A stretch of DNA of 51,232 nt from a virus (IMGVR_UViG_3300033143_001541:1-51232), one strand, 5' to 3'. Positions 1 to 51,232 are shown, counted from the stretch's first letter. Notes: generated by a model from the letters alone, not told the origin. Translations and numbers: made by a program.

Positions 1-1
1 C

Positions 2-1150
2 AAAGGTTCGATGGAGTTTGACAATGGATCTCGTATAGTAGCGCAAGCTACGACAGAAAACACTGGACGTGGTATGGCAATAACATTATTATACTTAGAC
101 GAATTTGCATTCGTACGCCCTACTATAGCGAAAGAGTTCTGGACTTCGATCTCTCCTACACTATCAACAGGTGGTGGCGCAATTATAACAAGTACACCTA
201 ACAGTGATGAAGATCAATTTGCATTACTGTGGAAAGGTGCTAACAAAACAGAGGATGAGTTCGGCAATACACGCACAGATGGACTAGGTGAAAATGGATT
301 TCATGCCTACGAGGCAGATTGGAAGCGTCATCCAGATCGTGATCAACAATGGGCTGATGATGAGTTAGGTCGTATAGGTGAAGAACGTTTCAGACGTGAG
401 CATTTAAATGAATTCTTGATATACGACGAAACACTTATCAACGCAACAACACTAATCGATATGGAAGGTAAAGAACCTATACGTAAGAGCGGGCAAGTAC
501 GTTGGTACGCAGAGCCAAAGCCTGGAATGATTTATACAGTAGCACTCGACCCCAGCCTAGGCACCGGCGGCGATCCAGCGGCTATACAAGTATTTGAAGC
601 CAACACCACAAAACAAATAGCAGAGTGGAAACACAACAAATCTGATGTACCTACACAAATACGTATCTTTGTAGATATAATTAAGTACATAAGCGAACGC
701 TGTCAAGACCAAAATAGTGTGTACTACAGTGTAGAAAACAACACACTAGGTGAAGCTGCATTAATAAGCATAGACGAGTACGGCGAACATAACATACCAG
801 GTGTATTTTTAAGTGAGCCTAAGGTGTCAGGTAGTGAACGTAGATACAGAAAAGGATTCAACACAAGTAATAAGAAAAAATTAGCGGCGTGTGCTAAGTT
901 AAAACTGTACGTAGAATCAGGACGCATGGAAGTAAACAGCAAAAGCTTAATATCAGAGTTCAAACACTTTGTTGCACTTGGTGTAGGCTTTGCAGCAAAA
1001 CCAGGTGAACACGACGATTTAGTTATGGCTACATTAGTGTCAGTGCGTATGATGCAGCTACTTAAAGAGTACCACACTGAGCTTGTAGGCCAAATGCACG
1101 ACTACGCAGACGACTATATCGAGCCAATGCCTTTCATAGTATCATTCTAA
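2..1150 (+). CDS. 17: Terminase large subunit gp17, C-terminal part (5' end outside window)
   Basis: DNA-packaging motor ATPase and nuclease that cuts concatemeric DNA and pumps it into the prohead. The frame is open to the window edge, so the N-terminal Walker A part is missing. Visible are the Walker B strand LLYLDEFAF, the TSTPN coupling motif, and an RNase H-like nuclease domain with three acidic sites: ALDPSLGTGGD, YSVENNTLGE and EHDDLVMA. This is the usual layout of T4 gp17. The next gene starts 19 bases later behind a late-type box. The family assignment is secure; only the missing start limits the entry. Confidence 0.95.
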   Translation, partial: KGSMEFDNGSRIVAQATTENTGRGMAITLLYLDEFAFVRPTIAKEFWTSISPTLSTGGGAIITSTPNSDEDQFALLWKGANKTEDEFGNTRTDGLGENGFHAYEADWKRHPDRDQQWADDELGRIGEERFRREHLNEFLIYDETLINATTLIDMEGKEPIRKSGQVRWYAEPKPGMIYTVALDPSLGTGGDPAAIQVFEANTTKQIAEWKHNKSDVPTQIRIFVDIIKYISERCQDQNSVYYSVENNTLGEAALISIDEYGEHNIPGVFLSEPKVSGSERRYRKGFNTSNKKKLAACAKLKLYVESGRMEVNSKSLISEFKHFVALGVGFAAKPGEHDDLVMATLVSVRMMQLLKEYHTELVGQMHDYADDYIEPMPFIVSF

Positions 1151-1157
1151 ATTTAAG

Positions 1158-1164
1158 CTAAATA
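1158..1164 (+). promoter_or_regulatory. Late-type promoter box CTAAATA, near-leaderless start
   Basis: CTAAATA lies 5 nt before the ATG of the gene at 1170. It matches the T4/cyanophage late -10 element (TATAAATA, CTAAATA). A transcript from it would begin at or beside the start codon. Inferred from motif and position. Confidence 0.5.
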
Positions 1165-1169
1165 ACATT

Positions 1170-3542
1170 ATGGATAATGCAGCAGAGAAACTATACAATA
1201 TACTTGGTACTAAGTTTGACAACACCGACATTAAAACACTAACATCAACTGGTAAAGAAACAAGAGAGATGGAAGAAATCAAAATGTTTAGTTTTGATTT
1301 TTTAATGGATGGCAAGAATTACGGTCCAGTAGTTATTTTAATAAGCGCAGAAGATAATTTAGAAGTATACTACGGTGACAACACTAGTAGATCACTTGAG
1401 CGCAATGCTAAGAAAAAGTGGGAAAACCTTATCGAGCACTTAAGCACATTTGCTCGTGGCAATAGACTCGGTTTCAGCTTAAAGCATACAACAGATTTAA
1501 AGTACGACTTATCAAATATTGCTGACATTACAGAAAGCTTCAAGAACATATTCGAAAGCTATTACGGCACTTCCAAAACAAGTTACAACAAACAAGGCAA
1601 AGCTAAAATTATTATTAAGCACAGCAGAAAGCTGGGCGAAGAAGAAAAACGTTTCCGCAACATTAGCCAATTGTTTATTGAGAACGCAGACGGTGAACGT
1701 TTTAAACTTCCATTTAAGAAGTTAGCAGGAGCAAGAGCTATGGCTCGTCACGTACAAGAAGGTGGCAACCCATATGATTTATTCGGTGTACACATTTGTG
1801 AAATGGTTAAAGACATTAACACATTAGGTGGGTTCGTAAGACGTAGCAAAATGTTCGAAGCAGACGAAGAAACAAGTGGACTAGTAGAAACTGGTCGCAC
1901 ACATTATGCATCATTGCGTAAAGGATTAAAACAGATTGCAGGCAAACGCGGATACCACACTTTTAAAGAAAGTTGGAAGCCAGAAGAAATTACAGCACTT
2001 GACGAAGATACAGATGCTATCCGTAGTAAGTTCTTAGACCGAAAAATTAATTCAAAAATAGAAGAAGCAATTCCACTATTAGCACGTTTACAAAAAATGG
2101 CAGAAGCTAGAGATAGAATTCCAGTTGATCCAAGATGGAGCAGCGATGAAGAACTTCAGACTCATAAAGACGCTTACAAAAAGCATTACACTGATAGAGA
2201 TGCAAGCAAAGATGCAATCATTGCCGCGTACCGCAATGGCGAAGTGGAATACGAAGAAGCCGAACAAAGACTTCATGTTACAATCGATGAACCAGGAAAC
2301 TTAGAAATGGCAATCCGTGAGCTTGAAATGACAGCAGACGAAATTGGCGACATAGATGATTACAGTGATGCATTTGAATCTTGGGCTAATGAAATAGTAG
2401 AAGGGTCAGCAGAAGAAGATGAATGGACAAGTGCAATGGGGCACGACCAAGACGATCCAGACGAAATGATAGGCGAGCCAGATGAGTTAGAAGAACGTCA
2501 AGGTCAAGGCATAGGAACTAAAATGGCTACTATGGATATCGACGACATAGACGAATTTGACCAGCGGGAAAGCAATCTTGTAGAAGGTCCGACGTCGCCT
2601 ATAGACGAATTAACAGCATTCTTCCAGAAAGAACAACCAGTTGGCCTCGACGCGATGAACGTAAGAAGTCAATTAGAAAATGCTATAGATGATGAAAGTT
2701 TATATGATGAATTAAGTGACTTAGCAATGCGTGACAGTGAAGCAGATGCACGTGACGTAGTTAGAGATTGGATTAGTAATAACAAAATGGACTTAGCACA
2801 TAAACTAAACTTACACGGCGAATACGATAACCCAGCAGCAAGGGACTTTCCACGTGAATCGGTCTCAGACAGCGAAGTTAGATATATGCCAGGACGCGGA
2901 CGGAACAGTCCTGTGCGTTCAGCTACAGCAACTCCTATGTCACCAGAAGAAAAGAAAAAACAACAAGAAGAATGGGCTGCAAAAGGCCGCGCCAAGACTA
3001 GAGCAGCTGGCGGAAAAACTGAATTTGATTTAGCAATGGAAGAAGGATTAGAAACAGAATTAGACGCAGACAATGAAGCACAACTTAATGCCAGCGTTAA
3101 TAAAGAAGTTGAAAAGCACGTTAACGAAGATGCAGAGACTGACAAGAGCGAATGTAAATGGTGCGGTAACTTGTTTACACCTGACGCAATAGCTGATCAC
3201 GAAGATACATGCGACTACATCATTCCAAAGGACTTAACTAAGAAAGATGTAACAGAATCAGAACAATATAAACAGACGGGAGATAACATGAACAAATTAT
3301 TCACAGAGTACGTAGCGGAAGCAGATGAAGCAGAATCTAAGAAGCCGTGGGAAAAAGAAGAAGCGGTAACTGAAGAAGATGAAGTCACTGAAGATGCTGT
3401 AGACGAAGGTTGTGACAAGGACGAAGAGTTAGATGAAGATACCGTCGAAGTACAAGAAGCACATGACGGCCCAATCGTTACAATGGAAAGCGATGACCTT
3501 GGTGCATTGATGCAACGAACAAACCATTTACTTAAAAAATAA
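1170..3542 (+). CDS. Large uncharacterised late protein with C-terminal zinc-finger-like motif
   Basis: A 790-residue protein with no recognised enzyme motif. The first 250 residues look globular (mixed charge, FSFDFLMDG and KKLAGARAMARHV segments). From about residue 330 the sequence is very acidic, low in complexity and probably extended. Near residue 660 there is a CKWCGN...HEDTC pattern (CxxC...HxxxC), a possible single zinc-binding site. The C-terminus is again acidic. A late-type box 5 nt before the ATG and a strong terminator after the stop suggest a single late unit. Position beside terminase and the late box favour a virion or assembly role, but this is inference. Confidence 0.8.
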   Translation: MDNAAEKLYNILGTKFDNTDIKTLTSTGKETREMEEIKMFSFDFLMDGKNYGPVVILISAEDNLEVYYGDNTSRSLERNAKKKWENLIEHLSTFARGNRLGFSLKHTTDLKYDLSNIADITESFKNIFESYYGTSKTSYNKQGKAKIIIKHSRKLGEEEKRFRNISQLFIENADGERFKLPFKKLAGARAMARHVQEGGNPYDLFGVHICEMVKDINTLGGFVRRSKMFEADEETSGLVETGRTHYASLRKGLKQIAGKRGYHTFKESWKPEEITALDEDTDAIRSKFLDRKINSKIEEAIPLLARLQKMAEARDRIPVDPRWSSDEELQTHKDAYKKHYTDRDASKDAIIAAYRNGEVEYEEAEQRLHVTIDEPGNLEMAIRELEMTADEIGDIDDYSDAFESWANEIVEGSAEEDEWTSAMGHDQDDPDEMIGEPDELEERQGQGIGTKMATMDIDDIDEFDQRESNLVEGPTSPIDELTAFFQKEQPVGLDAMNVRSQLENAIDDESLYDELSDLAMRDSEADARDVVRDWISNNKMDLAHKLNLHGEYDNPAARDFPRESVSDSEVRYMPGRGRNSPVRSATATPMSPEEKKKQQEEWAAKGRAKTRAAGGKTEFDLAMEEGLETELDADNEAQLNASVNKEVEKHVNEDAETDKSECKWCGNLFTPDAIADHEDTCDYIIPKDLTKKDVTESEQYKQTGDNMNKLFTEYVAEADEAESKKPWEKEEAVTEEDEVTEDAVDEGCDKDEELDEDTVEVQEAHDGPIVTMESDDLGALMQRTNHLLKK

Positions 3543-3564
3543 AAACTTTCCTCTAGAAGTTATT

Positions 3565-3589
3565 AAAACGGCGAAAGCCGTTTTATTTT
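3565..3589 (+). terminator. Rho-independent terminator
   Basis: Perfect 8-bp stem AAAACGGC/GCCGTTTT with a GAAA tetraloop, followed by ATTTT. It closes the unit of the 790-residue protein and insulates the gp32 promoters. Confidence 0.85.
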
Positions 3590-3603
3590 GGCTTCAAAAT
3601 CAG

Positions 3604-3632
3604 TAGACAGATCGCTTACTATGTTATATAAT
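3604..3632 (+). promoter_or_regulatory. Sigma70-like promoter upstream of gp32
   Basis: TAGACA at 3604-3609 and TATAAT at 3627-3632 with exactly 17 bp between them, 5/6 and 6/6 matches to the bacterial consensus. The start point would be near 3639, giving a gp32 leader of about 150 nt. The same TAGACA-N17-TATAAT form recurs before hsp20. Confidence 0.65.
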
Positions 3633-3702
3633 ATGCGCATAATAAAAATTAAAGATTTAACCAAATACAACAATCGAAAATTTTTACAAATACGCGCAGT
3701 TA

Positions 3703-3710
3703 GATAAATA
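3703..3710 (+). promoter_or_regulatory. Late-type box GATAAATA before gp32
   Basis: GATAAATA lies 76 nt upstream of the gp32 ATG and downstream of the sigma70-like promoter, so gp32 may be expressed both early and late. Motif-based inference. Confidence 0.45.
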
Positions 3711-3786
3711 ACTGTATGCTACACAATCCGCGAAGGAACGGTAGTATTAGGGAAAATAAAGGCATAACATAGGGAGAAACAAAATT

Positions 3787-4818
3787 ATGGCATCTTTAGC
3801 AGACATCCGTGCTCGATTAGCAGCACAAGACAACAAATCAAACAACAGAACAAACGACGGCGAAGGCCCAGTATACGCACATTGGAATATCAATGAAGGC
3901 GACACCGCGATTGTACGTTTTTTAGAAGACGGCAACACTGACAATCCTTACTTTTGGGTTGAACGCGCAATGTTCAAATTTCCATTCAACGGTATTGTAG
4001 GTGATCCTACAGCAGGTACTAACATTATTGTACAAGTTCCATGTATGGAAATGTATGGTGAAAAGGATACTATCTTAGACGAAGTACGTACTTGGTTCAA
4101 AGATACCGCAATGGAAGACATGGGTCGTAAGTACTGGAAGAAACGTTCTTACTTATTCCAAGGTTTCGTTCATAGCGATCCAATGAATGGTGACACACCA
4201 GAAAATCCAATCCGTCGTTTTATGATTAGTCCACAAATCTTTACTCTTATTAAGAACAGCTTAATGGATCCAGAGATTGAAAACTTACCAACAGACGCAA
4301 CAGGTGGTTTAGACTTCCGCATCAACAAGCAAATGAAAGGTGGCTTCGGCGACTACACTGCTTCAAGTTGGGCGCGTAAAGAAACAGCACTTACTGATGA
4401 CGAAGTAGCAGCTATGGAAACACATGGCTTAAGCAACTTAGCAGACTTCTTACCAACTAAACCTACTGAAGAAATTCAAAAGGTTATTCAAGAAATGTTT
4501 GAAGCATCAGTTAACGGCGAACCATACGATCCAGCTAAATGGTCTTCTTACTACACTCCAAAAGGTATGGCTAAGACAGGCGGCGATAATAAGCCAGCAG
4601 CTACAACAGCACCAACTACAACAGCGGCACCAGTTGCTACAGAAACTAAAGCAGAAACTGTAGTCACACCAGCAGTTGAAACAGTAGTTGCAGCACCTGT
4701 GGAAACAGTAGTTGAAGTTGCAGCACCGGTTGAAGCAGTTGTTGAAGAAGCAACAGCGCCAGCAGCAACAGATAAAGCGCAAGATATTCTTGCAATGATT
4801 CGTTCACGCCAATCGTAA
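3787..4818 (+). CDS. 32: Single-stranded DNA-binding protein gp32
   Basis: Coats ssDNA at replication forks and recombination intermediates and contacts UvsX, UvsY and the helicase. The N-terminus (MASLADIRARLAAQD) and the core strands GDTAIVRFLEDG and FPFNGIVGD match marine T4-like gp32. The His/Cys zinc ligands of T4 gp32 are absent; only one Cys (IVQVPCMEMYG) lies in that region, so the protein probably folds without zinc. Residues about 265-325 form an Ala/Thr/Val/Glu-rich linker of imperfect repeats, ending in a short tail AQDILAMIRSRQS that may recruit partners. AGGGAG lies 10 nt before the ATG. It is followed directly by uvsX. Confidence 0.93.
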   Translation: MASLADIRARLAAQDNKSNNRTNDGEGPVYAHWNINEGDTAIVRFLEDGNTDNPYFWVERAMFKFPFNGIVGDPTAGTNIIVQVPCMEMYGEKDTILDEVRTWFKDTAMEDMGRKYWKKRSYLFQGFVHSDPMNGDTPENPIRRFMISPQIFTLIKNSLMDPEIENLPTDATGGLDFRINKQMKGGFGDYTASSWARKETALTDDEVAAMETHGLSNLADFLPTKPTEEIQKVIQEMFEASVNGEPYDPAKWSSYYTPKGMAKTGGDNKPAATTAPTTTAAPVATETKAETVVTPAVETVVAAPVETVVEVAAPVEAVVEEATAPAATDKAQDILAMIRSRQS

Positions 4819-4826
4819 GCCAGATT

Positions 4827-4848
4827 ATGCGGGTGTAACAGCCCGCAT
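4827..4848 (+). other. RNA hairpin between gp32 and uvsX
   Basis: ATGCGGG/CCCGCAT, a 7-bp stem with an 8-nt loop, in the 51-nt gap after the gp32 stop. It lacks a long T run. It may be a weak terminator or a 3' stabiliser that keeps gp32 mRNA more abundant than uvsX mRNA. Confidence 0.5.
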
Positions 4849-4869
4849 CATTTCCAACGGAGTATAATT

Positions 4870-6024
4870 ATGAGTACGAAACCATTTGACGTTTCAAAAT
4901 TTAGAAAAGAAATCACAAAGAACATTGACGGTATGTCAGTGGGCTTCCATGATCCAACAGATTGGATCAGCACAGGTAACTATGCACTTAACTACTTAAT
5001 CAGTAACGACTTTAACAAAGGTATCCCACTTGGCAAGGTAACAGTATTTGCAGGTGAGTCCGGCGCAGGTAAAAGTTATATTGCATCTGGTAACATTGTT
5101 AAACATGCACAAGAGCAAGGTATCTATGTAGTACTAATAGATAGCGAGAACGCACTTGATGAAACATGGTTACATGCACTAGGCGTAGACACAGACGAAA
5201 GCAAATTGCTTAAGTTAAGTATGTCAATGATTGATGACGTAGCTAAAACTATTAGTACATTTATGAAAGACTACAAGCAAATGAACGAAGATGATCGCCC
5301 GAAGGTTCTTTTCGTAGTAGATAGTTTAGGTATGTTGCTAACACCAACAGACGTTAAACAGTTTGAAGCTGGTGATATGAAAGGTGACTTAGGTCGTAAG
5401 CCTAAAGCATTAACAGCACTAGTTCGTAACACTGTTAACATGTTCGGCGCATATAACGTAGGCATGGTAGCAACAAACCATACATACGAATCACAAGATA
5501 TGTTCAACCCTGATGAAATCATTAGTGGCGGACGTGGCTTTATCTTTGCATCATCCATTGTGGTAGCAATGAAGAAGATGAAACTTAAAGAAGATGAAGA
5601 CGGTAATAAAGTATCACAAGTAAATGGTATTAGAGCAGGCTGTAAGATTATGAAAACACGCTATGCAAAACCATTTGAAAACATCCAAGTTAAGATTCCT
5701 TATAAGACAGGTATGTCACCTTACAGTGGCTTATTTGATATGGCAGAAGCTAAAGGCTTGTTAGAAAAGTCCGGCAACAGTTATATCTACACACTGAAAG
5801 ATGGCACAGAGCTTAAAGCTTTCCGTAAGAAGTGGGAAGCTAACATGAAAGATGTTGATAAGTCAACTGGCGAAGAAGCAGAGTTCGGATTAATGGATAA
5901 GTTAATGGCTGACATGTCAATGGTTGATGAGCTTAACGATTCGTTAGAAATTGAAGCGTTAGAAGCACTTGACATTGATGAAGTAATGGATATTGCAGAC
6001 GAAATAGTCGACACAGAAGTTTAA
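4870..6024 (+). CDS. uvsX: UvsX RecA-like recombinase
   Basis: ATP-dependent strand-exchange protein for recombination-dependent replication and repair. Walker A GESGAGKS is at residues 62-69, the Walker B strand VLFVVDSLG near 145-153, and GMVATNHTYESQDMF and GGRGFIFASS carry the RecA-core DNA-contact region. The tail after residue 350 is strongly acidic, as in T4 UvsX. GGAG stands 8 nt before the ATG. The order gp32, uvsX, small gene, uvsY groups the whole presynaptic set in one unit. Confidence 0.96.
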   Translation: MSTKPFDVSKFRKEITKNIDGMSVGFHDPTDWISTGNYALNYLISNDFNKGIPLGKVTVFAGESGAGKSYIASGNIVKHAQEQGIYVVLIDSENALDETWLHALGVDTDESKLLKLSMSMIDDVAKTISTFMKDYKQMNEDDRPKVLFVVDSLGMLLTPTDVKQFEAGDMKGDLGRKPKALTALVRNTVNMFGAYNVGMVATNHTYESQDMFNPDEIISGGRGFIFASSIVVAMKKMKLKEDEDGNKVSQVNGIRAGCKIMKTRYAKPFENIQVKIPYKTGMSPYSGLFDMAEAKGLLEKSGNSYIYTLKDGTELKAFRKKWEANMKDVDKSTGEEAEFGLMDKLMADMSMVDELNDSLEIEALEALDIDEVMDIADEIVDTEV

Positions 6025-6035
6025 GGAGAAATAGC

Positions 6036-6275
6036 TTGGACGTAGAAACACATTTACAAGTATGGAAAGAACTTAAGCCACATTTAATTGGTGGTGACGT
6101 TGAAGCCGCGGCAGAAGACTTCTTGCGTGTACTCATTGAGCACGGAGCCGACGCAGATGAGATTGCTACGTATGCATTGGATGATGCATTGAAATTAGCT
6201 ATTCAAGAGTACGTAGAAATCGACGAAGATGAGTTTGAAGGCGAGCAAGACCAAGACGAGTACGAGTACGACTAA
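6036..6275 (+). CDS. Small acidic protein between uvsX and uvsY (TTG start)
   Basis: A 79-residue acidic protein with no family I recognise. It starts with TTG, preceded by a clear AAGGAG, and no ATG fits better. Residues 1-55 are predicted helical (HLQVWKELKPHLIGG); the last 18 are almost all Asp, Glu, Gln and Tyr. Its stop overlaps the ATG of uvsY by one base, so the two are probably translated together. It may assist UvsX/UvsY or helicase loading, by position only. Confidence 0.75.
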   Translation: MDVETHLQVWKELKPHLIGGDVEAAAEDFLRVLIEHGADADEIATYALDDALKLAIQEYVEIDEDEFEGEQDQDEYEYD

Positions 6276-6730
6276 TGGTCCGCTATAATCAAGTAGTTGC
6301 TAACCTTGCTTTAATTCCTAACTTCATTACATACTATGAAACAGAATTAAAGCAAGCCCGCGGCGACTGTATTGTAAGCGGGAGTGTTGAAAATATGCTT
6401 AAGGAATTACCTGGCATAACAGAACACAGATTCAACCAGTTACAAGAAATCGAAGCGTTACTAAACTACTTGAATATAACTCATAGGCAAGTACGTAAGA
6501 AGCACTACAAGAAGTACTTAGAAGGATATGCAAAAGCATTATCTAGTAGAGATGCACAAATTTATAGCGAAGCAGAAGATGAAGTAATTAATTCAGAAGT
6601 GCTAGTTAACGAAATTGCATTACTACGCAACAAGTACTTAGGCATAATGAAGGCACTTGAATCTAAGAACTTTCAGTTAGGCCATATTGCTCGCTTACGC
6701 GCAGCAGGATTAGAGGATATATCAGTTTAA
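6275..6730 (+). CDS. uvsY: UvsY-like recombination mediator
   Basis: UvsY loads UvsX onto gp32-coated DNA. At 151 residues it is close to T4 UvsY (137). The C-terminal half follows T4 UvsY: basic helix RQVRKKHYKKYLEGYAK, then LRNKYLGIMKALESKNFQLG and HIARLRAAG, corresponding to the T4 segment ending GFAIKHIQDMRA. Overlaps with the genes on both sides (TAATG) and placement after uvsX support the call. The N-terminal 60 residues are less conserved. Confidence 0.75.
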   Translation: MVRYNQVVANLALIPNFITYYETELKQARGDCIVSGSVENMLKELPGITEHRFNQLQEIEALLNYLNITHRQVRKKHYKKYLEGYAKALSSRDAQIYSEAEDEVINSEVLVNEIALLRNKYLGIMKALESKNFQLGHIARLRAAGLEDISV

Positions 6731-7500
6731 TGTTACAAAACCCAATAACATTTAGTTCGGAAACAGAAAGTCATAACCACTCATTGCAAACATTGCAACT
6801 CCTTGAAGGATACACAGACTTTATGTGGAGTGTTGATAGTATATGTGATATAGGGTGTGGCAGTGGTAGCGATTTAGAATGGTGGGCAACACGTACAATA
6901 GAAGATGATAACAAAAAAGCAGTGCCACTTGATATTAAATGTGTTGGGATTGACACTCGCGATTCACTATCGGCAGCTAAACACTTTCCGAACATTGTTT
7001 ACGAGAAACGAGACTTTGAATTAGCTCCGACTATTAAAGAACAGTTTGATGTACTATGGTGTCACAATGCATTTCAATATGCAATTAACCCAATGCAAAC
7101 ACTTAAACAGTTTTATGATATGTTAACACCAGGCGGCATGCTTGCAATCGTAGTACCGCAAACTACAAACGTAGTTTATCATAAACAAGAGTACGATCAA
7201 TTAGATTCACAGTACTTTAATCATACACTAGTGAGCTTAATACACATGCTTGCAGTAAACGGATTTGATTGTAAGAATGGCTTCTTTAAGAAGAATCCAG
7301 ATGATCCGTGGTTACATGCAATAGTATACAAAAGCGAACACAAGCCAATGGATCCACGTACAACACGTTGGATCGAGCTAAAAGAGAAGGGGTTGTTACC
7401 GTACACCGCTGAAGACAGTATTAATAAATGCGGTTACGTAAGACAACAAGACTTAGTCTTACAATGGATTAACAAGAGTAACATAAGTTATAAAAAATGA
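6730..7500 (+). CDS. Class I SAM-dependent methyltransferase
   Basis: Transfers a methyl group from S-adenosylmethionine; substrate unknown. Motif I is SICDIGCGSGSD (residues 37-48), followed by the acidic end of beta2 (GIDTRDS), a motif II-like DVLWCHNAFQY, and LTPGGMLAIVVP typical of the Methyltransf_11/25 group. No DNA-methylase NPPY/DPPY motif is present, so a small-molecule or sugar substrate is likelier than DNA. It overlaps the next gene, a sugar nucleotidyltransferase-cupin fusion, by 4 bases, which suggests a shared surface-sugar pathway. Confidence 0.85.
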   Translation: MLQNPITFSSETESHNHSLQTLQLLEGYTDFMWSVDSICDIGCGSGSDLEWWATRTIEDDNKKAVPLDIKCVGIDTRDSLSAAKHFPNIVYEKRDFELAPTIKEQFDVLWCHNAFQYAINPMQTLKQFYDMLTPGGMLAIVVPQTTNVVYHKQEYDQLDSQYFNHTLVSLIHMLAVNGFDCKNGFFKKNPDDPWLHAIVYKSEHKPMDPRTTRWIELKEKGLLPYTAEDSINKCGYVRQQDLVLQWINKSNISYKK

Positions 7501-8288
7501 GCAGAGACATTACAGTAATAAGCGGTGGATTCGACCCGATACATAGCGGCCATATAGAATTATTAAAAAGTGCTAATACTTTTGTTGATTTTGTTGGACT
7601 AAACTCAGATGAATGGCTAACACGTAAAAAAGGAAATTACTTTATGACGTGGGAAGAACGTGCTACTGTATTAAGACATTTTGGATTCACTGGCGCAATT
7701 ATCCCTTTCAACGACAGTGATGATTCTGCGTGTGATTTAATCAATCAAGTTAAAGAGAAACGCCCAGACGACATAATACACTTTCACAATGGTGGCGACA
7801 GGAATGAAGGCAACATACTAGAAGCTTTACGCTTTGCTAACGATCCGCAAGTTGTGTTTCATTATGGCACTGGCGGAACAGTAAAACAAAATTCATCGTC
7901 TGACATATTACAGCGTTGGATAGATGTAAACAAACAAACAACAGAACGAGCCTGGGGCGAATACAATGTACTAGCAGAGTACACAGAATCAAAGGTTAAG
8001 ACTCTAACAGTGCATCCGGGCAAATCGCTCAGTATGCAGTACCACCATCACCGCAGCGAACACTGGTTTGTAGTGGCAGGCGAAGCCAGTGTAACAATCA
8101 CTGAACAATTAACATCATGCAAAGGCACAAAAACAACGAATACATCTCTACGTAAACACGAGCTATATACTATCCCAGCGGGACAATGGCACAAATTAAG
8201 TAACAACACAGACGAAGAGCTAGTTATAGTAGAAATACAGTACGGCGACAAATGCGAAGAATCAGATATTGTCCGTAAGAGTAGATAA
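7497..8288 (+). CDS. Fusion of a HxGH nucleotidyltransferase with a mannose-6-phosphate isomerase-type cupin
   Basis: Residues 1-142 form a cytidylyltransferase/HldE-like domain: GGFDPIHSGH carries the HxGH motif (H16-H19), FHNGGDR matches the VKGGDY region of HldE, and NSSSDILQRW matches its STTNII end. Residues 150-263 are a cupin of the kind found at the C-terminus of ManC: AWGEYNVL, HPGKSLSMQYHHHRSEHW (metal ligands around H183-E188) and IPAGQWHKL (H232). Together they could activate and isomerise a sugar phosphate. The ManC pyrophosphorylase domain is replaced by an unrelated nucleotidyltransferase. The fold calls are firm; the substrate is unknown. Confidence 0.85.
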   Translation: MSRDITVISGGFDPIHSGHIELLKSANTFVDFVGLNSDEWLTRKKGNYFMTWEERATVLRHFGFTGAIIPFNDSDDSACDLINQVKEKRPDDIIHFHNGGDRNEGNILEALRFANDPQVVFHYGTGGTVKQNSSSDILQRWIDVNKQTTERAWGEYNVLAEYTESKVKTLTVHPGKSLSMQYHHHRSEHWFVVAGEASVTITEQLTSCKGTKTTNTSLRKHELYTIPAGQWHKLSNNTDEELVIVEIQYGDKCEESDIVRKSR

Positions 8289-8291
8289 ATA
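8284..8291 (+). promoter_or_regulatory. Late-type box GATAAATA before structural gene
   Basis: GATAAATA overlaps the end of the preceding gene and lies 29 nt before the ATG at 8321, which also has TAGGAG. It fits late expression of the downstream virion protein. Confidence 0.5.
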
Positions 8292-8320
8292 AAGTTAAAT
8301 ATATTTAGGAGAACAAAAAC

Positions 8321-8935
8321 ATGGGTACACGTACAGTACAAATTTTAGGTAAAGCATATTCAGAAACAGGCGATGTTTCGATTGTGTGCAACTTTAACGG
8401 TGTGGAAGTACATAACGGTGTAGTTCCGACTGTAGTCGGCGTGACACCAGACCAAAACACCACCCGGGTAGTATTATTTTCGTTTGAAGTTGATGATACA
8501 TTATACGGAGCAACAATACCAAGCTCGTTTGTTGTTACTGGCGGCACGGTATTTATTGCCGGTGTTCAAGCAAATAAAAATCACATAGACGACCTGTCAG
8601 TTTTCGACACTGGGACAAACTCACTTGAACCTGGAACAAAAACAAACATTACCGTTGATGGCGTATTAATTGATGCAGTTCAGCCGCTAGAGGGTTGGCA
8701 CTATGAAATCGAAGACGGTTCAACATTAGTGATTGATTGGGTAATCCCAATAATACCAGTAACACTACCAGGGCAACCAGGCAATGTTAAAAACGCTATA
8801 GCTGGTGTCACTTATCAAATTATTGCACCGGGTTCAACAGACTTCACTGTAGTTGGCTCCGCGGATAGCAACCCAGGTACAACATTTACAGCAACAGGCC
8901 CGGGAACAGGGTCAGGCACAGTAATTGCGGTATAA
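8321..8935 (+). CDS. Probable virion/adhesin protein with two beta-rich modules
   Basis: A 204-residue, beta-rich, cysteine-poor protein. The N-terminal 110 residues (VQILGKAYSETGDVSIVCNF, FNGVEVHNGVV) resemble small phage carbohydrate-binding beta-sandwich proteins. The C-terminal 45 residues (AGVTYQIIAPGSTDFTVVGS, GTTFTATGPGTGSGTV) are a Gly/Thr-rich module that I recognise from many phage tail and head-fibre proteins. A late box, a good ribosome site and its own terminator mark an independently expressed late gene. The exact virion position is unknown. Confidence 0.7.
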   Translation: MGTRTVQILGKAYSETGDVSIVCNFNGVEVHNGVVPTVVGVTPDQNTTRVVLFSFEVDDTLYGATIPSSFVVTGGTVFIAGVQANKNHIDDLSVFDTGTNSLEPGTKTNITVDGVLIDAVQPLEGWHYEIEDGSTLVIDWVIPIIPVTLPGQPGNVKNAIAGVTYQIIAPGSTDFTVVGSADSNPGTTFTATGPGTGSGTVIAV

Positions 8936-8954
8936 TTACTGCTAGATCTACTGA

Positions 8955-8982
8955 AATACCTGCATTTTGCGGGTATTTTTTT
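8955..8982 (+). terminator. Rho-independent terminator
   Basis: 10-bp stem AATACCTGCA/TGCGGGTATT (one G-T pair) with a TTT loop and a following T run. It ends the single-gene late unit. Confidence 0.88.
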
Positions 8983-9044
8983 GACTTATTTTCCTGTTTC
9001 TATATAAATCAATGACTTAGCTCGGTATTTAATTAAAAAAAAGG

Positions 9045-9073
9045 TCGACCTTTTGGCCTGCATGTCATATAAT
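9045..9073 (+). promoter_or_regulatory. Upstream copy of a tandem promoter pair
   Basis: TCGACC (inside AAGGTCGACC), 17 bp, TATAAT. The downstream copy has the same architecture exactly 90 bp further on. Predicted start near 9080. Confidence 0.55.
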
Positions 9074-9134
9074 TACTTTAACAGTTAGGAAATAGGTACT
9101 ACTTAAAAGCTTTAAAAGAAACACAAAATAAAGG

Positions 9135-9163
9135 TAGACCAAATTAGCACCAACTGTTATAAT
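9135..9163 (+). promoter_or_regulatory. Downstream copy of a tandem promoter pair
   Basis: TAGACC (inside AAGGTAGACC), 17 bp, TATAAT, followed by a 39-nt leader with CAGGAG before the AAA+ gene. The AACTGTTA at 9152-9159 overlaps the -10 box and pairs with TAACAGTT at 9079-9086, a possible operator or leader stem. The rest of the 273-base gap (8936-9208) holds only the terminator and the other promoter. Confidence 0.6.
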
Positions 9164-9208
9164 AGCTACATACTAATTATTAATTACATAACGAATCAGG
9201 AGTTCATT

Positions 9209-10243
9209 ATGCAAGTAACAATTTTAAACGGTTCATATCGCAATACAGAAGTTCACAACCAAACATTTGAATTAGTTTCAGCAGCCAAAGAAGGTCGTAA
9301 AGGCTGGACTGTAACTGTTCGTCCAAACGAAGAAATCAATCATCCAGGTGCTGACAAGTTACGTATTAATGTAACATGCGCAGAAGATGTAGTTTATCCA
9401 GAAGGCTTTGCTCCATTAAACGAAGTAGCGGCAGCGGTTAAGAAAGTTGTTGCTCCATTTGTTGAAGAAACAGATGAGCAAGTAATGGCACGTATAAGCG
9501 ATCGCTTTGAAATCTTAGAAGAAATGACAGCAGCATCAATTGAAGGTAACGTGCGCGGTATGATCGTTGTAGGACCTCCAGGTGTTGGCAAATCATATGG
9601 TGTGTTGAAGCAGCTTGAAAAAGCTTCATTGTTTGATAACATCAAAGGTGATGCACAGGCATACGAAGTTGTTAAAGGCGCAATGACCCCAATTGGTCTT
9701 TACATGTGTTTATACAATAATTCAAAAGCTAATCAAGTACTTGTATTTGATGATTGTGATTCAATTTTAATGGATGACTTGTCTCTTAACTTACTTAAGG
9801 CAGCACTTGATTCAGGTAAGAAGCGTAAGATTTGTTGGAACAGTGAATCATCAGCATTAAAGAACGAAGGCATTCCGAATGATTTTGAGTACAAAGGTTC
9901 AGCAATCTTTATCACTAACTTACAGTTTGATAACATCAAATCTAAGAAGTTACAGGACCATTTAGGTGCATTGCAATCACGTTGTCATTACTTAGATCTT
10001 ACAATGAACACAATGCGTGATCGTGTATTACGTATTAAGCAAATTCACTCAACAGGTGAGTTGTTTAAGTCTTACAAATTCAAGTTTGATGAAGGCGATG
10101 ACATTGTAGAATTTATGATCGAAAACCAAGATCGTTTACGTGAAATGTCGTTACGTATGGCATTGAAGATTGCGGATTTATTTAAGGTTAATCGTAACTG
10201 GAAGCGTTTAGCAGAAATGACAGTTATGAAGAACAGCTTTTAA
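9209..10243 (+). CDS. AAA+ ATPase of unknown role
   Basis: A 344-residue protein with a beta-rich N-terminal domain of about 80 residues and an AAA+ core: Walker A GPPGVGKS (122-129), Walker B LVFDDCD (178-184) and a sensor-1-like strand AIFITNLQFD. The arrangement resembles conserved ATPases of marine T4-like phages; it is not the gp44 clamp loader as far as I can tell. It is transcribed alone from tandem host-like promoters and closed by a terminator, suggesting high early expression. It may remodel a nucleoprotein complex, by family analogy only. Confidence 0.85.
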   Translation: MQVTILNGSYRNTEVHNQTFELVSAAKEGRKGWTVTVRPNEEINHPGADKLRINVTCAEDVVYPEGFAPLNEVAAAVKKVVAPFVEETDEQVMARISDRFEILEEMTAASIEGNVRGMIVVGPPGVGKSYGVLKQLEKASLFDNIKGDAQAYEVVKGAMTPIGLYMCLYNNSKANQVLVFDDCDSILMDDLSLNLLKAALDSGKKRKICWNSESSALKNEGIPNDFEYKGSAIFITNLQFDNIKSKKLQDHLGALQSRCHYLDLTMNTMRDRVLRIKQIHSTGELFKSYKFKFDEGDDIVEFMIENQDRLREMSLRMALKIADLFKVNRNWKRLAEMTVMKNSF

Positions 10244-10261
10244 CATTTTTAAAGGAACTGG

Positions 10262-10299
10262 GTGTTTTGATTTACCATGTTTGAACTCCTGTAAAACAC
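10262..10299 (+). other. Inverted repeat ahead of terminator
   Basis: GTGTTTT (10262-10268) and AAAACAC (10293-10299) form a 7-bp stem with a long loop in the 3' untranslated region of the AAA+ gene. Possible RNA-stability element. Confidence 0.35.
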
Positions 10300-10310
10300 T
10301 CACTTACTTT

Positions 10311-10329
10311 AGCCCCGAAAGGGGTTTTT
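10311..10329 (+). terminator. Rho-independent terminator
   Basis: Stem AGCCCC/GGGGTT around a GAAA loop, running into TTTTTC. Ends the AAA+ ATPase transcript. Confidence 0.82.
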
Positions 10330-10345
10330 CTTTTGGAGACGCAGT

Positions 10346-10630
10346 ATGAATGAAGTTTTAACAATATTTAAGATCAGGCACAAGTTCATGGACGAGTATA
10401 GTCGAGGGCGGGTTGAGAAACAGCGTAATGGCAATTATTCTGTGAACTGGAAACGTAATGGCAAAGAATGGGCTACTGAAAAAGCTTTGAAAAAGCACTT
10501 GTTGACTTGCATAGAGAAAGGTGTTGATATGAAAGGGTGGGAAATAATGGAATTTACCCAGCAACCTTCAAGGGCAATGAATGAATGGTTTGATTCTAAA
10601 ATGACAATGGCAGTACTAAAACATGTCTAA
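10346..10630 (+). CDS. Small conserved-looking protein, unknown
   Basis: 94 residues, basic in the first half (RVEKQRNGNYSVNWKRNGKE) with a helical segment EKALKKHLLTCIEKGVDMKG. GGAG stands 9 nt before the ATG. No family is recognised. It is first in the uvsW operon and overlaps the next small gene by 8 bases. Confidence 0.6.
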   Translation: MNEVLTIFKIRHKFMDEYSRGRVEKQRNGNYSVNWKRNGKEWATEKALKKHLLTCIEKGVDMKGWEIMEFTQQPSRAMNEWFDSKMTMAVLKHV

Positions 10631-10787
10631 TTCAGATGATGAACAGATAGCAACATGGTTACTTTTGAAGTACGGCACGTTTGCATCAGCTTACGCAGAC
10701 TACTTAGTTAACCCAATTAACTTTACTTTCAAGCAATATGCAGTTATAATTCAACAAGACTTTATACACAATCCGGATAACTTATGA
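10623..10787 (+). CDS. 54-residue protein, unknown
   Basis: A small gene filling the gap between the 94- and 384-residue genes. It starts MSNSDDEQIATWLLLKYGTF and ends NPDNL. It overlaps its upstream neighbour by 8 bases, and its stop shares ATGA with the next start, a strong sign of translational coupling. No membrane segment or known motif is present. Confidence 0.65.
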   Translation: MSNSDDEQIATWLLLKYGTFASAYADYLVNPINFTFKQYAVIIQQDFIHNPDNL

Positions 10788-11938
10788 TACAAATAATAGC
10801 AGAAACAGGATTAGCACTACACAACAACAGAGACTTAATGATCCGACCGTTAATTAATAACGTGCGGTTCAATCGCTATGATCAAAAGTACATGGAGAGT
10901 TTATCCACGTACGGTGTCAATAACAAAGCACTAAGTGAAAAGCAAAATGCATTGTTTGAGAAGATGATACACAAGTACCGCAAGCAAATTAAGAAGCTTG
11001 GTGTAAGTTACAACGATATACTTGCACTTGAATGGAAGCTTCCGCTTATCACTAAAGAAGAACTGAACCAAAAAACTTATTTCAAGTTGATTGAAGATGG
11101 TAGTATGGAGATGTACTTCAACTTCAACAAGAAAATGATTGAAGAAGTGCGTACACTCATACACGATGATGCAGGCCGTTACTTAAAGAAGAACAACGAT
11201 TTTAATAATGCTCCTAAGTACGACTTCAATTGGAATAACAGTGCTAAGATATGGCACGGTGACTTCAATGTACACTTGTTCCGAGACTTGTACTATTACT
11301 CCCGCAAGCACGACATACAAGTAGATAAAACAATTACAGACGTGTTTGATTACTTTGAAAAGACGTGCGGACACAAAGAATACTACGAACCACGCATTCG
11401 TGTATCGCATAAGCGTATGTACATTTGTGGCATTGCTGAAACTATGCTTCCGTTCTTAGAAGACATTGACATGACTGACTACAGCGTACAAAACGTTGAG
11501 AAGATAGTTAAGCTTGGTGTACTTGGGCCAAACGAACATGCAATTATTGATGAGTACGTAAGTGCAAAACCAAAAGCACAACACGACATTAAAGATGAAC
11601 TTGATGTTAGCGTACTGATTGCGTACATAAAAGCAAGCAAGCGCAAGTTCGTATTGTATGCAAGACCGGATACTGTCTTCAATGATCCAAACTCAAACGA
11701 AACTACAAAGAAACTTACAAAAGAGTACAGTAAGCTAACAGCGTTACCAAACGTTGCATTGTATAATCCAGGCAATGAAGATCCTACCGAATACATTGAC
11801 AGACTAGTAGAAAAAGGGTATAATACATTATTAACAACGCAGGCACTTGACAACTTACTTCGCAATCAGAAAGTAGTTGGCAAGTTCGGTTTACAAGCCG
11901 ACAAAGTAGTACATATTTCATTAGCCGGTAAAACGTGA
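10784..11938 (+). CDS. Uncharacterised protein upstream of uvsW
   Basis: A 384-residue soluble protein, rich in Lys, Asn and Tyr. No nucleotide-binding motif is seen. A His/Cys-bearing middle (CGHKEYYEPRIRVSHKRMYI) might bind a metal or nucleic acid. The C-terminal 100 residues, including VLYARPDTVFNDPNS and DRLVEKGYNTLLTTQALDN, look like a Rossmann-like alpha/beta domain. It shares ATGA and GTGA junctions with its neighbours, so it is probably made with UvsW and may act in recombination or replication. Confidence 0.75.
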   Translation: MIQIIAETGLALHNNRDLMIRPLINNVRFNRYDQKYMESLSTYGVNNKALSEKQNALFEKMIHKYRKQIKKLGVSYNDILALEWKLPLITKEELNQKTYFKLIEDGSMEMYFNFNKKMIEEVRTLIHDDAGRYLKKNNDFNNAPKYDFNWNNSAKIWHGDFNVHLFRDLYYYSRKHDIQVDKTITDVFDYFEKTCGHKEYYEPRIRVSHKRMYICGIAETMLPFLEDIDMTDYSVQNVEKIVKLGVLGPNEHAIIDEYVSAKPKAQHDIKDELDVSVLIAYIKASKRKFVLYARPDTVFNDPNSNETTKKLTKEYSKLTALPNVALYNPGNEDPTEYIDRLVEKGYNTLLTTQALDNLLRNQKVVGKFGLQADKVVHISLAGKT

Positions 11939-13395
11939 CAACAGCAACTATATTAATAAAAGACGAAGTAAATTGTAAAATACAAAACTTAGATTTAACT
12001 ACTAGACAAAAGCTAGTTAAACAATTCAAATACGAAGTACCACATGCCAGACATCTACCTGCGTTCAAATTAGGTAGATGGGATGGCAAGGTAGCTTTCT
12101 TTCAGCTTGGTGGTTCCACCTATATCAACATGCTTGACGAAATCATTCCTGTGCTTATTAGCGAAGGGTATGATATACAGCTTGACGACAGACGTACTTA
12201 CAGTTCGATGTTTGATTTTAAGAAAATACATGTAAATAGTTTATCGCATATTATGTGGCCCAAGGGGCATAGGTTCGAGGGTGAGCCTATAATTTTAAAT
12301 GATCATCAAGTAACATCTATTAATAATTACTTAGAAAATCCACAAAGCTTACAAGAGATTGCAACAGGTGCTGGTAAAACAATTATAACCGCAGCCCTGT
12401 CTATGTATGCTGAACCGTACGGTCGTAGTATAGTTATCGTCCCTAACAAATCGCTGGTAACACAAACAGAAGAAGACTACATCAACATGGGATTAGACGT
12501 TGGTGTGTTTTATGGCGGACGTAAAGAATGGACTTGTATGCATACAATATGTACATGGCAAAGTCTGAACAACTTATTTAAGAAGACAAAAGATGGCACA
12601 GCTGAGTTCACGTTTGAGGAACTTATAGAAGATGTTGTATGTGTTATTGTTGACGAAGTGCATAGTGCAAAAGCAGACGCGCTTAAAGCAATGCTAACAG
12701 GTCCTATGGCACATATACCCTTACGCTGGGGTCTTACAGGAACACTGCCTAAGGAGAACTTTGAGCTTAAGACAGTACTTGTAAGCATTGGTAATGTAGT
12801 AGGCAGGGTATCGGCTGCTGAGTTACAAAAGAAGGGCATACTAGCTAACTGTCATGTACACATTAAGCAGTTACAGGATAATAGAGACTTAGGTAACTAT
12901 CAAAGCGAGCTTAAGTACTTGCTTAGTGACGGCGACAGACTAGACCACATAGCTGAAATGATACTGGGTTTCTCGCTGACGGGTAATACGCTAGTACTCG
13001 TTGATAGAGTGCAAGCAGCAGACGATATTGCATTAAGGATGGGCGACATTAATGTATCGGTTGTAACAGGTAAAGTAAAAGTAACAAAGCGTAAAGAAAA
13101 GTATGACGAAGTCGCAGACACTGACGATAAAATAATAATAGCAACGTACGGTGTCGCGGCTGTGGGATTGAATATACCACGTATATATAACTTAGTCTTA
13201 ATAGAACCAGGCAAGTCATTTGTACGTGTTATACAAAGTATAGGCAGAAGTTTACGTGTAGCAAAGGATAAAGACTACGCAGACATTTACGATATAACAA
13301 GTAATTGCAAGTTTGCTAAACGTCACTTAACTAAGCGTAAACAATTTTACAGGGAAGCAGAATATCCCTTTAAGGTGGAGAAGATAAAATGGTAG
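11935..13395 (+). CDS. uvsW: UvsW-like DNA/RNA helicase
   Basis: Superfamily 2 helicase that unwinds R-loops and branched DNA, switching T4 from origin- to recombination-dependent replication. It starts with GTG overlapping the previous stop (GTGA). The N-terminal domain includes LPAFKLGRWDGKVAFF, typical of UvsW. Motif I ATGAGKT is at 143-149, motif II DEVH at 240-243, motif III LTGTL, motif VI QSIGRSLR. At 486 residues it is close to T4 UvsW (503). Confidence 0.93.
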   Translation: MTTATILIKDEVNCKIQNLDLTTRQKLVKQFKYEVPHARHLPAFKLGRWDGKVAFFQLGGSTYINMLDEIIPVLISEGYDIQLDDRRTYSSMFDFKKIHVNSLSHIMWPKGHRFEGEPIILNDHQVTSINNYLENPQSLQEIATGAGKTIITAALSMYAEPYGRSIVIVPNKSLVTQTEEDYINMGLDVGVFYGGRKEWTCMHTICTWQSLNNLFKKTKDGTAEFTFEELIEDVVCVIVDEVHSAKADALKAMLTGPMAHIPLRWGLTGTLPKENFELKTVLVSIGNVVGRVSAAELQKKGILANCHVHIKQLQDNRDLGNYQSELKYLLSDGDRLDHIAEMILGFSLTGNTLVLVDRVQAADDIALRMGDINVSVVTGKVKVTKRKEKYDEVADTDDKIIIATYGVAAVGLNIPRIYNLVLIEPGKSFVRVIQSIGRSLRVAKDKDYADIYDITSNCKFAKRHLTKRKQFYREAEYPFKVEKIKW

Positions 13396-13667
13396 ATAAA
13401 AATTGGACCAAGTTGTTAGAAGATGCGTACTTAGAAAGTTCGGCGTGTGTTTCGACTCGCGGAGCACAGCTCGGCGTATCCTCTAGAGGCGCAGGCAAGA
13501 TGCAGTCTAAGGAAGAAAGACTACGAGACTTACACCCAGGCTTACAAGACTTATGGGAACAATATCAGACTATGCTTAAGCTCGTTGACGATGGTGCTGA
13601 AGAAGCAAGTCTTGAGCAAGAGCGCAAGTATCAAATGGATATGATGAAAATGATAGCAGGCGTTTAA
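13389..13667 (+). CDS. Small protein downstream of uvsW, unknown
   Basis: 92 residues. The middle has SRGAGKMQSKEERLRDLHPG and the C-terminal half is a predicted amphipathic helix (EEASLEQERKYQMDMMKMI). It overlaps the uvsW stop by 7 bases and shares TAATG with the next gene. T4 also has a small gene beside uvsW (uvsW.1), but I see no clear similarity. Confidence 0.65.
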   Translation: MVDKNWTKLLEDAYLESSACVSTRGAQLGVSSRGAGKMQSKEERLRDLHPGLQDLWEQYQTMLKLVDDGAEEASLEQERKYQMDMMKMIAGV

Positions 13668-14047
13668 TGGACTACAAAATACACAAAGTTGATCCGTACG
13701 AACGCCAACCTGATTATAAAACAGATTGTATGAATGGATCTCCTCACCCACTTGCCACTCCGACATTTATTTACACACGTATAACAATTGGGCACACTGA
13801 TGTCGATAGTGGACAAGAATCATCAAGTGCGCATTACCATTGGCACAAAGGTGATAACTGGAGCCAAAGCGATGCAGATGTAATACGATCATTTATTGAA
13901 CGTCCGGAAGTTGACTGGGCATTGAATAATTCACTCGATGGCTTGTACGTGAAAAAGGTAATGCGACCAGACAATTGGTCAACACATTACAAATTTGAAG
14001 CGTACTTGAAAGAAGAGCATATAACATTTTGGAAACTTAAATTTTAA
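13667..14047 (+). CDS. Uncharacterised 126-residue protein
   Basis: His- and Trp-rich protein (SSAHYHWHKGDNWSQSDADV, VDWALNNSLDGLYVKKVMRP). No family is recognised. Start and stop overlap its upstream neighbour, so it belongs to the uvsW operon. The operon ends here: a host-like promoter follows at once. Confidence 0.65.
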   Translation: MDYKIHKVDPYERQPDYKTDCMNGSPHPLATPTFIYTRITIGHTDVDSGQESSSAHYHWHKGDNWSQSDADVIRSFIERPEVDWALNNSLDGLYVKKVMRPDNWSTHYKFEAYLKEEHITFWKLKF

Positions 14048-14048
14048 T

Positions 14049-14077
14049 TTGACAAACAACACAGGATATACTATAAT
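14049..14077 (+). promoter_or_regulatory. Perfect-consensus sigma70 promoter, leaderless geometry
   Basis: TTGACA (14049-14054), 17 bp, TATAAT (14072-14077): a full match to the E. coli consensus. The next ATG begins 7 nt after the last base of the -10 box, where the transcript should start, and no Shine-Dalgarno sequence precedes it. Confidence 0.82.
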
Positions 14078-14083
14078 AATACA

Positions 14084-14587
14084 ATGCGAATACACACATT
14101 AGAAGACAACGGAAGTTTTGAACTGAACGCACTACCTGAAGAAGTAGATGATATGCGTTTCGCTATTTTGGATAATAGCGACCCCAGCGACCCAGACTTT
14201 AAATACATACCACTTATATTTTTAGAAAGCTTTACTAGCCCTGCGCTAGTACTTAAGATAGGCGATAAGAAAATTAAAATGCCGGTTGATTGGCAAATAG
14301 TAATTGGTGAAGATGAGATAGGTGATATTGAATCACTGCCACTTACATCAATTAACGATAGAGACTTTAAAGCATTTCAGTTTAATAGCTTATCTGGCTT
14401 CAGCCCATCCTTTGAACCAATAGAAATACTAGATGTGTACAGTGAAGTAAACTGGTACGCACCTAAGCTAAAGAACGGACAGTTCCTTGCAGTGCCACTA
14501 GACGATAGTAAAGAGCCACAATGTGTTTACTTTATTAAAGACATTTCACGTAACTGTGAAGTAATTGATTATAATAAGTTGTGGTAA
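14084..14587 (+). CDS. Uncharacterised protein from a leaderless-type promoter
   Basis: A 167-residue acidic protein, mostly beta by composition (MRIHTLEDNGSFELNALPEE, ALVLKIGDKKIKMPVDWQIV). No family is recognised. Its ATG lies where transcription should start from the perfect promoter upstream, so it is probably translated from a leaderless mRNA. The following probable gp62 gene is one base away, suggesting expression with replication genes. Confidence 0.72.
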   Translation: MRIHTLEDNGSFELNALPEEVDDMRFAILDNSDPSDPDFKYIPLIFLESFTSPALVLKIGDKKIKMPVDWQIVIGEDEIGDIESLPLTSINDRDFKAFQFNSLSGFSPSFEPIEILDVYSEVNWYAPKLKNGQFLAVPLDDSKEPQCVYFIKDISRNCEVIDYNKLW

Positions 14588-14588
14588 C

Positions 14589-15035
14589 ATGGCAGCACCT
14601 CAAATACCCTTACACGAAATACTTGCAGCAATGGATCGTAAAGATAGAAACTATTACGATAACTTGCCTGAGCACTTAAAGAAAAAGTTCAGTGGCTTTT
14701 TGATGTTACAATGGGAAGCAACTATATCTGGCACTCCTGAAATGCAACATTACTACATAGCAAGTGTTAATCACTACGCTAATAAGAATATGTTTGACTT
14801 GTACCATCATCCTAAGTTACAATGGTTGATGCTTACAGCAGCGAGCCCAGGCGTTGGCAAACAAAAGCATAACTGGCTTAAACGTAAGCCTAAGCCTAAG
14901 AATGCAACCGCACCAATTAAAAAAGAACTTGCTGCAATATACCCTAATATGAAAGACGACGACTTAGAAACGTTAAGTAAAATTACAACTAAAAAAGACT
15001 TAAAACAATATGCAAGAGATCACGGAGAAAGCTGA
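14589..15035 (+). CDS. 62: Probable clamp-loader small subunit gp62
   Basis: 148 residues from ATG 14589; an upstream TTG at 14565 would overlap the previous gene and is less likely. The layout fits marine gp62: short N-terminus (IPLHEILAAMDRKDRNYYDN), a core PEMQHYYIASVNHYANKNMF followed by YHHPKLQWLMLTAASPGVGK, a basic KHNWLKRKPKPK, and a C-terminal helix pair ending KKDLKQYARDHGES. In T4, gp62 with gp44 loads the sliding clamp; gp44 and gp45 are not in this window. Similarity is by pattern only, so the call is moderate. Confidence 0.5.
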   Translation: MAAPQIPLHEILAAMDRKDRNYYDNLPEHLKKKFSGFLMLQWEATISGTPEMQHYYIASVNHYANKNMFDLYHHPKLQWLMLTAASPGVGKQKHNWLKRKPKPKNATAPIKKELAAIYPNMKDDDLETLSKITTKKDLKQYARDHGES

Positions 15036-15708
15036 GGTATTTACTTGTCAGTACTGCGACAAGGCCTTTAAAAGAGAGCGTACATTAATTGCACACGCTT
15101 GTGAGCAAAAGCGCCGCCACGAAGCACAAGGTGAGAAAGGTGTAGCACTAGGTCTTTATACGTACAACAAGTTCTACCAACATGCACAAGACAGAAACAA
15201 AACCAGGACGTTTGAAGACTTCAGAAAGAGCCCGTACTACATAGCATTTGTTAAGTTTGGTAACTACTGTATAAGAACTAAGTGCATTAAGATTGAACGC
15301 TTTATAGACTGGGTAGTACGCTCTAAGATCAAGTTAGACGCTTGGGCTACGGACAAGACATATACAGCGTTCCTTGAAGAAGCACTACGCTCAGAGAACG
15401 TTACAGACGCTCTGACACGGGCTATTGAGTACAGTATTGAATGGGCGGCTGATAGGGAAATGAAAGCAGAAGATGTGCTACGCTACGGCAGCGCAGGAGC
15501 AGCATGTCAAGCAATAGTATCAGGACACTTAAGTCCGTGGGTAATATACCACAGTGAAAGTGGACAGAACATGTTAGGCAACTTATCGGAAGAACAAATG
15601 GCAATGGTATGGAACGTTATAGATCCAGAGTTTTGGACTCCCCGATTTGAAGCTGGCTTTGTCGATACAGAGTATGTAAGTGAAATGCTTAAAGGAGCAG
15701 GTTGGTGA
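15010..15708 (+). CDS. C2H2-type zinc-finger protein, unknown role
   Basis: 232 residues. It begins with FTCQYCDKAFKRERTLIAHAC, a zinc-finger pattern CxxC-x12-HxxxC close to the start, as in eukaryote-like C2H2 fingers. The rest is helical and Trp/Tyr-rich with no known catalytic motif. It overlaps the probable gp62 by 26 bases and a 42-residue membrane protein by 4. A nucleic-acid-binding role in replication is plausible from the finger and the context. Confidence 0.75.
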   Translation: MQEITEKAEVFTCQYCDKAFKRERTLIAHACEQKRRHEAQGEKGVALGLYTYNKFYQHAQDRNKTRTFEDFRKSPYYIAFVKFGNYCIRTKCIKIERFIDWVVRSKIKLDAWATDKTYTAFLEEALRSENVTDALTRAIEYSIEWAADREMKAEDVLRYGSAGAACQAIVSGHLSPWVIYHSESGQNMLGNLSEEQMAMVWNVIDPEFWTPRFEAGFVDTEYVSEMLKGAGW

Positions 15709-15833
15709 AATTAAAAGATCACTGGATTATACAAACCCTTAGTGAAAAGGCATACTGGAAGCAAGTAGCACCAGGCATTGCTGTCTATATTGTTGTAATG
15801 ATTTTAATAACGGTGTATTCATATGTCAGCTGA
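15705..15833 (+). CDS. 42-residue single-pass membrane protein
   Basis: Starts with GTG inside GTGA, overlapping the upstream stop, with GGAG 8 nt upstream. The protein is MKLKDHWIIQTLSEKAYWKQ followed by a hydrophobic helix (IAVYIVVMILITVYSYV). The basic N-terminus suggests it stays in the cytoplasm. The stop lies 11 bases inside the next gene. Small inner-membrane proteins of phages often alter host envelope processes, but the role here is unknown. Confidence 0.6.
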   Translation: MKLKDHWIIQTLSEKAYWKQVAPGIAVYIVVMILITVYSYVS

Positions 15834-16386
15834 TATTGATATAGATTTTGCTAACCGCAATGATATACTAAATTTAATTAAGCATGTGCCAGCACGTAAA
15901 TTGCATCAGGGTGTTCCTGAACGGCATAATAGCGGCGTGTACGTACAACCTATTCCTTACGATCCTATGCTTGATGCAAGTGCATTGCATTATAAAGATG
16001 CAGACAAACGTGGTTACTTTAAAATAGATTTCTTGAACGTAGCAGTATACCAACATATTAAAGATCAAAAGCATTACGATGAATTATTAGCAATGGATCC
16101 ACCTTGGGAACGTTTAAAAGAACCTGAGTTCGTACAAGAGATAGCACATATTTCTAATTACGCTGATAAGATAGCACAGTGTATGCCGGATACTATTCCA
16201 CGTATGGCTATGTTCTTAGCCGCGGTACGTCCATCTAAAAGGCATTTACTGGGCAGACCCTGGGATATAATGGGCAAGACTATTTGGGATAAAGTTGATG
16301 AAGAATATGCATTCAAACAAGCGCATGCCGTAGCCTACGCACATCTAGTAGTACTACATATGAATATAGTTAATCAACTTTCCTAA
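15823..16386 (+). CDS. Miniature DnaE (C-family polymerase)-like protein
   Basis: 187 residues that follow the catalytic core of bacterial DNA polymerase III alpha with most of it deleted. DIDIDFANR (4-12) matches PDFDVDF, with D6 and D8 in place of E. coli D401 and D403. RHNSGVYVQP (34-43) matches the KHAGGVVIAP region. GYFKIDFL (64-71) matches GLVKFDFL, with D69 in place of D555. FLAAVRPSKR matches ALFRPGP, and YAFKQAHAVAYA (162-173) matches YGFNKSHSAAYA. All three metal-binding Asp are kept. E. coli DnaE has 1160 residues; PHP, thumb and much of the fingers are absent. Activity is unproven. Confidence 0.75.
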   Translation: MSADIDIDFANRNDILNLIKHVPARKLHQGVPERHNSGVYVQPIPYDPMLDASALHYKDADKRGYFKIDFLNVAVYQHIKDQKHYDELLAMDPPWERLKEPEFVQEIAHISNYADKIAQCMPDTIPRMAMFLAAVRPSKRHLLGRPWDIMGKTIWDKVDEEYAFKQAHAVAYAHLVVLHMNIVNQLS

Positions 16387-16750
16387 CAAGCGTAAAAGAC
16401 TTACGCTTTCGTTTCTTGTGTACGATTTCACTTAAGCTAGTACACGGTCCACTTAACACATCTAACGTCTTATTAGTAAACGTCTTTGTATACGGTTTAA
16501 ACACGTCCCAGTCACCTTTAAGGAATATGTTAATAGGAATACTTCTGTTACTTTCCCACCACCATACCTCACCAAGTTCTAAGAATAGTTCTTTGTGTTC
16601 TAACGTCGGTAACATACCGAAGTCGTATAAGCTAGTAATAGTCGCGTCTCTGTTCTGTATAATACCGACGTGTTCTTCTTCCGCGTACCTACATACCGTC
16701 AGAAACGGATATTTTTCACTTAATTTTTTAAATAGTTCATTATTTTCCAT
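16370..16750 (-). CDS. Uncharacterised protein on the minus strand
   Basis: 126 residues, charged N-terminus (MENNELFKKLSEKYPF), a core GEVWWWESNRSIPINIFLKG and a basic C-terminus (SEIVHKKRKRKS). Composition is that of a real soluble protein; the overlapping plus-strand frame is hydrophobic and Ser-rich, as expected of a shadow. Its 3' end overlaps the DnaE-like gene by 17 bases (convergent). A minus-strand ATAAATA lies about 30 nt upstream of its start. No family is recognised with certainty. Confidence 0.7.
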   Translation of the reverse strand: MENNELFKKLSEKYPFLTVCRYAEEEHVGIIQNRDATITSLYDFGMLPTLEHKELFLELGEVWWWESNRSIPINIFLKGDWDVFKPYTKTFTNKTLDVLSGPCTSLSEIVHKKRKRKSFTLVRKVD

Positions 16751-16755
16751 AAATA
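16748..16755 (+). promoter_or_regulatory. Late-type box CATAAATA, near-leaderless start
   Basis: CATAAATA ends 6 nt before the ATG at 16762 and overlaps the start codon of the minus-strand gene. No Shine-Dalgarno sequence is visible. Confidence 0.5.
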
Positions 16756-16761
16756 TATACC

Positions 16762-17502
16762 ATGCAATCCACTAAAATATATTTATATCATCAACGACAC
16801 CGCGTAGTATTATTGGATACTACAGGGGACTTTTTCAGCAGGAGATACCGTCAAGTGTACACAAAGAACTTAACAGCCCATAAGGGTACAGATAATCAAA
16901 TTCTTATTGAGTTTGTGAACCAAGATCAGAAGCGTGTAGACGTTACTGACATGGTATTTACTTGTCGTTTAATATCGCACAACGGTGAAGAACTACTACT
17001 GGAAAAACCTTTAGAAATCGTTAACCCTCTTAGAGGACAGACCAAATTGGTACTTACAGAACAAGAGCTTGATACTATTACACAACAAACAGTTGGATTT
17101 AGTGTAGAGCAAGTAGCAACGGGCAAACCATATGAACCAGTCTTTGTTGACGACAACGCAGGAGCGCGTGGTAATATAGATATAGTGGATAGCATTATGC
17201 CAGCATTTACGGCAAGTGAAATTTTAACCATCCCAGATCCAGGAGTAAATACAACATACGTTTCAAGCGAACTGAATACAAACGATGTTGATTTACATAC
17301 ATTCCAATTTGAAATGGATCAGTTTAGTGGCACAGTAGTAACAGAAGGTGCAACAGACACAGACGGACAATGGTACACAATAGATACAAACATATACGCA
17401 TTACGTGATTTAAATATGTTTAATGTAGAAGGTTATCACCCGTACATAAGATTCAACATAACAGAAACCGCAGGAACGATTACAACTATAACACATAGGT
17501 AA
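16762..17502 (+). CDS. Probable virion protein with BppU-like N-terminal domain
   Basis: 246 residues. Residues about 35-110 (GTDNQILIEFVNQDQKRVDV, VFTCRLISHNGEELLLEKPL, RGQTKLVLTEQEL) follow the N-terminal fold of phage baseplate upper proteins: a request for polynomial-like beta strands with 'defined, then variable' linkers. The C-terminal half is beta-rich and Thr-rich. The late box directly at the start supports a structural role. Position in the virion is unknown. Confidence 0.6.
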   Translation: MQSTKIYLYHQRHRVVLLDTTGDFFSRRYRQVYTKNLTAHKGTDNQILIEFVNQDQKRVDVTDMVFTCRLISHNGEELLLEKPLEIVNPLRGQTKLVLTEQELDTITQQTVGFSVEQVATGKPYEPVFVDDNAGARGNIDIVDSIMPAFTASEILTIPDPGVNTTYVSSELNTNDVDLHTFQFEMDQFSGTVVTEGATDTDGQWYTIDTNIYALRDLNMFNVEGYHPYIRFNITETAGTITTITHR

Positions 17503-17506
17503 TCAA

Positions 17507-18052
17507 ATGATTAAAAATTTAGTAGCGTTCGGCTGTAGTTGGACGTATGGAAGTGAACTAGCAGATCCGCTCACGCAATCATATCCTGCATTAATAGCAG
17601 AGCACTTTGGTTGGGACGTAGAAGTTCAAGCAGAACCAAATGCCACGCTATCGCAAATGCTTGTAGCCTTTACTAGTTGGCTTACTAGCCACTCTCCTGA
17701 AGAAATCTCAGAAACTATGTTGCTTGTTGGCCTCACTGACGAACATCGCGGCGCACCAACAAGTGATGATAAATGGGCAGAAGCTAATTATGAAACATCT
17801 GTTAGGGCATTTGATCATTTTGCAACTCAATTTGATGCACACGTAATTCAGTTTAATGTCATAACACAAAATCATAAAATTAAATTACCTACTTTAATCG
17901 ACTCATCGTCAGCACTTGAGATGCTAGTGATAAGAGATAAACCTCGCAAGGATCCACTCTTTGCAGAACACAAACACCCTAATGAAAAAGGTCAAATAAT
18001 TATCTCAGAGTTCTTGATTAACAAGATAAATTCTGCTATAATTAATGAATGA
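17507..18052 (+). CDS. SGNH/GDSL hydrolase-like protein
   Basis: 181 residues. The N-terminal VAFGCSWTYGSEL holds the nucleophile Ser (S11) in a GxSx context of SGNH hydrolases, and HKHPNEKGQIIISEFL near the end supplies the Asp/Asn-His pair region (HPNxxG). The block II and III Gly and Asn are less clear. Such proteins may de-acetylate or cleave surface glycans. It sits between a virion protein and the primase; its 3' end contains the primase promoter. Confidence 0.72.
   Translation: MIKNLVAFGCSWTYGSELADPLTQSYPALIAEHFGWDVEVQAEPNATLSQMLVAFTSWLTSHSPEEISETMLLVGLTDEHRGAPTSDDKWAEANYETSVRAFDHFATQFDAHVIQFNVITQNHKIKLPTLIDSSSALEMLVIRDKPRKDPLFAEHKHPNEKGQIIISEFLINKINSAIINE
18014..18042 (+). promoter_or_regulatory. 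Sigma70-like promoter with leaderless geometry for primase
   Basis: TTGATT (18014-18019), 17 bp, TATAAT (18037-18042), inside the end of the SGNH gene. The gp61 ATG begins 7 nt after the -10 box, the same geometry as at 14084 and 27974. Confidence 0.65.
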
Positions 18053-19062
18053 TCGATATATTACAATACCTACCTCCGCGTACTCGAAAGAGCCCGAGCG
18101 GCTGGTTCTCATTTAACGCTCCGTGTTGTGTCCATAATGGAGAAACACCCGATAAGAAGAAACGTGGCGGTTTCATATTTGACGGCGACGATTGGGCATA
18201 TCACTGTTTCAACTGTAAGTACAAAGCACGTTTTAAAAACGGACAGCAACTAAGTCTAAAAGCACGTAACCTTTTAAAGTGGATTGGCGTAGACGCCGCG
18301 ACCATTAATAAAATAAACTTAGACAGTTTAAAAAATAAAAAGATATACGATATTGCAAGCGACCGAACTAACGCAGCAAATGAAATAGTACAACGTAACA
18401 TATTCTTTAAGAAGCAAACACTACCAACATCCGCACGTAAAATTATGTCGTGTGACAAGTGGGCTATAGAGTACTTAGAAGGACGCGGGCTTAATTACAG
18501 AGACTACGACTTTAAAATAACCCCGCAAGATAAAGGACGTAACCAACGCCGTATTATGATACCGTACAAGTACGGAACCGATGTAGTAGGATGGACAAGT
18601 CGTTACTTAGATACTAAAACACCTAAGTACAAGAATGAACACACTTCACCAGGATATGTATTTGGCTTAGATATGCAACACAACGATTGGGATTATTTAA
18701 TTGTAATGGAAGGCATATTTGATGCTATAAGCATTAAAGGTGTCGGCTTGTTACATGGTGAGATAAGTGAGATGCAAGCTGCGATACTACGCAGGCAGGG
18801 CAAAGAGATTATAGTAGTTCCTGACATGGATAAGGCAGGATTAGCATTAGCTGAACAAGCCATTGAATTAGGATTTACAATAAGTATCCCAGAATGGGAC
18901 GATAACATTAAGGATGTCAATGACGCTGTGAAAGCGTATGGCAAGCTTGGGACATTGTTAAGTATTTTAAATAACAAGACAACAAGTAAGATACGGGCTA
19001 AGATGTTAATTACTAGCCTACGGAAAAGGATAGCACACGTAGATGACAGAGTACACGTTTGA
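18049..19062 (+). CDS. 61: DNA primase gp61
   Basis: Makes RNA primers for lagging-strand synthesis with helicase gp41. The N-terminal zinc site is C26-C27-x-H29 with C53xxC56 (YHCFNCKYKA). The TOPRIM catalytic parts are VMEGIFDAI (E221) and VVPDMDKAG (D259, D261). At 337 residues it matches T4 gp61 (342). The start shares ATGA with the previous gene and stands directly at a promoter. The gp41 gene overlaps its end by 20 bases, keeping the primosome pair together. Confidence 0.94.
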   Translation: MIDILQYLPPRTRKSPSGWFSFNAPCCVHNGETPDKKKRGGFIFDGDDWAYHCFNCKYKARFKNGQQLSLKARNLLKWIGVDAATINKINLDSLKNKKIYDIASDRTNAANEIVQRNIFFKKQTLPTSARKIMSCDKWAIEYLEGRGLNYRDYDFKITPQDKGRNQRRIMIPYKYGTDVVGWTSRYLDTKTPKYKNEHTSPGYVFGLDMQHNDWDYLIVMEGIFDAISIKGVGLLHGEISEMQAAILRRQGKEIIVVPDMDKAGLALAEQAIELGFTISIPEWDDNIKDVNDAVKAYGKLGTLLSILNNKTTSKIRAKMLITSLRKRIAHVDDRVHV

Positions 19063-20449
19063 GATACAAAAACTATTTTTAGAAATGATGATAGCAGACG
19101 CACAGACTTTTGTGCGCGTACAGAATATATTTAATGTAGAAAACTTCCACCCGCAGTTACAACCAGCTGCGGACTTTATAGAAAAGCACAGTGAGAAGTA
19201 CGGTACCTTACCGGAGTTAAGTCAGCTAGAAGCAATGACGGAAGTTAAGCTGGCACCACTGCCTGAAGAAATTAATGAAGGGCATTACGATTGGTTCTTA
19301 GAAGAGTTTGAAAGCTTTACTAAACGACAAGAACTTGAACGCGCAATACTTAGTGCAGCAGACATGTTAGAAGCTGGTGACTTTGAACCAGTTGAGAAAA
19401 TTATTAAAGATGCTGTACAAATTAGTCTAACAAAAGACTTAGGTATAGATTACTTTGCAGACCCAAGAGAACGTTTGATGAATATTAAGAATAACAATGG
19501 ACAAGCAAGCACGGGCTGGCCATGCATGGATGCAAAATTGTACGGCGGATTCAACAGAGGCGAATTGCAAATATTCGCAGGTGGCTCTGGTTCAGGCAAA
19601 TCATTGTTCATGCAGAACTTAGCAGTTAACTGGGTTGAGCAAGGACTTAACGGTGTGTTCATTACACTAGAATTAAGTGAAGACTTATGTGCTATGCGTT
19701 TAGATAGCATGATGACAGGCACTGCAAGTAAATCAATATTTAAGAGTATTGATGACGTTGAAATGAAAGTTAGGATCAAAGCTAAGAAGTCCGGCGACTT
19801 ACAGATTAAATATTTCCCAGCACAGAGTAACATTAACGACATACGTTCGTATGTTAAAGAACTGCAAATTAAAACCGGCAAGCGTATTGACTTCATGTGC
19901 ATTGATTACTTAGATCTATTAATGCCAGTAAGTGCTAAAGTAAGTCCAAGTGATTTGTTTGTTAAGGACAAGTACGTATCAGAAGAAATACGTAACTTAG
20001 GTAAAGAGCTTGATGTACTAATGGTTACAGCATCACAGCTTAACCGTTCAGCAGTTGAAGAAGTAGAATTCGATCATAGTATGATATCAGGTGGCATTAG
20101 TAAAATTAATACAGCTGATAACGTGTTTGGTATCTTTACAAGTAGAGCAATGCGTGAACGTGGCAAGTACCAATTACAGTTAATGAAAACACGTAGCTCA
20201 GGTGGTGTAGGACAAAAGATTGATTTAGACTTCGACGTTGATACATTGCGTATAGTAGATTTAGGTGACACAGGCGCAATGGGCACAGGCCATAGCAATT
20301 CGCCGACTAACATAATGAACAGCATTAAAGCTAAGTCTACAGTAACTAACGTACCAGAAGATGATAATGCAGAAGTGGGCAAAGTAACAGCAGATGTACA
20401 GTCTAATAAGTTAAACTCGTTACTTAACAAGATTAAACAAAAACCATAA
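19043..20449 (+). CDS. 41: Replicative DNA helicase gp41 (DnaB family)
   Basis: Hexameric 5'-3' helicase of the fork. Small N-terminal helical domain, then RecA-like core: Walker A GGSGSGKS (180-187), Walker B MCIDYLDLLMP, and the glutamine/arginine-finger region VTASQLNRSAVEE. The SRAMRERGKYQLQLMKTRSS segment is typical of DnaB-like C-termini. 468 residues against 475 in T4. The Ser/Asp-rich tail ending LNSLLNKIKQKP may bind primase or gp59. Confidence 0.95.
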   Translation: MTEYTFEIQKLFLEMMIADAQTFVRVQNIFNVENFHPQLQPAADFIEKHSEKYGTLPELSQLEAMTEVKLAPLPEEINEGHYDWFLEEFESFTKRQELERAILSAADMLEAGDFEPVEKIIKDAVQISLTKDLGIDYFADPRERLMNIKNNNGQASTGWPCMDAKLYGGFNRGELQIFAGGSGSGKSLFMQNLAVNWVEQGLNGVFITLELSEDLCAMRLDSMMTGTASKSIFKSIDDVEMKVRIKAKKSGDLQIKYFPAQSNINDIRSYVKELQIKTGKRIDFMCIDYLDLLMPVSAKVSPSDLFVKDKYVSEEIRNLGKELDVLMVTASQLNRSAVEEVEFDHSMISGGISKINTADNVFGIFTSRAMRERGKYQLQLMKTRSSGGVGQKIDLDFDVDTLRIVDLGDTGAMGTGHSNSPTNIMNSIKAKSTVTNVPEDDNAEVGKVTADVQSNKLNSLLNKIKQKP

Positions 20450-20452
20450 ATA
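20445..20452 (+). promoter_or_regulatory. Late-type box CATAAATA opening the capsid-cargo cluster
   Basis: CATAAATA at the end of gp41, 21 nt before the ATG at 20474. It separates the early replication genes from the late group that follows. Confidence 0.5.
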
Positions 20453-20473
20453 TAGCTAAACGAGACTTTTCAA

Positions 20474-20722
20474 ATGCAAAAGAAAACACGTAGTATATTA
20501 GAAGAACTTGAATCAATGCATACAAAGCGCGATTCGCGGTATGTAATTGAATCTAGAGCTGAAAATATTATTGCAAGTGCTATTAATCTAATAGAATTAA
20601 TGGAAGATACTTACACAGAAGAAGAAACAGAAAACTTAACACGTAAATTGTTGAACTCTATTAAACTTAAAGACTCGTTAAAATTTAAGAGAAGCTTAGG
20701 ACGAATCAATGAGAGCAAATGA
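20474..20722 (+). CDS. Small helical late protein, unknown
   Basis: 82 residues, nearly all helix-forming (RSILEELESMHTKRDSRYVI, EETENLTRKLLNSIKLKD). No family name is recognised. It follows a late box and overlaps the next gene by 14 bases. Probably a virion or assembly component, by context. Confidence 0.65.
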   Translation: MQKKTRSILEELESMHTKRDSRYVIESRAENIIASAINLIELMEDTYTEEETENLTRKLLNSIKLKDSLKFKRSLGRINESK

Positions 20723-21455
20723 ATTCATAGTAGAGGCACCACAGTGGATGCATAAAGCATCACAGGGAATGGCTACTGGCACACTAGCAACGGCTTTGCA
20801 GAAAACACTACATAAAAAAGTACATAATTTAATTAATCGTGTAGAAGCAGCCGGCGGCGAAATGCCAAAGGAAAAGATATCTACAATGGTTACTGATATA
20901 TTAAGTCAGATGCTCAGAGTAGATATTGATGATCCTGTATTCGGTAATAGAATTAATGCAACCGTTGACGCAATAACAGATGACCCTAGTTTAACTAGTC
21001 GTTCAGCATTGCATGACATTTTAAAACAGGTTGTAGGTTTAGCGTTTCAATTAGATCGTCGTACTAAACCGTCAAAGAAAGATGATGAAGAAGATAGTCA
21101 GAATGATGGAGATAGTGAGCTTGCAGTAGATGAACCGACAGCAAGTGAGCGAGCAGAAGCAGAAGTTATTCCGGGTGAATCGCGTCAACCGCCACCTGAC
21201 AATTTTGCAGGAACAAAATTCGTTGATCCTGAGGAGCCTACTACCGCATTTGTTAACAATGATGGTGAATATACTAAGTGGGTAGAATCAGATACACCAG
21301 GTGTATATGAATTTATAAACACAATGTACAAAGAAACAACCATTGATCAGATTGAAAAAGTGGTTGCGATTAAAAATATTAAACCTTCAGCAGTACGTGT
21401 AGTTAAAGTTGCAGACGGACTGTATAAATTTGTAACTCCAAGGAAACGTAAATGA
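20709..21455 (+). CDS. Putative capsid-targeted internal protein
   Basis: 248 residues beginning MRANEFIVEA, closely like the N-terminal targeting peptide of T4 internal proteins (MKTYQEFIAEA), which gp21 protease cuts after Glu. A helical domain follows to about residue 120, then an acidic linker (SKKDDEEDSQNDGDSELAVD), then a small beta domain ending in KFVTPRKRK. If the analogy holds, the mature protein is packed in the head. It overlaps the next gene by 4 bases, so the nucleotidyltransferase-ligase protein may be its partner. Confidence 0.7.
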   Translation: MRANEFIVEAPQWMHKASQGMATGTLATALQKTLHKKVHNLINRVEAAGGEMPKEKISTMVTDILSQMLRVDIDDPVFGNRINATVDAITDDPSLTSRSALHDILKQVVGLAFQLDRRTKPSKKDDEEDSQNDGDSELAVDEPTASERAEAEVIPGESRQPPPDNFAGTKFVDPEEPTTAFVNNDGEYTKWVESDTPGVYEFINTMYKETTIDQIEKVVAIKNIKPSAVRVVKVADGLYKFVTPRKRK

Positions 21456-23344
21456 AGTTATTAGAAGGTGGCAATGCATTTTCGGACATTAGTCGTATAG
21501 CTAAGGATGATATTGCACGTTCATTGCAACCTGTGCAAAAAGTACTAGGTATCGACTTAGGACCAAGTACATACTTAGGCACCACAGGTAAAAAAGCAGA
21601 CAGTGGCGACATTGACATTGCAGTTGATGTAACTAAGCACGATAAAAAAGATATAGCAAATAAATTACGAGCAGCTTACGGTAAAGAAAACGTTAGACTT
21701 ACAGGTACAAATGTGCATCTTAAAATGCCAGTACTTGATGCAACAAATAGAGAAACAGGACAGTACGCACAGTTAGATTTGATGCTAGGTAATCCTGCAT
21801 TTCAAGCTTGGAGTATGCGTGGCGAACCTGGTAGATTCAAAGGTGTCCATAGACATATAGTAATGTCTAGTATTGCAAGAGCACAAGGCTTAAAGTGGAG
21901 TTACTTAAACGGACTTACTAAAGGTGATGCACCTAAAGGAACACAAGGCGAGCAAGACCCAACTGCTATTATTAATGCATTGTTACCCGGCAGTAGTATT
22001 CCACCAAAGAACTTTAACATTGATACTATTTTAAAATACATAGGTGGTAAGTTTGACAGTTCCGGACAAGAAAAATTACTTGGTGCCGCAGCAGAAACAC
22101 TGGCCGCACACTACGATACACAATTAGTAGTTAACGAATCAATTGCACACAACAACGATCCAGACGAATACTTCTTAGCTAAACTACGTGACAGAATTGT
22201 AGTACAAGACATGGTACCACTTATAGACAGTGTAAACTTTTATAAGCCGTACATGGTAGAAGCTAAGTTACGTGATATGAATCACTTAGAAGACTTAGTG
22301 CTTGAAGAAGGTATGAATGGTATTATTCGTGCTATTAAAATATTACGTGCATTTGCAGAAGGCAAAGCACATGCAGAAACAACAATCAAATGGGACGGCA
22401 GCCCCGCAATCGTATTCGGCAGAAACGAAGCAGGTGAGTTTTTCTTAACTGATAAGAGTGGCTGGTCGGCTAAAGGCTACGATGGCAAAGCAACGTCAGC
22501 TAAAGCACTTGGACAAATGTTTGCTAATCGTAAAGCACCAATGGACGCTAACCGTCAAAAGTTTGTTAGCAACATGATGGACATATTCGACGAGTACCAA
22601 AAAGCAACACCATCTGCATTCCGTGGTGTACTTAGCGGTGACTTAATGTATTACAATACTCCACCGACAGAAGGTAATGATTTTATATTCACTCCTAATG
22701 TTGTAACTTATAAAGTAAATCGTAAGTCTAAATTAGGACAACGCATTGGACAAAGTAAGACTGGTGTAGTAGTACACAAGTACATAGGCGACACGTACAG
22801 CTCAACTGAAGAAGCTATTAAACAAATACAAGGTACAGAAGTATTTGTTATACCACCTGTTTATGTACAGCAACCATCTAAGATTAATACAGCACCAATT
22901 GATAAGATGGAAGCATTTGCTAATAAAAATGCAAAGGCAGTGCAAGCTTTATTTGATCCAGCAGGACTTAAAGGTATTGCTAATATACATGCACTAATGT
23001 ACAAGTACATTAACAACAGCGTAGATACAGGCTTAGATAAACTTGGTAGTGATTTCGGCGATTGGCTGAACACAGAAAAGCTTACTGACAGAAAGCGTGA
23101 GAATATACTCAAGTACCTAAATGCTAACATCAAAGGTGTGCAAGCACTTTGGGTACTTATTAAAGGTGTAATGAAACTTAAAGATAGCATTGTAGCAGAG
23201 TTTGATGCACACCCAAGTGACGTGCAACAGATAACAGCAGGTGAACCAGGTGGCGAAGGATACGTAGTACAGACGAAGCAAGGCCCTGTTAAACTGGTGT
23301 CTAGGCACAAATTTACCGCAGCAAATAGAGCAGCACACAGGTAA
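21452..23344 (+). CDS. Fusion of pol-beta-type nucleotidyltransferase and ATP-dependent ligase-like domain
   Basis: 630 residues with two catalytic-looking parts. N-terminal: YLGTTGKKADSGDIDIAVD (41-59) is the G[ST]...DxD motif of pol-beta nucleotidyltransferases (D53, D55), and QLDLML supplies the third Asp (D109). C-terminal: TIKWDGSPA holds K313-x-D-G, motif I of covalent ligases; GVLSGDLMY (392-400) fits motif III, FIFTPNVVTYKV motif IIIa, GGEGYVVQT (600-608) motif IV, and PVKLVSRHKF (612-621) motif V with K614. Residues 130-300 are a linker region. This suggests RNA or DNA end repair: nucleotide addition, then sealing. Function is inferred. It lies in the late, capsid-related cluster and starts inside the previous gene (ATGA). 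Confidence 0.72.
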   Translation: MKLLEGGNAFSDISRIAKDDIARSLQPVQKVLGIDLGPSTYLGTTGKKADSGDIDIAVDVTKHDKKDIANKLRAAYGKENVRLTGTNVHLKMPVLDATNRETGQYAQLDLMLGNPAFQAWSMRGEPGRFKGVHRHIVMSSIARAQGLKWSYLNGLTKGDAPKGTQGEQDPTAIINALLPGSSIPPKNFNIDTILKYIGGKFDSSGQEKLLGAAAETLAAHYDTQLVVNESIAHNNDPDEYFLAKLRDRIVVQDMVPLIDSVNFYKPYMVEAKLRDMNHLEDLVLEEGMNGIIRAIKILRAFAEGKAHAETTIKWDGSPAIVFGRNEAGEFFLTDKSGWSAKGYDGKATSAKALGQMFANRKAPMDANRQKFVSNMMDIFDEYQKATPSAFRGVLSGDLMYYNTPPTEGNDFIFTPNVVTYKVNRKSKLGQRIGQSKTGVVVHKYIGDTYSSTEEAIKQIQGTEVFVIPPVYVQQPSKINTAPIDKMEAFANKNAKAVQALFDPAGLKGIANIHALMYKYINNSVDTGLDKLGSDFGDWLNTEKLTDRKRENILKYLNANIKGVQALWVLIKGVMKLKDSIVAEFDAHPSDVQQITAGEPGGEGYVVQTKQGPVKLVSRHKFTAANRAAHR

Positions 23345-23359
23345 AAAAGTCACCGATAG

Positions 23360-23367
23360 GATAAATA
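23360..23367 (+). promoter_or_regulatory. Late-type box GATAAATA
   Basis: GATAAATA, 49 nt before the ATG at 23417, followed by TAGGAG. Together with the terminator after the gene it makes a single-gene late unit. Confidence 0.55.
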
Positions 23368-23416
23368 ACTATAACGGGAAGTTAAGAACTTACCCACTTA
23401 AATTAGGAGAAATAAA

Positions 23417-23737
23417 ATGGCAGGCGTAACAAAAGTAAATGGCAAGTATCACACAGAAGAATTAGTTCATAGAGATCTTTTCTTTAAGAACATTAAAGTA
23501 ACAGCTGGTGAAGCACTCAATGATCAACTTACTCAAGCAGAGTTTGATGCATTGATGCAAGAAGTAGCACTTACTTCAACAATTGAAGTAATTGGTCTTT
23601 TCAATTCAACTGAAGATGTTGGTACACCAACAAATACCACAAGTGATGGTGTTAACATTGTAATTTCAGGCGCTGACGTAACAACGTTAGACGGCGGAGC
23701 AATGACAGCAGCTATTACAGATATTGCTGGCTTCTAA
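23417..23737 (+). CDS. Small late virion protein, probably abundant
   Basis: 106 residues, no Cys or Trp. The N-terminus MAGVTKVNGKYHTEELVHRD is followed by a helical middle and a Thr/Ala-rich, beta-prone C-terminus ending AITDIAGF. It has its own late box, a strong ribosome site (TTAGGAG) and its own strong terminator, the pattern expected of a highly expressed structural or decoration protein. No exact family is recognised. Confidence 0.68.
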   Translation: MAGVTKVNGKYHTEELVHRDLFFKNIKVTAGEALNDQLTQAEFDALMQEVALTSTIEVIGLFNSTEDVGTPTNTTSDGVNIVISGADVTTLDGGAMTAAITDIAGF

Positions 23738-23760
23738 GTAAATTAGAAACTAAAGATATT

Positions 23761-23790
23761 AAAAAAGCCTCGCTAGACGGGGCTTTTTTT
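23761..23790 (+). terminator. Strong rho-independent terminator
   Basis: 12-bp stem AAAAAAGCCTCG/CGGGGCTTTTTT with a CTAGA loop and T run. Ends the small virion protein unit. Confidence 0.93.
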
Positions 23791-23822
23791 GCGGCGGCAT
23801 TATCTGATCAGTTAAATACACT

Positions 23823-24239
23823 ATGCTACAACATATCATAATAACAACAGACATTGATATTACTAACACAGGTGTGGTTAGAAGTTACAAAGAAGGTTCG
23901 CTACCATCTACAATAAGTAATAGAGTAATAAGCACAAAAGAACAATGGATACAATGTAGAAGACAGCAAAGTAACTGGGAGACATTTATACAAGTTATAT
24001 CGTTACGAGCGCAACCACTTAACTTACGTACTGTTATTAAAGATAACGAGTGGATGATTGAGTTTGACATAGAACATATTGATGTATTTAAGATTGGATA
24101 CGATAAGCTTGCACAACTAAAGTCTGATTTTGCGTTAGTACCAGTACTTACAGGGCTTAGAGAACATACAGAACTAGATCAGTTTATAATAGTAGATGGA
24201 ACAAAGCAGAACATACGGTTTGAAACGTATGAACTATAA
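23823..24239 (+). CDS. Uncharacterised 138-residue protein
   Basis: A mixed alpha/beta protein (IIITTDIDITNTGVVRSYKE, NWETFIQVISLRAQPLNLRT, EWMIEFDIEHIDVFKIGYDK). It looks like a conserved protein of marine T4-like phages, but I cannot attach a role. No ribosome site is evident in the 32 bases after the terminator. It overlaps the next gene by 11 bases. Confidence 0.65.
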   Translation: MLQHIIITTDIDITNTGVVRSYKEGSLPSTISNRVISTKEQWIQCRRQQSNWETFIQVISLRAQPLNLRTVIKDNEWMIEFDIEHIDVFKIGYDKLAQLKSDFALVPVLTGLREHTELDQFIIVDGTKQNIRFETYEL

Positions 24240-24690
24240 AAAGGTAAGCAGAACTGTACGTAAGATAGCGACTAAAACGTTTGCTGAATTAGCCGACGAA
24301 ATAATTATACAAAAAGGTGAGTCGTACCAAGTATACAAGGATTACTATATTACGCCAAGTGGTAAATTGTGGACAGTACAATCAGAACACGTAGGCGATT
24401 TACTTTTTAGCTCAACAAAAGTAGCACTAGCATGGTGCATATTAGACAAAGCACACCAATTTGAAACAGCGATTCGATTAGTAATACTTGATACAAAGAT
24501 TATGCACAAGCAAACTGATATAGACGTAGCACTAACCAGACTGAGTAAAAAACAAGTCAGTACAGAAATGCGACCAGTGCTACAATGCAGAGTTGCTGAA
24601 GATTTAGATAGAAAGAGTCGATATCGAGAACAATTAGACAAATGTTTACAAATGGCTAAATACATTAAATTAAAGGAATTTCATAAATGA
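24229..24690 (+). CDS. Uncharacterised basic protein
   Basis: 153 residues from ATG 24229 (MNYKKVSRTVRKIATKTFAE); a start at 24196 is possible but would overlap the previous gene more. Basic, helical, with a short beta section YYITPSGKLWTV. No family is recognised. A late-type CTAAATA lies inside its 3' end and serves the next gene, which it overlaps by 4 bases. Confidence 0.65.
   Translation: MNYKKVSRTVRKIATKTFAELADEIIIQKGESYQVYKDYYITPSGKLWTVQSEHVGDLLFSSTKVALAWCILDKAHQFETAIRLVILDTKIMHKQTDIDVALTRLSKKQVSTEMRPVLQCRVAEDLDRKSRYREQLDKCLQMAKYIKLKEFHK
24656..24662 (+). promoter_or_regulatory. Late-type box CTAAATA inside gene end
   Basis: CTAAATA 24 nt before the ATG at 24687, followed by AAAGGAA as ribosome site. 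It lies in coding sequence, so chance occurrence is possible. Confidence 0.35.
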
Positions 24691-25610
24691 ACTTAAAAGA
24701 CTTAACACCAGCTTTAACAGCTAAGACGGTGAGCAAACAAATTAAAACTCAATTTGGAGCAAACTACAATGTAGAAAAACTTGGGCTTAGTGAAAGTGTT
24801 AAGCTTTTGAACAAGACAAACAATATGATTGTTGAGTTCAAGCACACAAGTAATTTACATGAAAGCGAAAATAACGCTTCTTACATGAAACTTATCATGG
24901 TAAATGAAGCAGCTTACAAACGTGCGGAAGAACTTACAGAAGCACCTAACCTACAGGGAACTGAAATGAATAACACTTACGTTAAGGCTCTGAAGATTGC
25001 GGCATTAGGCGGCCAATTATCAGAAGCACAACTTAAAGCACTACAAGTATCACAACCAATGCAACAAGTACTTGAAAGCCAAGAATCAGCACAACGTTTT
25101 ATGAAGAAGATTGTTGAAAACAAAAAAGCTAAACGAGCACTTAAAGAAAGTGAAATCGCAACAGCACAAACTACATTAGCAGCACAAGACATTGCTGATC
25201 AAATTCAAACAATGATTGAAAAGTTTGCAGATGTACGTTACAAAGAACTTCCAGCATTACAAGACAGCATACGTTCTTCACAAGGCGTAGAAGCAGCTGA
25301 ATCATTTAACTCAGTAGTACTTGCATCACTTGAAGGCTTAACATCAGCACTTGAATCTAGTAAGACAGACATCAACAACGCTGTATCAAGCTTAACAGGT
25401 GAAGAGATGCCAATGGGCGACGGCGACTTAGATTTAGACGCTGTTGAAGGCGGCGACGAAATGAATATGGACGACGAGCTAGACTTAGGCATGGGCGACA
25501 TGGGCATGGACGACGAAATGGGCATGGACGATATGGGTGGTGAAGATGACTTTGCTATGGACTTAGAAGCCGACGACGAAACTGTTGATTTAGGCCGAGC
25601 ACGTAGATAA
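24687..25610 (+). CDS. Helical protein with acidic Asp/Met/Gly tail, possible prohead core or scaffold
   Basis: 307 residues. From about 90 to 230 it is strongly helical and Gln/Ala/Glu rich (QALKALQ-type heptads such as SEAQLKALQVSQPMQQVLES). The last 65 residues are a repeat of Asp, Met and Gly (LGMGDMGMDDEMGMDDMG). Scaffold-like proteins of T4-like phages share this helical/acidic build. It contains several LxE or IxE sites suitable for the prohead protease. Scaffold function is inference. Confidence 0.65.
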   Translation: MNLKDLTPALTAKTVSKQIKTQFGANYNVEKLGLSESVKLLNKTNNMIVEFKHTSNLHESENNASYMKLIMVNEAAYKRAEELTEAPNLQGTEMNNTYVKALKIAALGGQLSEAQLKALQVSQPMQQVLESQESAQRFMKKIVENKKAKRALKESEIATAQTTLAAQDIADQIQTMIEKFADVRYKELPALQDSIRSSQGVEAAESFNSVVLASLEGLTSALESSKTDINNAVSSLTGEEMPMGDGDLDLDAVEGGDEMNMDDELDLGMGDMGMDDEMGMDDMGGEDDFAMDLEADDETVDLGRARR

Positions 25611-25621
25611 GGATAGCTACA

Positions 25622-25993
25622 ATGACTGATAAAATACTTACAGAAGCTTTCGATAAAATGAAAGAAATTGAAGAATCTGATGATCCGTTTTGCATAGGTG
25701 CAACTGGTGACACTGATAACACTACAGGGTACACAGCGGTTGAAGAAACTGTTGAAGAAGCTGTTGAAGATTGGGCACAACCTACATCATACGAAGTAAC
25801 AGATGATAATGGTCAACATTTTTCATTACACTACCAAGACGCAAACGGACAAGAGCAAGGCATCATTGAAGTAAATGGTGTTACAGTAGCTCATTTTATA
25901 GTAGGCGGAGCTGGAGCGCACAGTGTAAAAATTATCAATGACGATGCAGTAGTTAGCGCACTCGAATCACTAATTGTAACAGGCAACGAGTAA
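25622..25993 (+). CDS. Putative prohead-cargo protein, MTDKILTEAF type
   Basis: 123 residues. Begins MTDKILTEAFDKM, nearly identical to the start of the next gene product (MTDKILKEAFDRM), although the remainders differ. ILTE|A fits the gp21-type cleavage rule (hydrophobic-x-Glu). A beta-rich C-terminal part (QGIIEVNGVTVAHFIVGGAG) follows an acidic linker. Virion location is inferred from the shared N-terminus and cluster. Confidence 0.65.
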   Translation: MTDKILTEAFDKMKEIEESDDPFCIGATGDTDNTTGYTAVEETVEEAVEDWAQPTSYEVTDDNGQHFSLHYQDANGQEQGIIEVNGVTVAHFIVGGAGAHSVKIINDDAVVSALESLIVTGNE

Positions 25994-26379
25994 TGACTGA
26001 TAAGATTCTTAAAGAAGCATTTGATCGTATGATTGCTATTGAAGCAGAAGAAGATTCGTTTAATGCTGAAGATGAACAGATAGCAGCTATTGGGCAGCTA
26101 ATAGCTGATCGCACCGAAGATGAAAACTCTGTATCTAAACTTAGTACAGAAGCATTTATTGACATTGCTAATAGAATGGGATTATCATTGACACCAGAAA
26201 CACTTATGGATCTTGCACAAAGCGGCAAGATTGATTCAGTTATTAAAGATGTTAACCAGGACGAAGTACAGTTTAAAGGTCAGCAAGATATTGATGATGC
26301 AGTTATGTCAGTAGACAAAGCTAAACAAACAGTCGATAAGATGGCTAAGCGCAACGCCAAGAAAGGTATACACAAATGA
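25993..26379 (+). CDS. Putative prohead-cargo protein, MTDKILKEAF type
   Basis: 128 residues, acidic and helical. Its N-terminal 16 residues resemble those of the preceding protein, suggesting duplication or shared targeting peptide. The C-terminus is basic (DKMAKRNAKKGIHK). One-base overlap with the upstream gene and 4-base overlap with the next. No enzyme motif. Confidence 0.65.
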   Translation: MTDKILKEAFDRMIAIEAEEDSFNAEDEQIAAIGQLIADRTEDENSVSKLSTEAFIDIANRMGLSLTPETLMDLAQSGKIDSVIKDVNQDEVQFKGQQDIDDAVMSVDKAKQTVDKMAKRNAKKGIHK

Positions 26380-26600
26380 AAGAAACAGACCAGCTTAAAA
26401 AGTTAATGGAATCGTTTGATGCGTATCAGCCGGTATCAGAAGAAGTAGCGGAAGGAGCATTTAAATTAAAAGCAGTTCGAACAGCTGATGGTCCGGAATT
26501 AACAATATACCAAAGTGGTCATCCTATTGCAGTAATGGACGATTTAGACTTTGAAGAATTAATGATGCAGTACGTCAAGGCTAAAAAAGATTTTTACTAA
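26376..26600 (+). CDS. Small acidic protein, possible head cargo
   Basis: 74 residues. N-terminus MKETDQLKKLMESFDAYQPV carries an LME|S site near residue 12, weaker than its neighbours. The C-terminal 45 residues form a small beta-alpha unit (LTIYQSGHPIAVMDDLDFEE). Both ends overlap neighbours. Unknown role. Confidence 0.6.
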   Translation: MKETDQLKKLMESFDAYQPVSEEVAEGAFKLKAVRTADGPELTIYQSGHPIAVMDDLDFEELMMQYVKAKKDFY

Positions 26601-26821
26601 TGGACGAATTAGACTTCATTAAAAAACACTTACCTGTTACCGAAGCAAGAAACTTATCACCACTTGATCATGCTATTAGATTAGGTGTAATGTCCATTAA
26701 AGATTCTAAGCGTGTACTAGAAGTACTACGCGAAACAGCCACTCCAGAATTAGTGCAGTTAATCGACGAGCACATGAAAGAGTTACACGAATACACAATA
26801 GCACTAAGCAAGATTAAATAA
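26600..26821 (+). CDS. Small helical protein, possible head cargo
   Basis: 73 residues, all helical by composition, beginning MDELDFIKKHLPVTEARNLS with a VTE|A site at residue 15. The rest (DHAIRLGVMSIKDSKRVLEV) has no recognised family. It abuts the next gene exactly and overlaps the previous stop by one base. Confidence 0.6.
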   Translation: MDELDFIKKHLPVTEARNLSPLDHAIRLGVMSIKDSKRVLEVLRETATPELVQLIDEHMKELHEYTIALSKIK

Positions 26822-27406
26822 ATGAAAGCTTCAGAGTTCATAACAGAAGCTCTAACTTCCCCTTATAAAGTTAACTTCCACAACAGTGTAACATGGCCAG
26901 CAACTGAAGGCGGCAGAGACCGTGTTGGCGTTGATGCTGAATTCAGAACAGATGCAGGTATTAATTACAGTATTATTGGCTACCGAATCGGCCAGACCAA
27001 ACCAGAACGCGATAAAAGAAAAGCAGACGCAGAAGCTAAACGTAAACGCGCAGAAGCCGGCGAACGTGTACTTATGATTCCGGCTAATCCACGTTACGGT
27101 GGTATATGGGAAATACATTTCAGTCAAGAATCTGAAGACCGTAACTACGAAAAATCCAAGTCCGGACTAACAGGTACGGGTGATGAGTTTAGAATATTTG
27201 CAACAGTGTTTCACGTTATTGAAAGAATTGCATCGGTTTATAAACCAAAAATAATTAGCATTAAAGCAGCGCACGAAAGCACTAGAGTAAAACTGTACGA
27301 AAGAATGGCAAAGAAGTACGCAAGTAAAATAGGCTACACTTATGTTAAGACTACTATGCAAAGTGATGGCGCAAGAATAGAGTTAAGACGTAATGAAAGC
27401 AAGTGA
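26822..27406 (+). CDS. Internal-protein-like paralogue A (MKASEFITEA)
   Basis: 194 residues starting MKASEFITEALT, the best match in the window to the T4 capsid-targeting peptide. It is a tandem paralogue of the next gene: both contain RYGGIWEIHF, SGDEFR-type plus FATV, ISIKAA/ISIKSA and a C-terminal LYERMAKKYASKIGY/LYKRLADRFAGQVGY segment. The same fold occurs in many phages without known function; a GNAT-like or other small transferase fold is conceivable. A basic middle (RDKRKADAEAKRKRAEAGER) could bind DNA. Confidence 0.7.
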   Translation: MKASEFITEALTSPYKVNFHNSVTWPATEGGRDRVGVDAEFRTDAGINYSIIGYRIGQTKPERDKRKADAEAKRKRAEAGERVLMIPANPRYGGIWEIHFSQESEDRNYEKSKSGLTGTGDEFRIFATVFHVIERIASVYKPKIISIKAAHESTRVKLYERMAKKYASKIGYTYVKTTMQSDGARIELRRNESK

Positions 27407-27956
27407 GTTCATAACAGAAGCAGTTACTAATCCTTACCCTTACGATTACAACAATTACGTACAGTACAAGACAGATAGAAAACGCAAGCAGAAGGGCATA
27501 ACAGGCCGCTTCACCACAGCTACAGGTGCGAAGTACTTAGTTAAAGGTATACACAACGGTCAGACTAAAGCTGAACGTGACGAAGATGCCGCGTACATTG
27601 CAGCAATTAAAAAAAGACGTGCAGCAGGCGAGCCAGACGAAATTAACTTAGCTGGTGCACAAGATGAACGCTACGGTGGTATATGGGAAATACACTTTGA
27701 CAAGATAGAACAAGATGAAGAGCTTGATCCATTCGGTAATGAATTACAGTACAAATCAGAGCTAACAAAAAGTGGTGATGAGTTTAGAGTATTTGCAACA
27801 GTACTAGAAATAATTAAACGCACTATAGGCGAGTTCAAACCTGAGTACATTAGTATTAAGTCGGCAAACGCAGAAGGCAAACGCGCATCACTGTATAAAC
27901 GTTTAGCAGATCGCTTTGCAGGACAAGTTGGTTACGCATTGACAAGTAACATTTAG
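27393..27956 (+). CDS. Internal-protein-like paralogue B (MKASEFITEA)
   Basis: 187 residues with the same first ten residues as paralogue A and the shared blocks listed there. It overlaps A by 14 bases. Differences centre on residues 15-110, so the targeting peptide and the C-terminal fold are the conserved parts. The promoter of the next gene lies across its end. Confidence 0.7.
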   Translation: MKASEFITEAVTNPYPYDYNNYVQYKTDRKRKQKGITGRFTTATGAKYLVKGIHNGQTKAERDEDAAYIAAIKKRRAAGEPDEINLAGAQDERYGGIWEIHFDKIEQDEELDPFGNELQYKSELTKSGDEFRVFATVLEIIKRTIGEFKPEYISIKSANAEGKRASLYKRLADRFAGQVGYALTSNI

Positions 27957-27967
27957 TCTGCTATACT
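27939..27967 (+). promoter_or_regulatory. Sigma70-like promoter with leaderless geometry for nuclease gene
   Basis: TTGACA (27939-27944), 17 bp, TATACT (27962-27967). The next ATG begins 7 nt after the -10 box, and no ribosome site is present. Confidence 0.72.
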
Positions 27968-27973
27968 TACTAA

Positions 27974-28660
27974 ATGATTACACAAAAATTTGAATATAAA
28001 AAACTAAAAAGACAAAACGTAAACGGCAAAAGACATTACCTATTAGAAGGTAGCACAGAATACTCACCTATGCCGTCTGTCACAACAGTACTAGACAGAA
28101 CAAAACCCCAAGCAGATAGAGACGCACTAGCACAGTGGAAGAAGAACGTAGGCAAAGCTAACGCCCAAGCAATCACCACAGAAGCATCTGGTCGCGGTAC
28201 ACGTATGCACAAATACTTAGAAGATTATTGTTTAACAGATGAACTAAGAAAAGCTGGCACAAATCCGTACTCGATCCAAGCAAGGAAAATGGCAGACATT
28301 ATTATCGACCGTGGTATGAGTAAAATGGATGAACTATGGGGAGTTGAAATCCCATTATGTCACCCTAACATTTACGCAGGCACTACTGATTTAGCTGGTG
28401 TACACGAAGGTGATGAAGCTATTGTTGATTTTAAGCAGACTAACAAGCCTAAAAAAGAAGAGTGGGTACAAGACTACTATTTGCAGTTAACAGCTTACGC
28501 AGAAGCACACAACGCCTTACACGGTACTAATATACGCAAAGGTGTCATAATGATGTGCTCTAAGGACTTCGAATACCAGGAATTTGTTATCAATTTAGAC
28601 GACTTTGATCATCACAGAAAACGCTGGTGGAAGAGAGTAGAAGAATACTTTGAAATGTAA
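27974..28660 (+). CDS. RecB-like PD-(D/E)XK exonuclease
   Basis: 228 residues. GRGTRMHKYLEDY (73-85) is the GxxxHxxxE motif of RecB/Cas4-type nucleases. The metal site is D139 (AGTTDLAGV) and D152-x-K154 (IVDFKQT), and QLTAYAEAHN is the QxxxY motif. No Cys cluster is present, so it is not a Cas4 Fe-S protein. It could process DNA ends during recombination or degrade host DNA. It is read from its own host-like promoter, unlike the late genes before it, and is likely an early gene. Confidence 0.85.
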   Translation: MITQKFEYKKLKRQNVNGKRHYLLEGSTEYSPMPSVTTVLDRTKPQADRDALAQWKKNVGKANAQAITTEASGRGTRMHKYLEDYCLTDELRKAGTNPYSIQARKMADIIIDRGMSKMDELWGVEIPLCHPNIYAGTTDLAGVHEGDEAIVDFKQTNKPKKEEWVQDYYLQLTAYAEAHNALHGTNIRKGVIMMCSKDFEYQEFVINLDDFDHHRKRWWKRVEEYFEM

Positions 28661-28664
28661 TTGC

Positions 28665-28672
28665 CATAAATA
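28665..28672 (+). promoter_or_regulatory. Late-type box CATAAATA before tailspike
   Basis: CATAAATA, 23 nt upstream of the ATG at 28696, with AGGAA as ribosome site between. Confidence 0.55.
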
Positions 28673-28695
28673 GTATTTAAATAGGAATACTTTAA

Positions 28696-30465
28696 ATGGC
28701 GATTTTACAACTTTCAAGAATAACACACCGCAAGGGTTTAAGTGAAAACTTACCACAACTAGCAGGCGCAGAATTGGGCTGGGTCTTAGACGATCGTAGA
28801 TTGTTTATCGGCAACGGCACAATAGAAGATGGTGCACCAATAATTGGTAACACTGAGATATTAACTGAACATAGTAATATCTTAGATATTGCAGCAACGT
28901 ACACATACAAAGGTACAGCAGCAGGTTACATTGTTAGTACTGGTGTGAACGACGAAGACATTGTACGTAGTCTACAAGATAAGTTTGACGAAGTAGCAAG
29001 TGTAAAAGACTTCGGTGCAGTAGGTGATGGCATCGCAGATGATACTGATGCTATTAACAGAGCACTGTTTGAATTATTTTGCCGTGAAACAAACACACGA
29101 GTAAGACGTAGTTTATATTTTCCAGCAGGAACATATAAGATTACAGACATAATTAAAATTCCGCCACATGCTAAAATATACGGCGAAGGCATGACAAGTT
29201 CTATTTTAAGCTACGAAGTAAAATCAGTACAAACATTCAGTGGTGAAGACGGTCCGAGTTATACACTTGATTCAGAAGCACTATCAGCATTAATTGATCA
29301 CACATTAGTTGTTAAGGTAGATGGTGTTAAGCAATTACTAGGAACAGACTACACATATAGCAGTCCGATAATTACATTTACAACAACATTATCACCAACC
29401 GCAGTAGTTACAGCTAACACACTAGCAACAGAAGTAATGACAACGTCAGACAACGAACATAAGATTGGTGCTAACATAGGTGGCGGTGCAGAATTGCCAA
29501 CAGGTATAGAAGTTAATAGTATAGCAGTGAACTCAACAGAAGACATTGATGTACTTGTACTCGACAGTGTTACTAATAGTATTTTTGATAGCATGACTTT
29601 AAACGGTGCGCATTTAGATGATGCCTTAAATGCAGGTAATGGATCATCGGCTATTAAAATAGCAGCAAGTGCGGCACCATGTAGCAACGTTACAATGAAT
29701 AAAGTACTTCTGTCAAACACAGGCTTTGCTATAACAGTAGCAGACGAAGCACGTGGTATTATATTTGAAAACGGTAGCATGAACCAGCACTTCAAAGGTG
29801 CGGTAGTAGGTGGAGTACTAGGCGACACTGGTCCGACTGGTGTAGTTATTACACGTACTATAATGGACAACATTGCAGGCGAAGGTATTTTGTTTGACGA
29901 TGCACCACTTAACATATCAGCGTATAATATATTTTATAACGTAGGTAATAGTTTTGATGATAGCGGATCACTTACAGCACCAACAGCACCAATTGTACAC
30001 ATGCAAGGTGAGAACAGTGTTAGCATAGGTGATTTGTTTTTACGCAGCGATGAACAAGTAGAAGCTAAACCACAATTTCCAAGAGTCCTTTTAGAAGGTA
30101 ACGGTGGTATTGCATTTGAAGGTTCACGTGCAATTAAATTAGGTTCATACGAACGGGCAGTAGGACTAGAAGCAACGTTACTAAACAATACAACAGGTGG
30201 GCAAGTATTTGAACTTACTAGTACACTTGAAAACTCATTTAAAGTTGATTACACTATTAAGCGTAACAATGAAACTAGAATGGGATTTATATATGTTTCA
30301 AACAACAGCAGTTCAGTGACATTTAACGATGAATATACTGAAACGGCAGACTTAGGTGTCCAGCTTGATGTAGTGGACGGAACAGGTGCTAACTCAGCAT
30401 TAGAATTTACAACAACAAGCGGAACAGATGCAACTATTAGTTACTCAGTAGCAAGACTGGATTAA
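28696..30465 (+). CDS. Tailspike/tail fibre with pectate-lyase beta-helix
   Basis: 589 residues. The N-terminal module (RKGLSENLPQLAGAELGWVL, DDRRLFIGNG) is the usual phage fibre attachment domain. VKDFGAVGDGIADDTDAINR (from about residue 108) is the hallmark start of pectate-lyase-3/GH28-like right-handed beta-helices of polysaccharide-cutting spikes, followed by FPAGTYKI. Parallel-helix repeats run to about 470. The C-terminus is beta-rich. It probably recognises or cleaves host surface glycans; catalytic residues cannot be assigned by eye. Confidence 0.88.
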   Translation: MAILQLSRITHRKGLSENLPQLAGAELGWVLDDRRLFIGNGTIEDGAPIIGNTEILTEHSNILDIAATYTYKGTAAGYIVSTGVNDEDIVRSLQDKFDEVASVKDFGAVGDGIADDTDAINRALFELFCRETNTRVRRSLYFPAGTYKITDIIKIPPHAKIYGEGMTSSILSYEVKSVQTFSGEDGPSYTLDSEALSALIDHTLVVKVDGVKQLLGTDYTYSSPIITFTTTLSPTAVVTANTLATEVMTTSDNEHKIGANIGGGAELPTGIEVNSIAVNSTEDIDVLVLDSVTNSIFDSMTLNGAHLDDALNAGNGSSAIKIAASAAPCSNVTMNKVLLSNTGFAITVADEARGIIFENGSMNQHFKGAVVGGVLGDTGPTGVVITRTIMDNIAGEGILFDDAPLNISAYNIFYNVGNSFDDSGSLTAPTAPIVHMQGENSVSIGDLFLRSDEQVEAKPQFPRVLLEGNGGIAFEGSRAIKLGSYERAVGLEATLLNNTTGGQVFELTSTLENSFKVDYTIKRNNETRMGFIYVSNNSSSVTFNDEYTETADLGVQLDVVDGTGANSALEFTTTSGTDATISYSVARLD

Positions 30466-30466
30466 T

Positions 30467-30889
30467 ATGTGGGAAAACAGATACGAGCACTTGCTCATTG
30501 AATGGGCAGGTCTTCGCACACAAGTAAAAGATTTACCAATTAACGAAGCACTCCATGAAGTACACGATTGGTGGCAAAAAGCACCTATGGTGAATCATAC
30601 AATTTATATAAACGATCAAGAAAATTGGCCATTGCCGTGGGATCTTTTAACAGAAAACGGCTATTGTGATGTTGCAAAGTGCTTAGGAATAGTGTATACT
30701 TTACTCTTAATTGAACATGAAGACATAAACTCTTTGCACATTGCACAAACTGATAACTATATATTAGTACAAGTTAACAATGGTGAATACACGTTAAACG
30801 ATCAACCTGGCTATATTACAGCCGATCAAAACGACCTTCATGTAAAGTATTCCGTAGACTGCGAATACTTAAAAGAAAGACTAAAATAA
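30467..30889 (+). CDS. Conserved-looking protein of unknown role
   Basis: 140 residues, rich in Trp and acidic residues (WENRYEHLLIEWAGLRTQVK, NWPLPWDLLTENGYCDVAKC, LHIAQTDNYILVQVNNGEYT). The pattern WPL-PWDLL...YCD-AK-LG...Y.L...N recalls a conserved T4-phage protein family of unknown function. It lies one base after the tailspike stop and 13 bases before nrdA. Confidence 0.7.
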   Translation: MWENRYEHLLIEWAGLRTQVKDLPINEALHEVHDWWQKAPMVNHTIYINDQENWPLPWDLLTENGYCDVAKCLGIVYTLLLIEHEDINSLHIAQTDNYILVQVNNGEYTLNDQPGYITADQNDLHVKYSVDCEYLKERLK

Positions 30890-30902
30890 TAAGAGGATCT
30901 CA

Positions 30903-33167
30903 ATGAGCGAGATTTTAGTGACCAAACGGAATGGTCAAGTTGAACCACTCGATATAGAAAAGTTACACAAAGTAGTTATTTGGGCAACAGAAAACTCAAC
31001 AGGCACATCAGCAAGTGAAGTTGAATTAAAAAGTCATATACAATTCTATAACAAAATCAAAACAACTGACATACAAGAAACACTTATAAAGTCAGCAGCT
31101 GATTTAATATCAGAAGAAACATCCAACTATCAATACGTAGCAGGACGACTGATAACATATCACTTACGCAAGCAAGTATACGGATCATTCAATCCATGGC
31201 ACATTCGAGACTTAGTTAAGCAAAATACTAAGCTCGGGTTATATGATGAACATCTACTAGACTCGTATAGTCCTGCGGAATGGGATACAATTAATAACTT
31301 CATTAAGCATGATCGCGATGAGCATTTAACGTATGCAGCAATGGAACAAATGCGCGGCAAGTACCTAGTACAAAATCGTGTTACTAACCAAATTTATGAA
31401 ACACCACAGATTGCATACGCTCTAATAGCAGTATCTTTATTCGCACACTATCCAAATGAAGTACGTCTGCATTGGGCTAAGGAATACTACAACGCAATCA
31501 GTACACATCAGTTTAGTTTACCTACGCCAGTTATGGCAGGTGTCAGAACATCGCAACGTCAGTTTAGCTCATGTGTGTTAATCGATAGTGACGATAGCTT
31601 AGACAGCATTAACGCAACAGCATCATCTATTGTTAAGTACGTGTCACAACGTGCTGGTATTGGAATTAACGCAGGTAAGATACGTGCATTGGGTTCACCT
31701 ATACGTGGTGGCGATGCATATCACACAGGTATGATTCCATTCTTTAAGTACTTTGAAAGTGCAGTTAACTCTTGCAGTCAAGGCGGAATACGCAAGGGTT
31801 CAGCAACAGTTTATTACCCAGTCTGGCATTTAGAAGTTGAAGACTTACTTGTACTTAAGAATAATAAAGGCATTGATGAAAACAGAGTGCGTAACATGGA
31901 TTACGCAGTGCAGTTTAATAAGTTAATGTACGAACGTTTAATAACTGGTGGCGATATTACATTGTTTAGCCCAAGTGACGTTCCTGGCCTGTACGATGCT
32001 TTCTTTAACGATCAAGATAAATTTAAAGAGCTGTACGAAACGGCTGAACGTAGCACAAAGTTACGTAAGAAGAAGGTTCCAGCAATTGAACTGTTTACAC
32101 AGTTTATGCAGGAGCGTAAAGATACCGGCCGCATCTACTTAATGAACGTTGACCATTGTAATACACATAGTTCTTTTAAAGAAGATGTTGCACCAATTCA
32201 AATGTCTAACTTATGCTTAGAGATAACGTTGCCTACAAAGCCGTTAGAGCATATATCAGATGAAGAAGGTGAAATAGCTTTGTGTACGCTTAGTGCCATT
32301 AACTGGGGTTCCTTTAAGAAACCAGAAGATATGGAAAAGGCATGCACACTTGCGGTACGTGGTCTTGACGCTTTACTTAGTTACCAAAACTATCCTGTAA
32401 TTGCAGCACAGTTAGGAACAGAAAAACGTAGACCCTTAGGCATTGGCATAATTAACTTTGCGTACTGGCTAGCTAAACACGATGTGAAGTACAGTGATGA
32501 TAGTGCATTAGAACTTGTTGACACCTGGGCACAGCATTGGTCTTATTACTTAATCAAGGCAAGTGCAGACTTAGCTAAAGACTTTGGCGCGTGTCCGGGC
32601 AACGACGAAACAAAGTACAGTGATGGTATATTACCAATTGACACTTACAAGAAAGAAGTTGATCAACTTGTTAAACACAAGAACAAGATGGATTGGAAAG
32701 GCTTGCGTAAACAGTTAAAAGAAACAGGTATTAGAAATAGTACTGTAATGGCACTTATGCCAGCTGAAACTTCAGCCCAAATAGCAAACGCAACAAACGG
32801 TATTGAGCCACCACGTAGTTATGTTTCTATTAAGCAAAGTAAAGATGGAGTGCTTACACAAGTTATTCCTGAGTACAGACGCTTAAAGAACAAGTACGAA
32901 TTACTATGGGATCAGAAGTCACCACAAGGGTATTTAAAGATAGTTGCTGTATTACAGAAGTACATTGATCAAACGATTAGTGCAAACACTTCTTACAATC
33001 CACAACACTTTGAAGATGAACAAATACCAATGAGTACATTGTTAGAAGATATGTTAGTAGCTTACAAATATGGCGTCAAAACCCTCTACTACTTAAACAC
33101 TTACGATGGACAAGGAGAAATAGATGTTACAGATACAGATGAAATTTGCGAGACGTGTGCGATATGA
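30903..33167 (+). CDS. nrdA: Class Ia ribonucleotide reductase alpha subunit
   Basis: Reduces ribonucleoside diphosphates to deoxyribonucleotides with NrdB. 754 residues, as usual for NrdA. An ATP-cone is at the N-terminus (MSEILVTKRNGQVEPLDIEK). The catalytic parts include FSSCVLIDSDDSL with the active-site Cys, SNLCLEITLP with the Cys-Glu pair, and ETSAQIANATNGIEPPRSYV near the end. The C-terminal CETCAI is the redox Cys pair served by glutaredoxin. AGAGG is a good ribosome site. First gene of the nrdA-nrdB-oxygenase-grx operon. Confidence 0.97.
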   Translation: MSEILVTKRNGQVEPLDIEKLHKVVIWATENSTGTSASEVELKSHIQFYNKIKTTDIQETLIKSAADLISEETSNYQYVAGRLITYHLRKQVYGSFNPWHIRDLVKQNTKLGLYDEHLLDSYSPAEWDTINNFIKHDRDEHLTYAAMEQMRGKYLVQNRVTNQIYETPQIAYALIAVSLFAHYPNEVRLHWAKEYYNAISTHQFSLPTPVMAGVRTSQRQFSSCVLIDSDDSLDSINATASSIVKYVSQRAGIGINAGKIRALGSPIRGGDAYHTGMIPFFKYFESAVNSCSQGGIRKGSATVYYPVWHLEVEDLLVLKNNKGIDENRVRNMDYAVQFNKLMYERLITGGDITLFSPSDVPGLYDAFFNDQDKFKELYETAERSTKLRKKKVPAIELFTQFMQERKDTGRIYLMNVDHCNTHSSFKEDVAPIQMSNLCLEITLPTKPLEHISDEEGEIALCTLSAINWGSFKKPEDMEKACTLAVRGLDALLSYQNYPVIAAQLGTEKRRPLGIGIINFAYWLAKHDVKYSDDSALELVDTWAQHWSYYLIKASADLAKDFGACPGNDETKYSDGILPIDTYKKEVDQLVKHKNKMDWKGLRKQLKETGIRNSTVMALMPAETSAQIANATNGIEPPRSYVSIKQSKDGVLTQVIPEYRRLKNKYELLWDQKSPQGYLKIVAVLQKYIDQTISANTSYNPQHFEDEQIPMSTLLEDMLVAYKYGVKTLYYLNTYDGQGEIDVTDTDEICETCAI

Positions 33168-34282
33168 GTGTATTTAATATAAACAAAAAACCGGCCACTA
33201 AGCGCAAAATGTTCTTAGATGGTAACGTAGACATACAACGCTACGATGATTTAAAGTACAAGCAGATTGATAAGCTTACTGAAAAGCAGCTGGGTTTCTT
33301 TTGGCAACCCAATGAAGTTGACCTAAGTCGTGACAGTAAAGACTTTAAAGAGTTGTCTGAATCCGAGCAGCATATCTTTACAAGTAATTTAAAACGTCAA
33401 ATACTATTAGATAGTGTTCAAGGTAGGTCACCAGCGTTAACACTGTTACCGATTGTAAGTATACCAGAACTTGAAAACTGGTTAACTAAGTGGACAGAAA
33501 ACGAAGCACTGCATAGTAGAAGTTACACACATATTATTCGTAATGTGTACAGTGACCCGTCAGTGGTGTTTGATGAAATGCTAGACATTAAAGAAATTAT
33601 TGATTGTAGTAAAGCCGTAGCAAAAGATTACGATGCATTACACGAAGCCGTAATTGCTTATCAAATGCTCGGAACAGGTGTGCATACAGTTAATGGTAAG
33701 AAAGTTGTTGTAGACGAATATGATATTAAGAAAAAGATTTGGTTAACAATGAACAGCGTTAACGTACTTGAAGGCATACGCTTTTATGTATCGTTTGCAT
33801 GTAGTTGGGCATTTGCAGAACTTAAGCAAATGGAAGGTAACGCAAAAGTTATTAAATTAATTTGCCGCGATGAAAACTTACACTTAGCATTTACACAAAC
33901 TATGCTTAAGTTATTGCCAACTGACGACAAAGACTTTCTTAAGATTAAAAAAGAATGTGCAGAAGAAGTACGTCAAATGTTTATTGATGCAGTTGATCAA
34001 GAAATTGATTGGGCTGAATTCTTATTTGAAGGCGGCAGTATGATTGGCCTGAATAAAGAACTACTTACGGATTATGTCCATTGGATTGCACATAAGCGTA
34101 TGGGTAGTTTAGGAATTGATTGTCCTTATAAAGGCGGCAGTAACCCATTACCATGGACACAAAAATGGATAGCAGGTGGTGATGTACAAGTCGCACCACA
34201 AGAAGTACAACTGTCTAGTTATATAGTTGGCGGCACCAAGCAAGATGTGAATGAAGAAACATTTAAAGGATTTGATTTATGA
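33164..34282 (+). CDS. nrdB: Class Ia ribonucleotide reductase beta subunit
   Basis: Carries the diiron/tyrosyl radical. I chose ATG 33164 (ATGA overlap with the nrdA stop) over a TTG 18 bases upstream; this gives 372 residues. Diiron ligands are seen in WTENEALHSRSYTHI (ExxH) and CRDENLHLAFTQTM (second ExxH), with further acidic ligands in between. The C-terminus ENEETFKGFDL-like tail (NEETFKGFDL) is the peptide that docks on NrdA. Confidence 0.96.
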   Translation: MSVFNINKKPATKRKMFLDGNVDIQRYDDLKYKQIDKLTEKQLGFFWQPNEVDLSRDSKDFKELSESEQHIFTSNLKRQILLDSVQGRSPALTLLPIVSIPELENWLTKWTENEALHSRSYTHIIRNVYSDPSVVFDEMLDIKEIIDCSKAVAKDYDALHEAVIAYQMLGTGVHTVNGKKVVVDEYDIKKKIWLTMNSVNVLEGIRFYVSFACSWAFAELKQMEGNAKVIKLICRDENLHLAFTQTMLKLLPTDDKDFLKIKKECAEEVRQMFIDAVDQEIDWAEFLFEGGSMIGLNKELLTDYVHWIAHKRMGSLGIDCPYKGGSNPLPWTQKWIAGGDVQVAPQEVQLSSYIVGGTKQDVNEETFKGFDL

Positions 34283-35346
34283 AAACACGACCACTTAAAA
34301 ATGGATACTATGGAAGCGTTGGCTGTGAGATTTACGATATTAATTTCGCAACAGCATCAGATGAAGAACTGATAGAGGTTGGCAAAATTGTTGAAGACCA
34401 ATTAACAGTATTTATTGGTCAAGATGCATGTGGTGGCATTGACAGCAAGAAACATTTTGAAATACAAGAAATGTGGGGAACTCCGTACATGGGTCTCATT
34501 CATGCGTATGTTGGTGACGGTCGTTTAGCAGGCCCACACTGGGATGACTTCTTAGAAAATTTACGCGACGTATCAAAGAAAAGTGATATTGCGTTTGGCC
34601 TTGGTGCATCAGAAATTTCATATCAAAAAGATGAACACGGTAAACCAATAGGTATGTTTGCAGATGGCGAATTAGATTGGCATTCTGCAGAAGCAGGCAT
34701 GTCAGCAGCACCACGCACAATAGGGTTATCAAGCGTAGCAGGTTCGGTTAACAGTCGTACTGATTTCTTACAGACATTTGACATGTGGGAAAAGTTATCT
34801 GAAACAATGCAATCAGAGCTTAAAGAACTTTCAATTATACATAAGTGGCGCCCGGAAGGAATAGCATACGGTACGCAACTAGCTCAGCAAGAGATAGCAA
34901 GATTCAACACAGTAGCTATAGACGGACAACAAACAAAACTATATTCGGAAACAGCAAGTGGTCGTCCTGGTATCAGATTCCCTGCATATAGCTTTGATGG
35001 ATTTGTTGGCATGTCAGAAGTTGAAAGTTGGAAACTATATGCACACTTGTCTAAACTAGTTTATGATCCGTGTTGGATTTACCAACACGAATGGCAAGAT
35101 GGTCAGGTTATGTATTTTGATCAAGAGATATCAATACATAGGCGTCCAACTAATGTTGAAGCTGGTAGCGATCGACGAATGGTACGTAAGTCATTTTACT
35201 TTGACAAGTTATATCCAGATGCAGCGCCACTAGACTACGTAGAAGTTAAAGGTAAGAAATACACAAATGATGAATATGCTGCAATGGTTGATAAAATTCG
35301 ATTAGCAGATTGGGAAGCAGGAATAACAGCAGGACAACTGAAATGA
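34279..35346 (+). CDS. TauD/TfdA-like 2OG-Fe(II) dioxygenase with HxA instead of HxD
   Basis: 355 residues. The fold matches TauD: N-terminal strand plus VEDQLTVFIGQDA, the metal motif ELDWHSAEAG (H135-S-A137), the distal His in DQEISIHRRP (H287), and the 2OG-binding Arg in RRMVRKSFYF (R303). In TauD the first motif is WHTD; here the carboxylate is Ala. Fe/2OG halogenases (such as SyrB2) show the same Asp-to-Ala change. E138 one residue later might rescue the metal site. It sits inside the nrd operon with ATGA junctions on both sides, suggesting a nucleotide or small-molecule substrate. Function unknown. Confidence 0.85.
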   Translation: MKTRPLKNGYYGSVGCEIYDINFATASDEELIEVGKIVEDQLTVFIGQDACGGIDSKKHFEIQEMWGTPYMGLIHAYVGDGRLAGPHWDDFLENLRDVSKKSDIAFGLGASEISYQKDEHGKPIGMFADGELDWHSAEAGMSAAPRTIGLSSVAGSVNSRTDFLQTFDMWEKLSETMQSELKELSIIHKWRPEGIAYGTQLAQQEIARFNTVAIDGQQTKLYSETASGRPGIRFPAYSFDGFVGMSEVESWKLYAHLSKLVYDPCWIYQHEWQDGQVMYFDQEISIHRRPTNVEAGSDRRMVRKSFYFDKLYPDAAPLDYVEVKGKKYTNDEYAAMVDKIRLADWEAGITAGQLK

Positions 35347-35600
35347 TAACAATATACAGCAAGGACGGATGTCCTAATTGTGTAAAAGCAAAAACACTCT
35401 TAGAGTTTTACGACATAGAGTACACAGAAGTACGCATCGATGAAGATGATAAAGCAAGGACATTTGTTGTTAATAAAGGACATAGAACAGTACCGCAATT
35501 CTATGTAAACGAATCACTACTAGTTGATGGTAGTTTTGAAGGACTTAACAATATGAATAAAGAAGAAATACTAGAAAGGATTAAGAAAATTGAAGATTAA
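35343..35600 (+). CDS. Glutaredoxin
   Basis: 85 residues from ATG 35343 (ATGA overlap); an upstream in-frame start at 35310 would add 11 residues. Thioredoxin fold with active site GCPNC (CPxC), TVPQFYVN (cis-Pro) and DGSFEGL. It most likely re-reduces the C-terminal cysteines of NrdA, as T4 NrdC does. Placement at the end of the nrd operon agrees. Confidence 0.93.
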   Translation: MITIYSKDGCPNCVKAKTLLEFYDIEYTEVRIDEDDKARTFVVNKGHRTVPQFYVNESLLVDGSFEGLNNMNKEEILERIKKIED

Positions 35601-35889
35601 AGCAGGCGAAGTATACACATTTAACATGAACAACGGTCAAGAGCTAATAGCTAAGTTGTTAAGCGAAGACGACAAGTACTACCACATTGAAGCACCACTT
35701 ATGGTAGCAGCTGGCAAGGACGGTCCGTTTTTAGCACCTGCATCAGCAACAGCAGACGTAGATGGAGTAAGTGCAATTTTAGTAACATCAGTCGCAATGG
35801 TACGTCCATCACGCGAAGATTCAGTAGACGCACACAGAGAATCAATTACGGGCATTACAGTGCCAGAAAAGCAGATTGTATTAGGCTAA
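35590..35889 (+). CDS. Small Sm-like beta protein, unknown (TTG start)
   Basis: 99 residues. TTG 35590 starts inside the glutaredoxin gene and gives MKIKAGEVYTFNMNNGQELI, a plausible first strand; the next ATG would remove it. The pattern G-E-(V/I)-Y-F...GQE-IAKLL resembles small Sm-like proteins of cyanophages. The end includes RPSREDSVDAHRE. Role unknown. Confidence 0.65.
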   Translation: MKIKAGEVYTFNMNNGQELIAKLLSEDDKYYHIEAPLMVAAGKDGPFLAPASATADVDGVSAILVTSVAMVRPSREDSVDAHRESITGITVPEKQIVLG

Positions 35890-35892
35890 ATA
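35886..35892 (+). promoter_or_regulatory. Late-type box CTAAATA, near-leaderless start
   Basis: CTAAATA overlaps the stop of the preceding gene and stands 5 nt before the PAAR gene ATG, the same spacing as at 1170. Confidence 0.52.
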
Positions 35893-35897
35893 TATAC

Positions 35898-36185
35898 ATG
35901 GCTAAAGTAGTACGAAAAGGTGATATTAATGCAGCAGGCGGCGTAGCACAAGGTGGTGCGTCTTCTGTCTTTGCGGAAGGCAGTAATGTAATGCTTCCTG
36001 GCAATAGTGTGTCGGCGCATGGGTGCTGTGGGTCGCGAGGGTGCGGAGCACATTGTTCCGCTCAAACGACAGGTGGAAGCAGTTCGGTATTTGTCGAAGG
36101 CAAGCCAGTACTTAATACAACCGACGTAGACACTTGCGGTCATGCTCGTGTTACAAGCGCATCAAGCGTTTTTGTAGGTACGTAA
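35898..36185 (+). CDS. PAAR-repeat protein, tail-spike tip
   Basis: 95 residues, Gly/Ser/Val rich, with the repeating PAAR pattern: VVRKGDINAAGG, SSVFAEGSNVMLPGNSVS, SSVFVEGKPVLNTTDV and SSVFVGT. In T4 the PAAR protein gp5.4 caps the gp5 spike and sharpens its tip. His and Cys residues (HGCCG, CGAHC, DTCGH) may bind the structural metal ion. Late promoter and next-door structural gene agree. Confidence 0.88.
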   Translation: MAKVVRKGDINAAGGVAQGGASSVFAEGSNVMLPGNSVSAHGCCGSRGCGAHCSAQTTGGSSSVFVEGKPVLNTTDVDTCGHARVTSASSVFVGT

Positions 36186-36186
36186 C

Positions 36187-38169
36187 ATGGCACTAACTCC
36201 TTTAATGTTAATGGCCGGCCAAGGCTTAGCAGAAGATACAGCACTTGAAATTAACTCCGAAATGCAAGCAGCATTTACAGCATACACGTCGATACCATTC
36301 TTAACAACGTTCACTGACATAGTTACTTTTGTGGCTGCAAACGTTACGGTTTGCACAACAAACTCAGTGCCGGATGGTGAAGGTGGGTACGAGGACATCA
36401 CTACATGTACTAATGGATTCCCAGCTTCGTTTGTTAACACACTGACACATATCTTAGATGATACGATGCCAGTGTTAACTAACGTTATACCAACTAGCTC
36501 GGGTATTAGTACAACATATTTCAGTGACTTTATTAATCATCATTCTACTAATATTTTAGGTAGTGGTAGTAACAGTGTATTCATTGGACACTTATTATCA
36601 GTGTACGGGTTTACACAAACAGCAAACGAATATATTAACACTGCGGTGAATGGTGCAGACTTAGGTGCGCAAACATACACAGATATGGATGCACTTATAA
36701 CAGGTAACATATCATCTGTTAATAAATTTACAACAGCATTTGGTCAGGACTTAATTAACACAGGTAACTTATACGACTTTAGTGATTTAAGTAAGTTCGG
36801 GTCGCCTGAACTGTTAATGCGTAAACTTAGCTCAGCGAACTTGTTAACTACTATAGCAACAGAATTAGAAGATGCAGGTATAGATATTGTTGCAATGCAA
36901 CAAGCACTTATCGACAATCCAGATAAGCCTATGCTATTAAAAACGCAAAAGAAATGTTACAATGCATTTACTAATGTAAATGGACACGACTTAGAAAGTA
37001 TTTTACTTGTACTAGGAATTAAAACAGCCGAGCTAACAACACTAGCAGATACATTTGATATTATTAAAATGTTTCCGAGTAGCTACTCAACACTTACATC
37101 GTTGAACAACGGTGTACTTGAAAACATATTTGTCGGCACAGACCTGTCACCTTACGTAGCAGCATTTAAAACTGATATGACCGCAATTATGTCTGAGGTA
37201 GTAGCTAAGTCTAATTATGCATTAGCTATTTCACTACAACAAATTAAAAATGTACACGACTCAGATGCAAAGACAATTGGCGAGCAAGCACAGTCGCTTG
37301 AAACTAATCAAGGACTAAGTGAATTAGATAGTTTAGTAGAGCCAGTACCTGCAGATGTAATAGAGTACTACCAATCTACAATGGGGCAAGGCTCGGGCAT
37401 TAACGGAACATATTATATAACCGATGGTGTTGGTACCGCTGCTGGATTACCGCACATTGAGAACTTTACACTAATAACAAATATTATTAACCAGTTTGCC
37501 GCTGATGGCGACTTAGATGAAATTGAGCTTATTTTTACAGTCATTGAAAACTTAGCAAACGGTGTATACGATACCGACGGGTACCAGCAAGAGATACCAC
37601 TGTACGATGAGTTCAATGACCCTACTGGTGAGTTTGAGTATCGTCCGTATGAAGTAGAAATTCCAGCAGGAACACCCGGCGCAGGATTATATGACAATAA
37701 AGAATTAGCAATATCAAACGGCATAGAACCTGCGTTAGAAGTTGAAGTGACAATTCTCGAAGCGAATAATCCTACTGAAACAGCAACAGCCAATGATGCG
37801 TATCAATCATCAATTGATCATACGTTACTCGAGTTACAAACACTTCAGGATGCAGACATACGTTTCCCTGTTACTTACACATCTTTTGATGCGCCCGCTA
37901 ACTGGTTCGGTATGCAACCATCTAAGGAACGTGCGTTGAACTTTGCAGCTAACTTGCACACGTACGGCAAGGAAACATCAAAAGGACACTTAGTAGAAAT
38001 ACTCGAAGGTGTTGCTAATGATTCACGTGGCGGACAAGCTATAATCGCAGCAATGCGAGAAGGCAGAAACTTAGCCAAATTAGAAGATGCCGGAATACAA
38101 GCAGACAACAAAATAGACAATACGCCCGAAGAAGTACTTCCGGGCAACATTTCACCCAGCACTTATTAA
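36187..38169 (+). CDS. Large structural protein next to PAAR, unknown
   Basis: 660 residues beginning MALTPLMLMAGQGLAED, one base after the PAAR stop. It alternates hydrophobic helical stretches with beta-rich parts (AANVTVCTTNSVPDGEGGYE). Cys are few. Context suggests a baseplate or central tail-hub protein. No family name is recognised, and no catalytic motif is clear. The C-terminus (PEEVLPGNISPSTY) ends about 60 bases before the ligase gene. Confidence 0.72.
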   Translation: MALTPLMLMAGQGLAEDTALEINSEMQAAFTAYTSIPFLTTFTDIVTFVAANVTVCTTNSVPDGEGGYEDITTCTNGFPASFVNTLTHILDDTMPVLTNVIPTSSGISTTYFSDFINHHSTNILGSGSNSVFIGHLLSVYGFTQTANEYINTAVNGADLGAQTYTDMDALITGNISSVNKFTTAFGQDLINTGNLYDFSDLSKFGSPELLMRKLSSANLLTTIATELEDAGIDIVAMQQALIDNPDKPMLLKTQKKCYNAFTNVNGHDLESILLVLGIKTAELTTLADTFDIIKMFPSSYSTLTSLNNGVLENIFVGTDLSPYVAAFKTDMTAIMSEVVAKSNYALAISLQQIKNVHDSDAKTIGEQAQSLETNQGLSELDSLVEPVPADVIEYYQSTMGQGSGINGTYYITDGVGTAAGLPHIENFTLITNIINQFAADGDLDEIELIFTVIENLANGVYDTDGYQQEIPLYDEFNDPTGEFEYRPYEVEIPAGTPGAGLYDNKELAISNGIEPALEVEVTILEANNPTETATANDAYQSSIDHTLLELQTLQDADIRFPVTYTSFDAPANWFGMQPSKERALNFAANLHTYGKETSKGHLVEILEGVANDSRGGQAIIAAMREGRNLAKLEDAGIQADNKIDNTPEEVLPGNISPSTY

Positions 38170-38179
38170 CCAAAATCCC

Positions 38180-38208
38180 TTGCTCTTTACAGTAAAATAG
38201 TATATAAT
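38180..38208 (+). promoter_or_regulatory. Possible promoter before DNA ligase
   Basis: TTGCTC, 17 bp, TATAAT (38203-38208). The -35 box is weak (3/6), but the -10 is perfect and lies 23 nt before the ligase ATG. Confidence 0.42.
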
Positions 38209-38231
38209 TACATGAATTATTGGAGAGCAGC

Positions 38232-39596
38232 ATGCCACAGAACTGGATACACAAGTTAAACGAATCAAATAGTAAGAACTATAAATTAGACGTAATTGCA
38301 CAAGCTCTTGCCGCACACAAATTAGGCGCAAAAGACGCATCAGATTTCTTAACACTTGCATGGTACGCTTATAATCCGTACATGACTTACAATATAAAGA
38401 AGGTGCCAACTACCGAAGGCTTAAAAAGAGAAGCAAATTCAATTTCATCATTCGTTAGCTTAATACAAAGATTAGATGCGCGTGAAGTTACTGGTCACGC
38501 AGCTATAGCAGAAGTTGAACGAGCAAGTAGAAATTACGATAGCGACTTATGGAATAACTTACTCCGCCCAGTAATACTTAAAGACTTACGAGTAGGTGCA
38601 ACGCTTAATTCGTTTAATAAAATCCTTAAAGGTACCTCAGGCGAAATCCCAGTATTTGAATCACAACTTGCAACAGACTCAGAAAAGCATTTAAAGAAAT
38701 TAGTAGGTAAAAAATTAATTGAACCTAAGCTTGATGGTATACGTGCATTAGCAATAGTTGATAGGGAATTTCCAAACAGATTGAACGTAGACTTCTTTAG
38801 TCGCAACGGCAAAGCCCTTAAAAACTTTCCACATATTGCTCAGCAGTTAGCACACTGTTTACAATTAAATGCGACCGGCGGAGTATGGCAAGGTAACAGA
38901 CATAGCAAATTTGTAATTGATGGTGAGATTGTAAGTGAAAACTTCCAGGCATTAATGAAACAAGCCCGACGCAAGACAAACATAGACACAAGCGATTCAG
39001 TGTTTACTATTTTTGATGTTATCCCGCTTGATCACTTTAATAAAGGTAAATGGAATGTACCACAGCGTACAAGAACTGATGTGTGGCTAGGTGAATTACG
39101 CGACAAAGTTAATGCATCGTGTACTAGCTTACATGTAATTGAAGGCTTTGAAGTAGACTTAGACACAGCAGAAGGGCATGATCAAATGCGCCGCTATGCA
39201 GAAGACCAAATTGAACTAGGGTACGAAGGCATTATGATTAAAGATGTCGATGCTCCGTATGTATGCAAACGTAGAACAGCATGGATGAAGTGGAAGCCAA
39301 CTATTACTGTTGATTTAATGATTGTAGGGATAGAAGAAGGCACTGGCCGCAACGTAGGAAAGCTCGGCGCATTTGTATGTGAAGGCGATGATGATGGTAA
39401 GACTATTAAAGTAAACTGCGGTGGCGGATTTAAAGACGCACAACGTACTGAATTTTGGGATAACAGGGATGACCTAGTAGGACACTTAGTAGAAGTAAAA
39501 GCAGATGCAGTTACACAAAACGAAAACGGCACTTATAGTTTACGTTTCCCACGCTTTGTTAGATTCCGCGACATAGAAGCCGGGGAAAAGATATAA
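38232..39596 (+). CDS. 30: ATP-dependent DNA ligase gp30
   Basis: Seals nicks in replication and repair. ATG 38232 with GGAG 6 nt upstream was chosen over a TTG at 38220; this gives 454 residues. Motif I is EPKLDGIRA with the adenylated Lys near residue 166; motif III IDGEIVSE; motif IV EGIMIKD; motif V WMKWKP. The C-terminal OB domain follows. Closely follows the T4 ligase layout (487 residues). Confidence 0.94.
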   Translation: MPQNWIHKLNESNSKNYKLDVIAQALAAHKLGAKDASDFLTLAWYAYNPYMTYNIKKVPTTEGLKREANSISSFVSLIQRLDAREVTGHAAIAEVERASRNYDSDLWNNLLRPVILKDLRVGATLNSFNKILKGTSGEIPVFESQLATDSEKHLKKLVGKKLIEPKLDGIRALAIVDREFPNRLNVDFFSRNGKALKNFPHIAQQLAHCLQLNATGGVWQGNRHSKFVIDGEIVSENFQALMKQARRKTNIDTSDSVFTIFDVIPLDHFNKGKWNVPQRTRTDVWLGELRDKVNASCTSLHVIEGFEVDLDTAEGHDQMRRYAEDQIELGYEGIMIKDVDAPYVCKRRTAWMKWKPTITVDLMIVGIEEGTGRNVGKLGAFVCEGDDDGKTIKVNCGGGFKDAQRTEFWDNRDDLVGHLVEVKADAVTQNENGTYSLRFPRFVRFRDIEAGEKI

Positions 39597-39613
39597 TTTA
39601 TAGTGAAAGTCAC

Positions 39614-39621
39614 CATAAATA
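39614..39621 (+). promoter_or_regulatory. Late-type box CATAAATA before membrane/coiled-coil gene
   Basis: CATAAATA ends 10 nt before the ATG at 39632, giving a very short leader without a Shine-Dalgarno sequence. Confidence 0.5.
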
Positions 39622-39631
39622 TACGTACATT

Positions 39632-41635
39632 ATGTTTTTTAATTATATAACACTTTTAACAGCCCTACTAATAAGTAGCGTGGCAATATTCTTCAGCGTG
39701 GCAGGACTCGTCGCGATTTTCCCAGCCTATCAATGGTCAATTATATGCATGGGCTCAGTAATTGAAGTAGGTAAACTAGTAGCAGCTATATGGTTACACA
39801 AGAACTGGAGCAGCGCAGTATGGTGGCTTAAGTGGTCACTAGCTTCACAAGTTGCGGTTGTAATGTTTATCACATCAATGGGTATTTTTGGTTACTTATC
39901 AAAGTCACATGTTGAACAAACAGGTGCAGCAAATGAAAGTAAGGCACAAGTACAAAGAATTCAAACAGAACTAGCACGTAACGAAGCTATTATAGAACGT
40001 GCAAATACAAAGATTAAAAACTACGGCGAAAATGGCTCTAGCTTAGACTCAAGCTTAAACAGACAAATTGATAAAGAACAAACACGTATTGATTCAGCGT
40101 ACAGCAGAGTGCAACCTTCTATTAATGCACAAATGGCAACTATTAAAGCTGAGCAAAATAATATTAAAAGCCAGCAAGACTTATACAGAAATGAAATTAA
40201 ACGTATTGATGCAGCACTTAAAACAGCAACAGAAGAAGAAAAAGTAAAACTTAACAAGAAACGTAGAACAGCATTGTGGCGTGTACGTACAGCAGCTTCT
40301 GCAAACGGTGCAGTAAAAGCAGCACGTAAAGAAATTGCAAGCATTAGAAAAAGTGTTAAGGCTGAAATAGCAGCAAGTAATAAACTTATCAATCGTTTAC
40401 GCTTGCGCATGGGCAAGTCAACTGAGCAAGACATTGAAAAGCTAATAGGCGAACAACAAACAAGAATTAAAGATGCTAATACAGCGTTAGATACATTGAC
40501 AGAACAAAAGTTTAAGTTAGAATCAGCATACAGAAAGTTAGAAGCAGAAGTTGGCCCTATCAAGTACATCGCTAAGTTTATATACGACGAAGCAGATGCA
40601 AACCTATTAGAAAAAGCAGTAACTTGGGTCATTATACTTATTATATTTGTATTTGATCCATTTGCTATATTATTATTAATTGCAACCCAGTATAGCTTTG
40701 AACGCACTAAGATAGAAATTGAACTCGCAGAAGTAGCACACAAGCTTGAAGAAATTGCAGAAACTGAAAAGTACCTCGAAGAGGAGATACATAATGTCGA
40801 AGATAAAGTGGATAGCATTACAGAGAATGTACCAGAAGCGACAGCTCAAACAGGCTGGGAAACAGCGATAAGTGACTCTGTGGATTATTTTCACGCAGAG
40901 GTAGAAGACATTGCTAATGATGCTATGGAATATGCTGACGCAATAACCGACGAGCCTGAATTAACAATAGACGATATCGCAGCTTCAGCAGAAGTAGAAG
41001 AACTTGATACTACTGATGAAGTACAAAGTGTATTAAGCGACTTGATGGAAAATGCCGAAGTAGAAGAACTAGAAGAGCCTGAGGTACATGACCAGTACAA
41101 AGAACTATTCGAATCACCTGCTGACGTACTAGAAGCCGATGAAGTTGAAGAAGCACAAGACGAAGTTATTGAAGTTGAAATCGCAGAGCCAGAAGAGCCT
41201 TGGGAAAACTTAAATGAGCTAAGTACTATTGTAGAAGAGATTAAGACCCGTGACGATAATCAGGCTGTGTTTAATTTAACTAAGGTTGGTGAGAACTATA
41301 TAAACTACAACGGTAAGGTATACAGGAACGAAGCACTACAAAACACACACCCTGAGTTAAAACTAGACTTTATTAAACCTGTGGACAGTGGTCGAAAGTT
41401 TCCAAAGAGTGCAGAGGTAGGTAAACTATTTTTACGTTCAGACCTTGCACCAACAAAACTGTTTAGGTTCAATGGAACAGAGTGGAATAGTATAGATAAG
41501 AACTTGCTGCATCATATAGCATATAGCCGAGACTACATTAACGAACTAATTAAAGTAGTTGGCGAAGGTGAGTACAATCCGGAGTTATTAAATACTTCAG
41601 AAAAGCATCACATAGAAGCAGTACTAACGGAATAG
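39632..41635 (+). CDS. Membrane protein with long coiled coil and fibre-like C-terminal module
   Basis: 667 residues. Three hydrophobic segments lie in the first 95 (ITLLTALLISSVAIFFSVAG, VIEVGKLVAAIWL, VAVVMFITSMGIFGYLS). A Lys/Glu/Ala-rich coiled coil runs from about 105 to 325, then a fourth segment (WVIILIIFVFDPFAILLLIA). A second coiled coil and a very acidic stretch follow. The last 130 residues contain GKLFLRSDLAPTKLFRFNGT, a short beta module shared with phage structural proteins, including the fibre encoded at 46411. Similar membrane proteins occur in marine T4-like phages; role unknown. Confidence 0.8.
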   Translation: MFFNYITLLTALLISSVAIFFSVAGLVAIFPAYQWSIICMGSVIEVGKLVAAIWLHKNWSSAVWWLKWSLASQVAVVMFITSMGIFGYLSKSHVEQTGAANESKAQVQRIQTELARNEAIIERANTKIKNYGENGSSLDSSLNRQIDKEQTRIDSAYSRVQPSINAQMATIKAEQNNIKSQQDLYRNEIKRIDAALKTATEEEKVKLNKKRRTALWRVRTAASANGAVKAARKEIASIRKSVKAEIAASNKLINRLRLRMGKSTEQDIEKLIGEQQTRIKDANTALDTLTEQKFKLESAYRKLEAEVGPIKYIAKFIYDEADANLLEKAVTWVIILIIFVFDPFAILLLIATQYSFERTKIEIELAEVAHKLEEIAETEKYLEEEIHNVEDKVDSITENVPEATAQTGWETAISDSVDYFHAEVEDIANDAMEYADAITDEPELTIDDIAASAEVEELDTTDEVQSVLSDLMENAEVEELEEPEVHDQYKELFESPADVLEADEVEEAQDEVIEVEIAEPEEPWENLNELSTIVEEIKTRDDNQAVFNLTKVGENYINYNGKVYRNEALQNTHPELKLDFIKPVDSGRKFPKSAEVGKLFLRSDLAPTKLFRFNGTEWNSIDKNLLHHIAYSRDYINELIKVVGEGEYNPELLNTSEKHHIEAVLTE

Positions 41636-41645
41636 GGGAAAGACA

Positions 41646-42791
41646 GTGGTACAAACATGTAATTTTTGTGGAAAAAGTAAAGACAATGTAAAAAAGATCA
41701 TTGTCAATAACAATACTGGCATTTGTAATGTCTGCGTTGACTTATGCGGCGAAATACTAGTAAGTGAAAAAGAGAAAGATGACAGAGAACCAACTGTAAT
41801 TGATCCTATAGTTATTAAGGAACATTTAGATAAGTTCATTGTAAGTCAAGACAAAGCAAAGCAAGTTTTAAGTGTTGCGGTTGCTAACCATTACAAACGT
41901 ATTAATTCAAATAGCAATATAGAAAAAAGTAATTTAATGCTTATCGGCCCAACAGGAAGTGGGAAGACGTTGATGGTTAAAACAATAGCGAAGTACATGG
42001 ATGTGCCTTATGCAATAGCAGACGCAACACGCCTAACAGAAAATGGGTTCGTTGGAGAAGATGTAGACTCTATACTAACACAGTTAGTACAGAACGCAGG
42101 CGGAAACATAAAGAAAGCAGAGAAGGGTATTGTATTCATTGATGAGATTGATAAGATTTCAAGAAAGGCAAGTGGCAATACAGCAGAAGTTGGCGGTGTA
42201 GGTGTACAACAAGCACTACTTAAAATGGTAGAAGGTACTATGTTTTCAGTTACTGAAAGCAAAAAGTCTGAGTCAACGTTCGACATAGATACTACTAACA
42301 TATTGTTTATTGCTAGTGGTGCGTTCACCGAACTTGATAAGATCAAGAAGAAGAAGCGTAAAGGTACGCAAATAGGCTTCAGTGCAGATGTTAACGAAAG
42401 GTTGGCAGTCGACACTGAGTTTGAAGACTTAATAGCGTATGGCATGATACCAGAGTTCACAGCACGTTTCCCAGTAATAGCAGAAGTAGAAGAATTATCA
42501 AACGCTGATATGTTAAATATCTTAACAGATGTAGAGAACAACTTAGTGACACAGTACAAGACATTATTTGATTACAATCACGTTAAACTTACGTTTGACA
42601 AAACAGCACTAGAACAAGTAGTTAGTATTGCAAGCACTAAGAAAACAGGTGCTAGAGGCTTGCGTTCTATAATGGAAAAAGCACTTATGCCACACATGTA
42701 CAATATTAACAAGTACACTGAAAACAACATAAATAAAGTGAGAATTACAAAATCACTAATAAACAACCCTATGGAGGTTAAGAAAAAGTAA
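41646..42791 (+). CDS. clpX: Phage-encoded ClpX unfoldase
   Basis: 381 residues, GTG start with AGGGGA upstream. The zinc-binding domain is CNFC (5-8) and CNVC (27-30). The AAA+ core has Walker A GPTGSGKT (101-108), pore loop GFVG (134-137, GYVG in bacteria), Walker B FIDEID, Arg finger in FTARFPV and sensor-2 GARGLR. The ClpP-docking loop TQIGFSADV retains IGF (243-245), so it could work with host ClpP. ClpP itself is not in the window. bS21, Hsp20 and ClpS follow. Confidence 0.94.
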
Positions 42792-43000
42792 TGCCGTCAG
42801 TAACAGTATATAACGACAATTTTGAGAAAGCTATTCGTAAGTTCAAGAAGAAAGTAATGAACGCAGGAATACTTGAAGAAGTACGAAACAGAGAGTTTTA
42901 CGAAAAGCCAACAGCAGTTCGTAAACGTAAGAAAGCATCAGCAAAAGCACGTAACCGTAAGCGCGTTCGCGAAAACGATAGACCAGCAAGAAAGTTTTAA
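42791..43000 (+). CDS. rpsU: Ribosomal protein bS21
   Basis: 69 residues: [19 protein letters not shown], then [17 protein letters not shown] and a basic tail, matching bacterial bS21 over its length. bS21 helps the 30S subunit engage the mRNA Shine-Dalgarno region. Phage bS21 is known from SAR11 myophages and other large phages and is thought to replace the host copy to favour phage messages. Start overlaps the clpX stop (TAATG). Confidence 0.95.
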
Positions 43001-43010
43001 TCCAAACAGT

Positions 43011-43039
43011 TAGACATTTAATAATAGTTCTGTTATAAT
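43011..43039 (+). promoter_or_regulatory. Sigma70-like promoter upstream of hsp20
   Basis: TAGACA (43011-43016), 17 bp, TATAAT (43034-43039), the same type as upstream of gp32. A terminator-like hairpin begins a few bases after the predicted start. Confidence 0.65.
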
Positions 43040-43041
43040 AG

Positions 43042-43049
43042 TATAAATA
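43042..43049 (+). promoter_or_regulatory. Late-type box TATAAATA, exact T4 late consensus
   Basis: TATAAATA right after the sigma70-like promoter, the only exact match to the T4 late consensus seen upstream of a gene. Transcripts would begin near 43055. Confidence 0.55.
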
Positions 43050-43054
43050 CTTAT

Positions 43055-43089
43055 ACAGTATGCCGTATTGGACGGGTACTGTATTTTTT
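43055..43089 (+). terminator. Attenuator-like hairpin in the hsp20 leader
   Basis: ACAGTA-CCGT stem arms pair with ACGG-TACTGT (small internal loop, ATTGG loop) and are followed by A and six Ts. It lies between the promoters and the hsp20 start, so it may be an intrinsic attenuator or a leader that responds to temperature or to translation. Confidence 0.55.
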
Positions 43090-43116
43090 ACTTGCTATGA
43101 ATATAGGAGAAATATT

Positions 43117-43557
43117 ATGCAAAACGAAAGAAGAATCACGACTCTGGATCTAACACCATTCTACAAAAACACCGTAGGCTTACATCAAATATTTAATTCA
43201 ATGAACAACACTGCTCATTATGCCAATACGGGAAATTATCCTCCGTACAATATAATTGAAGTATCGGAAAACAAATACAAAATTGAAGTTGCAATCGCAG
43301 GCTTTGCCGAAGACGATATTAAAGTATCATCTCAGAATGGCCGATTGGTTATTGAAGGACATAAGATTGTTGATGAAACAGCAGACTTCTTACACAATGG
43401 TATTAGTTCAAAAGACTTCGAACGCAGCTTCCAACTAGCTGACTACGTTGAAGTACAAAGTGCTGAAGTTAAGAACGGTATATTAAGTGTATGCTTAGAA
43501 CGAATCGTTCCTGACGCATTAAAGCCTAAGGAAATTAAAGTAAAATTCCTTAAGTAA
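43117..43557 (+). CDS. Small heat-shock protein Hsp20
   Basis: 146 residues from ATG 43117, which has TAGGAG 9 nt upstream; an in-frame ATG at 43060 lies in the leader hairpin and is unlikely. Alpha-crystallin domain: PPYNIIEVSENKYKIEVAIA, DDIKVSSQNGRLVIEGHK, SFQLADYVEVQSAEVKNG, ILSVCLER. Hsp20 holds unfolding proteins; in T4-like phages it may aid capsid or replication proteins. Its place between bS21 and ClpS suggests a proteostasis role. Confidence 0.95.
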   Translation: MQNERRITTLDLTPFYKNTVGLHQIFNSMNNTAHYANTGNYPPYNIIEVSENKYKIEVAIAGFAEDDIKVSSQNGRLVIEGHKIVDETADFLHNGISSKDFERSFQLADYVEVQSAEVKNGILSVCLERIVPDALKPKEIKVKFLK

Positions 43558-43566
43558 TTCCGCCAA

Positions 43567-43605
43567 TAGCATTGTAAACGATAGCGATGTCGTTTACAAT
43601 AGCTA
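43567..43605 (+). repeat. Perfect inverted repeat overlapping clpS late box
   Basis: ATTGTAAACGA (43571-43581) and TCGTTTACAAT (43590-43600) with an 8-nt centre; four more pairs extend the stem with one bulged base. The right side merges with the CTAAATAA box. No T run follows on the plus strand, so a repressor operator or RNA structure fits better than a terminator. Confidence 0.65.
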
Positions 43606-43609
43606 AATA
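43603..43609 (+). promoter_or_regulatory. Late-type box CTAAATA before clpS
   Basis: CTAAATAAATA follows the inverted repeat, 20 nt before the clpS ATG; a GAAGGAAGG ribosome site lies between. Confidence 0.5.
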
Positions 43610-43629
43610 AATATAACGAAGGAAGGATT

Positions 43630-43932
43630 ATGCCAAAGACAGAGATAGCAGTCAAGACCAATACACAACTTAAAGAACCACCAATGTTTAAAGTAATATA
43701 TGTTAACGACAGTAAGACTAGTATGCAGTTTGTCATTGATAGCTTAATGGATCATTTTGCATACGGCGATGAAACAGCAGAAAAGATTGCAAAGAACATA
43801 CATGCGGAAGGTTCCGCTATTGCAGCTATACTACCGTTTGAGATTGCTGAGCAAAAAGGAATTGAAGTAACAGTAGACGCACGTAAAAACGGCTACCCGT
43901 TACAAATTAAAATAGAACAAGAACTTACCTAA
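43630..43932 (+). CDS. clpS: ClpS adaptor
   Basis: 100 residues. KEPPMFKVIYVNDSKTSMQF followed by NIHAEGSAIAAILPFEIAEQ matches ClpS over the whole folded domain. N-degron pocket residues are seen: N26, D27, T30, M32 and H58; the second Asp of the E. coli NDD is Ser28. ClpS normally hands N-end-rule substrates to ClpA; here the phage carries ClpX instead. Convergent with the next, minus-strand gene (4-base overlap). Confidence 0.9.
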   Translation: MPKTEIAVKTNTQLKEPPMFKVIYVNDSKTSMQFVIDSLMDHFAYGDETAEKIAKNIHAEGSAIAAILPFEIAEQKGIEVTVDARKNGYPLQIKIEQELT

Positions 43933-44699
43933 AACTTTATAAGTTTAGGATAGTAAATATTTAAATCTTTATTTTTGCCCGGGTTGTTAACAAAGCGTAT
44001 GCCTTCAATGTCATAATCTAAATCGCCCGGGTACTTTCCAAATATCCAAGTACTAACTTTATTCTCTGTATCATTATCTAAACACGATAAAATTCCACTA
44101 TTGCCTGTAGTATCTCCAAGCACTGTACCATCGTATTCATCATCGTGTGTAATAAATTCCGGACTAGGAACTGAATTAGTTACAACAACTAAGTTCTGAC
44201 AATCTGCCATTGTTTGGCAAGCTTCTATGCTGTTATGCATGTAGCTTTGATCCGTCATTGCCATTTTAAATATATCATTCGAAACTTTAGTAGGCACTGT
44301 TCCACGCATGTCTAAAAATTCTATCGTTTCGTCTACCGGATTTTTATTTGTAAAATCAAATGTGGTCCACCCGTTCGTTGCTAATATAGTAGCATTGTTA
44401 AGTATGATTATATTCTCATGTAAGAATACGACCTTCTCCATCTTGTTAATGGTGTTACGTAAATCAGCGTAACTGTAATCGAAATCACCGTTAAACCCGT
44501 CATGTTCTAAATCACCATCTATAAAAAATACTGCTTCGTAGTACTGTTCTAGTTCGTTTAAAAAATCGAACAACACATTCCTGTCATTTGATATATTACC
44601 TGCTACAATACAAAACAAACTAGTCGCCTTGTTATCCCATGTAAAATCATCTATCGTTGTTAAATATAAATCGCTTATTAAATCAAAATTTGTCTTCAT
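43929..44699 (-). CDS. Degenerate calcineurin-like phosphoesterase (pseudoenzyme)
   Basis: 256 residues with the order of a metallophosphoesterase but with nearly all metal ligands replaced: SDLYL (9-13) for SDLHL, AGNIS for GDI, DGDLEH for GNHE, VVTNSVPS for THHAPS, and WIFGKYPGDLDYD for WIHGHTHSSxDY, ending VNNPG for CNPRG. Only D10 of the usual ligands remains. The frame is intact with good composition, so it is a maintained protein rather than a wreck. Possible binding or inhibitory role. It is the lone minus-strand gene between plus-strand groups. Confidence 0.75.
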   Translation of the reverse strand: MKTNFDLISDLYLTTIDDFTWDNKATSLFCIVAGNISNDRNVLFDFLNELEQYYEAVFFIDGDLEHDGFNGDFDYSYADLRNTINKMEKVVFLHENIIILNNATILATNGWTTFDFTNKNPVDETIEFLDMRGTVPTKVSNDIFKMAMTDQSYMHNSIEACQTMADCQNLVVVTNSVPSPEFITHDDEYDGTVLGDTTGNSGILSCLDNDTENKVSTWIFGKYPGDLDYDIEGIRFVNNPGKNKDLNIYYPKLIKF

Positions 44700-44736
44700 T
44701 GTTTTTTTCTTATAATTATAGTAAAGGAGATATTAA

Positions 44737-45111
44737 ATGTATATAGTATATGACACAAATAACGACCTCAATGCTCTTCGTTCTAAATATTTAGTGCTTG
44801 AGCTGGACACGGTCGAAATAAATGAGAACACACTAACAGCTTATGCAGTAGTAGACGCAGAGAACGTTATATTGCAAGAAATAACAATGCTCGATAAGTT
44901 AAAAGAGTTACATGAGAACTTAATAAAGAATTACAGACTTAAGAATTGGAATTATTGCAACAATGCAATAGAACACTTAAAGGGCAAATTCAAAGGTGAG
45001 TTAGATTCGTTTTATGAAGAACTCGATGCACGTATTGCACAGCTTAAAGACATCGAATTATCTGATGATTGGAGCGGGAATATTAAAACAGCAAATGTCG
45101 TTTCTGAATAA
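44737..45111 (+). CDS. Uncharacterised 124-residue protein
   Basis: A beta-strand N-terminus (MYIVYDTNNDLNALRSKYLV), a strand TLTAYAVVDAENVI, then a helical C-terminal half (EHLKGKFKGELDSFYEELDA). AAAGGAG is a good ribosome site. No family is recognised. The 37-base gap upstream holds TATAAT on both strands (ATAATTAT) and may serve as a divergent promoter with the minus-strand gene. Confidence 0.68.
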   Translation: MYIVYDTNNDLNALRSKYLVLELDTVEINENTLTAYAVVDAENVILQEITMLDKLKELHENLIKNYRLKNWNYCNNAIEHLKGKFKGELDSFYEELDARIAQLKDIELSDDWSGNIKTANVVSE

Positions 45112-45114
45112 ATA
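45107..45114 (+). promoter_or_regulatory. Late-type box AATAAATA
   Basis: AATAAATA at the end of the previous gene, 22 nt before the ATG at 45137; ACGAAGGAA follows as ribosome site, as upstream of clpS. Confidence 0.48.
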
Positions 45115-45136
45115 TAACAAACGAAGGAATTAAACT

Positions 45137-45703
45137 ATGCAAATTAGTGATATATTACGACAAGCAGCAGATGTTATTGATCAAGCAGCTGATCAAGCAG
45201 GTATGCAACAAGAGCCAGCACAAGGTATTGAGCAAGGTATTGAGCAAGGTATTGAGCAAGGTGCAGAAGCACAGCCAGCAGTAGCAGGTCAACTAACGGC
45301 AGTTGAAATCAATACAGATGACGGATCCGAACCAGAAACAATGGTATCTCCATTACAGCAAGAACATGAATTGCTTAAAAAGTCGCAAGGCGTTGAAAAC
45401 AACGTAAGTGAATTTGCAGGTGACGAAGGTTGCGGTGAAATGGAAGAAGGACAAGGTGCAGCATATCAAAGTGACCCAGGTCCACATGGTGAGCGTGATG
45501 AAGAAGATACTAACTACACTACATTACCACATCCAGAAGATGAAGAAGTTGAAGAAGGTATGGACGACTTGACACGTATGAAAAAGATGGCAGGCGTTAA
45601 TGAAGTACAGCCAAGCAAAGATGTTTCGGAAAACTTACGTCCAGTTAGTGTTAATCCAAGAGCAGAAGCAGCTAAACAATTTCACAGATCAAGACGCAAA
45701 TAA
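45137..45703 (+). CDS. Acidic, disordered late protein with GIEQ repeats
   Basis: 188 residues with low complexity: an N-terminal helix (ISDILRQAADVIDQAADQAG), a three-fold GIEQ repeat, long Glu/Gly-rich acidic stretches and a basic tail (EAAKQFHRSRRK). Such build suits a scaffold or assembly protein. No family is recognised. Two late tail-fibre genes follow directly. Confidence 0.65.
   Translation: MQISDILRQAADVIDQAADQAGMQQEPAQGIEQGIEQGIEQGAEAQPAVAGQLTAVEINTDDGSEPETMVSPLQQEHELLKKSQGVENNVSEFAGDEGCGEMEEGQGAAYQSDPGPHGERDEEDTNYTTLPHPEDEEVEEGMDDLTRMKKMAGVNEVQPSKDVSENLRPVSVNPRAEAAKQFHRSRRK
45221..45259 (+). repeat. 12-bp tandem repeat encoding GIEQ
   Basis: GGTATTGAGCAA occurs three times in direct tandem (45224-45259), preceded by CAA. 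In frame, it gives GIEQGIEQGIEQ; likely slippage-prone. Confidence 0.9.
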
Positions 45704-45714
45704 GGAACACTTAA

Positions 45715-46407
45715 ATGGGGTTCATTAGAAAAATTAAAGGCTCGCTAGTAAAGCAAGATATTGATACGTATGTAGGTGAAAGCACCTATCTATTTTATGA
45801 TACTGTTACTGGTGAATTACGAATTTGGGATGGTACACCAGGTGGCATACCAATCTTTGGTAGCGGTGGCGGTGGCGGTGATGAGATTAATATCCGCGCA
45901 TTCATCGGCAAGAATACAGATGGTCCCGAAACACCACTTTATGCGTCGTCAAATCAAATTACACAGAACGCAACACTAGAAACAACTATCGGTGAGTTAG
46001 ACTTAGCACTTGGTTTAGACTTAGCAGGCAATACAATTATTACTGCCGGTGACTCGTCTAATCATGCAATTCAAGTCCTTGCTGATTTTGTTGAAGAACA
46101 TGGTCAGGTAACAACTGAGACTAACGTCACAACGATAACTCTAGTAGATTCAGTTATTGCGGATATGGCTAAATGGGTTATTAGAGTTGAAGATGTTGCT
46201 ACACCAAGCAACGTATACGCAACAGAAATGATTGCAACACACGACGGCACAAGTCTTGACAGCGCGAAGTACGCTATTTTAAAACTTGGCAGTAACATTA
46301 ATGGACTTGATATTACAGTTACGTTGACAGGTGGCAACACGTTAAATGTTAATGTAGAATCAACAGACGCTGTGAATGTAGTAATTAAACGAATAATGGT
46401 AGTATAA
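45715..46407 (+). CDS. Tail fibre-associated protein
   Basis: 230 residues. N-terminal GFIRKIKGSLVKQDIDTYVG and GELRIWDGTPGGIPIFG are the common start of phage fibre proteins; a GSGGGGGD hinge follows, then a beta-rich Thr/Val body. Probably forms part of a tail fibre with the next two genes. The receptor-binding part is not obvious. Confidence 0.75.
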   Translation: MGFIRKIKGSLVKQDIDTYVGESTYLFYDTVTGELRIWDGTPGGIPIFGSGGGGGDEINIRAFIGKNTDGPETPLYASSNQITQNATLETTIGELDLALGLDLAGNTIITAGDSSNHAIQVLADFVEEHGQVTTETNVTTITLVDSVIADMAKWVIRVEDVATPSNVYATEMIATHDGTSLDSAKYAILKLGSNINGLDITVTLTGGNTLNVNVESTDAVNVVIKRIMVV

Positions 46408-46410
46408 TAA

Positions 46411-48630
46411 ATGGCAAATATAAATGACGTATTAAGAGTAGAAGGACTTAGCCTAGATGATATTACAGGCATCTTTGGTGGTGACAACGATCCTAGATTA
46501 GGTGAAGCTGCACCAATTGGTTCTTTATTCTTACGCTCAACTGGCGACTCATATATTAAGAGCGGCGCAGGCGATACTGAATGGCAATGGGTGCAAGGCG
46601 ACATCGCTAAGGTACAAGAAGCTTTTACTTTAATGAAGGAACCAACTGGTTTCCCTAATAGAACAGAAACAACTTTATTCGTCGACGACGCAGCAGGCGA
46701 AATTACTATTGCACCTTCAGGAGCAAGTTTTAATTATTACATTCATGGAATAAAGTACACAATATTAGCGCCGATAACTACAGCGGTTCCGAACGTTCAA
46801 GGTATGCATTACTTTTTCATTGACAATACCGGTAGTGTGACTATCACTAGTGGATCAACTGAATTACCAACGTTATTGCATGATAACGCATATTTCTGTG
46901 CCTTGTACTGGGACGTAACAACTCAAACATCTGTATATGCAGCTGACGAACGTCACGGCATTATAATGGATGGTGCAACACATATACACTTACATGAAAC
47001 ACTCGGTACACAATTCCACAGCGGGCTAGGCGTTAATGACTTAGCTGAAGGCGACGGCAATAGTGCTATAGATGCACAGTTCAGCGTAGGCAACGGTCAA
47101 ATACGCGATGAAGACTTAGCTCTTGAAATTGTTAACGGTACTCCAGAATTAACACAGACAACACCAGAACTTGAACAAATACTTGCAGCACCTGCAGAAA
47201 TTCCAATTATGTATAGAATGGGTGCCGCAGCCGACTGGAGAATCAAACCAGCTGATACGTATCCTTTAATTTACAGTGGTGATGCAACTGGCTACGTTGA
47301 TGCCACGCGTGGCCTTCCACCGGTCAATGAATTTACTGGCACTGAATGGACATTGACACCGATACCAAACGATGATTTCTTTTATATGCATTATATCGCA
47401 ACAAACGACTGGCGCCACCCAATTATTGGTATACAAGGCATTGCAGGATATGCCGACAAAGGTAAAGCTGAAGTCGCTAGAACTGAGCTCGCTGGAATTT
47501 CCGGGTTACCATATGAAGAATGGGTACCAATTGCATCTATTTTATTCCAGGCAAGAGACTCGTACGCAAATGTGCCACGTGCTCGCAATCAGGATCTCGA
47601 CGGTGAGACTGTTTATGTTGATTGGAGATCTGAAAGTACTATTGGTTCAGTAATTGGCGGCGGAGGAGGCACAGACCACGGTAACTTAAGTGGACTAGCT
47701 GATGATGATCACTTACAGTATCATAATGATGCACGTGGTGATGCGCGTTACTACCAACAAACAGAAGTTGATAATTTACTTGCATCGCGAGATGAATTGT
47801 CAGAACTAACAGATGTAACAATAACTGGCCCAGTAGCAGATAATGAGTTTATTGCGTACGACGATGGAACAGCTGAATGGATTAACCAGACATTTGCAGA
47901 AGCAGGTATTGCAGGTGCTGGAGAATTATCAGCGCACACCGGTGATGCAACTATTCACTTTACTGAAGCAAGCATTGATCATACTGCAATTGTAAACATT
48001 GGCACAAACACACATGTTCAAATTGACACACATATAGCTGATTTAACTAATCCACATGATACGTCAATTACTAATTTAATTGATACTACAATAACAACAC
48101 CTATAGGTGGTGACGTACTAGCGTACAATGGTGCAGATTGGTACAATGCAACGCTCTTTGTGCCAGGTACAAAGAAAGTAATTCAATCAAGGTTTGGCGT
48201 TATACCAGCACTGTCAGGAACAGCGGATATTTTGATAGCCGCTACTGCTCCGTTAGTCACAGACGGAACAGAACTATGGAGCGATGCATGTATACCATCT
48301 AATGCCAGTTCTGAGATTAAAGTGTCGATGTCATTTGCGTTTTCAGTTACTAATGCATCGTCAGAAATAGTTATTACCCTTTTTAGAGATAACACATGTA
48401 TTGGTGCAATGGTTGATACAGCATCAAGCTCAAATGGTTATCAAACAGTATCATTTACAATTAAAGATCCAGGTCCGTTTATTGCAGGCGTACCTATAAC
48501 ATATTCGGCTCGTGTTGGTAAAAACGGTGGTAACGCTACATGGTATATAAATACCGACAGCGCAGGCGATAACTTTGGCGGAGTGTTCGCTAACAACGCA
48601 TTCACAATTGACGAGGTTACAATTTTATAA
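46411..48630 (+). CDS. Large tail fibre protein
   Basis: 739 residues. The N-terminus includes PIGSLFLRSTGDSYIK, the fibre/virion module also present in the membrane protein at 39632. The middle holds HGNLSGLADDDHLQYHNDAR, followed by YYQQTEVDNLL, a widely spread phage-fibre signature; a second Asp/His repeat lies near 530-570 (HTGDATIHFTEASIDHTAIV). The C-terminal 130 residues form a Ser/Thr-rich beta domain. Ends within TAATG of the next gene. Confidence 0.88.
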   Translation: MANINDVLRVEGLSLDDITGIFGGDNDPRLGEAAPIGSLFLRSTGDSYIKSGAGDTEWQWVQGDIAKVQEAFTLMKEPTGFPNRTETTLFVDDAAGEITIAPSGASFNYYIHGIKYTILAPITTAVPNVQGMHYFFIDNTGSVTITSGSTELPTLLHDNAYFCALYWDVTTQTSVYAADERHGIIMDGATHIHLHETLGTQFHSGLGVNDLAEGDGNSAIDAQFSVGNGQIRDEDLALEIVNGTPELTQTTPELEQILAAPAEIPIMYRMGAAADWRIKPADTYPLIYSGDATGYVDATRGLPPVNEFTGTEWTLTPIPNDDFFYMHYIATNDWRHPIIGIQGIAGYADKGKAEVARTELAGISGLPYEEWVPIASILFQARDSYANVPRARNQDLDGETVYVDWRSESTIGSVIGGGGGTDHGNLSGLADDDHLQYHNDARGDARYYQQTEVDNLLASRDELSELTDVTITGPVADNEFIAYDDGTAEWINQTFAEAGIAGAGELSAHTGDATIHFTEASIDHTAIVNIGTNTHVQIDTHIADLTNPHDTSITNLIDTTITTPIGGDVLAYNGADWYNATLFVPGTKKVIQSRFGVIPALSGTADILIAATAPLVTDGTELWSDACIPSNASSEIKVSMSFAFSVTNASSEIVITLFRDNTCIGAMVDTASSSNGYQTVSFTIKDPGPFIAGVPITYSARVGKNGGNATWYINTDSAGDNFGGVFANNAFTIDEVTIL

Positions 48631-49469
48631 TGAAGCAAAATCACTTAGAAATCTTAGGTAAATATTTTCCAGGTTCGCAAGCACATACGCGAGGTGATCC
48701 AGCTGTATACACTGATCTTATTTGGGATTCCGCGCAAATATCAGAAGCAGAATTAGATGCTGCATTCATGACAGATCACAAAGTAGAAAAGATTACACTT
48801 TTTGCTCAATTAGCTACATCAGATATCACTGGTGGGTTTGGCTCAGCTGCCTTAGGATACATGCATCATTATGATGCAGAGCTTGAAGATCAACTTAATC
48901 TCATTGGTTCGGTTGCAACTCAGTCTGATATGGTATACTCATGCAGGGATTATACAATGGGTTATCAGACAGTAAATGTTGGCGGTGCAGTTGATGCAGC
49001 AACAGCAACAGGATATCAAAATGACTCATCAGGGCATACAGCTGAAATTAAGGTAGATGGAGTATCATCGTATATAAGTTTTACCGGCGATGCAGTACAG
49101 ACGTATGGTGCGTTAATTACCTTATTGAATTTAGATGCTGACTTTAGTGCCATTGGTACAGCCGCGATAGTAAACGGCAATATCGACATTACTTCTCCTA
49201 CTAACGGCGCAACGTCAACAGTTGAGATTATAGATACTAATGTGTTTAGTGACTTAGCTACTTACGTTGATATACAAACGTACGACGGATTAGATGGTAA
49301 AGATAATCCAGTGAAAGAATATGTACTACACACAAATGTACAATTACTAACAGTAATAAACGATGGTAAAGATGTTAAGCTTACCATTCTACAAAAGTTT
49401 AATGTTAAGAAAGGCCAAATACTGGCAGCCGTTGACGAAGCGGCAATAGATGCAATTACCTGGGAGTAA
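48630..49469 (+). CDS. DUF4376-type fibre protein with an inserted domain
   Basis: 279 residues. The start (GSQAHTRGDPAVYTDLIWDS) and the ends of a DUF4376-like domain are visible: EDQLNLIGSVATQSDMVYSC at about 90 and KEYVLHTNVQLLTVINDGKD near 230, continuing with LTILQKFNVKKGQ. About 110 residues of beta-rich sequence are inserted between the two halves. DUF4376 sits at C-termini of tail-fibre or fibre-assembly proteins. One-base overlap with the fibre gene supports this. Confidence 0.75.
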   Translation: MKQNHLEILGKYFPGSQAHTRGDPAVYTDLIWDSAQISEAELDAAFMTDHKVEKITLFAQLATSDITGGFGSAALGYMHHYDAELEDQLNLIGSVATQSDMVYSCRDYTMGYQTVNVGGAVDAATATGYQNDSSGHTAEIKVDGVSSYISFTGDAVQTYGALITLLNLDADFSAIGTAAIVNGNIDITSPTNGATSTVEIIDTNVFSDLATYVDIQTYDGLDGKDNPVKEYVLHTNVQLLTVINDGKDVKLTILQKFNVKKGQILAAVDEAAIDAITWE

Positions 49470-49474
49470 TAATA

Positions 49475-49846
49475 ATGAATGATATAGTTGTAATGTTTAT
49501 ACCAGCCACTAAGTGGTACAAGAAATCAAAATGGAAGTTAATGAATCATTACACTTCTGTTAATAAAGAAGTTACAGTGCCAGTCGGTTATGTAACTGAT
49601 GGCGCAAGTATTCCGAGTTTTCTTAGTATGTTCTTTTCTCCAACAGGCAAATATTTTGGCGCAGCTATTGTTCATGATTATGTTATATCAGAAGAAAAAA
49701 ACTGGGGCCGTGCAAACGATCAGTTTAATAAAGAATTAAAAGCACTTGGTATTGCTAAATGGCGCAGAAACATTTTACTTTGGGGCGTTAAATTTTGGCG
49801 CGGTGTATTAAAGTTGATTGGTGTTAACTCAGCGGATGAGATTTAA
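49475..49846 (+). CDS. DUF1353 family protein
   Basis: 123 residues. VPVGYVTDGASIPSFLSMFF, then GAAIVHDYVISE and NDQFNKELKALGIAKWRRNI, are the motifs of DUF1353, a phage family linked to tail/lysis regions with possible peptidase-like His-Asp residues. Here it directly follows the fibre gene cluster. It is convergent with the minus-strand glycosyltransferase, overlapping it by 18 bases. Confidence 0.8.
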   Translation: MNDIVVMFIPATKWYKKSKWKLMNHYTSVNKEVTVPVGYVTDGASIPSFLSMFFSPTGKYFGAAIVHDYVISEEKNWGRANDQFNKELKALGIAKWRRNILLWGVKFWRGVLKLIGVNSADEI

Positions 49847-51121
49847 TCCAGGTAAGTCCATCCAATCACTGTACTTCTCAATTATATCTAATGCAACTTT
49901 TGGTTTAGTCTTAGCCATATGAGCTATAATAACTTTGCAACGTTCGCGATTATCTTCACCTATATCAAGTCCTTCTTTAGCGAGCTTATCTAAGTACATA
50001 AAGTAAGTACCGCCCGGCATTGTATAAAATTCTTCATCACGTGCCTTAATAGCTTTGTTTAAATTATTGTGCATTTCGTTTATGATAGTATCTTCAAAGT
50101 AAGAACTAAAGAAGTGACGCCTATTATAAGATACAACGTGTTGGACACGTGACATTAGTAAGTCGTAGTCTTCTTCACTCAAGTTGGATATGTGTTGAAT
50201 AACATCCATAATCATATCCATACGCTTATCAGGATCCATTTCGCTATCGTAGCTTTCATCCCATAGCCCTTCAAATGTACGGAAGCCGTAACTACGTAGG
50301 TACTTTAAAGAGTTTGGACAGCCCACTATAATAAACGGTTGCTTCATAACAATAGGCTTAAACACTTTTTCAGTTAAATGTGTTTTGGTTGTGTTGAATA
50401 ATGTTTCAGGCACAATTTGTATATCAAATTTACCGCAATCCTCAGTCACTATAGTCGCACTTGCTGTACTATCGTACTCAGTCTCAGCAGCTGGAAAATG
50501 AACATTAAGTTGTGGAGCAATTTTAAACATTGGCTCTTGTAATTCGAAATGTAATTGATCTTTGTACAGTACCAAACGCTGAGCAAGCTCAAGTCTGTAT
50601 TCTCTACTGCCACTTGCATCACGAGCATACATACCAAAACGCCTTGACTCAGCACCACGTTTCATGCTATAATGTTTCCAGTGCCTATACCAATCGCGAG
50701 CAATTAATCCGTGATAGAAGTAATGCACAGCATGAAAATGGTTCTGCTCAAACAATGCAACTTCGTCACTATTAAGTTCGGAGTGCATTAAAATAGGATT
50801 TGAAACAGCAGAGAAGTGCCTGAATATAAAATCATTCTTAGATAGGTGTTTAAATACATCTAAGCTATATTCGTAACCCTCGGGGTACGAAGAAGGATCG
50901 TAATCGCGCCAGTTGAAATAATTTAAGTCAATTGGCTCTTGATCGAACATTGCAGCTTGCCCAGTATAACGATACGGTGCATCATTGATGGTAAACGAAG
51001 AAACATCGATATCTTTAAGAAGACGTGAGCCATGTACTATAAAAGATTTCAAATCGACATCTTTTTTATTGTCGATTAAGTATTGGTTTAAATAGTTGTA
51101 AAAGTTATTAACGGAAAACAT
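49829..51121 (-). CDS. Putative glycosyltransferase (GT10/fucosyltransferase-like)
   Basis: 430 residues from the Met at 51121 (MFSVNNFYNYLNQYL); 18 further upstream residues are hydrophobic and read through the late box, so they are not used. The signature is in the C-terminal part: ETLFNTTKTHLTEKVFKPIV and QPFIIVGCPNSLKYLRSYGF, the Glu-Asn/TEK-KP arrangement of GT10-like transferases. It may modify host or virion glycans. Divergent from the sugar dehydrogenase start with a 25-base gap. Confidence 0.78.
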   Translation of the reverse strand: MFSVNNFYNYLNQYLIDNKKDVDLKSFIVHGSRLLKDIDVSSFTINDAPYRYTGQAAMFDQEPIDLNYFNWRDYDPSSYPEGYEYSLDVFKHLSKNDFIFRHFSAVSNPILMHSELNSDEVALFEQNHFHAVHYFYHGLIARDWYRHWKHYSMKRGAESRRFGMYARDASGSREYRLELAQRLVLYKDQLHFELQEPMFKIAPQLNVHFPAAETEYDSTASATIVTEDCGKFDIQIVPETLFNTTKTHLTEKVFKPIVMKQPFIIVGCPNSLKYLRSYGFRTFEGLWDESYDSEMDPDKRMDMIMDVIQHISNLSEEDYDLLMSRVQHVVSYNRRHFFSSYFEDTIINEMHNNLNKAIKARDEEFYTMPGGTYFMYLDKLAKEGLDIGEDNRERCKVIIAHMAKTKPKVALDIIEKYSDWMDLPGLNLIR

Positions 51122-51126
51122 ACATG

Positions 51127-51134
51127 TATTTATT
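51127..51134 (-). promoter_or_regulatory. Late-type box AATAAATA on the minus strand, near-leaderless start
   Basis: Reads AATAAATA on the minus strand, 5 nt before the start codon at 51121. Same spacing as the late boxes at 1158 and 35886. Confidence 0.48.
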
Positions 51135-51146
51135 AATGGAGAAATA

Positions 51147-51232
51147 ATGAAGAATAAAACAAACATCGGATTCATCGGCCTTGGAAAATTGGGATTAGAT
51201 TGCGCGGAAGTATTTGCCGAGCATTACAAAAC
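51147..51232 (+). CDS. Nucleotide-sugar dehydrogenase, start only
   Basis: Only 28 codons fit in the window. The sequence NIGFIGLGKLGLDCAEVFAE is an N-terminal Rossmann motif (GxGxxG) of the UDP-glucose/GDP-mannose dehydrogenase family, preceded by a GGAG ribosome site. Other NAD-dependent dehydrogenases share this start, so the family is likely but not certain. Its location beside the glycosyltransferase suits sugar modification. Confidence 0.65.
   Translation, partial: MKNKTNIGFIGLGKLGLDCAEVFAEHYK

Follow-up and report, generated by a model that had tools for sequence, protein, structure and literature searches.

The analysed stretch of viral DNA (51,232 nucleotides; the window) encodes a 630-aa protein in which a minimal, divergent family-X-like polymerase domain is joined to a ligase-like domain of the DUF6267 family, and a motif resembling the target of T4-type prohead proteases stands at each end of the polymerase. 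We propose that this protein is a capsid-targeted precursor that would be cut into two repair enzymes and ejected with the genome for gap filling and sealing, a reading to which we give an even chance. In the literature searched, we did not find a description of this pair in phages, in the form of DUF6267 as the ligase-like half and a polymerase with a capsid-protease site on either side.

The proposed precursor gene and its surroundings

The phage is T4-like and of a marine type: among its replication and head genes in the window are those for terminase, SSB, UvsX, UvsY, helicases and primase, and the nearest cultured relatives of its DnaB-like helicase are the PA5oct-group jumbo phages (48-49%). 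The features of the locus are given in Table 1. The uninterrupted fusion is also found in two relatives (L001 and L002) at 55-62% identity. A second, separate ATP-dependent DNA ligase is encoded by the same phage (38220-39596), and therefore the 630-aa protein is not its main DNA ligase. No match among the PDB sequences was obtained by phmmer with the whole 630-aa protein or by hmmsearch with the profiles of both domains.

Table 1. Features of the proposed precursor locus, in window coordinates; a slash within a motif marks a predicted cut
Feature	Position	Strand	Remarks
DnaB-like replicative helicase	19043..20449	+	marker of conserved genomic position
82-aa neighbour	20474..20722	+	conserved; biggest neighbour cluster, 101 loci
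Upstream ORF	20709..21455	+	T4-type capsid-targeting start MRANEFIVEA; 4-bp overlap with start of 630-aa ORF
Precursor ORF (predicted capsid-targeted)	21452..23344	+	ATG start, 630 aa; in order: leader, family-X-like polymerase domain, linker, DUF6267 ligase-like domain
Leader MKLLE, residues 1-5	21452..21466	+	ends L-L-E; predicted cut E5/G6 (MKLLE/GGN)
Family-X-like polymerase domain, residues 6-229	21467..22138	+	palm and C-terminal (thumb) subdomain; without 8-kDa lyase, without fingers
Catalytic motif G43-T-T-G-K-K-A-D-S-G-D53-I-D55	21578..21616	+	conservation, 56 sequences
Third catalytic Asp D109 (AQLDLM)	21776..21778	+	invariant, 56 sequences
Linker, residues 230-270	22139..22261	+	ends PYMVE270/A271, predicted second cut
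DUF6267 ligase-like domain, residues 271-630	22262..23341	+	PF19782 E 3.5e-37; AlphaFold2 pLDDT 95.1
Motif I K313-W-D-G316	22388..22399	+	K313 predicted adenylylated Lys; invariant, 76 sequences
Motif Ia-like K335-S336	22454..22459	+	K335 at least 90% conserved
Motif III G396-D397-L398	22637..22645	+	G396, D397 at least 90% conserved; Asp replaces Glu
Motif IIIa-like strand K436-T-G-V-V-V-H442	22757..22777	+	H442 at least 90% conserved; strand in model
All-helical insertion, IIIa to IV, ~residues 481-586	22892..23209	+	model secondary structure; K577 invariant
Motif IV E602-G-Y-V-V606	23255..23269	+	E602, G603 invariant
Motif V K614-L-V616	23291..23299	+	K614 invariant

Several other ORFs of the window deserve mention. 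The 82-aa neighbour weakly matches a Pyrin domain (E 8.5e-5), probably spuriously. Two adjoining ORFs (26822-27406 and 27393-27956) share an identical T4-type capsid-targeting start, MKASEFITEA, and have weak PHROG matches in common (phrog_6387, phrog_16075); they are probably duplicated head-internal proteins. Two tandem ORFs with nearly identical starts (25622-25993, MTDKILTEAFD; 25993-26379, MTDKILKEAFD) may be paralogous head proteins. At the contig end, a 448-aa ORF on the minus strand (49829-51175) has no PHROG match.

The N half is a minimal family-X-like polymerase

The motif residues named in the sequence-only reading (D53, D55 and D109; K313-W-D-G, motif III, EGYVV and K614) all lie at the positions assigned to them and vary little or not at all among diverse relatives, 56 for the N half and 76 for the C half. 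In the alignment of 56 diverse N-domains, G43, G46, S51, D53, D55, Q107 and D109 are invariant. The AlphaFold2 model of the domain has a pLDDT of 95.5, and its best 50 Foldseek matches in the PDB are all pol beta or pol lambda (best E 4e-6), aligned over ~200 columns with TMq 0.40-0.51. When the model was searched against BFVD, the phage homologues were followed by giant-virus family X polymerases at E 3e-5 to 8e-4. A profile of 23 archaeal PolX sequences was also matched by hhalign (prob 54, E 1.3e-4) over 142 palm and thumb columns, with the catalytic Asps aligned and the two subdomains colinear, and a single human pol beta stretch gave E 0.015 with half of it misaligned. The Pol-beta-superfamily nucleotidyltransferase (NTase) recognised from the sequence alone is thus borne out and can be narrowed to family X. 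Only ~40 residues precede the catalytic motif, and the 8-kDa lyase and fingers domains are absent. Judged by its modelled fold, this half is a minimal and divergent DNA polymerase of family-X-like type that has neither of the two.

No curated Pfam family matches the N half of the 630-aa protein. DNA_pol_B_thumb matches 2 of the 56 N-domain members, short of its Pfam cut-off (best E 0.063), and, in a scan of 10 records, none at E<=1. Therefore, we name the domain family-X-like and do not file it as a Pfam member. Two other assignments were rejected. RlaP (PF10127) gave no Pfam match at E<=1 and an hhalign probability of 0.1 with 11 RlaP sequences. For CCA/poly(A) polymerase, the hhalign probability with 25 CCA sequences was below 1, and among the BFVD matches listed, a phage nucleotidyltransferase and poxvirus poly(A) polymerase appeared at E 0.4 or worse.

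The C half is a ligase-like DUF6267 domain

Residues 276-625 match DUF6267 (PF19782) with 129 bits, the cut-off being 27. The C half is thus a member of the family known in cyanophages as PHROG 455 or T4-GC71 (E 3.5e-37). The profile matches all 76 members of our alignment of diverse C-domains, in which K313, W314, D315, G316, E602, G603 and K614 do not vary. The covalent nucleotidyltransferase motifs I, Ia, III, IV and V follow one another as they should, and in the model I, III, IV and V lie on the strands expected for them. The motif III residue is usually Glu in ligases. The top Foldseek matches of the model in the PDB are mostly ligases (archaeal DNA ligase, T4 Rnl1, Naegleria RNA ligase, human Lig3/Lig1 and Trl1), but the best E is 0.037 (prob 0.91) and none reaches 1e-3, perhaps because of the ~105-residue helical insertion between motifs IIIa and IV. 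The chain stops 16 residues past the motif V Lys, and an OB-fold or other DNA-ligase C-terminal domain is absent. In addition, hhalign found no tie between the DUF6267 profile and those of DNA ligase, Rnl1 and Rnl2. Of the covalent ligase-like domain proposed earlier, the motif set and the prominence of ligases among the fold matches hold, but those matches are weak. We therefore call the C half ligase-like and do not assign it to a particular ligase family.

DUF6267 occurs in many T4-like cyanophages, in Pelagibacter and Methylophilales phages and in hundreds of marine viral contigs, and is not named in the literature searched. The ligase-motif proteins encoded beside the NTases of jumbo phages are related to it by profile (prob 82, E 1.1e-5).

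The two domains are paired and repeatedly fused

The N-domain profile fetched 79 viral loci, and in 74 of them the NTase and the ligase-like domain are neighbour genes or fused; two of the five unpaired loci end at a contig edge. In unfused pairs the ligase-like gene comes next, often with a 4-bp overlap. Three jumbo phages (Agrobacterium phage Atu_ph07, Sinorhizobium phage Phosso and PA5oct) have a stand-alone N-domain with a gene for another ligase-motif protein just upstream. The fused or split state changes 4-9 times on the N-domain tree. This recurrent fusion, together with the constant adjacency, argues that the two domains act together. The cyanophage members of DUF6267 stand alone, usually without a leader, and are partnered by a neighbouring HIGH-type nucleotidyltransferase instead of PolX. 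Four DUF6267-bearing genomes of Kyanoviridae type yielded no PolX homologue, so that PolX is not a universal companion of DUF6267.

Predicted prohead protease sites flank the polymerase

In T4, the protease gp21 cuts after L/I-X-E (PMC9026906), and a short N-terminal sequence acts as the head-targeting signal that this cut removes (PMC9026906, PMC7411985). The leaders of the NTases vary in length and sequence, and 52 of 55 non-redundant ones end in [LI]xE directly ahead of the conserved GG (here as in the counts below, the sequences are kin and the counts therefore not independent). Four stand-alone NTases, from jumbo or other phages, have no leader and start right at the conserved point (MGG/MSG), so packaging may not be universal. 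Among stand-alone DUF6267 ORFs, 51 of 71 carry a strict site shortly ahead of the conserved H-x-E-D, the chance level of the strict motif being 6.9% of random 14-mers. The cyanophage-type ORFs are mostly without a site.

The fusions carry a site in the linker as well. It is found in all 22 non-redundant fusions, 5-7 residues ahead of the DUF6267 start as marked by H-x-E-D, in linkers that are otherwise variable, and its position matches that of the leader site in the stand-alone ligase. It is strict [LI]xE in 18 fusions and has V or M at P3 in the other four, including the 630-aa ORF, whose MVE, with Met at P3, is a relaxed match to L/I-X-E (the ORF enters this count through its near-copy L003, and Ser occupies P1' in one of the 22). 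One chain adding nucleotides to an end and then sealing it, as first imagined for this protein, sits poorly with such a site; once the head is mature, the two enzymes are likely to be separate.

A protease that could make these cuts is encoded by carriers of the pair. Of 24 carrier records, 8 reach the cut-off for the gp21-type family PF03420, and each of the 8 records >100 kb has it, one of them weakly. No gp21 gene was seen within the partial 51-kb contig. In PA5oct, the NTase EST35_0231, which lacks a cleavable leader, is annotated as 'structural protein, ESI-MS/MS'; the annotation of the ligase-like EST35_0228 bears no mark of MS detection, and virion proteomics detail was not found in the PA5oct biology paper. 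A DUF6267 neighbour, T4-GC190, has a capsid-targeting start in S-SM1 and is reported from the virions of that phage in the cyanophage proteomics paper (PMC3037559), the main text of which does not mention T4-GC71, the DUF6267 protein of cyanophages. Carriage in the virion, earlier raised as a possibility from neighbouring capsid-targeting starts, is likely in view of the leader sites, the gp21-type proteases of carriers and the MS annotation of the PA5oct homologue.

DUF6267 ORFs of 560-580 aa at four loci (L051:1984-3714, L066, L073 and L084) have a low-complexity N-terminal extension of ~200 residues with a capsid-targeting-like start, MKFRDFKTEAP.

Discussion

We suggest the following course of events. 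The precursor would be recruited into the prohead core, where the phage's gp21-type protease would cut it both after E5 and after E270. The mature head would then hold a minimal family-X-type polymerase (residues 6-270) and a DUF6267 covalent nucleotidyltransferase/ligase (residues 271-630), and both would be ejected together with the phage genome. The polymerase half could fill or extend short gaps, and the ligase half could auto-adenylylate on K313 and seal the end. DNA is the likelier substrate, whether at nicks, at gaps or at the ends of the phage genome as it enters, and RNA the next. More broadly, and as a tentative idea somewhat short of an even chance, marine and jumbo T4-like phages may carry in a ready break-repair kit of PolX and DUF6267 ligase from one precursor matured by the capsid protease, so that repair or counter-defence would precede phage gene expression. 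DUF6267, so far without an assigned role, gains a testable function and a link to a family-X-type polymerase that had not been recognised in phages before. Should packaging and processing of the pair take place as predicted, the genome of T4-like phages would arrive together with enzymes for nucleic-acid repair. If true, a precursor split by the capsid protease would also be a use of prohead maturation that we did not find described in the literature searched.

The phage protein has several relatives in architecture. PgVPolX of Phaeocystis globosa virus is a proven PolX-ligase fusion, with gap filling and sealing shown in vitro (PMC5537341). Like the phage protein, it joins a polymerase-type N half to a ligase-type C half in a single chain from a dsDNA virus; its own halves are a family-X polymerase and a DNA ligase. 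However, PgVPolX has a Pol-beta-like core with lyase activity and a homologue of NAD+-dependent DNA ligase, and acts as one chain, whereas the phage ORF has a minimal PolX, a different, DUF6267 ligase-like domain and predicted capsid-protease sites. African swine fever virus (ASFV) has a repair system of PolX, DNA ligase and AP endonuclease (PMC5330486, PMC6344480, PMC7076025), in which a reduced family-X polymerase, without two DNA-binding domains (PMC5330486), works with a viral ligase, as we propose for the phage pair. The ASFV genes are separate, however, and its ligase belongs to another family. Unlike in the ASFV system, no AP endonuclease was recognised beside the phage locus. We know of no prohead-protease sites in the PolX or ligase of ASFV. 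In phages, the RlaP nucleotidyltransferase accompanies ATP-grasp RNA ligases (Burroughs & Aravind 2016, as related in PMC7824862), which again sets a Pol-beta-superfamily NTase alongside a ligase, but the phage N domain has no similarity to RlaP in Pfam or by hhalign (prob 0.1). With these precedents, the earlier claim that no repair enzyme with such a pairing had been described fails.

The predicted route of delivery resembles that of T4 IPI-III and Alt, which have a short N-terminal capsid-targeting sequence, are cut by gp21 after L/I-X-E, and travel inside the head until they are ejected (PMC7411985, PMC9026906). The leader MKLLE of the 630-aa protein fits L/I-X-E. The T4 set consists of internal proteins plus a ribosyltransferase, each of them produced on its own, whereas the 630-aa ORF would supply two repair-type enzymes from one precursor with a predicted internal cut site.

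Alternatively, the pair may serve RNA repair: ejected early, it would mend tRNAs of host or phage that anti-phage nucleases have cut, restoring and resealing them, by analogy with RlaP plus an RNA ligase or with T4 Pnkp/Rnl1. We consider this unlikely, although several observations are consistent with it. Motifs IV and V are closely spaced, with 12 residues from E602 to K614. T4 Rnl1 has a similarly short spacing. In addition, T4 Rnl1 and the Naegleria RNA ligase are within the best 10 Foldseek matches of the C model, and the ligases beside jumbo-phage NTases show sub-threshold RNA_ligase matches (PF09414, E 0.002 and 0.085) and align weakly with Rnl2 in hhalign (prob 26, E 7e-4). The RlaP precedent (as related in PMC7824862) and the phage's own ATP-dependent DNA ligase also fit an RNA substrate. 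However, the N domain is family-X-like and neither RlaP nor CCA, the gene adjoins the replicative helicase, and no tRNA genes were found within the window.

The protein might instead act in the infected cell as an uncut bifunctional repair enzyme, the glutamate site in its linker being a relic of the joining of two capsid-targeted genes. The ORF is single and intact in several lineages, and PgVPolX works as one chain (PMC5537341), but the linker site occurs in every non-redundant fusion, placed as in the leader of the stand-alone ligase despite variable linkers, with the N-terminal leader site retained too. We therefore regard the uncut enzyme as improbable and a cleaved precursor as the better account of the linker. 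More doubtful still is the reading as an effector, ejected and delivered as T4 Alt is but with nucleotidyl transfer as its chemistry, whose targets would be host proteins or small molecules. T4 Alt and the internal proteins do bear capsid-targeting sequences, are cleaved by gp21 and are ejected (PMC7411985). The HIGH-type nucleotidyltransferase that takes the place of PolX in cyanophages also suggests that the partnership of DUF6267 is not strictly one of gap filling. Nevertheless, the palm and thumb of a PolX fold together with ligase motifs indicate nucleic acid, and the known protein adenylylators of the Pol-beta superfamily are, to our knowledge, without a thumb. Finally, head-internal proteins whose enzymatic folds are now purely structural or DNA-condensing, as the adjoining virion structural genes might suggest, are very improbable given catalytic residues that do not vary across the 56 N-domain and 76 C-domain sequences, diverse as these are.

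DUF6267 also occurs in other arrangements. Proteins encoded beside DUF6267/NTase genes at three loci (L007:4647-5666, L005:4947-6005 and L175:26447-27280) have, by eye, a possible PD-(D/E)xK nuclease signature, with no Pfam match. Two single ORFs (L135:3398-5587 and L142:3950-5752) combine DUF6267 with a C-terminal HIGH-type nucleotidyltransferase, recognised by Pfam in L135 (E 0.0024) and in L142 through its motif alone; both domains seem to be covered by PHROG 455. Two longer ORFs, of 990 and 979 aa (L095:3918-6890 and L106:590-3529), encode DUF6267 followed by two nucleotidyltransferase-like domains, and the domains are parted by IDE/GG and ITE/GG motifs, so that these may be triple precursors.
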